Shown: piece by piece, positions 1-64,000 of the stretch
Layout of the letters: each line of letters opens with the position of its first letter
Position numbering within the stretch: the stretch's first letter is position 1
NCBI GenBank assembly: GCA_949482135.1
Contig: CASYFC010000002.1
Coordinates: 1-64,000, forward strand
DNA: 64,000 bases
Origin: an uncultured Clostridia bacterium
GTDB taxonomy: Bacteria > Bacillota > Clostridia > TANB77 > CAG-508
Direction of reading: 5' to 3'
The notes under the pieces: generated by a model
Database searches by the model: none
What the model saw: only the letters and a program-made list of their open reading frames with translations
What the model was told of the DNA's origin: nothing
Position numbers and translations under genes: made by a program

Positions 1-19
1 AGTCCCATCTTCCACCCCA
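1..19 (+). tRNA. 3' end of tRNA-His, cut by window edge
   Basis: The first bases read as the end of a tRNA: T-stem strand CCCAT (4-8), acceptor strand CTTCCAC (9-15), an unpaired C (16) and an encoded CCA (17-19). A C at the discriminator position is the hallmark of bacterial tRNA-His, and a His-Gln tandem is common in Firmicutes, which fits the tRNA-Gln that follows 18 bp later. The anticodon lies outside the window, so the identity is an inference. Confidence 0.65.
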
Positions 20-37
20 CTAATTATATATATATAT

Positions 38-113
38 TGGGCTGTAGCCAAGCGGTAAGGCACCAGACTTTGACTCTGGCATTTCGGTAGTTCGAATCTA
101 CCCAGCCCAGCCA
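38..113 (+). tRNA. tRNA-Gln (TTG anticodon)
   Basis: The cloverleaf closes fully: acceptor TGGGCTG pairs with CAGCCCA (103-109), the anticodon arm CCAGA-CTTTGAC-TCTGG shows anticodon TTG, and the T-arm GGTAG-TTCGAAT-CTACC is perfect. The discriminator is G110 and CCA is encoded. Its 3' end is the attachment site of IME-1: the last 11 bases plus the following terminator hairpin recur at 7728. The tRNA stays intact after integration. Confidence 0.97.
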
Positions 114-163
114 AAAAAGACAGATTGAAAAATCTGTCTTTTTCTTTTGCCTCAAGGATTACA
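103..163. repeat. attL: left 61-bp direct repeat of IME-1
   Basis: These 61 bases (acceptor 3' strand of tRNA-Gln, CCA, then a hairpin with arms AAAGACAGATT / AATCTGTCTTT) are repeated exactly at 7728-7788. Identity stops at once on both sides (C versus T before, A versus C after). This is the structure expected of a tRNA-targeting tyrosine recombinase element. The hairpin inside the repeat also serves as the tRNA-Gln transcription terminator. Confidence 0.93.
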
Positions 164-298
164 AGAAATTTTGATACTAAAATGCTGAAAAATCTATAAG
201 AATAGAGAACTGTGGGCTGTATATGTTGATATTACTAGTTTTCATTGTTAAAATTTATTGTTTGTTTATATTAAATTTTATTCAATTGGGACTACGTG

Positions 299-311
299 GT
301 ACTACAAAAAT
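299..311. repeat. Candidate integrase arm-type site (left end of IME-1)
   Basis: The 13-mer GTACTACAAAAAT here recurs with one change as GTACTACGAAAAT at 7678-7690, close to the other att repeat. Short repeats near both ends of a tyrosine recombinase element are typical arm-binding sites. This copy sits within a larger inverted repeat, GGGACTAC (288-295) and GTAGTCCC (319-326). Confidence 0.4.
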
Positions 312-350
312 GAAAAATGTAGTCCCTTGATATATAAGGATTACAGAGTA

Positions 351-1322
351 TTATCGTTCAATATCGGAAAATTTTAAATTTTTATCTTTATTATTTAATA
401 ATAATGTTTCTTGTTGATTTTCTTCTTTCATTATTAAGTTGTTTTTGGCATAATATTGAGATACTTTATCAATTTCTTCTTCTTTAAATTTATTTAAAAC
501 TGATGTATAAGTATTTAATGTGACTTTTATATTAGTATGTCCCATTAATCTTTGAAGAACAACAGGAGGCATACCAGCTTCAATACATCTTGTTCCATAA
601 GTATGTCTTAAAATATGAGTAGATAAATTAGGTTTAAATATATTTAGATTATTACATATTCTTTTGAATATAGCATTTGCACCAGAATGATTTAAAGGGT
701 GATTTTTATAGAATAGTAAATTATAATTATTATTGTTATAGTTTGATAGTTGTTCTTTTATATAAGGAATCAAAAAATCAGGGATTGGTAAATCCCTGAT
801 TCCAGCTTCAGTTTTTGTTTTTTCTCCTATAATTGTATAACCGTATTTATCAGTTGTCATAGTTTTATTTATATGTAGAACATTGTTATTTAAGTCAAAG
901 TCATTTTTCTTTAAAGATAAAACTTCACTAATTCTTAATCCCATATACATTTGTATTAAAAATACATTTTTTAAAGGTTCTTTTTCTAATGATACACTCA
1001 TAAGATAAGAACTTAATTTTTTATGCTCATCAACAGTTAAAGATTCAATTTTTTTGGCACTTTTTTTACTTCGTGGCTTTATTACTAAATCACAAGGATT
1101 CTCATTTATAAACTTTCTTTTATAAGCTAAATCCATATTCTTTTCTATTAGTTGATAAGTATGATCTCTAGTAGAAGCACTATAATTGTCATTTAAGAAA
1201 TTTAAAAAGTTTTGAATATCTTTATAAGTTATATCTTGAATGTTTTTATTTCCTAAACCATAGTTTTCAATTCTTTTTATATCATAATCTAGTTTGTGAT
1301 ATTGAGCTTCTCCGATTGTATT
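351..1322 (-). pseudogene. Tyrosine integrase, N-terminally truncated
   Basis: This is a phage-type tyrosine recombinase. The catalytic domain is complete: the first Arg in YMGLRISE, the box HILRHTYGTR, and LMGHTNIKVTLNTY with the Tyr nucleophile. The frame stays open back to 1322, and the translated extra segment aligns with the core-binding domain of the intact 406-residue integrase at 55850-57070. A stop codon at 1323-1325 then ends the homology, so about 90 N-terminal residues (the arm-binding domain) are missing. No start codon exists between 1322 and the internal ATG at 1136, which has no clear ribosome binding site. If translated from 1136 it would give a 261-residue catalytic fragment. 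Confidence 0.85.
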
Positions 1323-1347
1323 TTAATAGCCACTCGGAGCTATATTT

Positions 1348-1367
1348 AGGGGGAAGAAATTTCCCCT
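1348..1367 (+). terminator. Orphan hairpin matching the end of the IME-2 long RNA
   Basis: The stem AGGGGGAA / TTTCCCCT closely resembles the hairpin that ends the long structured RNA of IME-2 (60931-60949). Both lie a few tens of bases upstream of the promoter of the three-hairpin RNA. I infer that IME-1 lost the body of that RNA in the same deletion that removed the integrase N-terminus. Confidence 0.5.
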
Positions 1368-1417
1368 AGTTCTAAAAAATAATTGTTTTTTATATAGATT
1401 TGTTTTATAATTAAATT

Positions 1418-1533
1418 GTAATTATTCTGAATTACTTGCAATAGTTCAGTTTAATTAATACATTATGAATTAAGGCATAATGTGTGAAACGTGGGAAAGT
1501 TCTTGTTCATTGGTTAACTGCCCACGTTTTTTT
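1418..1533 (+). ncRNA. Three-hairpin small RNA, IME-1 copy
   Basis: The promoter is near consensus: TTGTTT (1383-1388), 17 bp, TATAAT (1406-1411). Three hairpins follow: CTGAA/TTCAG (1427-1449, loop TTACTTGCAATA), ACATTATG/CATAATGT (1460-1483, loop AATTAAGG), and AAACGTGGG/CCCACGTTT (1487-1529) followed by a T-run, which is an intrinsic terminator. A homologue at 61003-61107 in IME-2 has the same three-hairpin order and near-identical loops, but its stems have different sequences. That pattern indicates selection on RNA structure. No ORF is evident. It ends about 200 bp before a Spo0A-C-type gene in both elements. Confidence 0.72.
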
Positions 1534-1587
1534 GTGCATAAATTTCACAATTTTGTGATTTTAATAAAAATTGTATATAAAAAAGTA

Positions 1588-1625
1588 AAAACAGTAGTAT
1601 TTTAGAAAAGAAATACTACTGTTTT
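1588..1625. other. 15-bp perfect inverted repeat
   Basis: Two perfect 15-base arms (1588-1602 and 1611-1625, core ACAGTAGTATTT) flank an 8-base loop. With A-runs on one side and T-runs on the other it could terminate transcription both ways, or be an operator for the Spo0A-C-type gene downstream. Just after it, AATATGCACAT (1632-1642) and AATGCACAT recur as short direct repeats, possibly protein binding sites. Confidence 0.5.
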
Positions 1626-1673
1626 GTAGCATAATATGCACATTTTGTTGCAAATAATGCACATATTGTATTT

Positions 1674-1702
1674 TTGAGTTATGTAAATTAACCTGCTATA
1701 CT
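1674..1702 (+). promoter_or_regulatory. Promoter of the Spo0A-C-type gene, with TATGTAAA in the spacer
   Basis: TTGAGT (1674-1679), a 17-bp spacer beginning TATGTAAATT, and TATACT (1697-1702) precede the gene at 1737. The same TATGTAAA word sits at nearly the same spacer position in promoters at 8152, 15428, 16848 and 32251. Confidence 0.55.
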
Positions 1703-1736
1703 TATATTATAATCTAGTTGAAAGGAAATTGTATTA

Positions 1737-2123
1737 ATGATAACTAAATATGATATTTCTACTAAAGATAAAGAAATGTCATATATTGAGTTTGTTGATA
1801 TGATACTTGATATACTAGGATTTAGAAAAAATAATGTAGGAACAAGATTTTTAAGAGAATTTGTAATTTATCTATATAAGAAGAATCCATTTGAAATAAT
1901 AATAAATAATGAAATAGAAGAATTTTTAAATGAAAGAAATATAACAGAGTTAACTGTAATTAATTTTATTAAAAGAATAAATTATGCAATTCAATATGCA
2001 GATAATACAAAAATGAAAGATAATTTTTTCAATATATTTCATACTCAATTCGATTCTTATTACTTAACACCGAAGACTTTTATTATTTTGATATTGAATG
2101 TATTGGAGAAAGATAAAAATTAA
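1737..2123 (+). CDS. Orphan Spo0A C-terminal-domain-like DNA-binding protein
   Basis: This 128-residue protein lacks a receiver domain. Residues about 20-95 resemble the Spo0A effector domain (Spo0A_C): an ILDILGF helix, a GTRFLREFVIYLY helix matching the G-Y-x-Y-L-R region of Spo0A, and a final IKRINYAIQYA helix like the Spo0A recognition region. Its start follows GAAAGGAAA with good spacing. It is probably a sequence-specific regulator of the element; targets are unknown. Two further members of the family lie in this window (5939 and 61329), and the position downstream of the three-hairpin RNA is conserved in both elements. Assignment is from motif reading only. Confidence 0.65.
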   Translation: MITKYDISTKDKEMSYIEFVDMILDILGFRKNNVGTRFLREFVIYLYKKNPFEIIINNEIEEFLNERNITELTVINFIKRINYAIQYADNTKMKDNFFNIFHTQFDSYYLTPKTFIILILNVLEKDKN

Positions 2124-2198
2124 TACATTTTGATAAAATTAACTTAATTGACAAGAATGACAATTGAATCATTAGTTATAAATGTGGTATAAAGCATA

Positions 2199-2225
2199 AA
2201 GCGTTATGAGAAATATATAATGCTT
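2199..2225 (+). promoter_or_regulatory. Leader hairpin shared with the gene at 4189
   Basis: AAGCGTT (2199-2205) pairs with AATGCTT (2219-2225, one G-U pair) in the untranslated leader of the secreted protein gene. A matching hairpin AAAGCGTTTC/GAAATGCTTT occurs at 4049-4080 before the second secreted protein gene, suggesting common post-transcriptional control or common descent. A likely promoter is TTGAAT (2164-2169) with TATAAA (2188-2193). Confidence 0.45.
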
Positions 2226-2332
2226 GTTACATTTACGAAATGGTTTAGTAAATTTTGTAAAATGTGACAGAACACAAAGAGAAGTTGCAAATGAAACCAA
2301 GAAATCAAAACAACAAAATGGAGGTAAACAAA

Positions 2333-2926
2333 ATGAAAATGACGAAACGGTTTTTTGCATTTTTGATGGCAGTTGCCATGTGTATGGGAATGATGTCTAT
2401 GTCGGCGTTTGCGGCTGAAGAATCGAAAGAAAACGTTGGAAACAATAAGGAAATGACTTTGCCAGAAGATGCGGTTATCCTGTATGAAGAAGATGGAGTT
2501 GTTTTTTACCAGTCTGAACAACAGCGTGCAGGAGAATTTATACCGTATTCCACGCGGAGCGGAGATGTGACTTACAATAGTGTTTTGCTTACCCAAAACG
2601 ATTCGGGTAGCTTTAAAGTTACAAATCCTAACCCTGGGGGCGCAATTTATGGTACTGTCAGAGCGGAATGTGATAACACAAGTGCAAACTCACAAATAAT
2701 AGTATCTTGTGGAAATCATATTAGAGGTGGATATGTATATGCTGTTCCAGCACATAATGATGAAAACGATGCGTATTTTTATATCCCGGATACTGCAAAA
2801 GCAAATACAGAAGTTTTAGTTAGGTATTTTGCAGTTGGAGGCTCATCTTCTAAACCGATGAGAATAAACTGTTGGGTTTATATAGATAAACCAGATATTG
2901 GAAAACATCAATATTGGGACAAATAA
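2333..2926 (+). CDS. Secreted cargo protein of unknown function
   Basis: I place the start at 2333, where TGGAGGT (2319-2325) is correctly spaced; the frame is open further upstream but without a ribosome binding site. The 197-residue product has a classical signal peptide: MKMTKR, a hydrophobic stretch, then SAFAAEE as the cleavage region. The rest is rich in Ser, Gly, Asn and Thr and looks like a beta-rich extracellular domain (GSFKVTNPNPGG, GGYVYAVPAHND). I do not recognise the family. Codons such as GCG, ATC and CTG are commoner than in its neighbours, suggesting an origin in a less AT-rich Firmicute. Confidence 0.75.
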   Translation: MKMTKRFFAFLMAVAMCMGMMSMSAFAAEESKENVGNNKEMTLPEDAVILYEEDGVVFYQSEQQRAGEFIPYSTRSGDVTYNSVLLTQNDSGSFKVTNPNPGGAIYGTVRAECDNTSANSQIIVSCGNHIRGGYVYAVPAHNDENDAYFYIPDTAKANTEVLVRYFAVGGSSSKPMRINCWVYIDKPDIGKHQYWDK

Positions 2927-2966
2927 TTACGTATTAACCAAGTAATGATAAAATCTCTTTGTGTTC

Positions 2967-3002
2967 AAACGCTATGGACAAGTTTGCTCATAGCGTTTTT
3001 TT
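2967..3002 (+). terminator. Intrinsic terminator of the secreted protein gene
   Basis: AAACGCTATG (2967-2976) pairs with CATAGCGTTT (2989-2998), followed by a T-run. Confidence 0.85.
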
Positions 3003-3003
3003 A

Positions 3004-3085
3004 TTTATTAGGAAAGTGCTCTGCACTTTCCTAATAAATAAAAGTTTACAATCATTTTTGCACACGATTTTGTTATACAAAATCG
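3004..3085. repeat. Two tandem perfect hairpins in the gap before 3250
   Basis: A 16-bp perfect inverted repeat with a 3-base loop (arms 3004-3019 and 3023-3038, core AGGAAAGTGC) is followed by CGATTTTG/CAAAATCG (3065-3085). No gene is convincing between 2927 and 3249. The tandem hairpins look like a small palindromic repeat unit or the debris of one. Confidence 0.5.
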
Positions 3086-3249
3086 GCGCAACGAACAAAT
3101 ATGTCGACAATTCAATAAAGTTTTGTCTTTTTCAGTTTAAATATTGTCCACTTTTGTTCTAAATATATGGAAATATGACATAAATGACAAAAATGTATAT
3201 TGAATATATAAAAATATAATGATAATATTATTTTATGGAGGCAAAGATT

Positions 3250-3909
3250 ATGAAAAAGAAATATACTATAATTATTATTATATTATTATTAGGACTTATT
3301 GGTTTTTATGTATATTATAATATGAAATATTCGTTAGAAAATATTTTAAAATTATTACCATTTGAATCAGAATTACCCAATAATGCCTATATAGAAGAGG
3401 AACATTTTGATAATGTATCAGAAAAAGTTGATTTAAAAGTGAAAACATATATAAAAGATAATATTGTATATATATATCAAGACGGTAAAGAACAACTATA
3501 TAATTTTAATAATGGAAAATTATTATTTATATTACATGCCTCAAAAGAAATTACATATTTTTCAATAGGAGAATTAGATAAAGAATATATATTGACAAAT
3601 GGTTTCAACTATGAAGGCTTAAAAGAATATACTAATCAATATAAATATTTAGGAAAAGAAAAAATTGATGATAAAATTTATATTAAATTTTCAATAACTG
3701 GAGATGATATAAAAGAGATATATTATTTGGATGTTGAAAATAAATATATATCTAAAATAGAAAATTATAGAATTGATAATAATGAATATAAATTAGAAAC
3801 TACAATAAATTATAAATATTTATATAATGTAGTCAAAGATGAAGATATTTTAAAATTTGATAGCGATAATTATCCGGACTACATAGTCCAAGGTGAAATA
3901 AACGAATAA
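3250..3909 (+). CDS. Membrane-anchored extracytoplasmic protein, unknown function
   Basis: The start at 3250 follows TGGAGGC; the in-frame ATG at 3235 overlaps that ribosome binding site and is less likely. The product is 219 residues: MKKKYT, one hydrophobic segment (IIIIILLLGLIGFYVYY) that acts as an anchor, then a Lys/Asp/Tyr-rich domain that should lie outside the membrane. No lipobox Cys is visible. The alternating beta-strand pattern (VDLKVKTYIKDNIVYIYQDG, ISKIENYRIDNNEYKL) recalls LolA-like or anti-sigma C-terminal folds, but no family can be assigned. Codon use is AT-rich, unlike the flanking secreted proteins. Confidence 0.7.
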   Translation: MKKKYTIIIIILLLGLIGFYVYYNMKYSLENILKLLPFESELPNNAYIEEEHFDNVSEKVDLKVKTYIKDNIVYIYQDGKEQLYNFNNGKLLFILHASKEITYFSIGELDKEYILTNGFNYEGLKEYTNQYKYLGKEKIDDKIYIKFSITGDDIKEIYYLDVENKYISKIENYRIDNNEYKLETTINYKYLYNVVKDEDILKFDSDNYPDYIVQGEINE

Positions 3910-3925
3910 TATAGTATTATAGTGT

Positions 3926-3963
3926 GGCATTACTAATTAATTTTTAGTAGTGCCTTTTATTTT
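3926..3963 (+). terminator. Intrinsic terminator after 3909
   Basis: GGCATTACTAA (3926-3936) pairs with TTAGTAGTGCC (3944-3954, one G-U), followed by TTTTATTTTA. Confidence 0.8.
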
Positions 3964-4015
3964 ACATATTTATATCTAAATAACAAAATAGACAAAACTG
4001 ACAAAAAGAATAATA

Positions 4016-4080
4016 TTGACTTAAATGAGATGTGGTACTATAATACACAAAGCGTTTCAATTTCTTTTTAGAAATGCTTT
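4016..4080 (+). promoter_or_regulatory. Promoter and leader hairpin of the 4189 gene
   Basis: TTGACT (4016-4021), a 17-bp spacer and TATAAT (4039-4044) form a strong promoter. Immediately downstream AAAGCGTTTC (4049-4058) pairs with GAAATGCTTT (4071-4080). The hairpin matches the one at 2199-2225 in sequence and position. The leader runs a further 110 bases to the start codon. Confidence 0.6.
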
Positions 4081-4188
4081 GAAAAGGTTATTTCTGTACG
4101 ATACAATTAAAATTGTTCTTATGGAATGACCAATTCTTGTTGCTGTTCAAATTTGAGAAATATTGCCGTTATTGAAAGGAGTATTAAC

Positions 4189-4580
4189 ATGAAAAAAATA
4201 TAAAACGGATTATGGCGGTATTTTTTGTATGTATAATGGTAATGGGACTTTCTGTGACTGCATTTGCAGCAGGAAGTAATCATTTTCCTTATACATCGTC
4301 AAAAAAATTGGAAACAAATGCCTCAAACTGGCAGACAATTGCATATTCAGATAATGGCTTCAACTGTAAGGTATATATTGAATGCAGTAATGGATATGTA
4401 ACGAGCAATAGTAATATTCGGATGCTTGGTGCAGATAGTCAAACAGTTTGGGAAGAAACTGGTGCACAGCCAGCCTCAGGTTCAAGAGTTTATGACTGTG
4501 GTTCTAATGTCTATACTATCCAGATAAAGAATCAGGTTGGAAAAGGTTATGCATGGGCAAGATACTATGGGGAACTTTAA
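4189..4580 (+). pseudogene. Secreted protein gene with a frameshift in the signal peptide
   Basis: A well-placed start (GAAAGGAG, then ATG at 4189) reads MKKI and hits TAA. Skipping two bases of the ATATA stretch at 4197-4202 gives an uninterrupted signal peptide (MKKIKRIM, then AVFFVCIMVMGLSVTAFAA) joined to a 100-residue secreted domain. Without the shift, translation would have to start at the internal ATG 4212, which has no ribosome binding site and loses the basic N-terminus. The mature part (GSNHFPYTSSKKLET to GYAWARYYGEL) is not a family I recognise. The shift could be a real mutation, a dinucleotide-slippage switch, or a sequencing error. Confidence 0.65.
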
Positions 4581-4631
4581 AAAATGTAAATAATAATAAC
4601 TAATTACTCAAATAAACAGCGACAGGAAAAT

Positions 4632-4664
4632 AAGGTGTTCGTTTTAGAACACCTTTATTTTTTA
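4632..4664 (+). terminator. Intrinsic terminator after the 4189 gene
   Basis: AAGGTGTTC and GAACACCTT flank a 6-base loop, followed by TATTTTTT. Confidence 0.9.
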
Positions 4665-4667
4665 TAA

Positions 4668-4701
4668 CGCTTATCTAAAATATGATACCGTTTATCTGAA
4701 A
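4668..4701. promoter_or_regulatory. Tandem direct-repeat operator for the LytTR regulator
   Basis: CGCTTATCTAAAA (4668-4680) and CGTTTATCTGAAA (4689-4701) are 13-mers with two mismatches, spaced exactly 21 bp apart, or two helical turns. LytTR proteins bind pairs of imperfect direct repeats with this spacing. The site ends about 14 bp before a poor -35 (CTTATT at 4715) paired with a perfect -10 TATAAT (4738-4743), as expected for an activator-dependent, self-regulated promoter. Confidence 0.65.
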
Positions 4702-4762
4702 ATAGCTAAAAAAACTTATTATGGTAAATTTCTATGCTATAATTTATAAAAGAGGTGAAAAG

Positions 4763-5227
4763 ATGAATATTAATATAAAAACTAATATATCAAATAAATT
4801 TAAAGAAATAATGATTTTTATAGAAGCACCAAAGTTATCTAAAGAAGTGCAAAATGTTGTTGACTATGTATCAGAGTTAAATTCATTACCTGCTCAAATT
4901 AGTGCAAATAAAAATAATGAGATATATTTTATTAATGTAAAAGATATAATATATTTTTTTAGTAAAGATAAATATAATTATATAAAAACAAATAAAGATG
5001 AGTATAGGATTAAATATAAATTATATGAACTAGAAGAGAAATTAGATAAAAGAAATTTTGTAAGAATTTCTAAATCTTGTATTATAAACATGAATCAAGT
5101 TAAATGTTTTGATACCAATATTCTTGGAACAATAAAAGTTAAAATGAAAGATGATACAGAAAATGTTGTTTCAAAGAGAAATGTATCATATATAATGAAA
5201 ATTTTAAATGAAAGGGGGAAAATATAA
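4763..5227 (+). CDS. LytTR-domain transcription regulator
   Basis: The start at 4763 follows AGAGGTGAAA. The 154-residue protein has a short N-terminal helical part and, from about residue 60, a LytTR DNA-binding domain: EIYFINVKDIIYFFSKDKYNYIKT, then LEEKLDKRNFVRISKSCIINMNQV. There is no receiver domain. It belongs to the small LytTR regulators that pair with a membrane protein, encoded here by the next gene, which overlaps it by one base (TAATG). The operator at 4668 suggests autoregulation. The regulated cargo is probably the pair itself or other genes of IME-1. Confidence 0.88.
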   Translation: MNINIKTNISNKFKEIMIFIEAPKLSKEVQNVVDYVSELNSLPAQISANKNNEIYFINVKDIIYFFSKDKYNYIKTNKDEYRIKYKLYELEEKLDKRNFVRISKSCIINMNQVKCFDTNILGTIKVKMKDDTENVVSKRNVSYIMKILNERGKI

Positions 5228-5907
5228 TGAAAGTAATTTTAAAAAAAGTAATTAGTATATTAATAATATTTATTATTTCAACAGTATTAATATATGTTAT
5301 GGTTACTGTTAATAGATTTTTTTATTGGTGCAATCAGAATCAAATAATATTATTTAATACTAGTATATCAGATGATTATATTTTAAATAGTGTTGATAAA
5401 AATAAAATAAATGAATTAGGAGAAAATATTAGAAATTATGCAGAATTACTAGAAGATAGTAAAGAAAATAAGAATTTAGAAGGAGATAATAGTTTTTATT
5501 TAGTTCAAAATGGAGAAAATTATGCTATATCAGAAATTTTTAATCCAATAGGATATTCTGTATGGAGTTATATGCAAAATGGATTATCTTCTATTTTTTC
5601 ATTATATATAGAATATTCAATTTTTGCAGGATTAGCAATATCAATTGCTTATTCTATAATTACAAGTAAAGGAATAAGTAATATATTAAAATTTGCATTT
5701 GGTTATTTTGGAGTGATACTAATAATTCCGCAGTTATATTTTTTCTCAATAGCACATAGTTTTGGTGGATTAGATGTATATAAAATTTGGAGTGTAAAAT
5801 TTTATATAGCTTATACTGTAATATTTATTATAACATTTATAATAAATTATGTAATAAGCTCTAGTATAACTAAAAAATTGAATAAAGCATTTGATAAAAA
5901 TAAATAG
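5227..5907 (+). CDS. Membrane partner of the LytTR regulator
   Basis: The ATG overlaps the LytTR stop codon by one base, indicating translational coupling. The 226-residue product has one N-terminal membrane segment (IISTVLIYVMVTV, residues 9-29), an extracellular loop of about 100 residues with many Asn and Glu, then three membrane segments (about 130-150, 155-178, 190-213). Small LytTR regulators are typically inhibited by membrane proteins encoded next door, such as the DUF3021 family; this protein is longer, and I cannot place it in that family. A sensor or inhibitor role is inferred from context. Confidence 0.75.
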   Translation: MKVILKKVISILIIFIISTVLIYVMVTVNRFFYWCNQNQIILFNTSISDDYILNSVDKNKINELGENIRNYAELLEDSKENKNLEGDNSFYLVQNGENYAISEIFNPIGYSVWSYMQNGLSSIFSLYIEYSIFAGLAISIAYSIITSKGISNILKFAFGYFGVILIIPQLYFFSIAHSFGGLDVYKIWSVKFYIAYTVIFIITFIINYVISSSITKKLNKAFDKNK

Positions 5908-5938
5908 TAGATCGTATAAAGAAAGGGGAGATATTTAT

Positions 5939-6328
5939 ATGATAACTGAAATAAAAAATATTAATAATAGAAGTTATATAAAAAATAGTATAAAAGAAGA
6001 ATTACAAGATTTAAAGTTTAATTTTGCTCATATTGGAACAATGTATTTATTTGATTCTATTTATTTTTTAAGTTCTAAAAATAAATATTATAAATTTAGT
6101 TTAGAAAGTGATGTATATCCTATAATTGCAAATAGATATGGAGATAATGCAAGAGCAATAAAAGGTTCTATTAGCTATGCAATTGATAAAATGATTGAAG
6201 AATGTGATGAAGAATATCTAATGAAATATCTTTATGAAGATGAATATATAAGTGATGAATTGATAAATACAAAAATTGGTCCTAAAAAGATAATTAGAGC
6301 TGTACTAAAAAGAATAAAAGAGTTATAA
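5939..6328 (+). CDS. Second orphan Spo0A-C-like protein of IME-1
   Basis: The start at 5939 follows GAAAGGGGAG; the in-frame ATG at 5891 overlaps the preceding gene and lacks a site. The 129-residue protein shows the Spo0A effector-domain pattern over residues 15-90: an amphipathic first helix, GTMYLFDSIYFLSSKN, then YPIIANRYGDNARAIKGSISYAIDKM, which parallels [24 protein letters not shown] of Spo0A. It has about 35 further residues rich in acidic and basic side chains. It follows the LytTR/membrane pair by 31 bp and may be co-transcribed with it. Targets are unknown. Confidence 0.65.
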   Translation: MITEIKNINNRSYIKNSIKEELQDLKFNFAHIGTMYLFDSIYFLSSKNKYYKFSLESDVYPIIANRYGDNARAIKGSISYAIDKMIEECDEEYLMKYLYEDEYISDELINTKIGPKKIIRAVLKRIKEL

Positions 6329-6341
6329 TATTAGAAAATAG

Positions 6342-6367
6342 AAGAACAGAAAATTATTTCTGTTCTT
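6342..6367. terminator. Bidirectional terminator between convergent genes
   Basis: AAGAACAGAAA and TTTCTGTTCTT form an 11-bp stem that overlaps the mobV stop region and separates it from the Spo0A-C-like gene. Confidence 0.7.
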
Positions 6368-7346
6368 TATCAATTTCATATAGATTTAGAATTTTAGTAA
6401 GCTCATCTTTTTCATAATTAAGTCTTTGAATAAGAGTATACATTGCATTTAGTTCAATTTCTTTAGAATGAAGAGTTCTATTAAGCGATATATTTTGTTT
6501 TTGTATATCGTTATAATTTTTTATTAAACTTTCAATTTTTGCAAGTTCAAGTTTTAGACTTCGTAATTCATTCATAAGTATATTATTTTCCTTTAATAAA
6601 GGTTGAAGTAAATTTTTATCAACAGATTCGGGTGTAAATTGTTCATAATTTAAAAATGATTTCATAGAAGTATATAAAACTAAATTTTTTTCATTATCTT
6701 TGAGCTTTTCTTTTACTTTATAAAAATTAGTTTCTTTTTTTAATTCTTCAACAGTTTTATGAGATTTATTGGGATTGTTTTTTCCTCGTTCAAGATTAAA
6801 TCCATTTATTCTAACATATTCATAAAATCTATCTTGTAATAACATATAACTATTTCGTTCTTTCCAAAAATCATTTCCACCAATTTTTCTTATATGATTC
6901 TTGTATTTATCTTTTGAATCAACAACAGGAATAAAAGTTAAGTGCATGTGAGGAGTTTCTTCATCTAAATGTACAACAGCAGATATTATATTTTCTTCAC
7001 CCAAGTTTTTATAATTATATACAAAATCATAGGCAGTTTTAAAATATCTTTTTGTTTCTTCGATTCCAATTTCTTGAAAAAAACTATTGTCAGAAGTAAT
7101 AATCATTTCGCAAGCATAAATACTGTTTTTATGAAGTTGTCCTTTTAAATTGTTTTGTTCTTTTAATCTTTTGAATTCTTTGAAATAATTATTTTCTAAT
7201 GGTTTCTTTAAATGGTAATTATGATATGTTTTTGTTATATCAATATTTTTGTTAGAATAATTTTGTTTGTATCTTTCATTATGAGGACAAAGTTTTATCA
7301 TTTGTTCTTTAGTATATTTTTGATTTCTAATAATAGCATAACTCAT
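6354..7346 (-). CDS. mobV: MobV-family relaxase (Mob/Pre)
   Basis: This 330-residue protein nicks oriT and pilots single-stranded DNA in mobilization. The N-terminal MSYAIIRNQKYTK, the NYSNKNID segment and the metal-binding motif HLDEETPHMHL (about residues 117-127) are those of Mob_Pre relaxases. The C-terminal third is coiled coil (LRSLKLELAKIESLIKNYN and onward). GGAGG lies 8 bases before the ATG. A 57-codon ORF ends on the start codon with an ATGA overlap. The cognate oriT is at 7584-7613. The paralogue in IME-2 is at 57307-58308. Confidence 0.93.
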   Translation of the reverse strand: MSYAIIRNQKYTKEQMIKLCPHNERYKQNYSNKNIDITKTYHNYHLKKPLENNYFKEFKRLKEQNNLKGQLHKNSIYACEMIITSDNSFFQEIGIEETKRYFKTAYDFVYNYKNLGEENIISAVVHLDEETPHMHLTFIPVVDSKDKYKNHIRKIGGNDFWKERNSYMLLQDRFYEYVRINGFNLERGKNNPNKSHKTVEELKKETNFYKVKEKLKDNEKNLVLYTSMKSFLNYEQFTPESVDKNLLQPLLKENNILMNELRSLKLELAKIESLIKNYNDIQKQNISLNRTLHSKEIELNAMYTLIQRLNYEKDELTKILNLYEIDKEQK

Positions 7347-7516
7347 ATTTTATTACCTCCAAATTTGATTTTTTGAGAATAAAAAAAACTAGAATTATTT
7401 TTTATTCTAGGTTTAATATTGTAAGCATTAAGCTCATAATTTTTTAAATAAATTATTTGAAATTCATTTACTGAATCAAGTTGATTTTTAAAATCTTTAA
7501 ATTGTATTTTTTCCAT
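7343..7516 (-). CDS. 57-residue ORF coupled to mobV
   Basis: The frame starts MEKIQFKDFKNQ behind AGAAAGGAAA and ends in TGA that overlaps the mobV ATG (ATGA). The spacing and overlap argue for translational coupling. The peptide is basic and Asn/Tyr-rich, with no recognisable domain. IME-2 has no equivalent in this position. It may be a small accessory of the relaxosome or simply a leader for mobV expression. Confidence 0.5.
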   Translation of the reverse strand: MEKIQFKDFKNQLDSVNEFQIIYLKNYELNAYNIKPRIKNNSSFFYSQKIKFGGNKI

Positions 7517-7583
7517 TAAATTATTTCCTTTCTAAAATTTTCAATGGAACTCACCCAAAAGCCATAATATCATCTACTTTTGG

Positions 7584-7613
7584 AAAAGTTCCATAACACA
7601 CTATGGAACTTTT
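7584..7613 (-). other. oriT of IME-1 (MobV type)
   Basis: Arms AAAAGTTCCAT (7584-7594) and ATGGAACTTTT (7603-7613) flank the loop AACACACT. On the minus strand the centre reads TAGTGTGTTA, which matches the nick region of the pMV158-type oriT (TAGTGTG/TTA). The site lies upstream of mobV and is oriented with it. The IME-2 oriT has the identical loop with different arms. Confidence 0.82.
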
Positions 7614-7628
7614 AGAAAGTTCCTCGTG

Positions 7629-7653
7629 TGCAAAAGGGAAAATCCCTTTTGCA
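7629..7653. terminator. Hairpin next to oriT
   Basis: TGCAAAAGGGA and TCCCTTTTGCA form an 11-bp stem with a 3-base loop. No long T-run follows, so it may be part of the relaxosome region rather than a terminator. A shorter hairpin (TTAGGG/CCCTAA) lies at the same place in IME-2. Confidence 0.45.
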
Positions 7654-7677
7654 ACCTTAAATATGTAAGCAAACAAT

Positions 7678-7690
7678 GTACTACGAAAAT
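7678..7690. repeat. Candidate integrase arm-type site (right end of IME-1)
   Basis: GTACTACGAAAAT differs by one base from the 13-mer at 299-311 near the other end of the element. It lies 37 bp inside the right att repeat. Confidence 0.4.
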
Positions 7691-7727
7691 ACAAAGAAAT
7701 GTTGACATATTAAGGTTTTAATTATTT

Positions 7728-7788
7728 CAGCCCAGCCAAAAAAGACAGATTGAAAAATCTGTCTTTTTCTTTTGCCTCAAGGATTACA
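7728..7788. repeat. attR: right 61-bp direct repeat of IME-1
   Basis: Exact copy of 103-163: the last 11 bases of tRNA-Gln including CCA, then the terminator hairpin. It does not rebuild a tRNA, because the sequence before it is unrelated, so this is the element-derived half. Confidence 0.93.
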
Positions 7789-7793
7789 CTTGC

Positions 7794-7852
7794 ATTATAA
7801 TCTAGTTGTATTATTCTAATATTAAATGTGTTGGAGGAAAGTAGGTTTTAAA
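7794..7852 (+). pseudogene. Deletion remnant of a third Spo0A-C-type gene
   Basis: ATTATAATCTAGTTG (7794-7808) is identical to the promoter-proximal bases 1706-1720 before the first Spo0A-C-type gene. It is joined directly to a sequence homologous to that gene's last codons: here ILILNVLEESRF then stop, there ILILNVLEKDKN then stop. The intervening gene body is gone. It lies outside the att repeat, so a related element once occupied this tRNA and decayed. Confidence 0.72.
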
Positions 7853-7965
7853 ATATAATTTATTATGTTATAAATAAAAAAACAGAAAAATATTAAAAAA
7901 AGTATAACATTTTTTGAATTTTGTACCATTATATAAGTATAAGATATCTTATTTAAGGAGAAAAA

Positions 7966-8124
7966 ATGAATAGTAGTAAAACAATTGTAGATTACCTAGA
8001 TAAAAATGAGGAATTAGATTTAGATAAAATTATTGTTTTAGATTCCTATATAGCAGGTATAACACAAAATTTAGTTAAAGAAAAACTAAAAAAAAGAAAA
8101 ATGCTAGCTAAGAATTTTATCTAG
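7966..8124 (+). CDS. Small protein, 52 residues
   Basis: AAGGAG lies 5 bases before the ATG, and the frame ends at TAG 8124 inside a 10-bp hairpin (AAAATGCTAG/CTAGCATTTT, 8097-8130). The peptide, MNSSKTIVDYLDKNEELD to KKRKMLAKNFI, is acidic then strongly basic at the C-terminus and predicted helical. I do not recognise it. It is the first gene right of the IME-1 scar and could belong to the host or to the decayed element. Confidence 0.5.
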   Translation: MNSSKTIVDYLDKNEELDLDKIIVLDSYIAGITQNLVKEKLKKRKMLAKNFI

Positions 8125-8151
8125 CATTTTCACATAAGTGGAGTGATTTTC

Positions 8152-8180
8152 TTGAAAATTATGTAAATCTATGATATAAT
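8152..8180 (+). promoter_or_regulatory. Promoter with TATGTAAA spacer motif
   Basis: TTGAAA (8152-8157), 17 bp and TATAAT (8175-8180). The spacer ATTATGTAAATCTATGA is nearly the same as that of the promoter at 15428 (TTTTATGTAAATTATGA). A leader of about 125 bases with hairpins (AAGTAAT/ATTACTT at 8191-8218, then TTCAC/GTGAA at 8229-8242) follows. Confidence 0.6.
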
Positions 8181-8314
8181 CCAATTTGCTTAAGTAATAA
8201 ATACTTAATTGCATTACTTATTTTCCTTATTTCACTAATGTGAATATGGAAATGATTACTCCTTAGCATTATCCTATGTAACATGTAAACAACCAATTAA
8301 AAGGAGGAAACTTT

Positions 8315-9082
8315 ATGGTATTACGGATTTACTGGATTTTCATTGCAGTGGCTATTATTGGAACAATAATTGGTGCGATTTTTAGAGCAGAACAAAAAAA
8401 AGCTGATTATTATGGTAGCAAAAAATACGTTGATATTATTGATAATATTGTAAAGACAATTGATTTTCTCGAGAATTGCTTTATAGGATTATTTATCGTT
8501 TATAACATATTTGTGTTTGGTTATTGCATTGTAGAGAAACATTTCCTTTTCATGATTACGCCAAGTATGTTTCTGCTTTTCATAATTTTCGTTATTATTA
8601 GTGAAAAGGTAGAAGCATTTAGTTTTCTTACAGAATGGATAGCCATAATAGCATGTGGAATATGGTTCTTTTTTACCATAATATTTTCAATGCTTGTTTT
8701 TGATACTCCAATAAATGAGAAAGAGGTTCAAAACAAAGTAGATCTTGTTAACACGATTGATATTTTGGAGTTTACACAAGCTCCATATAATAATATCACA
8801 GGAAGAAGATATTATATTAAATCTGCTCCAAGCAGTGCGTATTATTATGAAGTAAGAACTGAAAATGGAGGAACCACTACTAAAGTTATTGATGGTTCAA
8901 ACAGCTATGTGGAAAAATTCGAAAGCGACGAATATACGGACAATCCCCATATTGATGTCTACAGAAATTACACAATCGAACATTATAAAACTTGGTATGG
9001 AAACGAAGTTACAAAAGAAGCATCTTCAAGCTATAGCTACTATATTTACACACCTGTAAATAGTATGTTTTATGAAGAATAA
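8315..9082 (+). CDS. Four-helix membrane protein with a soluble C-terminal domain
   Basis: The start follows AAAAGGAGGAAACTTT. The 255-residue product has four hydrophobic segments (about residues 5-24, 50-70, 78-95, 104-130), then a soluble tail of about 120 residues rich in Tyr, Ser and Thr (GRRYYIKSAPSSAYYYEVRTENGG). I do not recognise the family. It stands alone between its own promoter and a strong terminator. Its codons are less AT-biased than those of host genes, as in the other single-gene cassettes of this window. Confidence 0.7.
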   Translation: MVLRIYWIFIAVAIIGTIIGAIFRAEQKKADYYGSKKYVDIIDNIVKTIDFLENCFIGLFIVYNIFVFGYCIVEKHFLFMITPSMFLLFIIFVIISEKVEAFSFLTEWIAIIACGIWFFFTIIFSMLVFDTPINEKEVQNKVDLVNTIDILEFTQAPYNNITGRRYYIKSAPSSAYYYEVRTENGGTTTKVIDGSNSYVEKFESDEYTDNPHIDVYRNYTIEHYKTWYGNEVTKEASSSYSYYIYTPVNSMFYEE

Positions 9083-9094
9083 ATTAAAGAAAAG

Positions 9095-9125
9095 AGGGGA
9101 GCCTAAGTAATGGCTCCCCTTTTTG
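9095..9125 (+). terminator. Intrinsic terminator after 9082
   Basis: AGGGGAGCC (9095-9103) pairs with GGCTCCCCT (9112-9120), followed by TTTTT. Confidence 0.92.
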
Positions 9126-9285
9126 CATTTATTAAAAAATAAATTTTTTTAATAAATTAAGAAATAAATCATTTTTAATTTTTATAAATTATGATATACT
9201 AAATAAAGTGAAAAAATAGTTCTAAATTATAAATTCTATAATATACTTAAGAGAAAATAATTTTGACTAAAATAGTGAGGATTAA

Positions 9286-10482
9286 ATGATTTTAAAAAAA
9301 GTAATTATTTGTCTATTAATATATATATGTATAATGAGTAATATATTCGCAAGTGTATTTGCAACAGAAGATATAAATAATCAGGAACACTCCCAAGAAG
9401 GAATGCAAATATATTCAGAAGCTGCAATATTAATAGAAAGCACAACGGGAAAAGTTTTGTATGAAAAAAATATGAACGAAAGAAAATATCCAGCCAGTAT
9501 AACAAAAGTTTTAACAGCTATTATAGCTCTTGAAAAATGTGATTTAGATGAAGTTGCTACAGCAAGTTATAATGCAGTTAATTCTATCAAATCAGGATAT
9601 ACAAAAGCTGATATTCAAGTTGGAGAAAAGTTTTCAATAGAAGAATTGTTAAATGTTATGATGGTTCAATCTGCGAATGAAGCAGCAACAATTATAGCAG
9701 AACATATTTCAGGTAGCGTAAGTGAATTTGCAAAATTGATGAATGAAAAAGCAAAAGAAATTGGATGTAGGAATTCTAATTTTGTAAATGCAAATGGAGT
9801 TCACAATGAAAACCATTATTCAACAGCTTATGATATGGCTATAATTGCAAAATATTGCATGCAAAATGAAGTGTTTAGAAGACTTGCTAGTATGATGGAA
9901 TGTAGTTTGCCTAGAACAGAATATTGGAAAGATGAACAAGTGGAAGAACATGGCGAAAGAATTTTTAAGAATACAAATAAATTACTAATTAAAGATAATA
10001 GATATTACTATCCTTATGCAATAGGAGTAAAAACTGGATTTACAACACCAGCAAAGAATTGCTTAATATCAGCAAGTAATAAAAATGGATTTGAACTTAT
10101 TTCAGTAGTGCTACATGCAGAAACAGCAGAAGATGGATTAAGTGCAAGATATCTAGATACAATTAATCTATTTGAATATGGATATAATAATTTTAATTTA
10201 GATGATATTTTAAAAGAATATCCAAGTATTGTAACAGAAAATGTAAAAAACGAAACTAGTATCTCTTCTAGAAATAAAAGTGATAATTATTTTTCTAAAA
10301 ATATAGATAATATAGTACCAGAGGATCCTAACTCAGAAAGTAATACTATCTCAATAGTACAAATTACAATAGGAATTATACTTATTATTATAGCAATAAT
10401 AATATTATGTAATAAAAAAAGCAATAAAGGAAAACATGGATATAATAGTAATTTATATAAATTTAATTTAAATTCAAATTAA
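9286..10482 (+). CDS. D-alanyl-D-alanine carboxypeptidase (peptidase S11)
   Basis: This penicillin-binding protein trims the terminal D-Ala of peptidoglycan stem peptides outside the membrane. The 398-residue product has a signal peptide (MILKKVIICLLIYICIMSN) and all three serine-peptidase motifs: SITK with nucleophile S71 and K74, SAN at 129-131, and KTG at 249-251. After the catalytic domain a low-complexity linker leads to a C-terminal membrane segment (residues about 359-378) and a basic tail, giving a DacA/DacF-like anchored form. It is monocistronic and ends at a bidirectional terminator facing the LtaS-like gene. Confidence 0.92.
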   Translation: MILKKVIICLLIYICIMSNIFASVFATEDINNQEHSQEGMQIYSEAAILIESTTGKVLYEKNMNERKYPASITKVLTAIIALEKCDLDEVATASYNAVNSIKSGYTKADIQVGEKFSIEELLNVMMVQSANEAATIIAEHISGSVSEFAKLMNEKAKEIGCRNSNFVNANGVHNENHYSTAYDMAIIAKYCMQNEVFRRLASMMECSLPRTEYWKDEQVEEHGERIFKNTNKLLIKDNRYYYPYAIGVKTGFTTPAKNCLISASNKNGFELISVVLHAETAEDGLSARYLDTINLFEYGYNNFNLDDILKEYPSIVTENVKNETSISSRNKSDNYFSKNIDNIVPEDPNSESNTISIVQITIGIILIIIAIIILCNKKSNKGKHGYNSNLYKFNLNSN

Positions 10483-10487
10483 AAATA

Positions 10488-10526
10488 AGCCCTTAAATTA
10501 GACTAAAAACTAATTAAGGGCTTTTG
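10488..10526. terminator. Bidirectional terminator
   Basis: AGCCCTTAAATTAG pairs with CTAATTAAGGGCT (one bulged A) between the convergent carboxypeptidase and LtaS-like genes, with T- or A-runs on both sides. Confidence 0.85.
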
Positions 10527-10538
10527 TTGTAAGGGATT

Positions 10539-12578
10539 TTAATTTTCTGCTTGAGGTATTTCAAATAATGATGTTAATTTACTTGAATTATCAAACATAT
10601 TATTAAATTGTAAATAATGATAATTATTTATTAATTCAGTATATTCAGTTTCTTCTGAAAAATCATGATAAATATTATTTTTATCTACATAACCATTACC
10701 TGTAATGATTGGGATTTCTTCTCTTAAACTATCTAGAAATTCTAGATAAGGTGTTTTTTGAATATTAGCTACATCAAGTAATAGTGAAGCTAAATAATTT
10801 GCACTAAGATCGGTTACATCACTGTACTTAGTTGTATCTATATCATAATTTGTCCAAATAATAAATGGAGTAATATACTTTTGTTCTGTAGCTTCTTTGG
10901 AATATATATTTTCATATTTTTGTGATAATAATGCATTATAAAATTCATCTTCAACATAAGGTTGGTGATCCCCAAATAAAAGTATAATAGTAGGTTCCTC
11001 CTGATGTGAAAAATAATTTAATAAATATTCTAAAGCATTATCTGCAAGTTTTATTAAAGAAAGATATTGATTTAATTTTGGATATTCTCCATTTTCTGCA
11101 ATAATAGTATTCTCAAAATTTTCATCAGTATAACTTCCATGATTTTGCATAGTTAATGTAAAATTAAATATCTTTTCATCTTCTGATTTTTTTTCGTAAA
11201 GTTCTATTATATTTCTATAGGTACTTAAATCACTAGGATATTCTCTAACATATTCTAAATCATGCATAGTATATAAGTGATAAAAGCTATTAAATCCAAG
11301 ACGTGGATAAGCAATATTTCGATTATATCCTTGTGGATAATAACAATGCATTGCTGTAGTAGAGTAGCCATGCTCTTTTAAAATAGAGGCAAGAGAATAT
11401 GAATTTCTTAAAACGTATTGTTGATATGGGATAGTTCTTTTGGGAACAAATGCCATTGAATTTGAAGTAAGAAATTCCCACTCACTATTAGGTGTTTGTG
11501 CTCCGAAAATTGAAACATGTAAATTTCCCTTTATTGTGTTTTTAGAAAGTGATTTAAAAAATGGTAAATATTCTTCTGTTGCGTAAAAACTTCCTATTGA
11601 AGATAAATCTGCAAAAGATTCATTCATAATTGCAATAATATTAGGAAATTCATAATTTTCTTCATGAGTAACAGGAGTAACTTCAATAGATGAAGCGACT
11701 TTAGCTAAAGAACTTACATCATAGCCATCTGGTTGAGTAATAATAAGATTTCTAGACTGTTTAAATAAACTAGCAATAAGTCCATTATTGTGATATTCTT
11801 CTTTAGGATCCCAGTTTTCATCAAGATTAAAATCATTTATTAAATTTGTAGTGTAGAAATTAACAAAAAAAGTTAATGTAAAAACAGCAACAACAAATCT
11901 ATATAAGATTTTAAATTTATTATTTCTATAACTTTTAATTTTTATATTTTTTAGTATAAAAACAGCTAAAACAAATAGTAACATAGCCAAAAGAAGATTG
12001 CTTGAAAGTGAAAATTTAAAAGTAGGTAATACAGTAAATGCAACATTAACAGAAAATATATCCCATGGTACAAGTGGTGTTCCTCTAAAAGCTGTTACAA
12101 AATGATTTATAAAACCAGTTGCAAATGTAACAAGAACAGATAAAAACAAGCTTATTTTTACTTTTCCAATTAAAGAATAGAAGATTCCAATTATTAAATA
12201 AATTAATATAAAGTTTAATTTCATTCTTGGTTTTTCAAAAATGAATTTTCCATTACATAAAAATTGACAATATAAATAAATAATAAATGGAATTATTATA
12301 AGTAAAAATATTTTTTTTAATAATTGTTTATTAATAATTCTTCGTAAAAAAATATATAACTTATCTAATTTTAATTTTTTGCAAAATTCAGGTAAATGTA
12401 ATTTTATACAAATATTTTTTAGATAATTAAGTACTTTTTCTAATTTTGATTTTGTAAAGATAATTGGTTTTTCAAATTTTTTATATAAATATAATTTTAA
12501 ACTATCTATTTTTTTATCAATAAAATTTTTGAAATTCGACTTTTTTGTGTGAAAAAAGTTTTTTATTTTTGAGAACAT
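10539..12578 (-). CDS. LtaS-like phosphoglycerol transferase (sulfatase superfamily)
   Basis: This family polymerises or transfers glycerol phosphate from phosphatidylglycerol in lipoteichoic acid synthesis. The 679-residue protein has a long basic N-terminus (about 85 residues, many Lys), five membrane segments (residues about 88-240), and an extracellular sulfatase-like domain. Visible catalytic features are PNIIAIMNESF (E320 as metal ligand), T362 in GAQTPNSEWEFL as the probable nucleophile, and FGDHQPYVED (D537, H538). The extended basic N-terminus is longer than in typical LtaS. The gene is single and transcribed away from the DnaA-box cluster. A polymerase role rather than a primase or transferase role cannot be decided from sequence. 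Confidence 0.88.
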   Translation of the reverse strand: MFSKIKNFFHTKKSNFKNFIDKKIDSLKLYLYKKFEKPIIFTKSKLEKVLNYLKNICIKLHLPEFCKKLKLDKLYIFLRRIINKQLLKKIFLLIIIPFIIYLYCQFLCNGKFIFEKPRMKLNFILIYLIIGIFYSLIGKVKISLFLSVLVTFATGFINHFVTAFRGTPLVPWDIFSVNVAFTVLPTFKFSLSSNLLLAMLLFVLAVFILKNIKIKSYRNNKFKILYRFVVAVFTLTFFVNFYTTNLINDFNLDENWDPKEEYHNNGLIASLFKQSRNLIITQPDGYDVSSLAKVASSIEVTPVTHEENYEFPNIIAIMNESFADLSSIGSFYATEEYLPFFKSLSKNTIKGNLHVSIFGAQTPNSEWEFLTSNSMAFVPKRTIPYQQYVLRNSYSLASILKEHGYSTTAMHCYYPQGYNRNIAYPRLGFNSFYHLYTMHDLEYVREYPSDLSTYRNIIELYEKKSEDEKIFNFTLTMQNHGSYTDENFENTIIAENGEYPKLNQYLSLIKLADNALEYLLNYFSHQEEPTIILLFGDHQPYVEDEFYNALLSQKYENIYSKEATEQKYITPFIIWTNYDIDTTKYSDVTDLSANYLASLLLDVANIQKTPYLEFLDSLREEIPIITGNGYVDKNNIYHDFSEETEYTELINNYHYLQFNNMFDNSSKLTSLFEIPQAEN

Positions 12579-12798
12579 TTTAAATCCCTTTCAAATAATA
12601 ATATAATCTTCTATAATATAACATAATTTTTGAAAAAAGTGAAGAAATAAAGGGAAAAAAGAAAATAATTAAGAAATAAATAATAAATTTCTTCAAAATA
12701 TATGAGATTATAAAGATAATATAAATGTTAACCAAACATACATACTGTGCACATAAAAAATATATAATAAATATGTATAATTTATATATAAAAAATGC

Positions 12799-12892
12799 TG
12801 TGAATAAATTATGTCGAAAAAACATGTTAATATTAATTATTCACAGAGTTATCCACATTATCCACAGGTAAAAATGCTAATAGAAGTAGTTT
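12799..12892. other. DnaA-box cluster with a trio-like tract; possible origin
   Basis: Three boxes lie in line on the plus strand: TTATTCACA (12837-12845), TTATCCACA (12849-12857) and TTATCCACA (12858-12866). A fourth, TGTGAATAA, lies on the other strand (12799-12807). About a dozen bases further on comes TAATAGAAGTAG (12879-12890), resembling the DnaA-trio repeat that adjoins DnaA boxes in bacterial unwinding elements. About 200 bp on the left are extremely AT-rich. The 450-bp gap contains no believable gene and lies between divergent genes; almost everything to the right is transcribed rightward. No dnaA or dnaN is nearby, so a DnaA-titrating or regulatory site is the alternative. Confidence 0.5.
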
Positions 12893-13028
12893 TCATAATT
12901 GCAAAAATTATTAACATAATGTTGAAACGGAGGGGGTAATTCTAATTAGAATAATATGAAGACTTGATAAATCTATATTTAAGAGATATAATGACTAACA
13001 GAAATATTGAAAAATAAGGAGAGTATTT

Positions 13029-13676
13029 ATGAATTATTATTTAGATTTTGACAATACATTATATGAAACTGCTAGACTAACACAGCTAATGCTAGAGTCA
13101 ATTGCGAAAGGAATTGCAGATTCAAATGGTAAAAATGTAGAGGTATTATTAAATGAAGCAAAAGGTAGTTTTGATTCTACTAATGATAATATTTTTTCAT
13201 TCGCTTCTAATATGGCAAAAAGATATAATGTTGATTCTGAAATTATTGTTGGAAAAGTAAAAAGTACAATTGATAATGGGGAAGAATTAGTTTTTGATGA
13301 TGCCAAAAGATTTTTAGAAAGACTAAAAGGAAATGGAGACAAAGCTCATGTTCTTACCTATGTTCCTAAAGGAAATCAAGAATATCAAATGAGAAAATTA
13401 ATGGGATCTGGACTTATGAAATATTTTGAAGGAACAATAGTAACAACAGAATATAAATTCTTGTTAGATTTAAATTATGAAAATGGAGTATTTATAGATG
13501 ATGATCCTAGAGATTTAAATGGTTTAGCATCTAAAAATGCAAAAAGGGTAATTAGAATGAGAAAACCAAACAATAAACGTTCAGTATTTGATTTGGACAA
13601 TAAACAAATAGAAGAATATACTTCATTTGATGATATTCAATTAGAAAAAAATAAAAGTCAAGATATTCAAAGATAA
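13029..13676 (+). CDS. HAD-superfamily hydrolase
   Basis: The N-terminal motif YLDFDNTLY supplies the Asp nucleophile and acid/base pair (D6, D8) of haloacid dehalogenase hydrolases. Motif II is probably the Thr of VLTYVPKG, and motif IV is FIDDDPRDL near residue 158. At 215 residues it is a small phosphatase-like member with a helical cap inserted after motif I. The substrate is unknown. It is the first gene right of the DnaA-box cluster and is separated from glyS by the T-box leader. The last 15 residues (QLEKNKSQDIQR) look disordered. Confidence 0.8.
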   Translation: MNYYLDFDNTLYETARLTQLMLESIAKGIADSNGKNVEVLLNEAKGSFDSTNDNIFSFASNMAKRYNVDSEIIVGKVKSTIDNGEELVFDDAKRFLERLKGNGDKAHVLTYVPKGNQEYQMRKLMGSGLMKYFEGTIVTTEYKFLLDLNYENGVFIDDDPRDLNGLASKNAKRVIRMRKPNNKRSVFDLDNKQIEEYTSFDDIQLEKNKSQDIQR

Positions 13677-13683
13677 AATTTTC

Positions 13684-13712
13684 TTGACATATTATAATAT
13701 GTATAGTAAAAT
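13684..13712 (+). promoter_or_regulatory. Promoter of the glyS T-box transcript
   Basis: TTGACA (13684-13689), 17 bp, TAAAAT (13707-13712). Confidence 0.6.
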
Positions 13713-13734
13713 ATTTAACATAATATATGAATTG

Positions 13735-13926
13735 CGATGAAAAAGAGGAGATATATTATAAATCTATTTAAAGTGAGTTTGTGATAGTGAGAAACAAACA
13801 ATAGGAAATATATTTTGGAGCTTTGGAGCAATATTAATTAAGGTGGGTATATAAATACCAATTAGGGTGGAACCGCGTGAGTTGAACTTACGTCCCTAGC
13901 TTTATGCTAAGGATGTAAGTTTTTTG
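13735..13926 (+). promoter_or_regulatory. T-box riboswitch (glycine)
   Basis: The conserved T-box sequence AGGGTGGAACCGCG (13864-13877) is followed by a terminator hairpin, ACTTACGTCC/GGATGTAAGT (13886-13920), and a T-run. On the 3' side of Stem I, GGA at 13804-13806 is followed by A and the closing stem, fitting a glycine specifier codon. Uncharged tRNA-Gly would stabilise the antiterminator and permit glyS transcription. The specifier assignment was made by eye. Confidence 0.92.
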
Positions 13927-13975
13927 TTTTATAAAAACTAATCCTTAGAAAACAAAATAAAGGGAGGTTTTTATT

Positions 13976-15358
13976 ATGGTAGAATCAATGGAAAAAATTG
14001 TAAATTTATGCAAATCAAGAGGATATGTTTATCCAGGTTCTGAAATTTATGGAGGACTAGCAAATACTTGGGATTATGGACCTTTAGGAGTAGAACTAAA
14101 AAATAATGTAAAAAAAGCATGGATGAAGAAATTTGTTCAAGAAAGCAAATATAATGTTGGGTTAGATGCAGCAATTTTTATGAATCCGCAAACATGGGTT
14201 GCTTCTGGACACGTTGGAGGTTTTTCAGACCCACTTATAGATTGTAAGGAATGTAAAACAAGACATAGAGCTGATAAGCTTATTGAAGAATGGGCTCATG
14301 ACAATGGAAAAGATATGATTGCAGATGGAATGTCAGATAGCGAAATGATTAAATTTATGGATGATAATAATATAAATTGTCCAAATTGTGGAAAACATAA
14401 CTTTACTGAAATTAGAAAATTTAATTTAATGTTTAAAACTTTTCAAGGAGTAACTGAAGATGCTAAAGCTGAAATATATTTAAGACCAGAAACTGCACAA
14501 GGTATATTTGTAAACTTTAAAAATGTAATGAGAACAACAAGAAGAAAATTACCTATGGGTATTGCTCAAATAGGAAAATCTTTTAGAAATGAAATTACAC
14601 CAGGAAACTTTACATTTAGAACAAGAGAGTTTGAACAAATGGAACTTGAATTTTTCTGCAGACCTGGAACAGATTTAGAGTGGCATTCATATTGGAAAGA
14701 GTATTGCAAAAAGTGGCTATTAAACTTAGGAATGATTGAAGAAAATATTAGATTAAGAGATCATGAACAAGCAGAATTATCACATTATAGTAATGCTACA
14801 ACAGATATAGAATTTTTATTCCCATTTGGATGGGGAGAATTATGGGGAATTGCAGATAGAACAAACTTCGATTTAAAACAACATATGGAATATTCAAAAG
14901 AAGATATGAATTATTTAGATCCTGAAACAAACGAAAAATATATTCCATATTGTATAGAACCATCACTTGGAGCAGATAGAGTAACACTTGCATTTTTATG
15001 TAATAGTTATTTTGAAGAGGAAGTTGGAGAAGGGGATGTAAGAACTGTGTTAAAATTACATCCAGCTTTGGCACCATATAAAGTTGCTATTTTACCACTT
15101 TCTAAAAAATTATCAGAAAAAGCAGACGAAGTTTATACTGAGCTTTCAAAATATTTTATGTGTGATTATGATGAAGCTGGAAGTATAGGAAAAAGATATA
15201 GAAGAGAAGATGAAATAGGAACACCATACTGTGTAACAGTTGATTTTGATACTTTAGAAGATGGATGTGTTACAGTTAGAGATAGAGATACAATGGAACA
15301 AATTAGAATAAAAATCGAAGATGTTAGAAAATATGTTGAAGAAAAGTTAGAATTCTAA
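13976..15358 (+). CDS. glyS: Glycine--tRNA ligase, homodimeric type
   Basis: This class II synthetase charges tRNA-Gly. The 460-residue length and the N-terminus [23 protein letters not shown] are typical of the alpha2 enzyme, not the two-subunit GlyQ/GlyS form. Two Cys pairs (CKECKTRH and CPNCGKH) form a zinc-binding insertion. Motif 2 is visible as [20 protein letters not shown], and motif 3 as [14 protein letters not shown]. The anticodon-binding domain follows ([17 protein letters not shown]). GGGAGG precedes the ATG. The glycine T-box directly upstream confirms the amino acid. Confidence 0.97.
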
Positions 15359-15363
15359 TAATA

Positions 15364-15403
15364 AAAATGCATTTTAAATATCTAATTTAAAATGCATTTT
15401 TGT
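15364..15403 (+). terminator. Intrinsic terminator of glyS
   Basis: A perfect 15-bp inverted repeat (arms 15364-15378 and 15386-15400, core AAAATGCATTTT), then TTGTATTTT. Confidence 0.85.
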
Positions 15404-15427
15404 ATTTTCAAGGTAAATTAGTTTGAT

Positions 15428-15456
15428 TTGAAATTTTATGTAAATTATGATATAAT
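15428..15456 (+). promoter_or_regulatory. Promoter with TATGTAAA spacer motif
   Basis: TTGAAA (15428-15433), a 17-bp spacer containing TTTTATGTAAATT, and TATAAT (15451-15456). Confidence 0.65.
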
Positions 15457-15494
15457 AAAAAACGTAGATTATTTTTTATGTCTTTGGAAACTAT

Positions 15495-15535
15495 TAATTT
15501 TCGGAGGCATAGTCCTCCGAATTAGTATGAGGAGG
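15495..15535 (+). promoter_or_regulatory. Leader hairpin that can compete for the ribosome binding site
   Basis: CGGAGG (15502-15507) pairs with CCTCCG (15514-15519), extended by AATT arms. The CCTCC strand is equally complementary to the true Shine-Dalgarno GAGGAGG (15529-15535). The leader can therefore fold either with the site free or with it sequestered, a simple two-state switch layout. Confidence 0.45.
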
Positions 15536-15543
15536 ATTCTAAT

Positions 15544-16332
15544 ATGGAAATTGGTTGGAACATCAACATTGAAACAACAAACGGAGTAGTAGGTCTTTGG
15601 ACCTCTTGGATGGGAAATGGGTTGAAGATTTTTTATCCCTTAGAAATAAAAATTCCTGACCAACTTATTATGAAGATACTTGATGTTTCGATGGCAAAGG
15701 TTGTAAAAAACACAAACTTTGGATTGCGGCTTTGGGCAAGATATTATTCAAAGAGATTAGAAACTGATGAAGGAAGAGTTTGGATTGATCACAGTGGAGT
15801 ACACAGCTATGGGCATTCAATGTATATCATAAATGATGGTATACTTGAAAATCATTATGCTGGGCATAGTCAAACAAACACTATCTGGACCTATGAATTC
15901 AACTTTAGTTCACAGGCAGAGCCTGATGCTCCAAATAATAAAAGGCAACATATACAGCAATATACAGATCGTTTTATTGAACTGTTGATAGAAGTTGCTA
16001 AAACTGTTGGAGAAATTAAGGCTGTTAATATTGATAGCGGTTTGATTCTATATACTCCAGAGACCTTGGGGAGCCGATATACAATGTCAAAAGACGGTGG
16101 CACTAAATACTGTTATCTGAAAGAAGAAGACAGAGAGATAATGCTAAGAAGTGGAAATTCAATAATTCCATGGGTTACAGTTATCCGTTATCCTGCAACT
16201 TCTGAAACTTTAACAGCTAAGTGGTTGAAAGAGAAAATCAATAGTTTCGATAATTCAGAAAATTTCTTTAATCCTATGCCACTTGTAGAGCATTTTGTAA
16301 GAGAAGAACAACTTTATCATAACTGGAAATAA
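15544..16332 (+). CDS. Unknown protein of a single-promoter cassette
   Basis: The start lies 8 bases after GAGGAGG. The 262-residue product is soluble, with no signal peptide or membrane segment, and Trp-rich (GLWTSWMGNG, NTIWTYEFNF). The stretch ETDEGRVWIDHSGVHSYGHSMY carries several His and Asp residues, but I do not recognise a catalytic family. It is followed after 20 bp by a small membrane protein gene and then by a terminator, so the two form an operon. Codon use (CGG, CTG, CAG, GGG present) is less AT-biased than in glyS upstream. Confidence 0.68.
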   Translation: MEIGWNINIETTNGVVGLWTSWMGNGLKIFYPLEIKIPDQLIMKILDVSMAKVVKNTNFGLRLWARYYSKRLETDEGRVWIDHSGVHSYGHSMYIINDGILENHYAGHSQTNTIWTYEFNFSSQAEPDAPNNKRQHIQQYTDRFIELLIEVAKTVGEIKAVNIDSGLILYTPETLGSRYTMSKDGGTKYCYLKEEDREIMLRSGNSIIPWVTVIRYPATSETLTAKWLKEKINSFDNSENFFNPMPLVEHFVREEQLYHNWK

Positions 16333-16352
16333 AACATTATAGGAGGGACATT

Positions 16353-16742
16353 ATGAATTTCTTTATGGGAGCACTATTAGTAATTTGTGTAGTTATACTT
16401 GTTCTTATGTTTCTATATCTTGGATATCTGCTTACTATTGAAATAAGAAAGTGCTTTTTAACGTATGATAAGCAGCCAGTAACAGTAAAAGTAGTCGATA
16501 AACGGCATGTTCATGCTTATACTACAACTACTATGATTAGAGTGGGAAAAACTACAGTTCCACAGTTACATCATCATCCAGCAAAATTTGAAGTAATTCT
16601 TTCTTGGAGAAATGAAAATTACCCAGTGGATGATGAAGAGGTGTTTAATGAATTGGAGATTGGAGATACTGTTTTGGCAATGGCCAACATCGGCTACAAT
16701 AAGGCTGGTGTAGAAAAAGATGTGTATCTTAGTTTTGACTAA
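16353..16742 (+). CDS. Small membrane protein with a His-rich cytoplasmic domain
   Basis: GGAGG precedes the ATG. The 129-residue protein begins with one long hydrophobic segment (residues 4-29), followed by a basic segment and a beta-rich domain containing THTAT-like and QLHHHPAKFE stretches. Such single-helix proteins with a small OB- or SH3-like tail occur in many Firmicutes without known function. It is co-transcribed with the gene before it and ends at a strong terminator. Confidence 0.65.
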   Translation: MNFFMGALLVICVVILVLMFLYLGYLLTIEIRKCFLTYDKQPVTVKVVDKRHVHAYTTTTMIRVGKTTVPQLHHHPAKFEVILSWRNENYPVDDEEVFNELEIGDTVLAMANIGYNKAGVEKDVYLSFD

Positions 16743-16771
16743 CTCTATATAAACCAATTTTTGAAATCAAT

Positions 16772-16810
16772 AAAAAGAGCCTCTTACTTAAAAGTAAGGG
16801 GCTCTTTTTA
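16772..16810 (+). terminator. Intrinsic terminator of the 15544-16742 cassette
   Basis: AAAAAGAGCCTCTTACTT pairs with AAGTAAGGGGCTCTTTTT. Confidence 0.93.
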
Positions 16811-16847
16811 CTTTAAAGCAAAAATAAAGGAAAAAATAAACATCATA

Positions 16848-16876
16848 TTGACTTTTATGTAAACTTAAGATATACT
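16848..16876 (+). promoter_or_regulatory. Promoter with TATGTAAA spacer motif
   Basis: TTGACT (16848-16853), a 17-bp spacer TTTATGTAAACTTAAGA and TATACT (16871-16876). Confidence 0.65.
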
Positions 16877-16923
16877 ATTATAGTAACCTAAAATAGAAGC
16901 CATTAATTGAGGAGGAAGACATT

Positions 16924-17580
16924 ATGACAGAAGACTTTAGAAATTCATGGGTAAAAGCAATTGAATCCATACGGAGAGAGCAAGAAATGAAGAAGCAGCT
17001 AACAGAGCAGCTAACAGGACTGTTTGAAGGAATCAAGAATTATAAAAACAGTACTGTAAAGGCGACAATTCCTGCAGAGCGGATTGCATATCTGGAAGAG
17101 ACCATGCCGGAATTTGCAGAGGAAACTCAGGAAGGATTTTCTAAGGCAGAAATCAAGAAAATCATTATCGAGATGATGGATCAGCTCATCAAAGAACTTA
17201 ATCTGAAACAGCTGGAAGGTTCTGTACTGGTAATGCTTTACGGCATTAAAGTCCAGAAAGTTGATTTTTCCAAATGCAATGGGGAAGCTCTGTACGAGTA
17301 TCTTACAGAAAAGGATGGGCTTAAAGAGTTGTGTTCGCCGAATTTCAAGAAAAGAGCTATTGTCTCTTCTGCGGCTGAGCTTACTGTTGAGAAAGGAAAC
17401 ATTTCTTTCAACCAAGCTATGCACAGAATCGTCGATGAGTGCAGAAATGGTACTTATATCGATGAGGCGCTCGAGAAAGGCAAGGAAGACGCAGCTCGTC
17501 TATGTGGAATCTTTACACCGATTATCGAGTGGTATATGAAGAATGAAGTTGAAATTATCAGGTGGATTTCGAAAGACTGA
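16924..17580 (+). CDS. Unknown helical protein, foreign codon use
   Basis: GAGGAGG precedes the ATG. The 218-residue product is soluble and strongly helical: residues 1-60 are charged and Gln-rich (REQEMKKQLTEQLTG), and the middle has KAEIKKIIIEMMDQLIKELNLKQLEG. The C-terminal region ends IEWYMKNEVEIIRWISKD. I recognise no family. The base composition is conspicuous: CAG, CTG, GAG, ATC and CGG are frequent, while neighbouring host genes use AGA, ATA and TTA almost exclusively. This is the clearest case of recent transfer among the cassettes. Its promoter and terminator are its own. Confidence 0.68.
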   Translation: MTEDFRNSWVKAIESIRREQEMKKQLTEQLTGLFEGIKNYKNSTVKATIPAERIAYLEETMPEFAEETQEGFSKAEIKKIIIEMMDQLIKELNLKQLEGSVLVMLYGIKVQKVDFSKCNGEALYEYLTEKDGLKELCSPNFKKRAIVSSAAELTVEKGNISFNQAMHRIVDECRNGTYIDEALEKGKEDAARLCGIFTPIIEWYMKNEVEIIRWISKD

Positions 17581-17613
17581 TAAAAAATGGCAAAAGATCA
17601 GTTAGATAAAAAG

Positions 17614-17645
17614 AAAAGCCAGTCCCAGAATTGGGACTGGCTTTT
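17614..17645 (+). terminator. Intrinsic terminator after 17580
   Basis: AAAAGCCAGTCCCA and TGGGACTGGCTTTT form a perfect 14-bp stem with a 4-base loop. Confidence 0.95.
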
Positions 17646-17677
17646 GGCATATTTCAGTTTAAAATAGCGTAGAAGTA

Positions 17678-18052
17678 CTAGATTCTGTTTTGAATTTTTT
17701 TCAGTTTTCTAACTGTTAAAAGATGTGTAATGCCAAGAACTGCCAATAATGCAATTACAATAAAGACTAAATTGCTTGATATAGATATTCCAAAGAGTTT
17801 CATAAATAGTTTTTCTGTAAATGGTGTATATGCAATTTCATATTTAGGGTTTTCTAAATGTCGAAGTTGATCAGATAAAATCACAAGAGGACATTTTAAC
17901 CCACAAATAAGTTGCAAAATAAGTACCATAATACAGAAGTAATCGTGGAATATTTTGAACCGTGAAGTACGTTTTACCAATATACCCCCTAGCATAAAAA
18001 CGATTACCACGATATGGATGATGTCTACTATGTGTGCGAGAATACCATACAT
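17678..18052 (-). CDS. DUF2784-like small membrane protein
   Basis: The 124-residue protein starts after AGGAGGAACAGGTGTA. It has three or four membrane segments: residues 4-25 with a His early in the helix, about 37-57, and about 92-114. Between them the motif CGLKCPLVILSDQLR matches the conserved C-P-L and Arg of DUF2784 proteins. The function of that family is unknown. Its minus-strand promoter (TTGTAA, 17 bp, TATGAT; plus-strand 18085-18113) contains the palindromic word TTTACATAAA, the reverse complement of the motif in the other cassettes. Confidence 0.65.
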   Translation of the reverse strand: MYGILAHIVDIIHIVVIVFMLGGILVKRTSRFKIFHDYFCIMVLILQLICGLKCPLVILSDQLRHLENPKYEIAYTPFTEKLFMKLFGISISSNLVFIVIALLAVLGITHLLTVRKLKKIQNRI

Positions 18053-18084
18053 TACACCTGTTCCTCCTATAAAATGATATAAAT

Positions 18085-18113
18085 ATCATAACATTATTTT
18101 ATGTAAATTACAA
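18085..18113 (-). promoter_or_regulatory. Promoter of the DUF2784-like gene with TTTACATAAA spacer
   Basis: Read on the minus strand: TTGTAA, a 17-bp spacer TTTACATAAAATAATGT, TATGAT. Confidence 0.55.
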
Positions 18114-18242
18114 TAGATGATTGAAATTTAAATTGTAAAAAATTTTATTATACTTTGTTATAAAATTGAAATAGTAATTATTATATAAATAAGGTATAAT
18201 TTTAGTTGAAAGAGAATAATTTAATTTAAATTGGAGGGGAAA

Positions 18243-20240
18243 ATGAGTTTAACAAAAAAGATTATTTATATTCTAATTTTCTTTATAACTTTTCTTCTAA
18301 TATTTAATATTACATCATATGCAGGATATCAAAATTGGAATTCACTTAACTATGATGTTACTGTTAATTTAGATGGTAGTATGGATGTTGTAGAAACTTG
18401 GGATATATATATTAGTGAAACTAATACAGTATTTAAAGATTTTAATATAGATAAATCAAAATATTCAGGAATTACAGATGTAAAAGTTTCAATGGTAGAA
18501 GGGAGTGAAATTCCTTTAACCCAGATTTATGAAGAGCAATATCATGTAGATAGAAATTGCTATTATGCATTACCAATAAATGCGAATACGTTTGAGATTG
18601 CATGGAATGTTGGATTAGATGATTCAAGTGGTACAAGAACTTACAAAATTTATTATACAATTGAAGATGCAGTAAAAATATATAAAGACTGTACAGAATT
18701 ATATTGGATGTTTTTAGGAAAAGATAATGAAATATCAGGAAAAAATATTTCTGGAACAATAAAATTGCCACAAACTGTAAGTGATATAGAAAAACTTCGA
18801 ATTTGGGCACATGGTCCACTAACTGGTAATATAGAAAAGATATCAGAAGATACAATTTCATTTTCTGTACCTTCATTGCAAAGAAATACTATGTTAGAAG
18901 TTAGAGTTGTTACAGAAGAAAATATTTATGATATATGTACAAATTTTTATGCTCAAAATGAATTAGAAAATATATTAGAAGAAGAACAAAAATTGGCAGA
19001 TAAAGCTAATATGCAAAGAAAGCTTTATAAAGTTTATTATGTAGTAGCGTTTTTAATACTTATTGCTACTGTTGTTATATTTTATAAAAAGATGAAAAAA
19101 CATATAAGAGAAGGAAATGAATGTATACAAAGAAATCAATTTGATATTCCTAAAATAGAATATTTTAGAGATATACCAAATGAAGAAAACGCTACACCTT
19201 CAAGAACAGTACTTCTAAAAAATATAAAATTGAGTATTAATAATATAATGTATGATACATCAAAAGTATTTTCTGCTACTATATTAGATTTATCTGTTAA
19301 AGGATTTGTTGAATTTCAACCAATAGATAATAAAAAATTTAATATAATAGTAAAAAATGGTAATAGTGAGTTACCTCAAGATGAAAAACATGTATATGAT
19401 TTATTACTTAATATAGCTAGAAAAACAGAAGGGTCTCCAAGTATTATAAATTCTAAGGAGCTTACTAGATATGCAAAAAGAAATTATGATGAGTTTTATA
19501 ATTTAGGAAATAAAATTAAAGATTCTTCAAAAAAATATCAAATAGGTTCTGGAAATATAGATTCTAAAAAAATATCAGAAGCAATCAAATGGGAGAATTT
19601 ATTAACAATATATATTTTCGTATTAACTTTAGGCGCATTTTCAGGAATATGTTCAATACCTATGATTGCTGCAGGAATGTTACCAATTGGATTAATACTT
19701 GGAGCATTTGGAGTTGGAACAATTTTAGGCTCAATAATTAATTTAATTGTTGTAAGTAAAATAAAAAGCAAACTTTCAATTCTTTCAAGCAAAGGATTTG
19801 AAGAAAAAATGCAATGGGAAGCTTTAGAAAGATATATGAAAGAATATTCTTTATTAAAAGAAAAACAAGTTTTTGATGTAGTGCTATGGGAAAAATTCTT
19901 AGTATATGCAACTGCATTTGGAATTTCAAAGAAAGTTTTAGAACAATTAAAAATAGTACATCCAGATGCATTTATGACTAATGAAAACTATACTACTCAT
20001 TATGGTTATTGGTATTTAATATCTAATGACTATTTTGAAGGAAATGGATTTAATAGTTTAGATAATACTTTTCAAAGTGCATTTGAATCAGCTCAATCTG
20101 CTTACAATATTGCCCACTCAAATTATAGTAGTGGAAGCGGAGGAGGAGGAGGATTTTCTTCTGGTGGCGGAGGCCGGAGGTGGCGGAGGAGGCTGCGGAG
20201 GTCGTTAAAATTCAAAGTGAAATTTAGGAATATTCCTTAA
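18243..20240 (+). CDS. DUF2207 membrane protein with a 3' frameshift
   Basis: The start at 18243 follows TTGGAGGGG. The product has a signal peptide (IIYILIFFITFLLIFNITSYA), an extracellular DUF2207 domain (YDVTVNLDGSMDVVETWDIYI, residues 30-250), a membrane segment (about 263-283), a cytoplasmic region, two more membrane segments (about 452-505) and a Gly-rich tail. In this family the tail usually ends in a long Gly run. Here the frame changes at one extra C (20174-20175), turning the expected Gly run into RRWRRRLRRS. Removing that base restores ten Gly, then CGGR and a stop at 20206-20208. Either a natural frameshift or a sequencing slip in a GC-rich repeat explains it. The function is unknown; it is a frequent Firmicutes envelope protein. 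Confidence 0.85.
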   Translation: MSLTKKIIYILIFFITFLLIFNITSYAGYQNWNSLNYDVTVNLDGSMDVVETWDIYISETNTVFKDFNIDKSKYSGITDVKVSMVEGSEIPLTQIYEEQYHVDRNCYYALPINANTFEIAWNVGLDDSSGTRTYKIYYTIEDAVKIYKDCTELYWMFLGKDNEISGKNISGTIKLPQTVSDIEKLRIWAHGPLTGNIEKISEDTISFSVPSLQRNTMLEVRVVTEENIYDICTNFYAQNELENILEEEQKLADKANMQRKLYKVYYVVAFLILIATVVIFYKKMKKHIREGNECIQRNQFDIPKIEYFRDIPNEENATPSRTVLLKNIKLSINNIMYDTSKVFSATILDLSVKGFVEFQPIDNKKFNIIVKNGNSELPQDEKHVYDLLLNIARKTEGSPSIINSKELTRYAKRNYDEFYNLGNKIKDSSKKYQIGSGNIDSKKISEAIKWENLLTIYIFVLTLGAFSGICSIPMIAAGMLPIGLILGAFGVGTILGSIINLIVVSKIKSKLSILSSKGFEEKMQWEALERYMKEYSLLKEKQVFDVVLWEKFLVYATAFGISKKVLEQLKIVHPDAFMTNENYTTHYGYWYLISNDYFEGNGFNSLDNTFQSAFESAQSAYNIAHSNYSSGSGGGGGFSSGGGGRRWRRRLRRSLKFKVKFRNIP

Positions 20241-20256
20241 ATTTCACTTTTTTCTT
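20214..20256 (+). terminator. Intrinsic terminator after the DUF2207 gene
   Basis: AAAGTGAAATTTAGGAA pairs with TTCCTTAAATTTCACTTT (one bulge), then a T-run. It overlaps the frameshifted end of the ORF but lies just beyond the restored stop, which supports the restored reading. Confidence 0.85.
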
Positions 20257-20330
20257 TTTTTATTACTTGCATTTGATTTTTGTGTATGTTAGAATTGTAT
20301 ATAGTGTAAATAATACGAAAGGAAATAAAT

Positions 20331-20450
20331 ATGAAAAATTTAAATAGATTAAAAACAATTGAAAATATAAATTTTTCAAAAGTTTCAACTATTTATTTAA
20401 TAGTTTTATTTACATTCTCAATTTTTAAAATTAATAATATTTGTTTTTAA
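20331..20450 (+). CDS. 39-codon leader ORF upstream of carAB
   Basis: AAAGGAAATAAAT precedes the ATG, and a promoter (TTGATT 20273-20278, 17 bp, TGTATA 20296-20301) lies upstream. The peptide MKNLNRLKTIENINFSKV ends in a hydrophobic Phe/Ile-rich tail. Its last codons overlap an intrinsic terminator, and carA starts 17 bp after that terminator. The coding sequence becomes very T-rich toward the end. This is the layout of transcription attenuation, comparable in principle to the UTP-sensitive pyrBI leader of enterics. Regulation by nucleotides is an inference. Confidence 0.5.
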   Translation: MKNLNRLKTIENINFSKVSTIYLIVLFTFSIFKINNICF

Positions 20451-20478
20451 ACACTAAATTTATTTAGTGTTTTTTTTT
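20449..20478 (+). terminator. Intrinsic terminator or attenuator before carA
   Basis: AAACACTAAAT (20449-20459) and ATTTAGTGTTT (20462-20472) form an 11-bp perfect stem with a long T-run. It separates the leader ORF from carA, with no second promoter visible in the 16 bp that remain. Confidence 0.85.
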
Positions 20479-20494
20479 AGGAAAGGGAGATAAA

Positions 20495-21556
20495 ATGGTA
20501 GGATATTTAGTACTAGAAAATGGTGAAGTTTTCGAAGGAGAAAGAATTGGATATAGTATGGATACAGCATGTGAAGTTGTTTTCAATACAGGAATGGCAG
20601 GGTATATAGAAACTTTTACAGATCCATCATATGCAGGTCAAGGAATTGTAATGACATATCCTCTAATAGGAAATTATGGAATTATTCCAGAAGATACTGA
20701 ATCTGATAGAGTATGGGCTAAAGCTATATTTATTCACGAACTGGCAGAATTCGAAAGTAATTTTAGAACAAAATATAATTTAGATAAGTTCTTAAGAGAT
20801 TACAAAATTCCAGGATTATCAAATATCAATACTAGAAAATTAACTAAAATGTTAAGAGATGCAGGTACTATGAAAGGATATATTACCTCTAATATAAGTA
20901 ACATGGATGATATAATGAAAAAAATAAAAGAATATGAGGTTGGAAATGTAGTTGATGAAGTTACTTCAAAAGATATAAAAGTATATGGAAGAGGAAAAAC
21001 TAAAAAAGTTGCCTTAATGGATTATGGATTTAAACATAATATAGTAAATTCACTTTTAAAAAGAGATTGCGAGGTAACTGTATTTCCAGCAGAAACACCA
21101 GCTGAAAAAATAATAGCAATAAAACCAGATGGAATAATGCTTTCAAATGGGCCTGGAGATCCTGAAGATTGTATATTTCAAATAAAAACTGTAAAAAAAT
21201 TATATAATACAGATATCCCAATTTTAGGAATTTGCCTAGGACATCAGCTTATGGGACTTGCAACAGGTGCTAAAACAGCAAAACTAAAATATGGTCACAG
21301 AGGACCAAACCATCCAGTAAAAGATTTAAGAGAAGGAAGAGTACATATTACTTCTCAAAACCATGGATATTATATTGTTGAAGATAGCGTAGATAGTGAT
21401 ATTGCAGAAGTATCACATATTAATTTAAATGATGGAACAGTAGAAGGATTAAGATATAAAAATAAAAAGATATTTACTGTACAGTTTCACCCAGAAGCTT
21501 GTCCAGGACCAGAAGATACAGCATATATATTTGATGAATTTGTAAAAATGTTATAG
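20495..21556 (+). CDS. carA: Carbamoyl-phosphate synthase small subunit
   Basis: This subunit hydrolyses glutamine and passes ammonia to CarB for arginine and pyrimidine synthesis. The 353-residue protein has the N-terminal CPSase domain (FNTGMAGYIETFTDPSYAGQ) and a class I glutamine amidotransferase domain with nucleophile C247 in ILGICLGHQLMG and the H332/E334 pair in QFHPEACPGP. GGAAAGGGAG precedes the ATG. carB starts 16 bp after its stop codon. Confidence 0.97.
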   Translation: MVGYLVLENGEVFEGERIGYSMDTACEVVFNTGMAGYIETFTDPSYAGQGIVMTYPLIGNYGIIPEDTESDRVWAKAIFIHELAEFESNFRTKYNLDKFLRDYKIPGLSNINTRKLTKMLRDAGTMKGYITSNISNMDDIMKKIKEYEVGNVVDEVTSKDIKVYGRGKTKKVALMDYGFKHNIVNSLLKRDCEVTVFPAETPAEKIIAIKPDGIMLSNGPGDPEDCIFQIKTVKKLYNTDIPILGICLGHQLMGLATGAKTAKLKYGHRGPNHPVKDLREGRVHITSQNHGYYIVEDSVDSDIAEVSHINLNDGTVEGLRYKNKKIFTVQFHPEACPGPEDTAYIFDEFVKML

Positions 21557-21571
21557 AAAGGAAGTATAAAA

Positions 21572-24500
21572 ATGCCAAAAAATAAAAGTATAAAAAAAGT
21601 ATTAGTAATAGGTTCAGGACCAATTATAATAGGGCAAGCAGCAGAATTTGATTATGCAGGAACACAAGCTTGTAGAGAACTAAAAAAAGAGGGAATAGAA
21701 GTTATTTTAGTAAATTCTAATCCTGCAACAATAATGACAGATAAAAATATGGCTGATAAAATTTATATTGAGCCATTAACTGTTGAGACTGTTAAAAAAA
21801 TAATTGAAATTGAAAAGCCAGATAGTATACTTCCAAATTTAGGAGGACAAACAGGACTTAATTTGGCAATGGAACTTGAAGAAAATGGATTTTTAAAACA
21901 AAAGAAAGTAAGACTTTTAGGAACAGGTGTTGAAGGTATAAGAAATGCTGAAGACAGACAATGTTTTAAAGATATGATGGAATCAATTAATGAGCCATGC
22001 ATTGCAAGTAAAGTTGTTCATACAGTAGAAGATGCAGTGGAATTTACAAAACAAATTGGACTTCCTGTTATAATAAGACCTGCATATACTTTAGGTGGCA
22101 CTGGTGGAGGTATAGCTGAAACAATGGAAGAACTTGAAGAAATAGCAGGTTCTGGTATAAGAATGTCTAGAGTAAATGAAATATTAGTTGAAAAATGTAT
22201 TACAGGTTGGAAAGAAATTGAATATGAAGTAATGAGAGATAGCAAAGGAAATTGTATAACAATTTGTAACATGGAAAATATAGATCCAGTTGGTGTACAT
22301 ACAGGAGACAGTATAGTAGTTGCTCCATCTCAAACATTGTCAGATAAAGAATATCAAATGCTTAGAACATCAGCTATAAAAATAATTTCGGCATTAAAAA
22401 TTGAAGGTGGATGCAATGTTCAATTTGCATTAAATCCAACAAGTTTTGAATATGCTGTAATAGAAGTAAATCCTAGAGTTAGTCGTTCATCTGCTTTAGC
22501 TTCAAAAGCAACAGGATACCCAATTGCAAAGGTTGCAAGTAAAATTGCACTTGGCTATACATTAGATGAAATAAAAAATGAAGTAACTGGTAAAACTTAT
22601 GCTTGTTTTGAACCAGTGCTAGATTATGTAGTTGTGAAAATACCCAAATGGCCATTTAAGAAATTTCTTACAGCAAGTAGAATTTTAGGAACTCAAATGA
22701 AAGCAACAGGGGAAGTTATGGCAATTGCTCCAAATTTAGAAGCTGGATTAATGAAAGCAATTCGTTCTTTAGAAGAAAATGTAGAATATTTTTATTTAGA
22801 TAAATTAAAAGATTTGGAAAAATCAGAACTTGAAGAAAAATTAACAATAGTTGATAATGAAAGAATTTTTGTAATAGCAGAGGCTATTAGAAAAGAAATT
22901 CCAGTAGAAAGAATTCATGAAATAACTACGATAGATAGATTTTTTATTGGAATTATTTATAAACTTGTAAAAATGGAAAAAGAATTAATATTAAATCAAA
23001 TGAATCCAAAGTTATTAGAAAAAGCTAAAAAATATGGATTTACAGATAAAATAATAGCAAAACTTTCAGGAAAAACTGAAACAGAAATAAAAAGATTGCG
23101 TAATAAATATGGAATATATGCAAACTTTAAAATGGTTGATACTTGCGCAGCAGAATTTGAAGCACAAACACCATATTATTATTCAAGTTATGATGATGAT
23201 AATGAAGCAAAACAATCAGATAAAAAGAAAGTTATGGTATTGGGATCTGGACCAATAAGAATTGGACAAGGTATTGAATTTGATTATTGCAGTGTTCATG
23301 GAGTTTGGGCATTGAAAAAACAAGGATATGAAACAATAATTGTAAATAATAATCCAGAAACAGTAAGTACAGATTTTGATATTGCAGACAAATTATATTT
23401 TGAACCACTAACAGCAGAAGATGTTGAAAACATAGTAAATACAGAAAAACCTGACGGTGCAATAGTTCAATTTGGTGGACAAACAGCAATTAAACTAACA
23501 AAAGCTTTATCTGATATGGGGGTTAAAATTATGGGAACACAAGAAGTTGATATGGATAGGGCTGAAGATAGAAAAGAATTTGATGAAGCATTAAATAATT
23601 GTGGAATTTTAAGACCAAAGGGGAGTACAATTTATACAGTGGATGAAGCTAAAAAAGTTGCAAATAACTTAGGATATCCTGTTTTAGTAAGACCATCATA
23701 TGTTTTGGGTGGTCAAGGTATGGCTATTGCTTATGATGATAAAGAAATTGAAGAATATGTAAATGAGATTAACACAATTGCACAAGAACATCCTATTCTA
23801 GTAGATAAATATATTTTGGGAAAAGAAGTTGAAGTCGATAGCATTTGTGATGGTGAAGATATATTAATTCCAGGAATTATGGAACACTTAGAAAGAGCAG
23901 GAGTTCACTCAGGTGATAGTATTTCAGTTTATCCAACACAAAATGTTGAGAAAGTTCATGAAAAGAAAATAATTGAATATACAGAAAAAATTGCAAAAGA
24001 GCTTAATGTAATAGGAATTTTGAATATTCAGTTTATAATAAGTGAAGGTGAAGTTTATATAATAGAAGTAAACCCACGTTCAAGTAGAACAGTTCCTTAT
24101 ATTAGTAAAGTTACAAATCTGCCAATGATAGATATTGCTACAAATGTTATTCTAGGTAAAAAATTAAAAGATTTAGGATATGGAACAGGATTGTATAAAA
24201 AAAGTGATTATATATGTGTTAAAATGCCAGTCTTCTCATTTGAGAAAATCAAAAACGCAGATACTTCATTAGGACCTGAAATGAAATCTACAGGAGAAGT
24301 TCTAGGAGTTTCTAAAAAGTTTGAAAATGCAGTTTTAAAAGCATTTATTGCAAGTGGAGCAAATGTATCTACAAAAGGAGCAATATTAATAACAGTTAGA
24401 GATAAAGATAAAGAAGAGATGCTTCCAATAGCTAAAAAATTTAAAAATAAAGGGTTTGAAATTTATGCAACTTCAGGAACAGCAAAATTCTTAAAAAATA

Positions 24501-24769
24501 ATGGAGTAAAATCAATAATTATAGAAAAATTGTGGGAAGGAAAAAACAGTATAATTAATTTGATTGAATCAGGAAAAATCAATTTTGTTATAAATACTCC
24601 AACTAAAGGAAAAGAAGCAAATAGAGATGGATTTAAAATAAGAAGAATGGCAGTAGAATGTAAAATACCATGCTTTACATCATTAGATACTGTAAATGCG
24701 CTATACCAAGCGATTGAAGATGATACAGAAGAAAATGATTTAAAACCAGTTGATATAACTGAAATTTAG
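21572..24769 (+). CDS. carB: Carbamoyl-phosphate synthase large subunit
   Basis: The 1065-residue protein makes carbamoyl phosphate from bicarbonate, ammonia and two ATP. It shows the duplicated arrangement: the N-half (KVLVIGSGPIIIGQAAEFDYAGTQA, then ATP-grasp RPAYTLGGTGGGIA), the oligomerisation linker, and the C-half (VMVLGSGPIRIGQGIEFDYCSVH, RPSYVLGGQGMAIAYD). A C-terminal MGS-like allosteric domain follows (ILITVRDKDKEEMLPIAKKF), where UMP or ornithine would bind. The stop codon lies within a 28-bp inverted repeat. Length and motifs are complete. Confidence 0.98.
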   Translation: MPKNKSIKKVLVIGSGPIIIGQAAEFDYAGTQACRELKKEGIEVILVNSNPATIMTDKNMADKIYIEPLTVETVKKIIEIEKPDSILPNLGGQTGLNLAMELEENGFLKQKKVRLLGTGVEGIRNAEDRQCFKDMMESINEPCIASKVVHTVEDAVEFTKQIGLPVIIRPAYTLGGTGGGIAETMEELEEIAGSGIRMSRVNEILVEKCITGWKEIEYEVMRDSKGNCITICNMENIDPVGVHTGDSIVVAPSQTLSDKEYQMLRTSAIKIISALKIEGGCNVQFALNPTSFEYAVIEVNPRVSRSSALASKATGYPIAKVASKIALGYTLDEIKNEVTGKTYACFEPVLDYVVVKIPKWPFKKFLTASRILGTQMKATGEVMAIAPNLEAGLMKAIRSLEENVEYFYLDKLKDLEKSELEEKLTIVDNERIFVIAEAIRKEIPVERIHEITTIDRFFIGIIYKLVKMEKELILNQMNPKLLEKAKKYGFTDKIIAKLSGKTETEIKRLRNKYGIYANFKMVDTCAAEFEAQTPYYYSSYDDDNEAKQSDKKKVMVLGSGPIRIGQGIEFDYCSVHGVWALKKQGYETIIVNNNPETVSTDFDIADKLYFEPLTAEDVENIVNTEKPDGAIVQFGGQTAIKLTKALSDMGVKIMGTQEVDMDRAEDRKEFDEALNNCGILRPKGSTIYTVDEAKKVANNLGYPVLVRPSYVLGGQGMAIAYDDKEIEEYVNEINTIAQEHPILVDKYILGKEVEVDSICDGEDILIPGIMEHLERAGVHSGDSISVYPTQNVEKVHEKKIIEYTEKIAKELNVIGILNIQFIISEGEVYIIEVNPRSSRTVPYISKVTNLPMIDIATNVILGKKLKDLGYGTGLYKKSDYICVKMPVFSFEKIKNADTSLGPEMKSTGEVLGVSKKFENAVLKAFIASGANVSTKGAILITVRDKDKEEMLPIAKKFKNKGFEIYATSGTAKFLKNNGVKSIIIEKLWEGKNSIINLIESGKINFVINTPTKGKEANRDGFKIRRMAVECKIPCFTSLDTVNALYQAIEDDTEENDLKPVDITEI

Positions 24770-24866
24770 GGACGCTCGAAAAATTTCAAAAGTTTTTCAA
24801 AGGGAGGAATAAAGTTTAAATTCCTCTCTTTTTTTAACTGAAATTTTTCGAGCGTCCCTAAATTTC
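24761..24866 (+). terminator. 106-bp structure with 28-bp perfect inverted repeats at the carB end
   Basis: Arms 24761-24788 and 24839-24866 are perfect reverse complements over 28 bases (core GGGACGCTCGAAAAATTT) and include the last three codons of carB. Inside lies a second hairpin, GAGGAAT/ATTCCTC, followed by a run of T, which is a normal terminator. The nested layout is unusual: either a terminator grown from a palindrome or a MITE-like insertion that supplied the gene end. A search of this window showed no second copy. Confidence 0.6.
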
Positions 24867-24869
24867 ATA

Positions 24870-24920
24870 TTGACAATTATTAAGAAAAAAAATATAATTG
24901 TATTAGTACAAATAGTACAA
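24870..24920 (+). promoter_or_regulatory. Promoter and candidate GntR operator of the ABC operon
   Basis: TTGACA (24870-24875), 17 bp, TATAAT (24893-24898). Across the expected start point lie two direct repeats AGTACAA (24905-24911 and 24914-24920), each holding GTAC. A repressor bound here would block initiation. The YtrA-type GntR protein encoded last in the operon is the obvious candidate. Confidence 0.5.
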
Positions 24921-24952
24921 TAGATTTTTATATAACATAGAAGGAGGTAGTT

Positions 24953-25849
24953 ATGATAAGAATTAGCAATTTGAATAAAACTTTTGGAAAAAATAAAGTT
25001 TTAGATAATTTAAATTGTAATATTCAAACCAATTCAATATATGGTTTGATAGGTGCAAATGGTGCCGGAAAATCTACTTTATTAAGAATTATAATGGATA
25101 TATATAGAAGAGATTCGGGAACTATTGAAATTGATGGAAAAGAAATTGAAGATAATCAAGAATTAAAACAAAAATTAGTTTTTGTTCCAGATGATTTATA
25201 CTTTTTTCCCAATTATACACTTCTAGATATGGCAAAATTTTATGAATCAATGTATAAAAATTTTGATATGGAATATTTAAAAGAATTAGCAGAAATGCTT
25301 AAATTAGATTTAAATACAAAAATTCAAAATTTTTCAAAAGGAATGAAAAGACAATGTGCGTTAATTTGCGCAATATCTACAAATGCAAATTATATGTTTT
25401 TTGATGAAACTTTTGATGGATTAGATCCAGTTATAAGAAATTTACTTAAAAAAGTAATTATAAAGCAAATGGAAAAACAAGAAACAACAATAATAATGAC
25501 AAGCCATAACTTAAGAGAACTTGAAGATATATGTGATAATTTGGGACTTCTATATAAAGGTGGAATACTTTTTGAAAGTGATATAGACTCACTAAAAACT
25601 AATATGTTTAAAATCCAAATATCATTAAAAGGCGAATTTGGAAAAGAAGACTTTTCTGGATTAGATATAATGAGTTATAAAAAAGTAGGAAGTATATCAA
25701 CATTAATTGTAAAAGGGGATAAAGAAAAAGCAAAAGAAGTATTGCAAAAATTAGAACCAGTAATATTAGACTTTTTACCATTAACTTTAGAAGAAATGTT
25801 TATTTATGAAATGGAGGTATTGGGATATGAATTTAATCAAATTATTTAA
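24953..25849 (+). CDS. ABC transporter ATP-binding protein
   Basis: The 298-residue ATPase has Walker A GANGAGKST (residues 34-42), signature NFSKGMKRQ (about 126-134), and Walker B YMFFDETFDGLD with catalytic E152, followed by the H-loop in MTSHNLRE. It resembles ATPases of the bacitracin/lantibiotic-resistance and YtrB type, which act with a large permease and a YtrA-like regulator. It overlaps the permease start by 23 bp. Substrate unknown; export or cell-envelope stress response is likely. Confidence 0.92.
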   Translation: MIRISNLNKTFGKNKVLDNLNCNIQTNSIYGLIGANGAGKSTLLRIIMDIYRRDSGTIEIDGKEIEDNQELKQKLVFVPDDLYFFPNYTLLDMAKFYESMYKNFDMEYLKELAEMLKLDLNTKIQNFSKGMKRQCALICAISTNANYMFFDETFDGLDPVIRNLLKKVIIKQMEKQETTIIMTSHNLRELEDICDNLGLLYKGGILFESDIDSLKTNMFKIQISLKGEFGKEDFSGLDIMSYKKVGSISTLIVKGDKEKAKEVLQKLEPVILDFLPLTLEEMFIYEMEVLGYEFNQII

Positions 25850-27851
25850 TTTTAAGTATTTTATGCAAAACTTAAAGAAATCAAAAGGTCTTGTTTCATT
25901 ACTAATAATTGTAGTTCCAATATTTACGACATTACTTACAGTTTTAGTATTAAATAGTGGAATTGGTATACATATTCCATCTAAAGGAGAATTAATTATA
26001 GTTAATATAATGGGAATGTATGTTATTCCTATATTAATGTCACTTGTACTTTTTGGATATGTTTATAAAAAGAAAAGTGTTGATTTTATAAATTCTCAAC
26101 CAATAAATAGAAAAACAATTTTTGTTACTAATACAGTAGGTGGAATTTTATTAATGGCTGTTATACAAGTTATTACAGCAGTTTTAGTATTGATTTGTGA
26201 AGCAATCCTGCCAGACCTTATAATATTTCCACAAATGGTTTTAGATATTTTTATTATGATGTGGATATCTTATAGTTTTACATTTGTAGCCACAAATGTA
26301 GCAATGAGTGTTTCTGGAACATTTTCTACACAAGTAGTTTTAACAATGCTAATATTATTTTTAGTGCCATTTTGTATTGATAGTTATTTTGATTTTTCAA
26401 ATGGATATAATTATGAATTAATAAATGGAGAAGAAACATATAATCAATATTTATTTACTGATTCATATTATACAATGCCCTATGAAATGTTTCATTTAAT
26501 TTTTGCAAATTCAACCCCTGAGTTTAATCTTTATTCTGTAAAAATTATTTCAAGAATGATTGTAATAGGATTTGTATATTATTTTATAGGATTACATTTA
26601 TTTAAAAACAGAAAAATGGAAAATAATGAAGAATCATTCTCTAATGAAAAAATTCACATTATTGTAAAAGCATTAAGTATTCTTCCAATGATTATACTTT
26701 TAAATATAGCAGATGCAGGAAAAGAATTTAATATAATTGCTCTTGCTGTAATTATTACTTATTACTTTGTTTATGATTTTTGTGTAAAAAGAAAACTAAA
26801 ATTAAAATCTTCATTAATTTATTTATTATTAACATTAGTTGTTCTTCAAGGAGTTTGTTCAAGTGCAGAAAAATTAAAAGAAGCTATGCCAATTAGTAAA
26901 TTAAATATAAATAATATAGCTTCAGTAAAAATAAATTCTATTAATGAAGAATTCGGTAATATGCATTATGTAGGTAGAGTTACTGCATTTGGTGGATTTA
27001 TAGAAAATGAAGAAATAATAAAAATTTTATTTGATTCAAACTATGAAGGATATAATCTTAATAGTAAAGAAAGCTCTGAAATATTACAATTAGAAAATTT
27101 GGTAGATACAGAAGTACCAGTAGAGCCAAAACAAGATAAAGATAAGGTTATATATTGTGATATTTCTCTAAAAACAAAAGATGGAAAAAAATATAATGTA
27201 AATCTTCATGTTTTTAAAAATGATTTTGATAAAGTTTTAGAAATGCTTTCTAATGATGAAAAATATGTATCAAATATAAGAAATGGAATTATTAAAGAAG
27301 GAATACTTACAATTAATAATTACAAAATGATAAATAATGAAGAAAAAGAGATTATTCAATCAGAAATACAAAATACAATAAATAGTATGTCATTAAATGA
27401 TATAAGAAAATTAGAAAATAGTGAAAAAGAAGCTTGTGTTATTAATTATTATTATAAAAATCATAATTTAAGTGGAATATCAATAAATGCATCTGTTAAT
27501 CAAAAAGTTTTGGAAATAGTAAGTAAATTTTCAAATAGAGAAGTAATTGCTAGATTAAGGGAAGTAGGAACAGATATGGCAACATATGCAATCTATCCAA
27601 AAAATAATCCAGATACAATGGTCTACATCTCTTATTTAAGATATGAGATATCTAAATTAATTTTTGAATCTGAAAATGAAATCTTAGATATATCAAAACC
27701 ATATTATGCAATAGAAGTTTCTGCAGGAAGAAATAGATTAAACTTTTATACAAACAAAATAGAAGAAGTTGAAAATATAATTAGTAAAGAAAATGAATAT
27801 TTAGATAGTTATATAGAAGATAAAGGTATCTATTATGAACATGGTCAATAA
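25827..27851 (+). CDS. ABC transporter permease
   Basis: I place the start at 25827 (MNLIKLFNFKYFMQNL), after ATGGAGGTATT, inside the end of the ATPase gene. The 674-residue product has about six N-terminal membrane segments within residues 20-260, two or three more around 280-345, then a soluble extracellular C-terminal domain of about 320 residues, starting near the ASVKINSINEEFG stretch. This large tail is reminiscent of the YtrC/YtrD-like or DUF6449-type permeases that pair with YtrB ATPases. Substrate unknown. Confidence 0.82.
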   Translation: MNLIKLFNFKYFMQNLKKSKGLVSLLIIVVPIFTTLLTVLVLNSGIGIHIPSKGELIIVNIMGMYVIPILMSLVLFGYVYKKKSVDFINSQPINRKTIFVTNTVGGILLMAVIQVITAVLVLICEAILPDLIIFPQMVLDIFIMMWISYSFTFVATNVAMSVSGTFSTQVVLTMLILFLVPFCIDSYFDFSNGYNYELINGEETYNQYLFTDSYYTMPYEMFHLIFANSTPEFNLYSVKIISRMIVIGFVYYFIGLHLFKNRKMENNEESFSNEKIHIIVKALSILPMIILLNIADAGKEFNIIALAVIITYYFVYDFCVKRKLKLKSSLIYLLLTLVVLQGVCSSAEKLKEAMPISKLNINNIASVKINSINEEFGNMHYVGRVTAFGGFIENEEIIKILFDSNYEGYNLNSKESSEILQLENLVDTEVPVEPKQDKDKVIYCDISLKTKDGKKYNVNLHVFKNDFDKVLEMLSNDEKYVSNIRNGIIKEGILTINNYKMINNEEKEIIQSEIQNTINSMSLNDIRKLENSEKEACVINYYYKNHNLSGISINASVNQKVLEIVSKFSNREVIARLREVGTDMATYAIYPKNNPDTMVYISYLRYEISKLIFESENEILDISKPYYAIEVSAGRNRLNFYTNKIEEVENIISKENEYLDSYIEDKGIYYEHGQ

Positions 27852-27869
27852 TAGAAAGGAGGAATTTTT

Positions 27870-28223
27870 ATGATAAATTTAGATTATCAAAGCAGAATGC
27901 CTATTTATGAGCAAATTGTTCAAGAGATTGAAAGATATGTTGCTTTAGAAATATTAAAACCAGAAGAACAAATTCCTTCTATTAGAGAATTAGCAACAAC
28001 TCTTGGGATAAATCCAAATACAGTAAAAAAAGCATATGATATTTTAGAGTCTAGAGGTGTTATTGTTACCTTATCTACAAAAGGAACTTTTATAACTCAA
28101 AAAACAGATAAAGTTTTAAAAGCTTCAATTGATGAAAAAATAAATAAAATTAAAAATGATATTAAAGAAATTGAAAAATATGGAATATCAAAAGAAGAAA
28201 TTATAAAGAGAATTTCAGTATAA
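27870..28223 (+). CDS. GntR-family regulator, YtrA subfamily
   Basis: The 117-residue protein has a GntR winged helix (PIYEQIVQEIERYVALEILKPEEQIPSIRELATTLGINPNTVKKAYDILESRGV) and only a short C-terminal helical tail, as in the YtrA subfamily. It lies 18 bp after the permease and is probably co-transcribed. YtrA proteins normally repress their own ABC operon; a repeat at the promoter (24905-24920) fits that. Unusually, the regulator is the last rather than the first gene. Confidence 0.9.
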   Translation: MINLDYQSRMPIYEQIVQEIERYVALEILKPEEQIPSIRELATTLGINPNTVKKAYDILESRGVIVTLSTKGTFITQKTDKVLKASIDEKINKIKNDIKEIEKYGISKEEIIKRISV

Positions 28224-28229
28224 CAAAAT

Positions 28230-28258
28230 TTGACAAAATTCTACCAGGATGCTATAAT
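28230..28258 (+). promoter_or_regulatory. Promoter of the 28332 cassette
   Basis: TTGACA (28230-28235), 17 bp, TATAAT (28253-28258). The leader to 28331 contains GATTG/CAATC as a small hairpin (28289-28305). Confidence 0.7.
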
Positions 28259-28331
28259 TTTTCGGGGAATTTTTTAGTAACTGACGGCGATTGTATTATG
28301 CAATCATGTTTAGCATCGAGGGAGAATAGAG

Positions 28332-28583
28332 ATGGAAATTAAAGTCAGAGAAGTTACTATCAGAGGTGAGAAGTACTTCATTGTTGACGAAGAAGGTTAT
28401 ACTCAGGAACGCAAATTAAAATTACTGCTAGAAGCAGCATATAATTCTATAATTACAGATCCTGAGTTTATAAGAAAATTTTCGCCCAACAAAGAAGCGA
28501 AGAAATCTCTAGATAATTTGAAAAAAGCTATTGAAGATTTTCAAATTAAGACTGATATACAAAACTATCGAAAGACTGGATAA
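28332..28583 (+). CDS. Small unknown protein, 83 residues
   Basis: GAGGGAGAATAGAG precedes the ATG. The soluble, charged product starts MEIKVREVTIRGEKYFIVDEEG (beta hairpin-like) and ends in helices. No domain is recognised. It stands alone between its promoter and a perfect terminator, one of the single-gene cassettes. Confidence 0.65.
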   Translation: MEIKVREVTIRGEKYFIVDEEGYTQERKLKLLLEAAYNSIITDPEFIRKFSPNKEAKKSLDNLKKAIEDFQIKTDIQNYRKTG

Positions 28584-28590
28584 AAGGTGG

Positions 28591-28616
28591 GCCAGCACAA
28601 TTGTGCTGGCGTTTTT
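28591..28616 (+). terminator. Intrinsic terminator after 28583
   Basis: GCCAGCACAATTGTGCTGGC is a perfect 20-bp palindrome followed by GTTTTT. Confidence 0.92.
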
Positions 28617-28623
28617 CCGTTTT

Positions 28624-28637
28624 TGACCAATTGTTCA
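28624..28637. promoter_or_regulatory. TetR-type operator before tetR and acyl-CoA synthetase 1
   Basis: TGACCAATTGTTCA is a 14-bp palindrome with one mismatched pair. Related sites TGACCATCTAGTCT (37815) and TGACCAACTAGTCT (48188) lie upstream of the other two acyl-CoA synthetases. The probable ligand-responsive protein is the TetR regulator at 28772. Confidence 0.6.
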
Positions 28638-28732
28638 GTTTTAAAAATTATTATATTGTAATTTCTTAATAAATCCTATATAATATATAAATCAAAAAAA
28701 GTTTTTTCTTAAATAAAAGTAAATCAAATGAG

Positions 28733-28754
28733 GCATATGCCCAATAGCATATGC
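28733..28754. promoter_or_regulatory. Paired GCATATGC palindromes in the tetR leader
   Basis: GCATATGC occurs at 28733-28740 and 28747-28754, 14 bp apart. As DNA this is a tandem operator; as RNA the two copies pair into a hairpin 17 bases before the tetR start codon. Either would fit autoregulation. Confidence 0.4.
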
Positions 28755-28771
28755 AAAATAGTAGGTGAAAT

Positions 28772-29344
28772 ATGAATAAAACAAAGAGAAAAATATTTGA
28801 AACTTCATTAAAACTTTTTTCAGAAAAAGGATATGATGCTACAAGTATAGAAGAAATTACAGCAACAGTTGGAGTTGCTAAAGGAACTTTATATTATCAT
28901 TTTAGTAGTAAAGAAGAAATATTTAATTTCTTAGTAGAAGAGGGAATGAAACTTTTAATTAATAGTATAGAAATTAAGATTGCAAAATGTGATAATACTT
29001 TAGATAAAATAAAAGCGGTTTCTTTAGTTCAATTAAAAGCTGTATATAAATACGAAAATTTATTAACGATTGTAATGAGCCAAACATGGGGAAATGAAAA
29101 TATTAATGTTTTTTGTAAGCAAAAAGTTCTTGAATATATTTCTGTTATTCAAAAAATAGTTCAAGAAGGAGTTGATGCTGGAGATATAGTTGAATGTGAT
29201 TCGGAAGTTCTTGCTTCAGAAATATTTTCATTAACGTGTTCAACACTAATTTATAAAAGAAAAGCTAATTTGGAATCAATTGATATTAAAAAAATGTATG
29301 ATGAATATGAAAAAACTATATTTAATAAAATTGTTAGGAAATAG
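28772..29344 (+). CDS. TetR-family regulator, probably fatty-acid responsive
   Basis: The 190-residue protein has the TetR DNA-binding domain (TKRKIFETSLKLFSEKGYDATSIEEITATVGVAKGTLYYHFSSKEEIF) and a helical ligand-binding domain. GTAGGTGAA precedes the ATG. The gene lies 12 bp upstream of an acyl-CoA synthetase and is co-transcribed with it. FadR-type TetR repressors of Gram-positives control acyl-CoA synthetases and bind long-chain acyl-CoA. Shared palindromes before three synthetase genes suggest a regulon, but the ligand is inferred. Confidence 0.88.
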   Translation: MNKTKRKIFETSLKLFSEKGYDATSIEEITATVGVAKGTLYYHFSSKEEIFNFLVEEGMKLLINSIEIKIAKCDNTLDKIKAVSLVQLKAVYKYENLLTIVMSQTWGNENINVFCKQKVLEYISVIQKIVQEGVDAGDIVECDSEVLASEIFSLTCSTLIYKRKANLESIDIKKMYDEYEKTIFNKIVRK

Positions 29345-29356
29345 AGGGATATAAAA

Positions 29357-31087
29357 ATGGGAGAGAGAATCTGTTCAGGGTGCGAAAAAGTTTTTAATGC
29401 AACAAAATTTAATAATCTAAAAGAAATGATTAATAACACAAAAAAAGAATTTGGAAATGAAATTGCATTTAAATTTAAAGGACAAAATGGTGAAATAACA
29501 ACAATGTCGTATAATGACTATATTGATGAAGTAAATAGCCTAGGTACAGCTTTAATTAGTATAGGATTAAAAGATAAAAGAATAGGTGTTATTTCAGAAA
29601 ATAGATATGAATGGGAAGAAGATTATTTATCTATTATTTGTGGTACTGGTGTAGTAGTTCCACTTGATAAATCTTTACCAGAAAACGAAATATTAAGCCT
29701 AATTGAACGTTCAGAAATGGAAGCAATTTTCTATTCATCAAAATATGATGAAGTTATGAAAAGGGCTAAAGAGGAAAAAGTAGGAAAAGTAAAATTCTTT
29801 ATTTCAATGGATTTAGATGAGAAAAAAGATGGTATCTATTCTCAAATAGAATTAATAAAATTAGGAAAAGATTTAATAAAAAATGGAGCTAGAAGTTATT
29901 TAGATGCTGAAATAAATAATAATATAATGGCAGCAATGTTATTTACATCTGGAACAACATCACAATCAAAAGCTGTTATGTTGTCTCATAATAATATATG
30001 TACTAATATTTATGATATTTCGTGTACTTTTGATGTAACAAAAGAAGATACATTTTTGTCATTTTTACCATTACATCATGTATTTGAATGTACAGTTGGA
30101 TTTTTATATCCAGTAAGTGTTGGAGCTAATATTGGATTTTGCCAAGGAATTAGACATATTGCAGAAAATTTAAAAGATTATCAAGCAAGCGCAATGATTG
30201 CTGTACCAGTGCTTTTTGATAATATGTATAAAAAAGTTATGCAGTCTATAGAGAAAAAGGGAAAACTTGAAACTGTAAAATTCGGAATAAAACTAAGTAA
30301 AGTTCTTAAAGTTTTTGGAATTGATATTAGAAGAAAATTATTTAAAGAGATTTTAGAAACATTAGGTGGAAAACTAAGATTGTTTGTCGCAGGTGGAGCT
30401 GCATTTGATCCAGAGATAGAAAAAGGTCTAAATGAATTAGGAATTGAAACGTATCAAGGTTATGGATTAACAGAAACAGCTCCTGTTATTGCTGCAGAAC
30501 ATCCAACTTGTAGAAAAATTGGTTCAATTGGAAAAACTTTCCCAAGTTTACAAACAAAAATTATCGAGCCAGATGAAATGGGAATTGGTGAACTTGCAGT
30601 TAAAGGTCCAAGCGTTATGTTAGGATATTATGGAATTAAAGAATCTGCTGTAACAGAAGATGGTTGGTTTAATACAGGTGATTTAGCATATATAGATAAA
30701 GATGGTTTTATATTTATAACAGGTAGAAAGAAAAGTGTTATTGTTTTAAAAAACGGAAAAAATATATATCCAGAAGAACTTGAATCATTAATAAATAAAG
30801 TTCCAGGAGTAAAAGAATCTTTTGTATATGGTAAACCAGATAAAGATGATCCTATAGATCTAAAAATTTGTACAGAAATAGTATATGATAAAGAAAAAAT
30901 AAAAGAAGTATATAATACTGAAGATATAGAAGAAATCAAAAAAATATTATGGAATAAAATTAAAGAGATTAACAGAACTATGCCAACATATAAATATATT
31001 AAAGAAATGGTATTAACAGAAGAAGAACTAATAAAAACAACTACTTTGAAAATAAAGAGATTTGAAGAAATTAAAAAAGTTCTATAA
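29357..31087 (+). CDS. Long-chain acyl-CoA synthetase 1
   Basis: The 576-residue adenylate-forming enzyme activates fatty acids with ATP and CoA. Motifs: the P-loop MLFTSGTTSQSKAVMLSH, FLPLHHVFE, YGLTETAPV, WFNTGDLAYID, and the C-terminal KNGKNIYPEE. The N-terminus (GERICSGCEKVF) has a CxxC not seen in the two paralogues. It is 40-50 percent alike by eye to the synthetases at 37985 and 48292. Co-transcribed with tetR; a role in incorporation or degradation of exogenous fatty acids is likely, or CoA-dependent signalling to the TetR protein. Confidence 0.9.
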   Translation: MGERICSGCEKVFNATKFNNLKEMINNTKKEFGNEIAFKFKGQNGEITTMSYNDYIDEVNSLGTALISIGLKDKRIGVISENRYEWEEDYLSIICGTGVVVPLDKSLPENEILSLIERSEMEAIFYSSKYDEVMKRAKEEKVGKVKFFISMDLDEKKDGIYSQIELIKLGKDLIKNGARSYLDAEINNNIMAAMLFTSGTTSQSKAVMLSHNNICTNIYDISCTFDVTKEDTFLSFLPLHHVFECTVGFLYPVSVGANIGFCQGIRHIAENLKDYQASAMIAVPVLFDNMYKKVMQSIEKKGKLETVKFGIKLSKVLKVFGIDIRRKLFKEILETLGGKLRLFVAGGAAFDPEIEKGLNELGIETYQGYGLTETAPVIAAEHPTCRKIGSIGKTFPSLQTKIIEPDEMGIGELAVKGPSVMLGYYGIKESAVTEDGWFNTGDLAYIDKDGFIFITGRKKSVIVLKNGKNIYPEELESLINKVPGVKESFVYGKPDKDDPIDLKICTEIVYDKEKIKEVYNTEDIEEIKKILWNKIKEINRTMPTYKYIKEMVLTEEELIKTTTLKIKRFEEIKKVL

Positions 31088-31220
31088 TATTACATTTGTA
31101 TTACTTATTGTTATCAAAATGTAAACTAAAATGTCGAAAAAACACTTGAACTGTTACGGAAAACAAGATATAATATCTTTAGTATTTAATTAGAAATTGA
31201 TACGAAGGAGGTAGTTTACA

Positions 31221-32183
31221 ATGTCATTTTTTCAAAAATCAGGCATAGTAAACGTGAAAATGGTAATCACGGAAGAAAAAATACTATCAAATATAGATAA
31301 AGTTCAAAAATTAATCAATCCAAATAGTAAAAAACAAATTGTTCAATTAGAAGACGATTCTTATTTTAAAGATTTAGTAGAATCAATTAAAAATTATTTA
31401 ATTGAATATCCTAAAAAGAACAATTTTCCAAAGAGCGTTTATAAAGCCTCATATGAATTAGTTGAATATGCAACAAATCAATTTGAAGAAAATACAAAAA
31501 AAGTTGAAGAATTAATCAGACAAAGAGAAAAAAATATAAAATTAGCAAGCGTTTTAAGAGATGCTACAACAGCAGTTAAAGCTAGAGCAAAAAACTGGAA
31601 GGAAATTGTTAAAAAATTAGAAACTAAATATCCAGCAGATGTTGCAGAAGCTTTAAATATAATTGGAAAAAGCAAAGATAAAACAACAGAAGAATATTCT
31701 GGTGCTTGTAAATTAATTGAAGCAAAAGTAAACAATTTAGAAAATAACTTATATATCGAAATAGATATGGAAAGAATTGAAGATAAATCAAAAGCTTTAA
31801 GTTATATTGGAATTGAAATTGCTGAAGCATTAAAATATATACCAGCTCCAGTAGATGAAGTTGGTGCAGTTGTTGAAGAATCAATAATCACAAATTCTAT
31901 AGTTTCAGAGCCAACAGAAGTTAAAGAAGAAAAAGTTGTTGTAGCTGTTACTTCAGAAGTTGAAACAGGTAATGAGGAAACAATGGAGGGTGATATAGTA
32001 GAAGAACTTAATCAAGCTGTTTCTGAAATTGAAGATACATTTTTAGAAGAAACAAGATTTGAAGCAAAACCATCACTATGGCAAAAAATAAAAAATAGTA
32101 AATTTGTTAGAACAATTAGATACATAATGCAAATAAGAGTAGTTTTAGATTACCCAGCACTACCAGAAGGTAGAGATAACTAA
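31221..32183 (+). CDS. Unknown helical protein
   Basis: AAGGAGG precedes the ATG with good spacing. The 320-residue product is cytoplasmic and mostly helical: residues 85-180 form charged helices (QFEENTKKVEELIRQREKNIKLA), and residues 205-265 are a Val/Glu-rich disordered linker (EVKEEKVVVAVTSEVETGNEE). The conserved-looking basic end is SLWQKIKNSKFVRTIRYIMQIRVVLDYPALPEGRDN. The last block resembles C-terminal targeting tails but I do not recognise it. It is monocistronic with host codon use. Confidence 0.65.
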   Translation: MSFFQKSGIVNVKMVITEEKILSNIDKVQKLINPNSKKQIVQLEDDSYFKDLVESIKNYLIEYPKKNNFPKSVYKASYELVEYATNQFEENTKKVEELIRQREKNIKLASVLRDATTAVKARAKNWKEIVKKLETKYPADVAEALNIIGKSKDKTTEEYSGACKLIEAKVNNLENNLYIEIDMERIEDKSKALSYIGIEIAEALKYIPAPVDEVGAVVEESIITNSIVSEPTEVKEEKVVVAVTSEVETGNEETMEGDIVEELNQAVSEIEDTFLEETRFEAKPSLWQKIKNSKFVRTIRYIMQIRVVLDYPALPEGRDN

Positions 32184-32199
32184 AATTGAAATTTATTTT

Positions 32200-32236
32200 A
32201 AAAGACTAAATAATGAAAATTATTTAGTCTTTTTTA
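32200..32236 (+). terminator. Intrinsic terminator after 32183
   Basis: AAAAGACTAAATAAT pairs with ATTATTTAGTCTTTT, then TTATATA. Confidence 0.88.
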
Positions 32237-32250
32237 TATACAAATTTGTT

Positions 32251-32279
32251 TTGACAATCTTATGTAAATGTGTTAATAT
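32251..32279 (+). promoter_or_regulatory. Promoter with TATGTAAA spacer motif
   Basis: TTGACA (32251-32256), a 17-bp spacer ATCTTATGTAAATGTGT and TAATAT (32274-32279). The 130-base leader contains AAAAGGA/TCCTTTT (about 32335-32352), part of a larger AGCAA/TTGCT stem. Confidence 0.6.
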
Positions 32280-32411
32280 ATCAAAGTGCAAGTATATTAC
32301 TTCTTGTACAGCAATCCTTTAGTTACTAATTAGGAAAAGGAGTTTCCTTTTGCTTTTTAGTTTTAACATATAGTACTTATCAACAAAAAAAGTAATAAGG
32401 AGGAGAATTTT

Positions 32412-32759
32412 ATGATTGGAAAGTTCTTAAAACGGTTGTCTATCTTAGGCTTAGCTTTTTTGGTAAGCATTATTACCGAGCTTGAGGTGGGCAAAGCATA
32501 CTTTATCATTGATTTGGGCTGGTTTGCTCTGATTATCCTTGCTTTTATTGCAATTATTGCTATTGGTGGTGTTCTTTGCGAAGAGTCACCCTTAGCCAGC
32601 GTAATTAATTTTGTTATTATATTAATTAGCGCAGGATCAATTGCATTAAACCTGGGATTGTCGTGGCTGATTTCAGTATTGTTCAATATTGATTTTTACA
32701 TGGCATACATTGTATTTGATTTTATTCTCTGCCTAATTCCTGATAAAAAAGGCGAATAA
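32412..32759 (+). CDS. Small membrane protein of a single-gene cassette
   Basis: AAGGAGGAG precedes the ATG. The 115-residue protein has three or four membrane segments (residues about 9-23, 28-53, 56-84, 88-108) with a short charged tail PDKKGE. No family recognised. Codon use (CTG, GCC, CGG) is less AT-rich than that of trpS or the gene before. It has its own promoter, structured leader and a strong terminator. Confidence 0.65.
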   Translation: MIGKFLKRLSILGLAFLVSIITELEVGKAYFIIDLGWFALIILAFIAIIAIGGVLCEESPLASVINFVIILISAGSIALNLGLSWLISVLFNIDFYMAYIVFDFILCLIPDKKGE

Positions 32760-32790
32760 TCAAATAAAAAGAAATAAATTTATTTTTCAT

Positions 32791-32816
32791 CCCCCTCGCA
32801 AGAGGGGGCTTTTTTA
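32791..32816 (+). terminator. Intrinsic terminator after 32759
   Basis: CCCCCTC and GAGGGGG flank GCAA, followed by CTTTTTT. Confidence 0.93.
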
Positions 32817-32866
32817 TGTAAAAAAACTCCATAACTATATGTTTGGAGTTTTTGATTAAAGCATAA

Positions 32867-33247
32867 TTAAATATTTTCAAATGAATTAATTAATCTAGTA
32901 TTTAAAAAAACTAAAAGGTTATGTAATTCATTAACTTTATTGTCTATTTTTTCATATAAATGATCATCATTTCTTTCATAAGCAGTTTGCCTTGTATGAT
33001 CAGTTATATTTGTAGTAGTGTTTTTTAAAGCATTTTCTAGATTTGTAAAAAGCATATCTATTCCATTTTCATTAATATGTTTTTTTACAGCACATTCTAG
33101 TTCTTCAATTCTGTTTTCTGCGTAGTCAATATATGAAGATGCTTTGAATCCATGAGCCTCAATAGCATCATCAACCTCCAAAGTATATTTTCTAAAATTT
33201 TTTTCAATTAAATTATTATCTAAGTTAATAATTTTTTTATTCTCCAT
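32867..33247 (-). CDS. Unknown helical protein
   Basis: The start at 33247 (MENKKIINLDNN) follows AAAGGAGGTAGAAATT; the frame extends further upstream without a ribosome binding site. The 126-residue product is helical and charged with no membrane segment (AENRIEELECAVKKHINENG, NKVNELHNLLVFLNTRL). No family recognised. It is one of the few minus-strand genes in this part of the window and uses host-like codons. Confidence 0.6.
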   Translation of the reverse strand: MENKKIINLDNNLIEKNFRKYTLEVDDAIEAHGFKASSYIDYAENRIEELECAVKKHINENGIDMLFTNLENALKNTTTNITDHTRQTAYERNDDHLYEKIDNKVNELHNLLVFLNTRLINSFENI

Positions 33248-33458
33248 AATTTCTACCTCCTTTGTGATTGAAATCAGTATATACATAAAAGATGTATATA
33301 AAATGTTTTAAATGTGAAAATTTGATTATCAACTTTTTTAAATATATTATTAAATATAATAAAATATGTGAATAAAATTTTGCGGTTTACATAAGCAAAA
33401 GGATTGATTTTTTGCATAATATGAAGTATAATATTGAGAGTTAAAAAGGAGAGAACTT

Positions 33459-34472
33459 ATGAAAAAGAAAAGAATATTAACAGGAGATAGACCAACAGGA
33501 AGATTGCATATTGGTCATTATTTCGGTTCATTAGTAAAAAGATTAGAATTACAAGAAAATGAAGAATATGAGCCATATATTTTAATTGCAGATGTTCAAG
33601 CTTTAACAGATAATTTTAATAATCCAGAAAAAGTTAGAAAAAATGTTAGAGAAGTTGCAATGGATTATTTATCTATAGGAATAAATCCAGAAAAAACAAC
33701 AATATATATTCAATCAATGATACCAGAAACAGCAGAACTAACAATTTATTATTCAAATTTAGTTACAATAGCTAGACTTCAAAGAAATCCAACAGTAAAA
33801 ACAGAAATTGCACAAAAAAGAGATTTATTTGGAGAAAGTGTTACTTATGGTTTCTTAGGATATCCAGTAAGCCAAGCAGCAGATATAACAACTTTTGAAG
33901 GTGAATTAGTTCCTGTTGGAGAAGATCAAGAACCACTTATAGAACAATGTAAAGAAATAGTTAGAAAATTTAATAGTATATATGGAGATGTTTTAGTTGA
34001 ACCTCAAATTGTTTTATCTAATGCTAAAAGGATAAAAGGTCTAGATGGAAACGAAAAAATGGGTAAATCTTTAGGAAACGCAATTTATTTATCTGATTCA
34101 GCAGAAGAAGTAAATAAAAAAGTAATGAGTGCTGTTACAGATCCAAATAGAATAAAGAAAGATGATTTGGGAAATCCTGATATATGTATGGTTTATTATT
34201 ATCATAAATTATTTTCAGGAGAAGAAGAATGCCAAAAATGCTGTGAGGAATGTAAAAAAGGTCAAAGAGGTTGTGTTGCTTGTAAAAAAGAACTTTCAAG
34301 TAATATAAATGCTTTTTTAGAACCTATAAGAGAAAAAAGAAAATATTATGAAGAAAGACCAGAACTTGTAGATAATATTTTAAGAGAAGGAACAGAAAGA
34401 GCAAGAAAAACTGCAAAGGAAACATTAAGAAAAGTAAAAGAAGCAATGAAGTTAAACTATTTTGAAGATTAA
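33459..34472 (+). CDS. trpS: Tryptophan--tRNA ligase
   Basis: This class I synthetase charges tRNA-Trp. The 337-residue protein has the HIGH motif at residues 17-20 (GRLHIGHYFG), the KMSKS variant KMGKS in DGNEKMGKSLGN, and typical length. A Cys-rich insertion (CQKCCEECKKGQRGCVACKK) near residue 265 may bind zinc; similar insertions are common in clostridial enzymes. AAGGAG precedes the ATG. I see no T-box in the short leader. Confidence 0.95.
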   Translation: MKKKRILTGDRPTGRLHIGHYFGSLVKRLELQENEEYEPYILIADVQALTDNFNNPEKVRKNVREVAMDYLSIGINPEKTTIYIQSMIPETAELTIYYSNLVTIARLQRNPTVKTEIAQKRDLFGESVTYGFLGYPVSQAADITTFEGELVPVGEDQEPLIEQCKEIVRKFNSIYGDVLVEPQIVLSNAKRIKGLDGNEKMGKSLGNAIYLSDSAEEVNKKVMSAVTDPNRIKKDDLGNPDICMVYYYHKLFSGEEECQKCCEECKKGQRGCVACKKELSSNINAFLEPIREKRKYYEERPELVDNILREGTERARKTAKETLRKVKEAMKLNYFED

Positions 34473-34514
34473 TAAGTTTATTTTTAGGAAATAATAAGTT
34501 ATATAAATTTATAG

Positions 34515-35804
<1,290 letters not shown>

Positions 35805-35858
35805 AAATGTGTCATATTAAACTATTAATTCATAGTATACTAAAAAAGGAGGTATACT

Positions 35859-36353
35859 ATGGATTTTTTTTATAATAATGAAGTTGAGCCATATCCAAAA
35901 ATAGAAAACATAAAACAAGATATAAAATTCGGAAGAATGCTGTATAATTCTTACAGTGGATATAAAAGTGAGCTTACAACAATACTTCAATATATTAATG
36001 AAAATATGATTAATGAAAGTAGTATAGAACTACAAAATGTTTTATTAAAAATTGCAATTGAAGAAATGCATCATTTAAAAATTTTAGGAGACTTATTAGT
36101 AAAACTTGGATTTACACCATACTATATGGGAAGTAGAAATAATAAATGGTGTTCAGATAATGTAAAATATAAATTTAGTTGTGTAGATGAAATGTTAGAA
36201 TTTAATATTCAAGGAGAAAAAGATGCAATAAGAGAATATGAAAGACTAATAGAAAATACAGATAGTAATTGTATAAAAGCAATTTTAGCTAGAATAATAA
36301 AAGACGAGCAAAATCATATAAGAATATTTAGTTCATTAAAATCTAAAGATTAA
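35859..36353 (+). CDS. Ferritin-like di-iron protein
   Basis: The 164-residue four-helix bundle has the di-iron ligand pattern of rubrerythrin and spore-coat CotJC-like proteins: E38, E69-x-x-H72 (EEMHH), E120, and E150-x-x-H153 (KDEQNH). No rubredoxin domain is present. AAGGAGG precedes the ATG. It may protect against oxidants or be a manganese catalase-like coat component; the exact role cannot be told from sequence. It is monocistronic. Confidence 0.82.
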   Translation: MDFFYNNEVEPYPKIENIKQDIKFGRMLYNSYSGYKSELTTILQYINENMINESSIELQNVLLKIAIEEMHHLKILGDLLVKLGFTPYYMGSRNNKWCSDNVKYKFSCVDEMLEFNIQGEKDAIREYERLIENTDSNCIKAILARIIKDEQNHIRIFSSLKSKD

Positions 36354-36362
36354 CAAAAAAGA

Positions 36363-36401
36363 AAACTTTTGTTTGACAAATCAAATGTTTTGTGATAAGA
36401 T
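36363..36401 (+). promoter_or_regulatory. lexA promoter with a candidate LexA box
   Basis: TTGACA (36373-36378), 17 bp and TAAGAT (36396-36401). Overlapping the -35 is AAACTTTTGTTT (36363-36374), a palindromic form close to the GAAC-N4-GTTC box of Gram-positive LexA. Autoregulation is expected. Confidence 0.45.
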
Positions 36402-36454
36402 GCTTCTAACAAATAAAATAACTAGTTCTATAGAAAGGAAATGTGATTTATAAT

Positions 36455-37114
36455 ATGAAGAAAAAAGATCCAAATGCTTTAAATAAAAGAGAAAAAGCAA
36501 TATTAAAATTTATAGAAAAACAAGTAAATTCTAATGGCTATCCACCATCAGTTAGAGAAATTGGAAAAGCAGTAGATTTAAAATCAACAGCAACTGTACA
36601 TGGTTATCTTAATTCATTAGAACAAAAAGGATATATCAAAAAAGAAAGCCAAAAAGGAAGAACTTTAAAATTATTAAAAGGTGGAGCAATGGAAGGCGAG
36701 CAAGTATCTTTTGATAAAGAAGTTTATTCAAGCAGAGAAATGGTAGATGTACCAGTTATAGGAAAAATAACTGCTGGAGAGCCAATTTTGGCTGTAGAAA
36801 ATGTTACAGATACATTTCCTATTCCACTAGATTTTGTTGGAACTGGTGAAAGTTTTATGCTTACAGTTAGAGGCGAAAGTATGATAGAAGCTGGAATTTT
36901 AAATGGGGATTACATATTAGTTAGAAAACAAAATACAGCTAATAATGGAGAAATAGTAGTAGCATTAATTGGGGAAGAAGCTACAGTAAAAACTTTTTAT
37001 AAAGAAAAAGATCATATTAGATTACAACCTGAAAATTCTACAATGGATCCAATAATAGTTCCAACTTGCGAAATTTTAGGTAAAGTTTCTGGAGTATTTA
37101 GAAAAATAAAATAA
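36455..37114 (+). CDS. lexA: LexA repressor of the SOS response
   Basis: I place the start at 36455 because GTGAT (36443-36447) fits the 16S end at proper distance; a GTG at 36443 is possible. The product has the LexA winged helix (LNKREKAILKFIEKQVNSNGYPPSVREIGKAVDLKSTATVHGYLNSLEQKGYI), the Ala-Gly cleavage site in ITAGEP, the catalytic Ser in VRGESMIEAG and the Lys in EEATVKTFYK. It is self-cleaved on RecA filaments. Codon use is host-like. Confidence 0.96.
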   Translation: MKKKDPNALNKREKAILKFIEKQVNSNGYPPSVREIGKAVDLKSTATVHGYLNSLEQKGYIKKESQKGRTLKLLKGGAMEGEQVSFDKEVYSSREMVDVPVIGKITAGEPILAVENVTDTFPIPLDFVGTGESFMLTVRGESMIEAGILNGDYILVRKQNTANNGEIVVALIGEEATVKTFYKEKDHIRLQPENSTMDPIIVPTCEILGKVSGVFRKIK

Positions 37115-37131
37115 CAAATTGTAAAATTAAG

Positions 37132-37164
37132 AAGAGGCATAAATTTTATTTATGCCTCTTTTTG
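37132..37164 (+). terminator. Intrinsic terminator of lexA
   Basis: AAGAGGCATAAA and TTTATGCCTCTT, followed by TTTT. Confidence 0.92.
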
Positions 37165-37188
37165 TATTATCATAATCTGCATAAGGAA

Positions 37189-37228
37189 TTTACATAAAGT
37201 GGACAAAATATTTTATATATGCTATAAT
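37189..37228 (+). promoter_or_regulatory. Promoter of the 37297 cassette with TTTACATAAA
   Basis: TGGACA (37200-37205), 17 bp, TATAAT (37223-37228). The palindromic word TTTACATAAA (37189-37198) touches the -35 from upstream. Confidence 0.55.
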
Positions 37229-37296
37229 ATAAGGAGCTTTATATGTAACTATTAAACAGTGTTTCTCAAAAAATATTAAAACTGGAGGAGAAAATT

Positions 37297-37629
37297 ATGC
37301 TGTTTGGGAATTTGTTCAAAAAGGAAAATTCTGTATGCTACGACCTTATTGAGATCAGCCAGCAACACGTTGCTACTGGACAAATGGGAGCTTATCTCAA
37401 AAAAATATGTGAGGAGGAAAACTTCCTTCATATGGGATATCGGTTTGAAAAGCACGGAGGCATGGGAAGATATGTGATTTACTCATTGGCTCCCTATCCC
37501 TATATGATACAGTACTTTAAAGACCGTTGTCCTGCGATGATAGAAATGGAGTGCAGAGCTCTGCAAGGTATTCCTCACAAATGGAGAGAATGGCCGAATG
37601 GAATGCAGGAAATTTATTTTGAAGAATAA
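37297..37629 (+). CDS. Small unknown protein of a single-gene cassette
   Basis: TGGAGGAG precedes the ATG. The 110-residue soluble protein (MLFGNLFKKENSVCYDLIEIS to HKWREWPNGMQEIYFEE) is rich in Tyr, Met and His and has no recognisable domain. Codons such as CTG, CGG, GAG and ATC contrast with lexA before it. It belongs to the scattered cassettes with their own promoters. Confidence 0.65.
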   Translation: MLFGNLFKKENSVCYDLIEISQQHVATGQMGAYLKKICEEENFLHMGYRFEKHGGMGRYVIYSLAPYPYMIQYFKDRCPAMIEMECRALQGIPHKWREWPNGMQEIYFEE

Positions 37630-37776
37630 TTCTTAATTAAGAAACACAGGAAACAAAATGAGTTTAGATTCTAAAGGTTTCGCATATTATATGAGGAGAA
37701 TATATATCCAAAGGTGAATTTTTACTACGACAAATATGTTATATAAAATTTCATAAACCAAAGATCTTTAAACTCG

Positions 37777-37810
37777 CAGGGTGGCGCTTAACTAGTGCCA
37801 CCCTGTTTTT
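37777..37810 (+). terminator. Intrinsic terminator
   Basis: CAGGGTGGC and GCCACCCTG with an 11-base loop, followed by TTTTT. It lies 150 bp after 37629 and so may terminate a longer 3' untranslated region of the cassette. Confidence 0.85.
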
Positions 37811-37814
37811 ATAT

Positions 37815-37847
37815 TGACCATCTAGTCTATGCTTTTGACCAGTCAGT
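37815..37847. promoter_or_regulatory. TetR-type operators before acyl-CoA synthetase 2
   Basis: TGACCATCTAGTCT (37815-37828) and TGACCAGTCAGT (37836-37847) are two neighbouring palindromic sites with shared half-site TGACCA. The first is nearly identical to the site at 48188. Confidence 0.6.
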
Positions 37848-37918
37848 ATAATTATTTTTTAAAAAAATTGTGATATATTTTAAAAGTAGATTTCACATAA
37901 ACTTTAGTTCTTACAAAC

Positions 37919-37955
37919 TTTTGAAAATCGAGAAAATTTTTCTCGATTTTCAAAA
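37919..37955. other. 37-bp near-perfect palindrome in the synthetase 2 leader
   Basis: Arms of 18 bases (37919-37936, 37938-37955; core AAAATCGAGAAAA) are perfect complements around one central base. No T-run follows on the plus strand, so it is not a simple terminator. It lies just before the ribosome binding site GAGGAG (37968-37973) and could act as an RNA stem or protein site. Confidence 0.6.
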
Positions 37956-37984
37956 AAATAATTAATTGAGGAGTTTTATCTTAT

Positions 37985-39679
37985 ATGAAAAATATGATAG
38001 AAATTACAGATTTAAAAGATATGTTAAAAAAGACTGGTATAGAGTATGGAGAAAGACCAGCATATAAAATAAGAATAGCTGAAAATAAATATAAAATTTA
38101 TACACATAAAGAAGTAAGAGAAATGATAGATGCTTTAGGAACAGCATTAATAAGTCTTAACTTAAAAGGAAAAAGAATTGCAGTAATTGGAGAAAATAGA
38201 TTTGAATGGGAAATTGCATATTTAGCAATTGCTTGTGGAACTGGTATTGTTGTTCCACTTGATAAGTCATTACCAGAAAATGAATTAAAAAGATTGATTG
38301 AAAGATCAGAAGTTGAAGCAATTTTCTATTCTGGAAAATATCAAGATAAACTAAAGAAAATGGTATTAGAAGGAACAGGAAAATTAAAACATTTAATTTC
38401 TATGGACACTAAAACACATTCGAATGGAATTTATTCTCAATCTGAACTTATAGAGATTGGAAATGTATTATTAAAAAACGGGAATAGAGAATTTTTAGAC
38501 AGTCCAATTAATCCAGAAGAAATGAATATAATGCTATTTACTTCTGGAACAACTTCAGAATCTAAAGTTGTAGCATTATGTCATAGAAATTTATGCTCAA
38601 ATTTAATGGATATAGCAACAGTACTAGATATAGATTCAAGTGATAGAATTTTATCTTTTTTACCATTACATCATGTTTTTGAATGCACAGTTGGATTCTT
38701 ATTTTCATTATATAGAGGTTGTCAAACATCGTTTTGTGATGGGATAAGGCATATACTAGAAAATTTAAATGAATATGAAATAACTTTTGCGTCTTTTGTT
38801 CCTGCGATTTATGAAAATACTTATAAAAATATTATTAAAAAATTAGAAAAAGAAGGCAAGTTACAAACAGTTAGACAGCTAGAAGAAAAATATAAAGATT
38901 CTACAATGTTAGAGAAAAAAGAAGTTTTTAAAGAAATTCATCAAATATTTGGTGGACATATAAAGTTATTCATTAGTGGTGCTGCTGCGTTAGATAAAAA
39001 TGTTGAAGAGACTTTTAGAAAATGGGGAATAAATCTTTGCCAAGGATATGGTTTAACAGAAACTTCACCAGTAATTGGAGTTGAAACAAATACTGATTTT
39101 AAAGTTGGTTCTATAGGAAAGGCACTACCACATGTAGAGGCTAAAATTGAAAAACCAGATTCAGATGGAATGGGAGAATTAGTTGTAAAAGGTCCTAATA
39201 TAATGATGGGATATTTTAAAAATGAAGAAGCAACTAATGAAGTATTAGTTGATAATTGGTTTTATACTGGAGATTTAGCAACTATAGATAATGAAGGTTA
39301 TATTTTTATTAAAGGAAGAAAGAAAAGTGTTATTGTTCTAAAGAATGGGAAAAACATTTTTCCAGAGGAAATGGAAAGTTTAGTAAATAGAATTGAAGGG
39401 GTAAAAGAATCTTTTATTTTTGGTAAATCAAATAAAAAAGATAAAGATGATATAAAAATATATGCAAAGATTGTTTATGATAAAGACATTGTAAAAACTG
39501 CATATAAAGTTGAAACGGAACAAGAAATGTATGATGCATTAGATAAAAGAATAAAAGAAATAAATAAAACAATGCCTCCATATAAAGCTATAAGAGGAAT
39601 TGTTCTTACAGAAACACCATTAATAAAAACAACAACTTCAAAAATAAAAAGACAAGAGGAGATAAAAACAGTTGTATAA
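37985..39679 (+). CDS. Long-chain acyl-CoA synthetase 2, head of the fatty acid cluster
   Basis: The 564-residue enzyme has the same motif set as synthetase 1: LFTSGTTSESKVVALCH, FLPLHHVFE, YGLTETSPV, WFYTGDLATID, KNGKNIFPEE. Its stop codon overlaps the TTG start of birA, so it should be co-transcribed with the fab/acc genes. That joins activation of exogenous fatty acids with de novo synthesis in one transcript. The TetR-type operators upstream may therefore control the whole cluster. Confidence 0.9.
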   Translation: MKNMIEITDLKDMLKKTGIEYGERPAYKIRIAENKYKIYTHKEVREMIDALGTALISLNLKGKRIAVIGENRFEWEIAYLAIACGTGIVVPLDKSLPENELKRLIERSEVEAIFYSGKYQDKLKKMVLEGTGKLKHLISMDTKTHSNGIYSQSELIEIGNVLLKNGNREFLDSPINPEEMNIMLFTSGTTSESKVVALCHRNLCSNLMDIATVLDIDSSDRILSFLPLHHVFECTVGFLFSLYRGCQTSFCDGIRHILENLNEYEITFASFVPAIYENTYKNIIKKLEKEGKLQTVRQLEEKYKDSTMLEKKEVFKEIHQIFGGHIKLFISGAAALDKNVEETFRKWGINLCQGYGLTETSPVIGVETNTDFKVGSIGKALPHVEAKIEKPDSDGMGELVVKGPNIMMGYFKNEEATNEVLVDNWFYTGDLATIDNEGYIFIKGRKKSVIVLKNGKNIFPEEMESLVNRIEGVKESFIFGKSNKKDKDDIKIYAKIVYDKDIVKTAYKVETEQEMYDALDKRIKEINKTMPPYKAIRGIVLTETPLIKTTTSKIKRQEEIKTVV

Positions 39680-40253
39680 AATAAAAAACCTAAAAACAAA
39701 TTATATCGGACAAAAATGTTTTTATTATGAACAAATTGATTCAACTCAAAAAGAAATTTGGAGAAGAGTTACAAATAATAAAATAGATAATGGAACTATA
39801 ATTGTAGCGAAAAATCAAAGTTTTGCAATTGGAACTCATGGTAGAAATTGGTATACAGAGAAAGCTAATAATATAGCATTTTCTATAATTTTATTTCCAG
39901 ATTGCAATATAGATTTGTTGAATAACTTTACTTTTGAAATTGCAGAAACTTTAGTAAATATTTTTAAAGATTTATATGGAATAGAAATCGATATTAAGCT
40001 TCCAAATGACCTTATAATAGCAGAAAAAAAGGTTGGAGGAATTTTAACAGAAACAAAGCTGCAAGGAAATAAAGTAAAAGTATTAGTAATTGGTATTGGA
40101 ATAAACACAAATGATAAAGAGACTTCTGACGAAATAAAAAATATTTCAACATCAATAAAAAATGAGTTTAATATAAAAATTGATAATTACATGGTTATAG
40201 GTGAGTTTTGTAATAGACTAGAAAATAAGTTAATTTATAGGAGAATTTTGTAA
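39672..40253 (+). CDS. birA: Biotin--[acetyl-CoA carboxylase] ligase
   Basis: This enzyme attaches biotin to the BCCP encoded four genes on. The start is a TTG at 39672 overlapping the preceding stop, with AGAGGAG 10 bases upstream; no ATG occurs before the catalytic region. The 193-residue product has the QIDSTQ motif, the biotinyl-AMP loop as IGTHGRNWYT, and KVGGILTE. It lacks an N-terminal HTH, so it is a monofunctional ligase. The C-terminal domain is short compared with typical BirA. Confidence 0.88.
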   Translation: MYKIKNLKTNYIGQKCFYYEQIDSTQKEIWRRVTNNKIDNGTIIVAKNQSFAIGTHGRNWYTEKANNIAFSIILFPDCNIDLLNNFTFEIAETLVNIFKDLYGIEIDIKLPNDLIIAEKKVGGILTETKLQGNKVKVLVIGIGINTNDKETSDEIKNISTSIKNEFNIKIDNYMVIGEFCNRLENKLIYRRIL

Positions 40254-41194
40254 TGAAAATAGGATTTTTATTCCCAGGGCAAGGTGCTCAAAGTATTGGG
40301 ATGGGAAAAAATTTATATGATGAATATGAAGAATATAGAAATGTTTATAAAAAGGTTGAGGAAATAACAAGTGTTAAAGTTGCAGATATTACTTTTAATT
40401 CTTCAGAAGAAATTTTAGGTCAAACTAAAAATACACAAATATGTATTTTAACAATGAGTTTAGCAATATTAGAATTATTAAAAAAAGAAAATTTTGAAGT
40501 GATAGCTTCAAGTGGATTAAGTTTAGGAGAATATTCAGCATTAATAAATAGTGAAGCAATTTCTTTTGAAGATGGAGTAAAAATTGTAAAAACAAGAGGG
40601 GATTTAATGCAAAGTTTATGTCCAGAAGGAGATTGGAGCATGGCTGCAATTTTAGGACTTGACGAAGAAACAGTTACAAATGTATGTAATGAAATATCAA
40701 ATGGATTTGTTGCCCCAGCAAACTTTAATTGTCCAGGACAAATAGTTATTTCTGGTGAAAAAAAAGCTGTAGATATTGCTAGTCAAAAATTAAAGGTAGC
40801 AGGAGCTAAAAGAACTTTAGAATTAAAAACATCAGGACCATTTCATACTAAAATGTTAGAAAAAGCTTCTATAGAACTAAGAAAAGAATTAGAAAATATA
40901 AAAATCAATTCATTTAATACTAAGGTTATAAAAAATATTGATGGAAAAGAATATTTAGATACAGATAATGTAAAAGAAATTTTAGCAAATCATATAATTA
41001 ATCCTGTTAAATTTGAACAATCTTTAAGAACAATGATAGATACGGGAATTGATACATTTATAGAAATAGGACCAGGCAAAACATTATCAGGGTTTGTAAA
41101 AAAGATAGATAGAAATTTAAATGTATTTAATATTAATGATATTGAAAGCTATAAAAATACAATAAAGGAGATTAAAGGAGGTATTTATGAATAA
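40253..41194 (+). CDS. fabD: Malonyl-CoA:ACP transacylase
   Basis: This enzyme loads malonyl units onto acyl carrier protein. The 313-residue protein has LFPGQGAQSIGMG at the N-terminus, nucleophile S90 in SSGLSLGEYSAL and H198 in GPFHTKML. Its ATG overlaps the birA stop by one base (TAATG), and its end overlaps fabG by 8 bases, indicating tight coupling. Confidence 0.97.
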   Translation: MKIGFLFPGQGAQSIGMGKNLYDEYEEYRNVYKKVEEITSVKVADITFNSSEEILGQTKNTQICILTMSLAILELLKKENFEVIASSGLSLGEYSALINSEAISFEDGVKIVKTRGDLMQSLCPEGDWSMAAILGLDEETVTNVCNEISNGFVAPANFNCPGQIVISGEKKAVDIASQKLKVAGAKRTLELKTSGPFHTKMLEKASIELRKELENIKINSFNTKVIKNIDGKEYLDTDNVKEILANHIINPVKFEQSLRTMIDTGIDTFIEIGPGKTLSGFVKKIDRNLNVFNINDIESYKNTIKEIKGGIYE

Positions 41195-41921
41195 AGTTGC
41201 TTTAATAACTGGAGCATCACGAGGAATAGGAAAACAAATCGCAATTACACTTGCAAAAGAAGGATACGAAATAAGTTTAAATTGCAGAAAACAAAACGAA
41301 GAAGTTTTAAAAATTAAAGAAGAAATAGAAAATAATAATGTTAAATGTTTAATAGTAGAAGGGGATGTATCAAAATTTGAAGATGCAGAAAAAATTACTA
41401 AACAAACAATAGAAGAATTTGGTCAAATAGATGTACTTGTAAACAATGCAGGTATAACAAAAGATATGTTACTTCTAAGAATGAAAGAAGAAGAGTTTAA
41501 AAGTGTTATAAATATTAATTTAGGTGGAACTTTTAATGTGACAAAAAATGTTTCAGCATATATGATGAAAGCAAGAAAAGGAAGAATAATAAATCTTGCT
41601 TCAGTTGTTGGAATTTCAGGAAATGCAGGACAATCAAATTATGCAGCATCTAAAGCTGGAATAATTGGATTTACTAAAAGCTTAGCCAAAGAACTTGCTA
41701 GTAGAAATATACTTGTAAATGCTATTGCACCAGGATTTATTAAAACAGATATGACAGATGTTCTAAAAAGTGATGTAAAAGATAAGATTTTAGAAGAAAT
41801 TCCTTTGAAAAGAGAAGGGACTGCGGAAGATGTTGCAAATGTTGTTAAATTTTTAGCGTCAAATGATAGCAGTTATATTACTGGTCAAGTTATAGTTGTA
41901 GATGGTGGAATGCTAATGTAA
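41187..41921 (+). CDS. fabG: 3-oxoacyl-ACP reductase
   Basis: This short-chain dehydrogenase reduces beta-ketoacyl-ACP with NADPH. The 244-residue protein has the nucleotide loop TGASRGIG (8-15), NNAG (86-89) and the catalytic S139, Y152, K156 triad. AAAGGAGG precedes the ATG inside the end of fabD. A 146-bp gap with imperfect inverted repeats (CATAC/GTATG and ATCTTG/CAAGAT) separates it from fabF and may hold a processing site or secondary promoter. Confidence 0.96.
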   Translation: MNKVALITGASRGIGKQIAITLAKEGYEISLNCRKQNEEVLKIKEEIENNNVKCLIVEGDVSKFEDAEKITKQTIEEFGQIDVLVNNAGITKDMLLLRMKEEEFKSVININLGGTFNVTKNVSAYMMKARKGRIINLASVVGISGNAGQSNYAASKAGIIGFTKSLAKELASRNILVNAIAPGFIKTDMTDVLKSDVKDKILEEIPLKREGTAEDVANVVKFLASNDSSYITGQVIVVDGGMLM

Positions 41922-42067
41922 AAATTACTCTAAAGTTAAATCTTGTGAAATTAAATCGCTTTCAAAGTGTAGTTACATACTTTATGTATGCTCTTTTGTT
42001 TTTTGAAAACATTTTAAGTAGCAAGATTCTAATTTCAAAGAAATTTTATTATATAAGGAGATAAAAA

Positions 42068-43306
42068 ATGGAAAAAAGAGTAGTAATAACAGGATTAGGA
42101 ACAATTAATCCTATTGGAAATGATGTTGAAAACACTTGGGATGGAATTAAAAATTGCAAATGTGGAATTGATCAAATTACTTTATTTGATAATAGTAACT
42201 TAAAAACAAAGTTAGCAGCAGAAGTTAAGGAATATAATGCTTCAAATTATCTAGATATAAAGCAAGCAAAAAGACTAGATAGAAGTTCTCAATTTGCTAT
42301 AATTGCTGCAAGAGAAGCTTTAAAAGATAGTGGAATTAATGAGGAAAATACAAATTTAGAGAGTGTTGGAATTTTTATTGGTTCTGGAATTGGTGGTCTT
42401 ATTACAATAGAAAATCAATGCCAAACGAAATTTGAAAAAGGTGCAAATCGAGTTTCTCCAATGTTCATACCAATGTCAATTGCAAATATGCCTGCAGGTA
42501 ATGTCGCTATGGATTTAGGATTAAAGGGTGAATCAATTTCAATAGTAACAGCCTGTGCTTCATCTACTCATTCAATTGGTGAGGCTTATAGAAATATAAA
42601 ATCAGGATACGAGGAAGTTATTTTAGCAGGAGGAACAGAGGCTGCTATTTGTGAGCTAGGTATTGCTGGTTTTGAAAATATGAAAGCATTATGCACTGGA
42701 ATAGATAAAGAAAGAGCAAGCATTCCTTTTGATAAAGAAAGAAGTGGATTTGTAATGGGAGAAGGAGCAGCTGTTTTAGTTTTAGAAGAACTAGAACATG
42801 CTAAAAATAGAGGTGCGAAAATTTATGCAGAAATAGTTGGATATGGTGCTACTTCTGATGCATATCATATTACTTCTCCAGAACCAGAAGGAAAAGGAGC
42901 AGTTAGAGCTATGGAAAGAGCAATTAAAGATGCAAAAATAACACCAAAAGATATAGATTATATAAATGCTCATGGAACTTCTACTCATTTAAATGATAGT
43001 ACAGAAACAAAAGCTGTAAAGTTGCTTTGGGGAGAAAATAGTAAAAATATAAAGTTAAGTTCAACCAAAGGAAATACAGGACATTTACTTGGAGCAGCAG
43101 GAGCAGTTGAAGCAATTATTTGCACAAAAGCTCTTGAAGATAATTTAGTTCCACCAACAATTAATTATAAAGAAAAAGATGAAGAATGTGATTTAGATAT
43201 AGTTCCAAATAAACCAATTAAGAAAGATTTAAAGTATGTAATGTCTAATTCATTAGGATTTGGTGGTCATAATAGTAGTATAATTTTAAAAAAATATATA
43301 GATTAG
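42068..43306 (+). CDS. fabF: 3-oxoacyl-ACP synthase II
   Basis: This enzyme elongates acyl-ACP with malonyl-ACP. The 412-residue protein has nucleophile C163 in [10 protein letters not shown], the histidines of [11 protein letters not shown] and [11 protein letters not shown], and the C-terminal [15 protein letters not shown] precedes the ATG. No fabH or acpP occurs in this cluster, so initiation genes must be elsewhere. Confidence 0.97.
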
Positions 43307-43319
43307 GAGGAAATATAAA

Positions 43320-43760
43320 GTGGAATATGAAAAGATAAAACAATTAATGGATGATATGGGAAATTCAAAGTTAACATCACTTGATATAGAATTTCCTGAT
43401 GGCATAAAAATCAAAATGGAAAAAAATAATTCAAAACAAGTAGTAGTCACAACTTCTGAAGAACCAATATCTAGAGAAGATACAAATAATACTGAAATAA
43501 CTCTAAAACAAGAGAAAGAGGAAGAAGGTAATATTGTAAAATCTCCAATGATTGGAACTTTTTATATGAAACCATCTCCAGATAGTAGCCCATTTGTAGA
43601 AATAGGAAAAGAAGTAAAAAAAGGAACAGTACTTTGTATAATAGAAGCAATGAAATTAATGAATGAAATTGAATCTGAATATGAAGGTAAAATTGTAGAA
43701 ATTTTTGTAAAAGATGGCCAGCCAGTAGACTATGGAAAACCATTATTTAGAATTGTTTAA
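43320..43760 (+). CDS. accB: Biotin carboxyl carrier protein
   Basis: The start is a GTG at 43320 with AGGAGG 10 bases upstream. The 146-residue protein has an N-terminal helical part, an acidic linker and the biotinyl domain, with the biotinylated K112 in [12 protein letters not shown]. It is the substrate of birA in the same operon. Confidence 0.95.
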
Positions 43761-43776
43761 GAAAAAGGAGTTTAAT

Positions 43777-44199
43777 ATGTTAAACAAAGAAGAAATAAAA
43801 TCAATTATTCCACAAAGGGAACCATTTTTAATGATTGATGAAGTTGAAGAATATGTTCCAGGAGAATGCTGTATAGCATATAAAAATGTTGATGAAAATG
43901 AATGGTATTTTAAAGGACATTTTCCAGGAAATCCTATTATGCCAGGTGTGTTAATTACAGAAAGTTTAGCACAAGCAGGGGCTGTTGCAATTCTTTCAAT
44001 GGAAGAAAATAAAGGAAAAAATGCACTATTTGGTGGAATTAATAATATGAAATTTAAAAAAATGGTTGTACCAGGAGATAGATTAAAGCTTGAAGTAAAA
44101 ATTATAAAAAGAAAAGGTCCAATAGGTATTGGAGAAGCAGTAGCTACTGTTAACAAACAAATTGTAGCTAAAGGAGAATTGACTTTTGCAGTAATATAA
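43777..44199 (+). CDS. fabZ: 3-hydroxyacyl-ACP dehydratase
   Basis: The start at 43777 follows AAAAAGGAG; the frame is open upstream into accB but without a site. The 140-residue hot-dog enzyme has the catalytic H48 in KGHFPGNPIMPGVL and E62 in TESLAQAGA. It dehydrates beta-hydroxyacyl-ACP. Followed after 68 bp by accC. Confidence 0.96.
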   Translation: MLNKEEIKSIIPQREPFLMIDEVEEYVPGECCIAYKNVDENEWYFKGHFPGNPIMPGVLITESLAQAGAVAILSMEENKGKNALFGGINNMKFKKMVVPGDRLKLEVKIIKRKGPIGIGEAVATVNKQIVAKGELTFAVI

Positions 44200-44267
44200 T
44201 AGGAAATAGAAAATGATTATTTTGCCTAGTGAGATGAGCATTATATATTTCTTAAAAGGAGGAAGAT

Positions 44268-45602
44268 ATGAATAAAATCTTAATAGCCAATCGTGGAGAA
44301 ATAGCAGTTAGAATTATAAGAGCTTGTAAAGAAATGAATATAAAAACAGTTGCAATATATTCAGAAGCTGATAAAGATGCTCTACATACAAGACTTGCAG
44401 ATGAAGCTGTTTGTATAGGACCTGCTCCGTCTAATAAAAGTTATTTAAATATTAAAAATATAATTGAAGCTGCATATATAACTGGAAGTGATAGTATTCA
44501 TCCTGGTTTTGGATTTTTATCTGAAAATTCACAATTTGCAAGAATTTGTAAGGAATCTAATATAAAGTTTATAGGTCCTACAAGCGAAGTAATTGATATG
44601 TTAGGAAATAAATCAAATTCAAAAGATATGATGAAAAAGGCTGGAGTTCCAGTAATTCCTGGTTCAGATGGAAGTATAAAAGGATTAAAAGATGCAATAG
44701 TAATTGCCGAAAAAATTGGATATCCAATAATGCTTAAAGCTGCTGCTGGTGGTGGTGGAAAAGGAATTAGAATTGTAAATAATGCAGATGAACTAGAAAC
44801 TGCCTATAATGTTGTAAAGCAAGAAGCAAAAATATCCTTTAACGATGATGAAATTTACATAGAAAAATTTGTTAAAAATCCAAGACATGTTGAAATTCAA
44901 ATTTTAGCAGATGAACATGGAAATATAGTTCATTTAGGAGAAAGAGACTGCTCAATTCAAAGAAAACATCAAAAAATAATTGAAGAAACACCCTCTACTG
45001 CAATTGATGAAAAATTAAGAAATAAAATGGGAGATGCAGCAGTAAAAGCTGCCAAAGCAGCCGGTTATACAAGTTGTGGAACAGTAGAATTTCTAGTGGA
45101 TAGTGATAAGAATTTTTATTTTATGGAAATGAATACTAGAATTCAAGTAGAACATCCTATAACGGAGATGCGTACAGGAATTGATATTGTGAAAGAACAA
45201 ATTAAAATTGCAGCAGGAGAAAAATTAAAATTTAAACAAAAAGACATTAATTTTAAAGGTCATTCTATTGAGTGTAGAATAAATGCTGAAAACCCAAGTA
45301 AAAACTTTATGCCTTGCCCTGGAAAAATTACAGGACTTAATTTGCCAGGAGGAAATGGTATAAGAATAGATTCAAGTATTTATGATGGATATACAATTCC
45401 TCCATATTATGATTCAATGCTTGCTAAAATAATAGTATTTGGAAATACAAGAAATGAAGCAATTAGCAAAATGAAAAGAGCTCTAGAAGAACTTGTAATA
45501 GATGGAGTTGAAACAAATAGAGATTTTCTATTTGAAATAATCAAAAATCCTGATTTTATTAGAGGAAACTTTGATACATCATTTATAGAAAAAAAGTTAT
45601 AA
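44268..45602 (+). CDS. accC: Biotin carboxylase subunit of acetyl-CoA carboxylase
   Basis: The 444-residue ATP-grasp enzyme carboxylates biotin on AccB. Motifs: [16 protein letters not shown], the Gly-rich loop [12 protein letters not shown], the substrate loop [15 protein letters not shown] and [14 protein letters not shown] precedes the ATG. Complete length. Confidence 0.97.
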
Positions 45603-45628
45603 GTTAATTTATTATAGAAGGTGTTAAA

Positions 45629-46465
45629 ATGATTGTTGATAAAATAAAAAAGAGAGAACCATCTGCTAAAAACAAACCAAGTAAAATAGACATACCAGTT
45701 GGAAAATGGATAAAATGTGATGGATGTAAGGAAATAATTTATAAAGAAGCATTATGGAATAATTTAAATATTTGTCCTAATTGCGGTCATTATTTCAGAA
45801 TGCATATAAACAGAAGGCTAGAACAAATAATTGATAAAGGAACTTACGAAAAATTTGATTTAAATATTGAAAATGCTAATCCATTAGAAATGGAAGACTA
45901 CGCAAAAAAATTAAAAATATTAAGAGAAAAAACAGGATTAGAAGAAGCAGTAGCTTGCGGAACAGGTAAAATTAATGGAGAAGATACAATAATATGTATA
46001 ATGGACAGTGGATTTATGATGGGAAGTATGGGAAGTGTTGTTGGTGAAAAAATAACATATGCTATTGAGCAAGCAATTGAAAGAAAACTTCCAATAATAA
46101 TATTTTGTGTTTCTGGTGGCGCTAGAATGCAAGAAGGAATTATATCTTTAATGCAGATGGCAAAAACAACAGCTGCTTTAACAAAATTAGATGAGGCAGG
46201 GCTCTTATATATTTCTGTTTTGACAGATCCAACCTATGGAGGTGTAACAGCATCTTTTGCAAGTTTAGGAGATATTATAATATCTGAACCTAAGGCAATG
46301 ATTGGATTTGCAGGTCAAAGAGTTATAGAGCAGACAATAGGTGAAAAACTTCCTGAAGGTTTTCAAACTGCTGAATTTCTATTAGAACATGGATTTATTG
46401 ATAAGATTGTTGAAAGAAAAGATTTAAAAGATATACTTTCAAAATTAATAAAATATCATAAATAA
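45629..46465 (+). CDS. accD: Acetyl-CoA carboxylase carboxyltransferase beta subunit
   Basis: The 278-residue protein has the four-Cys zinc finger (C30, C33, C49, C52) and the crotonase-like core ([19 protein letters not shown]). It transfers carboxyl from biotin to acetyl-CoA together with AccA, encoded 12 bp downstream. Confidence 0.96.
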
Positions 46466-46477
46466 GAGGTGAATAAG

Positions 46478-47281
46478 ATGAGTTTAACTGCGTGGGAAAA
46501 AGTAGAGATTGCAAGAAATCCAAAAAGAAAAACTGCAATCCAATATATAGAAAATATTTTTGATGAATTTATTGAACTTCATGGAGATAGAAGTTTTAAA
46601 GATGATAAGTCTATTGTTTGTGGATTAGCTAAAATTGATAATCAAAATTATACAATTATAGCTCAGCAAAAAGGTAGAACAACAAAAGAAAATATAGAAA
46701 GAAATTTTGGAATGCCAAATCCTGAAAGCTATAGAAAAGCAATAAGATTTATGAAACAGGCTGAAAAATTTAAAAGGCCAATAATTACTTTTGTAGATAC
46801 TAAAGGAGCTTATCCTGGTATTGGAGCAGAAGAAAGAGGTCAGGGAGAAGCGATTGCTAAATCTATGTTTGAAATGGCTAAATTGAAAGTCCCAATTATT
46901 GCAATAGTAATTGGAGAAGGCTCAAGTGGTGGAGCTTTAGCAATTAGTGTTGGAAATAAAATTTTTATGTTAGAAAATGCGATTTATTCAATTTTATCAC
47001 CAGAAGGATATAGTAGTATTTTGTGGAAAGATTCTTCAAGAGTAAAAGAAGCTGCTGAAAAAATGAAGTTGACAGCAAAAGATTTATATGATTTAAAAGT
47101 AATAGATAAAATAATTAAAGAACCATCAGATACAGAAGATGGGTTTAATAAAATCTGTAAAAATATAAAAAAAGAAATTGTAAAAACAATTTCAGAATTG
47201 CAAGACAAATTAGATAGTGAAATTATTGAAGAAAGATATCAAAAATTCAGAAAAATGGGAGAATTTGTAAATTTAAAATAA
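46478..47281 (+). CDS. accA: Acetyl-CoA carboxylase carboxyltransferase alpha subunit
   Basis: I place the start at 46478, six bases after AGAGGTG; a GTG within that site at 46469 is in frame but unlikely. The 267-residue protein has FGMPNPESYRKAIRFMKQAEKF, DTKGAYPGIGAEERGQGEAIA and GEGSSGGALAISVGN, all typical of AccA. Confidence 0.96.
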   Translation: MSLTAWEKVEIARNPKRKTAIQYIENIFDEFIELHGDRSFKDDKSIVCGLAKIDNQNYTIIAQQKGRTTKENIERNFGMPNPESYRKAIRFMKQAEKFKRPIITFVDTKGAYPGIGAEERGQGEAIAKSMFEMAKLKVPIIAIVIGEGSSGGALAISVGNKIFMLENAIYSILSPEGYSSILWKDSSRVKEAAEKMKLTAKDLYDLKVIDKIIKEPSDTEDGFNKICKNIKKEIVKTISELQDKLDSEIIEERYQKFRKMGEFVNLK

Positions 47282-47295
47282 TTTAGGAGGAAAAT

Positions 47296-48069
47296 ATGTT
47301 ATTAGAAAACAAAAAAATATTAATAATGGGAATTAGAAATAAATGGAGTATTGCTTTTGGAATTGCCAAATCTGCATATGATAATGGAGCAAAATTGATA
47401 TTTACATATATGGGAGAAGATAATAAAGAAAAAATAGAAGAATTGATAAGTGAGTTTGAAGGAAGCAAAGCATATGTTTTAAATGGTGCTTCTGAAGATG
47501 AATTAGTAAAAGAAACTTTTACTAAAATAAAAGAAGAAAATGGAAAAATAGATGGAATAGTTCATGCAATAGCACATGCTAATACAGAAGATTTGCATAA
47601 TGATTTTATTTTCACAAGTAGAGAAGGATTTAATCATGCAAACGATGTAAGTGCATATTCATTTGTACTTGCTTCAAGAATGGCAAAAGAATTAGATATG
47701 TTAAATGAAAATGCAAGTTTAATTACTTTAACATATCATGGATCTACAAAAGTTTTAGAAGGTTATAATGTAATGGGAGTTGCAAAAGCCGCTTTAGAAT
47801 CAAGTGTTAGATATTTAGCTGAAAATTTAGGAAAAGAAGGAATAAGAGTAAATGCAGTATCAGCAGGACCTATAAAAACATTGTCTGCTAAAGGAATTAA
47901 AGATTTCTCTTCAATATTAACTGTTGTTGAGGAAAAATCACCATTACATAGAAATGTAACAACAATTCAAGTAGGAAATGTAGCAACATTTTTATTAAGT
48001 AGTATGGCTGATAGTATTACTGGTCAAGTAATTTATGCAGATAGCGGATATAATATAATGGGTGTATAA
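47296..48069 (+). CDS. fabI: Enoyl-ACP reductase (NADH), FabI type
   Basis: The final step of each elongation cycle. The 257-residue SDR has the FabI pattern Y147-N9-Y157-N6-K164 (TYHGSTKVLEGYNVMGVAKAALES) and the N-terminal MGIRNKWSIAFGIA. FabI is the triclosan target. Many Clostridia use the flavoprotein FabK instead, so the presence of FabI is informative. Last gene of the operon, followed by a terminator. Confidence 0.96.
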   Translation: MLLENKKILIMGIRNKWSIAFGIAKSAYDNGAKLIFTYMGEDNKEKIEELISEFEGSKAYVLNGASEDELVKETFTKIKEENGKIDGIVHAIAHANTEDLHNDFIFTSREGFNHANDVSAYSFVLASRMAKELDMLNENASLITLTYHGSTKVLEGYNVMGVAKAALESSVRYLAENLGKEGIRVNAVSAGPIKTLSAKGIKDFSSILTVVEEKSPLHRNVTTIQVGNVATFLLSSMADSITGQVIYADSGYNIMGV

Positions 48070-48107
48070 TTTTTAAATGTAATTAAATATGTATTTAATA
48101 TATAGAT

Positions 48108-48146
48108 AAAACTAGATATGTAAAATATTGCTATATCTAGTTTTTT
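48108..48146 (+). terminator. Terminator of the fatty acid synthesis operon
   Basis: AAAACTAGATAT pairs with ATATCTAGTTTT, followed by TT and an AT-rich tract. Confidence 0.88.
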
Positions 48147-48187
48147 ACTTTAGATGAAATGGGATAGAGTAACATATTATTTTATAC

Positions 48188-48201
48188 TGACCAACTAGTC
48201 T
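48188..48201. promoter_or_regulatory. TetR-type operator before acyl-CoA synthetase 3
   Basis: TGACCAACTAGTCT matches the site at 37815 in 13 of 14 positions and is related to the one at 28624. It lies 104 bp before the start codon. Confidence 0.6.
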
Positions 48202-48291
48202 AGTGATTTTTTATACTTTTTATGATATAAATAGTATTAGAAAATATAAAATTATTTTGTATATAATACAAAGTAAAGTTGGAGAGAAAAT

Positions 48292-50031
48292 ATGAAAAAT
48301 GAAAAAATTTTTGATGTAAAAGAATTTAACAATATTAAGGAAATTGTTTATAATTCTGCCCAAAAATATTCTGAAAATATTGCTTTTGTTATAAAACATA
48401 AGGAAGGAAAAGAGGTTAATTATGAAAATGTTTCATATAAAAGATTGCTAGAAGATATAAATAAATTTGGAACATCACTTTATAATTTAAATTTAAAAGG
48501 AAAAAGAGTTGCTGTAATAGGTAAAAATAGATATGAATGGGTAGTTAGTCATTTATCAAATTTACTTGGAGGAATAGTTTCTGTTCCTTTAGATAAAGAT
48601 TTGCAATATGATGAATTAGAAAGTTCTTTAATTAGAAGTAAAGCAAATTGCATAATTTTTGATGAAAAGTTGAAAGATGAAATATCAGAAATTAAGAAAA
48701 ACGGAAATACTAATTTAACAGAGTATATTTGTATGAGTGAACTAAGTGGATATAGAAGTTTTAAAGAACTTATGAAAAAAGGTGAAGAGCTAATTGAAGA
48801 AGGAAATACAGATTTTATAAATTCTAAAATAGATGAAAATATAATGAATATATTATTATTTACTTCTGGAACAACATCAAAATCAAAAGCAGTAATGCTT
48901 TCACAAAAAAATATAGCATCAAATATATATGCACTTCAAGCTGTAGAAGATATCAGGGATACAGATGTTAATATAGCATTTTTACCACTTCATCATATTT
49001 TTGGATCAACATGTTTAATTATGATGCTTGCTTGTGGTGTAAAAACAACATTTCCAGATGGTTTAAGATATATAAAACAAAACTTAAATGAATATAAAGT
49101 TTCTGTATTTGTTGGTGTTCCTGTTTTAGTTGAAGCAATTTATAAAGCTATAATGAAAGAAATTGAAAAACAAGGAAAAACAAAATTAATAAAAACAGTA
49201 ATGAAAATTAGTAATTTTTTATTAAAATTCCATATTGATATAAGAAGAAAATTATTTAAACAAGTATTAGATGCATTAGGTGGAGAATTAAGACTTGTAA
49301 TTTCAGGTGGTGCTCCTGCTGATCCTGAAATATCAAAAGGATTTAATAATTTAGGAGTAATAACACTTCAAGGATATGGACTTAGTGAAACATCACCAGT
49401 AATTTGTGCAGAAAATTATAATGTAATGAAAAATGGATCAGTTGGTGTTCCGATGATTAATGATACTATTGAAATTGTAAATAAAGATGAAAAAGGAATT
49501 GGGGAAATAAGAGTAAAAGGACCAAATGTTATGCTTGGTTATTATGAAATGCCTGATATAACAAATGAAGTATTAAAAGATGGATGGTTTTATACAGGTG
49601 ATTTAGGATACTTTGATTTAGAAGGACGATTATTTATAACAGGAAGAAATAAAAATTTAATAGTTTTAAAAAATGGAAAAAAAGTATTTCCAGAAGAATT
49701 AGAAACTTTAGTAAATAGACTTGAATTAGTAGAAGAATCAATGGTATTTGGACTACCAGATAAACAAGATAAAACAGATGTAAAGCTATCTGTAAAAGTT
49801 GTATATAGTAAAGAAGTTGCAAAAGAAAAATATAATGGAAAAAGTGAAGAAGAATTACGTGAAATAATTTGGAATGAAATAAAAAAATTAAATACAACAT
49901 TTCCAAGATACAAACATATACAAAATTTAATTGTAACTGGTGAAGAACTTATAAAAACTACAACTAAAAAAGTAAAAAGACAAGAAGAAATGAAAATAAT
50001 ATTAAATGAAAATAGCAATTTTAGAAGTTAG
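48292..50031 (+). CDS. Long-chain acyl-CoA synthetase 3
   Basis: The 579-residue enzyme has LFTSGTTSKSKAVMLSQ, FLPLHHIFG, YGLSETSPV, WFYTGDLGYFD and KNGKKVFPEE. It differs from paralogues 1 and 2 in the substrate-pocket region (LHHIFGST versus LHHVFECT), so chain-length or substrate preference may differ. It has its own promoter region with a TetR-type operator and lies directly after the fab operon. Confidence 0.9.
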   Translation: MKNEKIFDVKEFNNIKEIVYNSAQKYSENIAFVIKHKEGKEVNYENVSYKRLLEDINKFGTSLYNLNLKGKRVAVIGKNRYEWVVSHLSNLLGGIVSVPLDKDLQYDELESSLIRSKANCIIFDEKLKDEISEIKKNGNTNLTEYICMSELSGYRSFKELMKKGEELIEEGNTDFINSKIDENIMNILLFTSGTTSKSKAVMLSQKNIASNIYALQAVEDIRDTDVNIAFLPLHHIFGSTCLIMMLACGVKTTFPDGLRYIKQNLNEYKVSVFVGVPVLVEAIYKAIMKEIEKQGKTKLIKTVMKISNFLLKFHIDIRRKLFKQVLDALGGELRLVISGGAPADPEISKGFNNLGVITLQGYGLSETSPVICAENYNVMKNGSVGVPMINDTIEIVNKDEKGIGEIRVKGPNVMLGYYEMPDITNEVLKDGWFYTGDLGYFDLEGRLFITGRNKNLIVLKNGKKVFPEELETLVNRLELVEESMVFGLPDKQDKTDVKLSVKVVYSKEVAKEKYNGKSEEELREIIWNEIKKLNTTFPRYKHIQNLIVTGEELIKTTTKKVKRQEEMKIILNENSNFRS

Positions 50032-50157
50032 TTAAATTTAATATAATATTAATATATTTTTTTCATATACTGTGTTATAATATCTATGTATTAGTTAGAA
50101 ATATCTAATACATAGATATTTAAAGTACAGAAATTAATTACAAAAGGAAAGATGAAA

Positions 50158-50757
50158 ATGAAAGAAATATATATTGTTTTAACTTATACAGGAACAATGC
50201 TTGCTAGAGTAATAAAAGCATTTACAGGAAATGAGTTTGCACATGTGTCAATTGCACTAGATGTAGAATTAAAAAATATGTATAGTTTTGGAAGGCTAAA
50301 TCCATATAATCCTTTTATAGGTGGGTTTGTACATGAATACATTGATGATGGAACTTTCAAAAGATTTAAAAATACTGTAAGTAAAGTATATGCAATTCAA
50401 ATTGAAGAAGAAAAATATGAAAAACTTAAAAATATAATTTCGAATATTCAAGATAATAGAAAAGACTATACATTTAATATATTAGGGTTATTTGCGGCAG
50501 GAATACATATTAGATTAAAATATGATAAATCATTTTATTGTGCAGAATTTGTAAAATATGTATTAGATAAATCTAAAATTAATACTAATTTACCAGACAC
50601 AATAAAACCAGAAGATTTTAAAAAATTAGAATGTGCAAATGCTAAAATAATTTATACAGGACTTCTTAGAGAATATAGAGTTCCACAAAATGAAATTATA
50701 AATATAGACGATTATAAAATAGTAAGAAAAAGACAACGAAATCTTACAACAGTCTAA
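50158..50757 (+). CDS. Permuted papain-fold cysteine hydrolase (YiiX-like)
   Basis: AAGGA lies at proper distance to the ATG at 50158 (an ATG at 50152 is too close). The 199-residue protein carries the permuted NlpC/P60 pattern: His first (FAHVSIALD, H29) and Cys later (SFYCAEFVKYVLD, C128). There is no signal peptide, so a cytoplasmic amidase or lipid-related hydrolase is likely. A secreted relative is encoded on IME-2 at 61844. The thioesterase gene follows at 22 bp, so they may share a transcript. Confidence 0.78.
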   Translation: MKEIYIVLTYTGTMLARVIKAFTGNEFAHVSIALDVELKNMYSFGRLNPYNPFIGGFVHEYIDDGTFKRFKNTVSKVYAIQIEEEKYEKLKNIISNIQDNRKDYTFNILGLFAAGIHIRLKYDKSFYCAEFVKYVLDKSKINTNLPDTIKPEDFKKLECANAKIIYTGLLREYRVPQNEIINIDDYKIVRKRQRNLTTV

Positions 50758-50778
50758 AAAATAGAAAAGGAAAACAAA

Positions 50779-51198
50779 ATGGAAAAATATATACATAAAG
50801 TAAGTTATTATGAAACAGATAAAATGGGAATAACACATCATTCTAACTATATAAGATGGATGGAAGAGGCAAGAGTATATTTTTTAAAAAGTATAGGATT
50901 TCCTTATGATAAATTAGAAGATGATGGAATTATTTCCCCAGTTATTGGTATAAACTGTGAATATAAAGAAAGCACAACATTTAATGATGAAATAGAAATA
51001 GAAGTAACTGTTAAAGAATTTAAAGGCGTAAGATTAGTTATAGAATATATAATGAAAAAGAAAGATACTCAAAAGTTAGTTTTAAAAGGTATTTCAGAAC
51101 ATTGCTTTTTAGATAAAGCAGGAAAGCCAATAAGATTAAGTAAGGAATTTTCAGAATTTGATAATAAATTAAAAGACTTAGCACAAAAAAGTGTATAA
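50779..51198 (+). CDS. Acyl-CoA thioesterase, 4HBT/YbgC type
   Basis: The 139-residue hot-dog protein begins KVSYYETDKMGITHHSNYIRWMEEARV, with the Asp and the G-x-x-H-x-x-x-Y pattern of 4-hydroxybenzoyl-CoA thioesterase relatives. AAAGGA precedes the ATG. Near three acyl-CoA synthetases it may hydrolyse fatty acyl-CoA, but the substrate is not determined by the motif. Confidence 0.9.
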   Translation: MEKYIHKVSYYETDKMGITHHSNYIRWMEEARVYFLKSIGFPYDKLEDDGIISPVIGINCEYKESTTFNDEIEIEVTVKEFKGVRLVIEYIMKKKDTQKLVLKGISEHCFLDKAGKPIRLSKEFSEFDNKLKDLAQKSV

Positions 51199-51207
51199 AA
51201 AGTGGAT

Positions 51208-51254
51208 AAAAAACCTCAAACTGTTATTTTATATAACAATTTGAGGTTTTTTTA
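51208..51254. terminator. Bidirectional terminator between thioesterase and mutS2
   Basis: AAAACCTCAAA with CTGTTAT pairs with ATAACA and TTTGAGGTTTT, with T-runs for both directions. Confidence 0.9.
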
Positions 51255-53594
51255 TTTTAATTCAACAATAGTAACTCCCATTTCTCCTTCACCAAAAGTA
51301 CCAATTCTAAAAGATTTTACATGAGGATGAGTTTTTAAATATTTATGAATTCCTGTACGAAGAGCTCCAGTGCCTTTTCCATGAACAATTCGGATAGAAG
51401 GTAATCCACTTAAAACACAATTATCTAAATATTTATCTATTGAAAAACAAGCTTCATCTACATTTTGACCTATTACATTAATTTCAGAAGATATAGCTTT
51501 TGCTTTAAATTCTTTTCTTGAAGAATAATCTTTTTTTGAAGTTTGTTTTGAGGTATTATTATGAGTAATAGATAAATCATCAATATCAAAAAACATTTTT
51601 CCAAGAGGGAGTGCCACTTGTATTTTTTTATCTTTGGATATAGATAAAATAGTTCCTTCTTGATTTAGCTTGTTTACAAAAACCTGCATATTTGTTTTTA
51701 AATCTTCAATATTTAACTTTTGAGCAGATGATTTAGTATTATTGTTAACAATATTTAAATCAGTAATTTTTTTATTTAATTTATTTCTTAGTTTATTAGA
51801 TTCTTTAGTATTTGAAGAATGTTCAATTTCCTTTATAAGTTCATTTGCATCATCTTTAGCAGAAAGTAAGATTTCTCTTGCAGCAGATTTTGCTTTATTT
51901 ATAATATCTTTTTGCTCCTGATGTAATTTTGAAAAGTCAAGTTCAAGAGCATTTTTTAATTCTTCAGCGACTTTTGAATTTTCAAGAGTTTTTTGCTTTT
52001 CAGTTTCTATTGTACGTTTATCTTCATAAATATTTGTAAGAAGTTCCTCAATATTTATTTTTTCTTCATCTATAAATTCCTTAGCTCTATTTATAATTTC
52101 TTCAGAAATACCAAGTTTTCTACTAATAGAAAAAGCATTACTTGTACCAGGAACTCCAAGTAATAACTTATAAGTTGGAGATAGAGTTTCTAAATTGAAC
52201 TCTACACTAGCATTTTCAAAACCATCGGTAACTAACGCAAAATGTTTTAGTTCTGGATAATGAGTAGTAGATAAAGTAATTGCATTTATAGAATATAATT
52301 TTTCTAAAATACTTATTGCTAAACTAGAACCTTCAACTGGATCTGTACCAGAACCAAGTTCGTCAAGTAGAATAAAACTATTTTCTGTTGCTACTTCTAA
52401 TATTTGAGCAATCTTTGTCATATGAGAAGAAAAAGTACTTAAAGAATCGCTAATACTTTGTTCATCTCCAATATCTGCAAAAACATTATCTGCTATAAAT
52501 ATACTACTATTTTCTTTTGCAGTAATATGAAGACCACTCATAGCCATAATAACTAAAAGACCGGCAGTTTTTAATGTAACAGTTTTTCCACCTGTATTTG
52601 GACCTGTTATTATTAAACTAGTATAATCTTTTCCAAGTGGAATATTGTTTTTTACAGCTTGACTTTTATTTATTAAAGGATGCCAAGCCTGTTTTAAATC
52701 TATAATTTTTTCGTCGTTTATAATTGGCTCTGTAGCATCTAAAGAGTTAGAGTATTTTGCCTTTGCAAAAATAAAATCTATTAATCCAATTAAATTGATA
52801 TTGTTTTTTATATTATCAATAATTGGAAAGAACAAAGAAGAAAGTTTTTGCAAGACTTTTTCGATTTCCAAGTTTTCATCATTTTTTAAATGATTTAAAT
52901 CATTATTTAAATCAAAAATGGCAATAGGCTCAACAAATACAGTAGAACCACTAGAAGAAATATCATGAATAAATCCTTTTATCTCTTGGCGATATTCATT
53001 TTTTACAGGAATAACAAAACGTCCTGAACGCATTGTAATAACAGATTCTTGTACATATTTTGAACGAATAAGGGAATTTAATTTATTCCTAATTTCTTGT
53101 TCTTTATTTCTAATTTCTTTTCTAATATTTTTTAAGGTATTTGATGCATCATCAGAAATTGTATTTTCATCAATAATTGAAGTGAAAATAGTATGTTCTA
53201 TAGCTGGATTAATATATAAATTATTAAATAATCCAGTTAAATTCGTAAATTCAGTCATATCAATTTCTGTACTAAAAAAGTAATCTTTTAAATTATTTGA
53301 TATTTTCAAAATTAATGTTAAATCAAGTAATTGTTTTGGAGATAAGAAAAGACTACTTTCTAGTTTTTTTATATGAGTAGTAATATCTTCAATTTCTGAA
53401 ATAGGAGCAGAGCCTTTTCTATAAATAAGAATAGATGCTTCTGTTGTTTGCTTTTGCGCTTTTACAATGTCTTGTTTTAATACAAATGGTTTTAAATTTT
53501 TTGCATAATCTTTTCCAATATAGGTAATACAAAAACTTTCCAATATTTCACATATTTTATTAAATTCTAATTTTTCTAAACTTTTAATATCCAT
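51252..53594 (-). CDS. mutS2: Endonuclease MutS2
   Basis: MutS2 acts in suppression of recombination and in rescue of collided ribosomes. The 780-residue protein has the core helical region, the P-loop GPNTGGKTVTLK, Walker B ILLDELGSGTDP, a long coiled coil (about 510-610), and a C-terminal Smr domain (IRIVHGKGTGALRTGIHKYL). No mismatch-recognition domain, as expected for MutS2. The only large minus-strand gene in this region. Confidence 0.97.
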   Translation of the reverse strand: MDIKSLEKLEFNKICEILESFCITYIGKDYAKNLKPFVLKQDIVKAQKQTTEASILIYRKGSAPISEIEDITTHIKKLESSLFLSPKQLLDLTLILKISNNLKDYFFSTEIDMTEFTNLTGLFNNLYINPAIEHTIFTSIIDENTISDDASNTLKNIRKEIRNKEQEIRNKLNSLIRSKYVQESVITMRSGRFVIPVKNEYRQEIKGFIHDISSSGSTVFVEPIAIFDLNNDLNHLKNDENLEIEKVLQKLSSLFFPIIDNIKNNINLIGLIDFIFAKAKYSNSLDATEPIINDEKIIDLKQAWHPLINKSQAVKNNIPLGKDYTSLIITGPNTGGKTVTLKTAGLLVIMAMSGLHITAKENSSIFIADNVFADIGDEQSISDSLSTFSSHMTKIAQILEVATENSFILLDELGSGTDPVEGSSLAISILEKLYSINAITLSTTHYPELKHFALVTDGFENASVEFNLETLSPTYKLLLGVPGTSNAFSISRKLGISEEIINRAKEFIDEEKINIEELLTNIYEDKRTIETEKQKTLENSKVAEELKNALELDFSKLHQEQKDIINKAKSAAREILLSAKDDANELIKEIEHSSNTKESNKLRNKLNKKITDLNIVNNNTKSSAQKLNIEDLKTNMQVFVNKLNQEGTILSISKDKKIQVALPLGKMFFDIDDLSITHNNTSKQTSKKDYSSRKEFKAKAISSEINVIGQNVDEACFSIDKYLDNCVLSGLPSIRIVHGKGTGALRTGIHKYLKTHPHVKSFRIGTFGEGEMGVTIVELK

Positions 53595-53776
53595 TTTTTA
53601 TCCTTATATATTTATTATATATTATTTTTTTTATATAATACTAAAAGTTATAATAACATAAAATAGCTTAAAAATAAAGAACTTTAAGAAAATGTTGATA
53701 ACATATTCAATTTGAATTCGTTTTTTGTAACAAATTTATATTTTTATACACTAATAAAGTGAAAGGAGGAAAGCCA

Positions 53777-54262
53777 ATGCAGGATATAGAAGAAATATAT
53801 AATAAATATTCAAAAATGCTGTATAAGTATATATTCTGCTTGAGTGGAAATGCAGAAATTTCAGAAGAAATTGTTCAAGATACTTTTTTAGTAGCTGTAA
53901 AAGATATAAATAAATTTGAGGGGAAATGCAAAATAAGTACATGGCTTTGTTCAATTGCAAAAAATCTTTTCTATCAGAAATTAAGAAAAGATAAAAGTAA
54001 GAATAATATTTCTATTGATGAAGTGAGTAATAGTTTAATTTTAGAAGAATCAATTGAAGAAAATTTATGTGATAAAGAAACCAAAATAGAAGTATTAAAA
54101 AAAGTACAAACTTTAGATGAAGATACCAGAAATGTTATTTATTTGAGAACATTTGGAAATTTAAATTATGAGGAAATTGCTGAAATTATGAATAAGACTT
54201 CAAGTTGGGCAAGAGTAACATATTTTCGCGGAAAGCAGAAATTAAGAGAAATGAAAGATTAA
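53777..54262 (+). CDS. ECF-type RNA polymerase sigma factor
   Basis: The start at 53777 (MQDIEEIYNKYSKML) follows AAAGGAGG. The 161-residue protein has sigma region 2 (EEIVQDTFLVAVKDINKFEGKCKISTWLCSIAKNLFYQKLR) and region 4 (TRNVIYLRTFGNLNYEEIAEIMNKTSSWARVTYFRGKQKL). It is paired with the zinc-finger anti-sigma gene 20 bp downstream. A TGTAAC element (53726-53731) upstream resembles an ECF -35, so autoregulation is possible. Confidence 0.94.
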   Translation: MQDIEEIYNKYSKMLYKYIFCLSGNAEISEEIVQDTFLVAVKDINKFEGKCKISTWLCSIAKNLFYQKLRKDKSKNNISIDEVSNSLILEESIEENLCDKETKIEVLKKVQTLDEDTRNVIYLRTFGNLNYEEIAEIMNKTSSWARVTYFRGKQKLREMKD

Positions 54263-54282
54263 TTTTAGAAAGGAAAATAAAA

Positions 54283-54915
54283 ATGAAAGAATGTGACATA
54301 GTTCAAGATTTATTGATTGGGTATAATGATAAAACATTAAAAGAAGGTTCAAAAGAATTTGTTGATAATCATTTAAAAGAATGTGAAAATTGTAGAAAAA
54401 TTTTTGAAGAAATTAAAACTGATGATATACAAGAAGAAAATATTGAAATTGATTACTTAAAAAAAATAAATAAGAAAAATAGTAAAAAAAATAAATGTAT
54501 AATTTTATTAATAATAATAGTTTCAATTATAGTATTATTCAATGTAATGGTATTTATAAATTATTATAATACAGATTCTGGAATAGAAATATTCTTAGGA
54601 GATGATATAAGTGATGAAGATTTTAATAAAATTGAAAATAAAATAAAAGAATATAATTACGAATATAGATATGTAAGTAAAGCAGAAGCTTTAGAAAAAT
54701 TTAAAGAAAGATTAAAAAGTGAAAAATCCAATATATTAGATGGATATAAAGGTAACAATAGTGTTTTTCCTGCAAGCTTTGTTGTAACTTGTGGATGGGG
54801 AAATGGTGATGATTTAATTAATAGTTTAGAAAATCTAGAGGGAATAAAGAAAATAACTTCTAGTACAAAATATGGACCATATATGGTGTTTTTTGCTAAA
54901 ATAAAAAATTTATAA
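54283..54915 (+). CDS. Anti-sigma factor with zinc-finger (zf-HC2) domain
   Basis: The start at 54283 follows AGAAAGGAAA; upstream in-frame codons overlap the sigma gene. The 210-residue membrane protein has an N-terminal ZAS-like finger (VDNHLKECENCRKIF, H-x3-C-x2-C), one membrane segment (about residues 67-91) and an extracellular domain of about 120 residues that probably senses the signal. It should hold the sigma factor inactive. The signal is unknown. Confidence 0.88.
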   Translation: MKECDIVQDLLIGYNDKTLKEGSKEFVDNHLKECENCRKIFEEIKTDDIQEENIEIDYLKKINKKNSKKNKCIILLIIIVSIIVLFNVMVFINYYNTDSGIEIFLGDDISDEDFNKIENKIKEYNYEYRYVSKAEALEKFKERLKSEKSNILDGYKGNNSVFPASFVVTCGWGNGDDLINSLENLEGIKKITSSTKYGPYMVFFAKIKNL

Positions 54916-54919
54916 AATA

Positions 54920-54957
54920 AAAACGAAGTAGCAATTTTTGAAGAGTTACTTCGTTTT
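54920..54957. terminator. Bidirectional terminator
   Basis: AAAACGAAGTA pairs with TTACTTCGTTTT across a 15-base loop; it lies between convergent genes and overlaps the end of the membrane protein gene at 54946. Confidence 0.8.
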
Positions 54958-55263
54958 TATTTTTATAATATATAATGTGATGTAAAATACTAATAAAAAT
55001 AGTGCAATTTTTATACTAGTCCATTTTAAATAATCATAATATCTCATTATACTGTACCAAGTTGTAAATATGATAATTGATATGATACTAATTATATTCC
55101 AACTTTTTATATTTTTTGATAGACCATATCCATTAATAAATAGCAATATTAATGTGGGGATTATTATATATAAATTAATACTTTCATTAATAACTATTAA
55201 AAATATAGTAATTAATAAAGCACACCAAAATGGAATTAATAAACTATACGAAATAAATTTCAT
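54946..55263 (-). CDS. Small membrane protein, paralogue of the IME-2 cargo protein
   Basis: The 105-residue protein has four membrane segments (residues about 5-23, 28-45, 55-73, 83-100) and ends in KIKTK. It is about 80 percent identical to the product of 63455-63772 on IME-2, which has the opposite orientation. The homology covers the whole length. This copy lies outside IME-2, left of tRNA-Met. No family recognised. An immunity or cargo role is possible. Confidence 0.72.
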   Translation of the reverse strand: MKFISYSLLIPFWCALLITIFLIVINESINLYIIIPTLILLFINGYGLSKNIKSWNIISIISIIIFTTWYSIMRYYDYLKWTSIKIALFLLVFYITLYIIKIKTK

Positions 55264-55433
55264 GAAAATTCCTTTCTATTTTTATTTCAAGTAGATTTAA
55301 TGAATTAATTAAATTTGTTATATGTAATTGTTTTATATCATAAAAGTGACTGCTTTACAATTCTAATTATTATGTTTTGATTCTATTCAATTTACATTTG
55401 ACGAAAAAAATTACAAAAAAATTTAAAATTATC

Positions 55434-55462
55434 TTGACATATTACTGAGCTTCGTTTATAAT
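55434..55462 (+). promoter_or_regulatory. Promoter of tRNA-Met
   Basis: TTGACA (55434-55439), 17 bp, TATAAT (55457-55462): consensus at every position. Confidence 0.85.
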
Positions 55463-55490
55463 TAATCTTGCGTTAAGCAAGAGACCATAT

Positions 55491-55567
55491 GCGCCCTTAG
55501 CTCAGTTGGTCAGAGCAACCGGCTCATAACCGGTGGGTCCAAGGTTCGAATCCTTGAGGGCGCACCA
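55491..55567 (+). tRNA. tRNA-Met (CAT anticodon)
   Basis: Acceptor GCGCCCT pairs with AGGGCGC, the anticodon arm CCGGCTCATAACCGG shows CAT, and the T-arm CAAGG-TTCGAAT-CCTTG is perfect, with CCA encoded. The acceptor is fully paired, so it is not the initiator; elongator Met or the lysidine-modified Ile2 species remain possible. It is the attachment site of IME-2. Confidence 0.93.
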
Positions 55568-55598
55568 AAACCTCTAGTAAAACTAGAGGTTTTATTTT
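55567..55598 (+). terminator. Terminator of tRNA-Met
   Basis: AAAACCTCTAG and CTAGAGGTTTT flank TAAAA, followed by ATTTTTTT. It is probably part of the att core, as at tRNA-Gln. Confidence 0.9.
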
Positions 55599-55701
55599 TT
55601 TATAAAAATTTATAAAGTCTATGAAAGGCTTGCCTAGAGCTAATTATAGTTTGAAATATTTTTAAAACTCTCTCAAAATTTCTCAAACTTTCACAATTTA
55701 T

Positions 55702-55842
55702 ATTCCCAAAAACATTCCCAAAATACAAAAAAATCATTTTTGGGTATGTAATTTGCATTCCCAATGACACTTTCGGGAATGTAAAATTACAAGAAATAAG
55801 ACAGGAGCTGTATTTGCACCTGTCCTATTTTATATTCCCAAA
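55702..55842. repeat. Arm-type repeats ATTCCCAAA at the left end of IME-2
   Basis: ATTCCCAAA occurs at 55702-55710, 55714-55722 and 55834-55842, with variants CATTCCCAATG and, inverted, TCGGGAATGT between. TTCCCG and GTTCCCAAA recur at 63961-63980 near the other end. These are candidate integrase arm-binding sites. A hairpin GACAGG/CCTGTC (55800-55825) follows the integrase gene and may terminate it. Confidence 0.6.
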
Positions 55843-55849
55843 TTTTATT

Positions 55850-57070
55850 TTAATGAATTAAATCTTCTTTAATATCCATATTTTCATTTTCTTCTTGTAA
55901 TAATTTAACTGCTTTTAACATATTTTCTTCTAAATAATATTTATTAACTTTGTCTATTTCTTTTTCTTTAAATTTATCAAATACAGAAGTATATGTATTA
56001 AGTGTTATTGTAACATCTTTATGTCCCATTAATTTTTGAACAACTACTGGAGCCATACCACTTTCAATACATCTTGTACCATACGTATGTCTTAAACTAT
56101 GAGTTGTTATATCTTCTATTCCAAAGTGTCTTTTTAAAAGTCTTTTAAGTTCATTATTTACATTTTCTCTATCAGTATATTTTTTATCATCAGGTTTAAA
56201 TAACAAATTTTCATCATTATTTATTTGATTTTCTGCAATTATCATTTGTTCCATAATAGAAGATAACAAATAATCTGGTATTGGCAACGTTCTTTTTCCA
56301 AAATATGTTTTTGTACTTTTTCCCATTATTGTATGACCTTCTAAATCTTTAGTTAAGGTTTTCTTTATATTTAATCTTTTATTCTGTAAGTCTATATCAC
56401 AAGTAGAAAGTGCCAAAGCTTCACCAACTCTTAATCCCATAAACATTTGAATTAAATATACATTCTTGTATTTACAATTTGAAATTTCTTTTGTTAATAA
56501 ATAATCTGTAATAGCTTGTTGTTCTTCACAAGTCAAAGCACGAACTTCTTTATCTTCTTTATTGCTTTTTGGCTTTATAACATTTATCATTGGATTTCTA
56601 GTTAAGTATCCTTTATTAATAGCACTTTTAAATGTGCTTCCTAATTGATGATAAAGCTTATCTATTGTAGAATTACTTAAATATTTATGATAATTCATAA
56701 ATTCTTGAAGTTCATCAGAAGTTATTTCATCAATTTTTTCATTTCCTAAAGGAAATTTCTCAATTTTTTTTATTGTTTGCATTGTTCTATTATAAGTAAC
56801 TTCAGAAACTTGGTTTGTGTCAAATTTTAAATTCAAATTTGCTTTCATTAATTCACACAATGGAATTCCGTTATTTTCTATATAAATGGGATTTTCTTTT
56901 TGATACATAATTGAAGTTAGATATTTTTCAGCTTCTTCACGTGTTTTAAATGTTTTACTTTTTATAATATTTTTATTGCTTTTTATATCAAATTCATTAT
57001 ATCTAACACACCAAGTTTTTCTATCATTTCTAAAAGTTATATAAGCTTGACTATTACTTGTTTTATTCAT
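55850..57070 (-). CDS. int: Tyrosine integrase of IME-2
   Basis: The 406-residue recombinase is complete: an N-terminal arm-binding AP2-like domain (about 1-55: ITFRNDRKTWCVRYNEFD), a SAM-like core-binding domain (about 65-165), and the catalytic domain with Arg in FMGLRVGEAL, HSLRHTYGTR, GHKDVT and the Tyr in LNTYTSV. It overlaps the excisionase-like gene by 8 bp, so they are co-expressed. It should catalyse integration into tRNA-Met. The IME-1 integrase is a truncated homologue. Confidence 0.95.
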   Translation of the reverse strand: MNKTSNSQAYITFRNDRKTWCVRYNEFDIKSNKNIIKSKTFKTREEAEKYLTSIMYQKENPIYIENNGIPLCELMKANLNLKFDTNQVSEVTYNRTMQTIKKIEKFPLGNEKIDEITSDELQEFMNYHKYLSNSTIDKLYHQLGSTFKSAINKGYLTRNPMINVIKPKSNKEDKEVRALTCEEQQAITDYLLTKEISNCKYKNVYLIQMFMGLRVGEALALSTCDIDLQNKRLNIKKTLTKDLEGHTIMGKSTKTYFGKRTLPIPDYLLSSIMEQMIIAENQINNDENLLFKPDDKKYTDRENVNNELKRLLKRHFGIEDITTHSLRHTYGTRCIESGMAPVVVQKLMGHKDVTITLNTYTSVFDKFKEKEIDKVNKYYLEENMLKAVKLLQEENENMDIKEDLIH

Positions 57071-57344
57071 CTATTTTATCCTCACTTTCTCTGTGTTTCA
57101 TTTTCCAAATATAATAGGCTAACTTCATTACAGTTTTTGTTTTTCCAATATTTACAGAAGGGAAGTCTCTTCTTTTAAAAACTTGATTTGCTAAATTTTC
57201 GCCCATTTTTAAATCTTTTGCTACTTCTTTAACAGTTAAATTTTCAAAAGGGTTAATCATATCTTTTATTACTTCCATAATAATTTTATCTTCAATAGTT
57301 AATATTTTATCTTCTGTGCGTTCTATATTTATAATTTCGTTCAT
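57063..57344 (-). CDS. Excisionase-like helix-turn-helix protein
   Basis: I place the start at 57344 (MNEIINIERTEDKIL), behind GAAAGGA. The 93-residue basic protein has a winged-helix/MerR-like segment (ENLTVKEVAKDLKMGENLANQVFKRRDFPSVNIGKTKTVMKLAYYIW), typical of the excisionases that sit directly before an integrase. It overlaps int at its 3' end and the mobV gene at its 5' end. It probably directs excision. Confidence 0.8.
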   Translation of the reverse strand: MNEIINIERTEDKILTIEDKIIMEVIKDMINPFENLTVKEVAKDLKMGENLANQVFKRRDFPSVNIGKTKTVMKLAYYIWKMKHRESEDKIDE

Positions 57345-58308
57345 TTTCTTCATTCCTTTCAATATAATCATTTATCAATTTATTTACTCTTTCAAAAGAC
57401 CAGTTTAATACAATAGATACCCATTCAATACTTTTGTTTATGTAATTTTTCAGATTTTTGTTTTCTTGTTTTAATTTAGTATTTTCAATTTTTATATTAC
57501 GATATGCTATTTCCATATCTTCATATTTTTGATTAGTGTTATCTGTTAAAGCTTTTATTCTAGTATATTGTTTTGCTAATGTATTAAATTTACTCACTAT
57601 TCTTTTGTATTCTTGATTTAGTTCTTTTGTACCAATTAATTCTCTTTCTTGTTCTAAATTAATTGAGTTCATTTCATATTTTTGGACTTCATAGTTAGTT
57701 AATCTTTTCAATTTATCAGTTTCAAGATGAGTATTACCGTTCAAACCTCTTTCCAAATTAAAACCCGATTTTGTCATATAACTATGAAAATTATCTTGTA
57801 ATCGTTTATAACTGTCTTTACCTTTCCAATATTCAGAACAAGCAATTTTACTTATTTGTTTTCCGCTTTTGACATCTAATTTGTGGACAACTGGTATGAA
57901 TACTATGTGCATATGAGGACAAGCCTCGTCCATATGTACTTTAGCAGAAACTATAAATTCTTCACCTAAATTTTGATAGTTTGCTACAAATTTATATGCT
58001 GTTTTAAAGTATCTTAAAGTTTCATCTTTTCCGATTTTTTCAAAAAATTCTTTATCAGAAGTTATTACATATTCGCAAAAAATATTTGTTGTACTTATTA
58101 TTCTTCCTTTTAAATCATATTGATTTTGCAAGTTTTTAAAAGCGTTATAATATGTTGTATTACACTTTTTTAAAGAATAATTAAGATTAAATTTTGACCT
58201 ATCAATATTTTTATTTGAATAATTTGTATTTTTACGTTCATTATGCTTATATAGTCCTGCTAAATTATCTTTCTTGTAATTACTATTTCGTATAATTGCA
58301 AAACTCAT
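57307..58308 (-). CDS. mobV: MobV-family relaxase of IME-2
   Basis: The 333-residue homologue of the IME-1 relaxase has MSFAIIRNSNYKK, NYSNKNIDRSK and the metal motif HMDEACPHMHI. The C-terminal part is coiled coil (QEYKRIVSKFNTLAKQ to NTKLKQENKNLKNY). It overlaps the start of the excisionase-like gene by 38 bp. AGAAAGG precedes the ATG. The oriT is 110 bp upstream. Confidence 0.93.
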   Translation of the reverse strand: MSFAIIRNSNYKKDNLAGLYKHNERKNTNYSNKNIDRSKFNLNYSLKKCNTTYYNAFKNLQNQYDLKGRIISTTNIFCEYVITSDKEFFEKIGKDETLRYFKTAYKFVANYQNLGEEFIVSAKVHMDEACPHMHIVFIPVVHKLDVKSGKQISKIACSEYWKGKDSYKRLQDNFHSYMTKSGFNLERGLNGNTHLETDKLKRLTNYEVQKYEMNSINLEQERELIGTKELNQEYKRIVSKFNTLAKQYTRIKALTDNTNQKYEDMEIAYRNIKIENTKLKQENKNLKNYINKSIEWVSIVLNWSFERVNKLINDYIERNEENERNYKYRTHRR

Positions 58309-58415
58309 ATTTAACCTTTCTTTATAATATATTTCATTTTCTATAAAGCCTCACTTCGCAGTTTTTCTTAAATAATAACTATAATTTTATACAGAAAATA
58401 TGAAAAACTAATTTC

Positions 58416-58437
58416 AGTTTCTAACACACTAGAAACT
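58416..58437 (-). other. oriT of IME-2 (MobV type)
   Basis: AGTTTCT (58416-58422) and AGAAACT (58431-58437) flank AACACACT, the same loop as in the IME-1 oriT. The minus strand reads TAGTGTGTTA at the nick region of pMV158-type origins. A second short hairpin, TTAGGG/CCCTAA (58457-58472), follows. The remaining bases of the 58309-58618 gap hold nothing else I can support. Confidence 0.82.
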
Positions 58438-58618
58438 CATAGAGTTTCTGTGCGATTAGGGAGTACCCTAATAACCCCTTAAAATTATTATTTAATATCA
58501 GTCTTTATAGAAAGTGATAAATAATAATTTTGTTTGTGTTTGAGCTTTTATAGAAAATGAATCTATAAGCTCAAACATATTGAAACACCATTAATGGTTT
58601 TTCAAACTTTTCCTTAAG

Positions 58619-58813
58619 CTATCTTTCAAAGTCATCTCTTTTTGTGCAAGCAAAAGTTCTTCTAAATTCTTCTATTGTAGTTTGTAATAATGTTTCAAAA
58701 TCTTGAGAATTTAATAATTCATTCATAATTAACTTTTCTGCTACTAAATCTCTATTTCTATCTAATGAATAAGATTTATTATTAGTAATATTTTCTTTAT
58801 TTATATTGTTCAT
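58619..58813 (-). CDS. Small unknown protein of IME-2
   Basis: AAAGGAG lies seven bases before the ATG. The 64-residue product is polar and helical (LVAEKLIMNELLNSQDFETLLQTTIEEFRRTF). No family recognised. It precedes oriT, and may be a relaxosome accessory or an element regulator. Confidence 0.6.
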   Translation of the reverse strand: MNNINKENITNNKSYSLDRNRDLVAEKLIMNELLNSQDFETLLQTTIEEFRRTFACTKRDDFER

Positions 58814-58837
58814 TTTATGCTCCTTTTTTCTAATATT

Positions 58838-59329
58838 TTATGAATTGTTTTGTATATACTTTAATATAGTTCTTTGTATTTCAAGTATCATATTTAATAT
58901 TGAAGTGCCATTGTTTTTAGATATACTGGAATTTTGGCTTTTTTGCATTTGTCTTTTTAATTCTTTATTTGATAAGTATTTCCCGTTTTTATCAAAATGT
59001 TCATATTTAAAGCTCTGGTCTACAAGTAGCTTTGCATATTTAAGAGCTTGTTCTTTTGATAATGATTTAAAATTATCATTATCTTTATTAATAATTAGTA
59101 TATTTCCTCGTATAGAAAAAACAGCATTTCCATAATTAATATTTAAGCTAATATTGGGTTTTAGACTTTCTCTATCTTTCTTGCAAACTATAAATACATT
59201 TTCATAGGGGAGAAGTTCAATTTCTCCACCAACAAGAACTTTTAAAGTTTCTGTATTATTAGATATTTTCATTAAAAGAGGACTTTTACCAACTTCTTTA
59301 TAGACAACAATTATTTCTTTATTTTCCAT
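58838..59329 (-). CDS. DUF3846-like protein
   Basis: The 163-residue protein carries, at residues 20-95, the pattern of DUF3846: a strand VYKEVGKSPLLMKI, then LKVLVGGEIELLPYENVFIVCKK, then NYGNAVFSIRGNILIINKDN followed by FKSLSKEQA. These proteins are common on Firmicutes mobile elements without known function. The C-terminal 60 residues are helical and unrelated. Its start overlaps the sigma-like gene end by 11 bp. Confidence 0.65.
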   Translation of the reverse strand: MENKEIIVVYKEVGKSPLLMKISNNTETLKVLVGGEIELLPYENVFIVCKKDRESLKPNISLNINYGNAVFSIRGNILIINKDNDNFKSLSKEQALKYAKLLVDQSFKYEHFDKNGKYLSNKELKRQMQKSQNSSISKNNGTSILNMILEIQRTILKYIQNNS

Positions 59330-59597
59330 TTAATCCACTGCTTTCATTATTAGTAGTAGAAAGCTTTTTTACATTACTTAAAAAATGTTTAATAGAGTTG
59401 TTTTCTAATTCTAAAGCTTCTTTTTTAGAAATATTTAGAATCTTACAAGAGTATTCTAAAGTATCATTTCGTAGTATTGCCATTATGAACATACTTCGTT
59501 CTTTTTTTGGTAGTTTTCTTAAAGCATTTGTATAAATTTCGTTTTTAAGTATTATTTCAAGTCTTTTTTTGTATTTTTCTTCTTCAAAATAATTCAT
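59319..59597 (-). CDS. Sigma-70 region-4-like regulatory protein
   Basis: The 92-residue protein resembles sigma region 4 alone (NALRKLPKKERSMFIMAILRNDTLEYSCKILNISKKEALELENNSIKHF), as in regulators found on many Gram-positive conjugative elements. AAAAGGAG precedes the ATG. It probably activates or modulates element genes. Confidence 0.7.
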   Translation of the reverse strand: MNYFEEEKYKKRLEIILKNEIYTNALRKLPKKERSMFIMAILRNDTLEYSCKILNISKKEALELENNSIKHFLSNVKKLSTTNNESSGLNGK

Positions 59598-59725
59598 TTT
59601 ATTTTTACTCCTTTTAAATTATTTTGATTTCTAGAAATCATTTGTAGCTTAAGCTTAATTTTATGATACACTCTTTAAATTTCATAATGTAAAAAGGTTA
59701 GTATAAAATAGGATTATATAGAAAA

Positions 59726-59753
59726 AGTAAGGATTTTTTGAAATTTCCTTACT
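59726..59753. terminator. Hairpin between XRE and sigma-like genes
   Basis: AGTAAGGA pairs with TCCTTACT around a 12-base loop. No strong T-run on either side. Confidence 0.4.
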
Positions 59754-59782
59754 CTAGCAACAGAAACATCATATTGATAAAC

Positions 59783-59824
59783 AAAAAAAGAGAAGAAAAC
59801 ATATCTTTTTTGCTTTCTTCTCTT
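59783..59824 (-). terminator. Terminator of the XRE gene
   Basis: On the minus strand, AAGAGAAGAAA pairs with TTTCTTCTCTT and is followed by a run of T (plus-strand A at 59783-59789). Confidence 0.8.
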
Positions 59825-59853
59825 AACTATCTAGTACATAGAATTTTATTCAG

Positions 59854-60561
59854 TTATTCATTGAAAAAATCTGTTTTATTTCTAGTATCAACATACCAAC
59901 ACCAGTCTTTTTTCATATTCTCATATTCTTTATTAGAAATCTTTAGTCTTTCTAACATTTCTTCTGTAAATTCCAAATCTTTTTTAGATAACATTATTTT
60001 TTTAGTTACTTGTTTATAGCCGTCTGCATTTCCGTTTAATGTTCCCATATAAATGCCGTCAGCACTATATCTCAAATTTATTATTATTTCAGTTCTTTCT
60101 AATTGAGGGTTATTGGGTTCATAATTTTGGAATAAGAAAAATGCAACATCATCATTAGCAATTAATTCGCCAGTCATATATATTGTATTATTAGTACAGC
60201 CAACCCATTGTACTTCTAATTTATCTTTCTTTTGAACTATATCAAATCTAAATTTTGCTTTCCTGCTTCGATTACTACTGCTTATATAGTAAACATATAC
60301 AGTATCACAATTAAATGGATTTTCAATATTAGTTTCTTTTTCTTCATTGATATATTTAACAAAGTTTTCAATGTCAATATTCAATATATTGCACATTTCT
60401 AAAAATATTTCTATACTAGGTAATGTATCTCCATTTTCATATCTACTTATATTACTTCTTTCAATTCCTAGTTTATCTGCAAATTCATTTTGAGTTAGTC
60501 CTTGACTTTTTATAAAAGTCTTTAACTTTTTTCCAAAATCGTATTTATTAAATTTATACAT
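59854..60561 (-). CDS. XRE-family repressor of IME-2
   Basis: The 235-residue protein has an N-terminal XRE HTH (FIKSQGLTQNEFADKLGIERSNISRYENGDTLPSIEIFLEMCNIL, residues 16-60) and a beta-rich C-terminal domain of about 160 residues (NTIYMTGELIANDDVAFFLFQNYEP). AAGGAG precedes the ATG. It is transcribed divergently from the two structured RNAs and the Spo0A-C-type gene, the layout of a master repressor. IME-1 has no counterpart. Confidence 0.85.
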   Translation of the reverse strand: MYKFNKYDFGKKLKTFIKSQGLTQNEFADKLGIERSNISRYENGDTLPSIEIFLEMCNILNIDIENFVKYINEEKETNIENPFNCDTVYVYYISSSNRSRKAKFRFDIVQKKDKLEVQWVGCTNNTIYMTGELIANDDVAFFLFQNYEPNNPQLERTEIIINLRYSADGIYMGTLNGNADGYKQVTKKIMLSKKDLEFTEEMLERLKISNKEYENMKKDWCWYVDTRNKTDFFNE

Positions 60562-60659
60562 AGGCTATCTCCTTCATAAATTTATAACTTAATTATACCA
60601 TTTTTTTACATATTAATCAAATTAATAGCACTTGAAAACGTTGATATTATTAGCAAAAA

Positions 60660-60688
60660 TTGATTTATATATAAAAATATGCTATAAT
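60660..60688 (+). promoter_or_regulatory. Promoter of the long structured RNA
   Basis: TTGATT (60660-60665), 17 bp, TATAAT (60683-60688). Confidence 0.65.
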
Positions 60689-60694
60689 ATATTT

Positions 60695-60953
60695 ACAAAT
60701 AAATATTAGAATGGTAGTTATCTTAATTAAACAATCCATTACTTCAGCAACGCTGATGGTCATTACAATCACCAGCGTGCAAGAGCTGGGTTGTTTATAC
60801 GAAATCCTACTATCTGTTGGTTTCCGTATAATATATGACTTATTTTTGTTTGAATTTATATAAAGGAATTAAAGCAGATGAAACCACAAGTGGAGAAAGG
60901 ATTTCCAGATTAAAACTGTTCTGGACTTTTGGGGGAAGTAGTTTCCCCCTTTA
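60695..60953 (+). ncRNA. Long structured RNA of IME-2 (about 260 nt)
   Basis: Between a good promoter and the terminator GGGGGAA/TTCCCCC (60931-60949) lie, in order: an outer stem AAACAATCC/GGGTTGTTT (60729-60796) enclosing a hairpin CGCTG/CAGCG (60751-60777), a second hairpin ATACG/CGTAT, small stems CCAC/GTGG and TCCAGA/TCTGGA. A 50-codon frame (60711-60863, MVVILIKQSITSATLMV) fits inside but has no ribosome binding site; an 11-codon frame MKPQVEKGFPD (60878) follows AAAGGAATT. It could be a noncoding RNA or the messenger of a small hydrophobic peptide. Three segments are complementary to the loops of the next small RNA. No known class recognised. Confidence 0.6.
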
Positions 60954-61002
60954 TCATTTTATAATATTTGAAATAATTATAAATTTATAGTATAATACAT
61001 AT

Positions 61003-61107
61003 ATAAGTTAAATTGCTTGCACATTTTAACTTATACAACATATAAAGATTAAGATTTATATGTTAAAACCATAGGGTTGTTCATCTGCTCCTATGGTTTA
61101 TTTTTTT
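61003..61107 (+). ncRNA. Three-hairpin small RNA, IME-2 copy
   Basis: Promoter TTGAAA (60968-60973), 17 bp, TATAAT (60991-60996). Hairpin 1: TATAAGTTAAA/TTTAACTTATA (61002-61035, loop TTGCTTGCACAT). Hairpin 2: ACATATAAA/TTTATATGT (61038-61063, loop GATTAAGA). Hairpin 3: AAACCATAGG/CCTATGGTTT (61066-61099, loop with TTGTTCAT) and T-run. Compared with IME-1 the stems differ but loops and order are kept. No ORF. Confidence 0.72.
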
Positions 61108-61328
61108 GTGTAAAATTTTCACATTTTAGAAAAAATTTTAAAATTAATTAATTATTCTATTATATTTATCTTGTAAATAATTTAATTTATTTGATTTTGT
61201 GTAAATAACTCACATAAGTGTGAAAAAATACACATTTTCAAATTTGATATATTAATATAATTTTTATATACTATTATTGTAATCACTTATAATATATATC
61301 TTAAAATACATATATAAGGAGGTTAATA

Positions 61329-61694
61329 ATGGAATTATATAGTCAATATAAAGATAAAAATTTGAATAAATATAATTCTGTTATTTTTAATATACTAAAA
61401 ACTTTAGGTATCTCCTATAAAACTAATGGGGCAAGTTATATAAGAATTATTGTTTTAAGTGAAATAAAAAAAGAATCTGAGATTTTAAACTTAAATTCAT
61501 ATTATACAGCTATTGCAAAGAAATATACAAAAAGCGTTGCTTCTGTTAAACAAGCAGTTAATGACTGCATTTATAATTCTTCAAAAAAATATGAAGATAA
61601 TTATTCAAGTATTTTTAATTTTGATTTTAATAACAAATATAAATCTTCAAAAAATCTTATAGAAGATTTAATTTGCTATCTAATAAATAATTAA
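61329..61694 (+). CDS. Orphan Spo0A C-terminal-domain-like protein of IME-2
   Basis: AAGGAGG precedes the ATG. The 121-residue protein consists almost only of a Spo0A_C-like domain: FNILKTLGISYKTNGASYIRIIVLSEIKKE then YYTAIAKKYTKSVASVKQAVNDCIYNS, closely following the helices of Spo0A (H-E-I-G-V-P, Y-x-Y-L-R, Y-P-x-I-A-K-K-Y-x-T-x-x-x-V-x-x-A-I). It lacks a receiver domain. It is the clearest of the three family members in this window. Palindromic words such as TCACATAAGTGTGA (61211-61224) in the leader may be binding sites. Confidence 0.75.
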   Translation: MELYSQYKDKNLNKYNSVIFNILKTLGISYKTNGASYIRIIVLSEIKKESEILNLNSYYTAIAKKYTKSVASVKQAVNDCIYNSSKKYEDNYSSIFNFDFNNKYKSSKNLIEDLICYLINN

Positions 61695-61843
61695 TACTAA
61701 AATATATGCAATTTATTGATTTCAAAATAAAAAAGATAAAAAAGATAAAAATTATAATATTTACATAATTTTATTATATATATATAATTATTGCAATGCT
61801 TTAATATATATTTAATAAATTATTAATAAAAGGAGGAATTTTT

Positions 61844-62386
61844 ATGAAATTAAAAAAATTAATAGCAATATTATTATTGGTAGCACTTATTATATTACCA
61901 TATAAGTGTTTTGCAACTTCAGATACTGAAAATGAAGGAATAGAGCCACGTTGGTATACTCCAGATGGTGATTGGCCAGGATATATTTTTGCAACATTAG
62001 ATAATACAACTTCAAGTTGGAATCATGGTCATGCTGGACTTGGTGGAAATAATGGTGAAACAATAGAGTCATTCCCATCAACAGGAGTAGCTGTTTTTTC
62101 TAATGGTTATTCAAAAAACTGGAGTAGTTGTTCAACTGGTGGAATTTATTCTATAAATGGGGCAAGTAGTTCGCAATATGATTCTGCCAAAAACTATGCC
62201 TATAATAAGGTAGGCACACCATATTCATTAAGTCTTATTGATGGAGATTCAACATATTACTGTAGTGAATTAGTATACAAGGCATGGAAAAATGCAGGAA
62301 TAACAGTCGGAACAAATGTAGCTGGTTTTATTACACCAAAATCTATTATGGATAGTTCAAATACAAGATTAGTTTATAGCTTTTAA
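61844..62386 (+). CDS. Secreted permuted papain-fold hydrolase (YiiX-like) cargo
   Basis: AAAAGGAGG precedes the ATG. The 180-residue protein has a signal peptide (KKLIAILLLVALIILPYKCFA) and the permuted cysteine-peptidase pattern: H61/H63 in NHGHAGLGG and C140 in STYYCSELVYKAWKNAG. Substrate may be peptidoglycan peptides or an acyl group. TTTACATAA (61769-61777) lies in its promoter region. It is the first cargo gene of IME-2. Confidence 0.8.
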   Translation: MKLKKLIAILLLVALIILPYKCFATSDTENEGIEPRWYTPDGDWPGYIFATLDNTTSSWNHGHAGLGGNNGETIESFPSTGVAVFSNGYSKNWSSCSTGGIYSINGASSSQYDSAKNYAYNKVGTPYSLSLIDGDSTYYCSELVYKAWKNAGITVGTNVAGFITPKSIMDSSNTRLVYSF

Positions 62387-62440
62387 ATTTTAAATAATAT
62401 TAAAATATATATTAAACATTGAAAGGAAGATGTTTTAAAT

Positions 62441-63436
62441 ATGACTGAGATGAAAAAAATTTTCTTATTATTTGCATTATTAATTTTTTTTGTTGGACTT
62501 ATAATATTTCTCCGTAAAGATTCATTCTGTTTGTATGGTAAATCCAACCAAATAGCACAGTATGTAATTTTCTTTAATGAGTATAAATCCAATGGTAAAG
62601 AACGTTTAGACTGGATATATTACTTTGATAAGGAAGGTAGCTTAATTTGCAGAAAGAATTTTAAAGCTAAAAATAAAGTTCAAAATCAAATAAAAATTAA
62701 AGATAAAGTATATTCATATGGATATGGTGGAATATATGAAACAGATTTACAAACAAAAAAAACAATTCCATTAAATACTGATGTTCCTGTTAACATTGTA
62801 AAATTTGATAATCATGAAAATATATTTTTTTATCAAAATGGTGGATTTAAAAATAACAACAATGGAATTTATGATTCTAAAATATTAAAGAATAATGAAC
62901 TTTTTTTAACAATAGACTATGCCATAGTAGATTTTTGTATATATGATAATTATTTATATGTTACAACATATAATGATATTTCTTTAAAAAAAGGAAAAAT
63001 ACTTATATATAAGAATAAAGAACTAATAAATTCTTTTGATGTGAATTTAGAAAATGGAGAAGGTAATTTTGCAATATATAATGATAATATTTTTTTCTTA
63101 GCCTCTAAGTCAGCTTTTAAAATATCAGATTTTGCATTAGAAGAAATTTATTACAAAAATATTGACAATATGCTTTCAAAACCTATAGTAATAAATAATA
63201 TTGATTTTTCAAAGTTATATATAAATTCACAAGAAGTTATATTAAAAGATAATTGTCTTTTTTTTACAGAGAATATTTTACATAATGAAACTAATTATGA
63301 TATTTATAATGATAATTCTTTAGATTGTTCTTTTAATAAAGAAGAACAAACTTTATTACTTAATTCAATATCCAAAAAAATTAACGATAATATAATGAAG
63401 TCCAAATTTATATTTTTAAGTGCTTTTGAAATTTAA
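62441..63436 (+). CDS. Membrane-anchored beta-rich protein, unknown function
   Basis: GAAAGGAAG lies 11 bases before the ATG (an ATG at 62450 is also possible). The 331-residue protein has one N-terminal membrane segment (residues 7-24) and a long extracytoplasmic region with repeating short strands (DKVYSYGYGGIYET, NHENIFFYQNGGF, YDNYLYVTTYND, YNDNIFFLASKSAF), suggestive of a beta-propeller. No family recognised. Lies between the hydrolase and the small membrane protein in a likely cargo operon. Confidence 0.7.
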   Translation: MTEMKKIFLLFALLIFFVGLIIFLRKDSFCLYGKSNQIAQYVIFFNEYKSNGKERLDWIYYFDKEGSLICRKNFKAKNKVQNQIKIKDKVYSYGYGGIYETDLQTKKTIPLNTDVPVNIVKFDNHENIFFYQNGGFKNNNNGIYDSKILKNNELFLTIDYAIVDFCIYDNYLYVTTYNDISLKKGKILIYKNKELINSFDVNLENGEGNFAIYNDNIFFLASKSAFKISDFALEEIYYKNIDNMLSKPIVINNIDFSKLYINSQEVILKDNCLFFTENILHNETNYDIYNDNSLDCSFNKEEQTLLLNSISKKINDNIMKSKFIFLSAFEI

Positions 63437-63454
63437 AATCGGAAAGGAATTTGT

Positions 63455-63772
63455 ATGAAATTTATCTTGTATAGTTTATTATTTCCATTTTGGTGTTGTT
63501 TATTAATAACTATATTTTTAATAGTTATTAATGAAAATGTTAATTTATATATAATGATACCTACATTAATATTACTATTTATCAATGGATATGCTCTATC
63601 CAAAAATAAAAAAAGTTGGAATATAATTGGAGCAATATCAATTATTATATTTACAACTTGGTATAGTATAAGAGGATATTATGAATATTTGAAATGGACT
63701 AGTACAAAAATTGCAATATTTTTATTAATATTTTACATTACATTATATATTATAAAAATCAAAAAGAAATAA
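63455..63772 (+). CDS. Small membrane protein, paralogue of 54946
   Basis: GGAAAGGAATTTGT precedes the ATG. The 105-residue four-helix membrane protein is about 80 percent identical over its full length to the protein at 54946-55263, which lies outside IME-2 in opposite orientation. No family recognised. Last cargo gene seen before the right end of the window. Confidence 0.75.
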   Translation: MKFILYSLLFPFWCCLLITIFLIVINENVNLYIMIPTLILLFINGYALSKNKKSWNIIGAISIIIFTTWYSIRGYYEYLKWTSTKIAIFLLIFYITLYIIKIKKK

Positions 63773-63813
63773 AAATTATAACCACACATTTCATGTGTGG
63801 TTATAATTTTTAT
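63771..63813 (+). terminator. Intrinsic terminator after 63772
   Basis: A perfect 19-bp stem (arms 63771-63789 and 63793-63811, core AACCACACAT) with a 3-base loop and a short T-run. The remaining bases to 64000 hold no gene I can support. Confidence 0.9.
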
Positions 63814-63960
63814 TCCTTTAGAGTAATTCTTTAAGATAATATTTTTCACTAAAAGTTTATAAATAAACATTTTTCAACTTACATCTATAATCACACTATA
63901 AAATGCTAAAATACCAATAATCTTCTCCATTTATTGCATTACATAATATAAATTTATATA

Positions 63961-63980
63961 TTCCCGTTTTCGTTCCCAAA
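63961..63980. repeat. Arm-type repeat near the right end of IME-2
   Basis: TTCCCG and GTTCCCAAA here match the ATTCCCAAA repeats at 55702-55842. Their presence suggests that attR lies shortly beyond the window edge. Confidence 0.45.
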
Positions 63981-64000
63981 TAATAAATAAAAGTTAGAAT

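What the first reader, a model, noticed from the sequence alone, without database searches (positions are those of the whole stretch)
60695..61107. Two tandem structured RNAs whose loops are complementary
Seen: each of the three hairpin loops of the small RNA has a perfect complement in the upstream long RNA. CTTGCAC (61016-61022) matches GTGCAAG (60777-60783), ATTAAGA (61048-61054) matches TCTTAAT (60721-60727), and TTCATCTGCT (61080-61089) matches AGCAGATGAA (60873-60882). By my folding those targets are largely unpaired. A given 10-mer is expected by chance about 260/4^10 times in such a target. Inference: the small RNA regulates the upstream RNA by loop pairing, like tandem type I toxin-antitoxin or copy-control pairs. 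The third target covers the start of the 11-codon frame at 60878.
Basis: partly seen in the sequence, partly recalled or inferred. Interest (0 to 1): 0.82.

Follow-up and report, generated by a model that had tools for sequence, protein, structure and literature searches.

The report
Antisense RNA guarding a tiny gene
On a mobile DNA element of a gut-type Clostridia relative, a small RNA is built to stick by its loops to a neighbouring RNA and hide the start of a very short gene; dozens of related elements keep this match while changing the actual letters.

Summary
Observation confirmed: the three loop/target matches are exact; 0 of 2000 shuffles reach all three. The decisive test, covariation, was run. 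The pair lies on a mobilizable element (integrase, MobV, XRE regulator, two RNAs, Spo0A_C-like gene). Of 77 distinct loci read, 69 have the mini-ORF RNA and 48 also a small RNA. Loop 1 matches its target exactly in 47 of 48, with 17 different sequences; foreign loops match in 5 of 769 tests. The small RNA's terminator loop pairs with the mini-ORF start: cognate mean 12.7 nt versus 6.9, 0 of 20,000 permutations. Loop 2 is optional (10 of 48). The long RNA also has covarying cis anti-start and 5'-3' pairings. Best reading: a trans antisense RNA blocking a 10-25-residue peptide, wired like AapA/IsoA or P1 c4; the peptide is more likely an element regulator than a membrane toxin. Nothing was expressed. 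Unexpected: 62 of 69 mini-ORFs (not the window's) make the conserved peptide only if CGGN is read as one residue; DUF2207 glycine tails (42 of 43) and a tRNA-Gly with loop CTTCCGA point the same way, with exceptions.

The parts
55491..55567 (+). tRNA-Met(CAU) next to the integrase; probable attachment site
   Evidence: attachment inferred from position only, no exact repeat of 12 nt or more found downstream
55850..57070 (-). tyrosine integrase
   Evidence: Pfam PF00589 E 3.4e-27
57063..57371 (-). Xis-like small protein next to the integrase
   Evidence: name from position and size only: no Pfam or NCBIfam match, one weak PHROG of unknown function; relatives in 12 of 12 long loci
57307..58308 (-). 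MobV relaxase
   Evidence: PF01076 E 2.4e-38; NCBIfam MobV above cut-off
58838..59329 (-). DUF3846 protein of the element
   Evidence: PF12957 E 1.5e-09; relatives in 12 of 12 long loci
59854..60561 (-). XRE regulator with a conserved C-terminal domain
   Evidence: PF01381 E 2.9e-14; alignments A2 and A4
60660..60688 (+). promoter-like site of the long RNA (TTGATT-17-TATAAT)
   Evidence: at least 9 of 12 in 47 of 47 loci, no shuffle control made for this one
60695..60955 (+). long structured RNA (ends inferred)
   Evidence: fold z -4.67; 88% DNA relative; 69 loci with a mini-ORF RNA in this place
60720..60727 (+). target 2 (ATCTTAAT) in an open 5' loop
   Evidence: P(unpaired) 0.86 for 60721-60727; contact found in 10 of 48 loci
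60772..60789 (+). hairpin CCAGC-GTGCAAGA-GCTGG whose loop is target 1 (60777-60783)
   Evidence: loop covaries in 47 of 48 loci; the window's minimum-energy fold pairs part of it otherwise
60873..60882 (+). target 3, over the start of the mini-ORF
60878..60913 (+). mini-ORF MKPQVEKGFPD
   Evidence: 64 of 69 relatives' peptides (CGGN read as G) contain PG, the window and its nearest relative read GFPD
60931..60949 (+). terminator-like hairpin of the long RNA
60968..60996 (+). promoter-like site of the small RNA (TTGAAA-17-TATAAT, 11 of 12)
   Evidence: at least 9 of 12 in 41 of 47 loci against 251 of 940 letter shuffles
61002..61035 (+). small RNA hairpin 1, loop CTTGCAC = antisense of target 1
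61037..61064 (+). small RNA hairpin 2, loop with ATTAAGA = antisense of target 2; stem largely exchanged in the nearest relative, where the contact shrinks to 6 nt
61066..61107 (+). small RNA terminator-like hairpin, loop TTCATCTGCT = antisense of target 3, then a T run
61329..61694 (+). Spo0A C-terminal-domain-only regulator
   Evidence: PF08769 E 3.6e-07; relative found downstream in 39 of 46 loci of the small-RNA classes and 10 of 19 of class C

Best explanation
The small RNA is a trans-acting antisense repressor of the long RNA. One hairpin loop kisses the loop of a hairpin in the long RNA's leader (here a second 5' loop too), and the loop of its own terminator pairs with the translation start of a 10-25 residue peptide, blocking ribosomes. 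The long RNA also restrains its start by itself (a cis anti-start segment about 60 nt upstream and a 5'-3' helix). The peptide is probably a regulator of the mobilizable element, acting in the XRE / Spo0A_C module beside it, so that a resident element silences its own kind by loop specificity. Shown by sequence: the pairings and their covariation. Inferred: transcription, the translation block, and the peptide's role.
For: Loop 1/target 1 exact in 47 of 48 loci with 17 different sequences, foreign loops 5 of 769. Start region versus downstream RNA 12.7 against 6.9 nt, at least 10 nt in 33 of 40 representatives against 64 of 1560 non-cognate pairs, 0 of 20,000 permutations. Loop 2 in 10 of 48 with matched changes such as AACCTTAATA, AAGTCTTAAT, CCTTAATT. 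In the 88% relative loops 1 and 3 and their targets are unchanged while stem letters change, mostly with compensation (by reading). Cis anti-start and 5'-3' pairings each 0 of 5000 permutations over 49 loci. Promoter-like sites. Third-position variation in 13 distinct class C peptide tails. Co-resident elements never share loop 1: 0 of 11 pairs against 73 of 1117 between genomes.
Against: No expression data. RNAduplex energy not better than shuffles; targets 1 and 3 predicted paired. Loop 1 and some mini-ORF positions were assigned by eye before counting, and L052 and L054 were left out of the loop count. 0 of 11 is expected about half the time at the between-genome rate. No Spo0A_C relative was found downstream of 7 of 46 and 9 of 19 loci, so the peptide does not always sit beside it. 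The window's own cis anti-start pairing is weak (7 nt). Nothing here tests what the peptide does.
Confidence: 0.72

Rival explanations
1. Type I toxin-antitoxin: the long RNA makes a tiny toxin, the small RNA is its antitoxin, and the pair stabilises the element.
For: Same RNA logic as AapA/IsoA and hok/Sok: start sequestration, 5'-3' long-range pairing, small antisense RNA (passages of PMC8167048 and PMC6733600). Mobile element location.
Against: No 15-residue window above 1.6 in 69 peptides of 10-25 aa. 21 of 69 loci keep the mini-ORF without a recognised small RNA, though cis repression may suffice there.
Confidence: 0.25
2. Antisense control of transcription: the kiss on the leader hairpin tunes premature termination of the long RNA or read-through into the Spo0A_C gene; the mini-ORF is only a leader.
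For: The target 1 hairpin is followed by a run of five T in 21 of 48 loci.
Against: 27 of 48 lack that run, the window among them (GTTGTTTATA). The longest contact sits on the start codon, and codon third positions vary as in a selected peptide.
Confidence: 0.15
3. Chance or low-complexity resemblance between two AT-rich hairpin RNAs.
For: Loop 1 or loop 2 alone is not rare (54 and 103 of 2000 shuffles); bulk duplex energy is ordinary.
Against: 0 of 2000 jointly, and covariation in many different loop sequences.
Confidence: 0.01

Closest known systems
AapA/IsoA type I toxin-antitoxin of Helicobacter pylori
   Same: Small mRNA with start-sequestering hairpins and a 5'-3' long-distance interaction; antisense RNA acting by kissing loops (passages of PMC8167048 and PMC6733600)
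   Different: IsoA1 is a cis-overlapping antisense RNA; here it is a separate tandem gene. AapA1 is a toxic protein; here a non-hydrophobic 10-25 aa peptide of untested effect
hok/Sok
   Same: 5'-3' fold-back and an antisense RNA on a translation start (passage of PMC8167048); metastable 5' hairpin (passage of PMC6733600)
   Different: Sok acts through the overlapping mok frame (same passage); Sok is cis-antisense and Hok a larger membrane toxin (recalled)
c4 RNA of phages P1/P7
   Same: Small antisense RNA, likely by its loops, on the ribosome binding region; sequence specificity gives heteroimmunity (passage of PMC12197685)
   Different: c4 is cotranscribed with its target (recalled) and controls an antirepressor protein; here a promoter-like site of its own downstream of the target, and a micropeptide of unknown role
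Plasmid antisense copy control (ColE1 RNA I/II, R1 CopA/CopT; recalled)
   Same: Kissing loops that vary between relatives and could set incompatibility
   Different: Those RNAs overlap their target (recalled); no replication gene found among the proteins scanned here

Membership tests
Type I toxin-antitoxin | antisense RNA complementary to the toxin mRNA, near its start | tested here: met
Type I toxin-antitoxin | small hydrophobic, usually membrane, peptide (recalled) | tested here: not met
   0 of 69 peptides with a 15-residue window above 1.6
Type I toxin-antitoxin | toxin gene does not persist without its antitoxin (recalled) | tested here: inconclusive
   21 of 69 loci without recognised small RNA, but cis repression may serve there (class C cis pairing 7 of 5000 permutations)
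Type I toxin-antitoxin | peptide is toxic | not testable with these tools
   needs expression
c4-type antisense immunity | antisense loops on the ribosome binding region | tested here: met
   33 of 40 representatives at least 10 nt
c4-type antisense immunity | specificities differ between co-existing elements | tested here: inconclusive
   0 of 11 co-resident pairs share loop 1 against 73 of 1117; too few to exclude chance
c4-type antisense immunity | antisense RNA made upstream of its target from the same promoter (recalled) | tested here: not met
   small RNA lies downstream, with a promoter-like site in 41 of 47 loci; transcripts not seen
c4-type antisense immunity | product is an antirepressor | not testable with these tools
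   XRE regulator is adjacent; no interaction data
Antisense copy control | controls a replication initiator or primer (recalled) | tested here: inconclusive
   no replication family among 12 proteins between 54949 and 63769 scanned against Pfam; proteins without any match remain
Any Rfam 15 family | covariance model match | tested here: not met
   only two tRNAs in the whole window at gathering score; none at E up to 1 for 60600-61200

The most novel reading that the evidence does not exclude
A mobile-element family in which a kissing antisense RNA controls a micropeptide that, in most members, can only be completed by a natural four-base codon: CGGN read as one glycine by a host tRNA-Gly with anticodon loop CTTCCGA (U34 C35 C36 G37 pairing with C-G-G-N). 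The control peptide would thus be tied to lineages that read this codon, while loop letters give each element its own immunity. The window's member has lost, or never had, the CGGN step. (Lowered from 0.55 on checking: G067 and G144 carry CGGN without a detected tRNA.)
Probability: 0.5. Interest if true: 0.95.

Novelty: new variant of a known kind. Interest (0 to 1): 0.8.

Why it matters
It is an RNA-RNA control pair whose specificity evolves by matched loop changes, seen here in 39 genomes of an uncultured lineage and without an Rfam match. The 17 natural loop/target alleles make kissing specificity and element incompatibility directly testable. Its peptide led to evidence for a four-base reading of CGGN with a matching tRNA; four-base translation in natural systems is already spoken of in print (abstract of PMC9094753), but no paper on this case was listed.

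Tried and rejected
No match: Rfam, phage and plasmid DNA, XRE protein in plasmids and in viral contigs (candidate stretches, none confirmed), a 21-nt start-region pattern in viral contigs. In one search, 34 of 96 genomes had a DNA match, but only the own one and G018 are long; I read four of the weak ones (G008 twice, G013, G014), which by eye lie inside unrelated reading frames, and did not examine the rest. RNAduplex as a test of the pair was uninformative. A membrane-toxin reading of the 0-frame Arg/Trp-rich products was dropped because third-position variation sits in the shifted frame. The element's right end is not defined. PADLOC matches were to the XRE protein only, nearly all to its HTH part.

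Rows dropped: the 87 regions are the window, 12 loci and loci; the weakest XRE matches and some at contig ends were not read, L105 was too short, L075 repeats the window. 87 became 77 after removing identical ones. 8 of 77 have no mini-ORF in the stretch: L100 is cut by a contig end, L092 shows a long RNA start only further down (by eye), L068, L084, L085, L088, L106 and L110 show other sequence. Class C (19 loci) was set by eye; L074 in it is very divergent. L081 is the one loop 1 miss: 6 nt instead of 7.

Full report
CHECK. The sequence facts hold at the stated coordinates. Both RNAs fold better than shuffles, with promoter-like sites before each and a terminator-like hairpin after the long RNA. 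Loop 3 is the rare match (2 of 2000 shuffles); loops 1 and 2 alone are not (54, 103); jointly 0 of 2000. That targets are open holds for target 2 only (0.86; 0.25 and 0.16 for the others), and RNAduplex energy does not separate the pair from shuffles (149 of 300).

CONTEXT. The pair lies on an integrated mobilizable element: integrase, Xis-like protein, MobV relaxase, DUF3846 protein and XRE regulator on one strand, then long RNA, small RNA and a Spo0A_C-only protein on the other. The own genome has one copy of this RNA pair by DNA and four XRE homologues of the family.

RELATIVES. One 88% DNA relative (L002/L024, reached again as L031) keeps loops 1 and 3 and their targets and the ATTAAG core of loop 2, while stem letters change, mostly with compensation (by reading). 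The Spo0A_C-like protein led to distant loci L028-L030. An XRE alignment led to 12 genome-contig loci titled uncultured Clostridia, Clostridium or Tenericutes, to XRE matches in 69 of 390 genomes of the family and in 5 of 391 of the class, four of these in the same family and one in another family of the order. Of the 12 longer loci, two of which repeat others, 11 have the integrase, 10 MobV, 12 the Xis-like and 12 the DUF3846 protein. I read 87 upstream regions, 77 distinct: 69 have the mini-ORF RNA, 48 a recognised small RNA, these from 39 genomes.

COVARIATION. Mini-ORF start versus downstream RNA, 40 representatives (10-mer overlap below 50%, L052 and L054 included): longest perfect complement mean 12.7 cognate, 6.9 non-cognate; at least 10 nt in 33 of 40 against 64 of 1560 (non-cognate maximum also 21, between loci that share a start region); permutations 0 of 20,000. 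Loop 1 pairs include TTGCGAT/ATCGCAA, TTACGAC/GTCGTAA, TTGAGAC/GTCTCAA, TCGTAGC/GCTACGA, TCACGAG/CTCGTGA and the window's GTGCAAG/CTTGCAC; 47 of 48 exact, 17 sequences, 5 of 769 for foreign loops (loops assigned by eye). Loop 2: CTTAAT in the 5' part of 26 of 48, with a matching stretch of at least 6 nt in the small RNA in 10 of 48. Within the long RNA the start region also pairs with a segment about 60 nt upstream (score 9.6 against 7.8) and a 5' GAATGGCT-like segment with a 3' AGCCATTC-like one (9.3 against 8.4); both 0 of 5000 permutations over 49 loci, class C alone 7 of 5000 for the first. In class C no downstream complement of the start region exceeds chance within 1100 nt (3589 of 5000 permutations).

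MINI-ORF. In the 0 frame the 62 of 69 frames that hold CGGN stop 0-47 codons after it, one beyond the stretch; read with CGGN as one step all 62 stop 0-14 codons after it. N is A in 33, T in 26, C in 3. In 13 distinct class C tails third positions of the shifted frame show 2-4 letters, first positions vary in one codon (Gly/Ser), second positions never. Seven loci lack CGGN, the window among them (MKPQVEKGFPD), and the others read straight into similar peptides (GGSPGGFP, GGCPGGLP, GFPGG). 64 of 69 peptides contain PG, lengths 10-25, none membrane-like.

FOUR-BASE STEP ELSEWHERE. A DUF2207 protein in the window (18243-20237; PF09972 and PF20990) has the same step in its glycine tail (CGGA at 20175). 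Of the tails I could find, 42 of 43 in the window's family need one to four CGGN = G steps and then all 42 end in R*; in another family of the order 3 of 10 do and 7 of 10 read straight. The own genome has, beside a normal tRNA-Gly(UCC), a second with loop CTTCCGA. 92 of 117 family genomes match it at E 1e-6 or better, a threshold that admits ordinary tRNA-Gly too; the 30 best loci all have CTTCCGACC. Of 10 genomes of the other family with a tail, the two of genus g48 with CGGN have their own TTCCGA tRNA and the seven without CGGN have no match. Exceptions: G144 has a CGGN tail and G067 a CGGN mini-ORF (L073), and neither shows the tRNA at E 1e-4; G058 has the tRNA and a straight tail. No CCG or UCG tRNA-Arg was among the 30 tRNAs found, an incomplete list. 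Against a blanket code change: 14 CGG in 17,534 codons of crude window ORFs, three of them in the DUF2207 tail, others inside frames that look ordinary, such as 16924-17577.

MECHANISM. Most likely the small RNA kisses the long RNA at one or two loops and pairs over the start codon. Loci with mini-ORF but no recognised small RNA suggest that cis control can suffice and that the peptide is not plainly lethal. The company of an XRE regulator (by which the loci were found, so not independent) and often a Spo0A_C protein (39 of 46 and 10 of 19) favours a regulatory peptide. Co-resident elements never share loop 1 (0 of 11), as immunity or incompatibility would predict, but chance alone gives this about half the time.

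KNOWN. Passages of PMC8167048 and PMC6733600 describe AapA/IsoA and hok/Sok, of PMC12197685 c4. Library searches for mobile-element antisense pairs and quadruplet codons listed no paper on this; of those lists I saw titles and abstract starts. Passages of PMC8629427 report CGG reassignments in AT-rich Firmicutes; the word quadruplet does not occur in its main text.

Noticed in passing
window 18243-20237 (+), CGGA at 20175; L149-L176, L209-L236: DUF2207 protein whose Gly-rich tail reaches its conserved end only if CGGN is read as one glycine: 42 of 43 tails found in the family, 3 of 10 in another family of the order. Looks like natural four-base decoding.
   Followed up: partly
L125:1670-1743 (G000:C2:154396-154469); L238, L239: Extra tRNA-Gly(UCC) with G37 (loop CTTCCGA) beside a normal tRNA-Gly; conserved in the family, a variant in two outgroup genomes that use CGGN, none detected in G067 and G144 although they hold CGGN.
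   Followed up: partly
L073, L078, L083, L086, L087, L089-L091, L093-L096, L099, L101, L102, L104, L108, L109: Class C relatives: same mini-ORF RNA, peptide ending GGC after the CGGN step, no recognised small RNA; an anti-start segment lies in the same RNA.
   Followed up: partly
window 54946-55263 (-) and 63455-63772 (+): Two related 105-aa proteins (88 of 105 identical), without a Pfam match, on either side of the element.
   Followed up: no
L027 (G012) about 1250-2720: Remnant of such an element: a fragment of the Spo0A_C-like gene with a stop, between a tRNA gene and a short repeat of its 3' end (by eye).
   Followed up: no
L052, L054: Loci with long RNA and mini-ORF but neither a recognised small RNA nor a Spo0A_C-like gene downstream.
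   Followed up: partly
window 61844-62386: Permuted papain-like amidase (PF05708) as probable cargo of the element.
   Followed up: no
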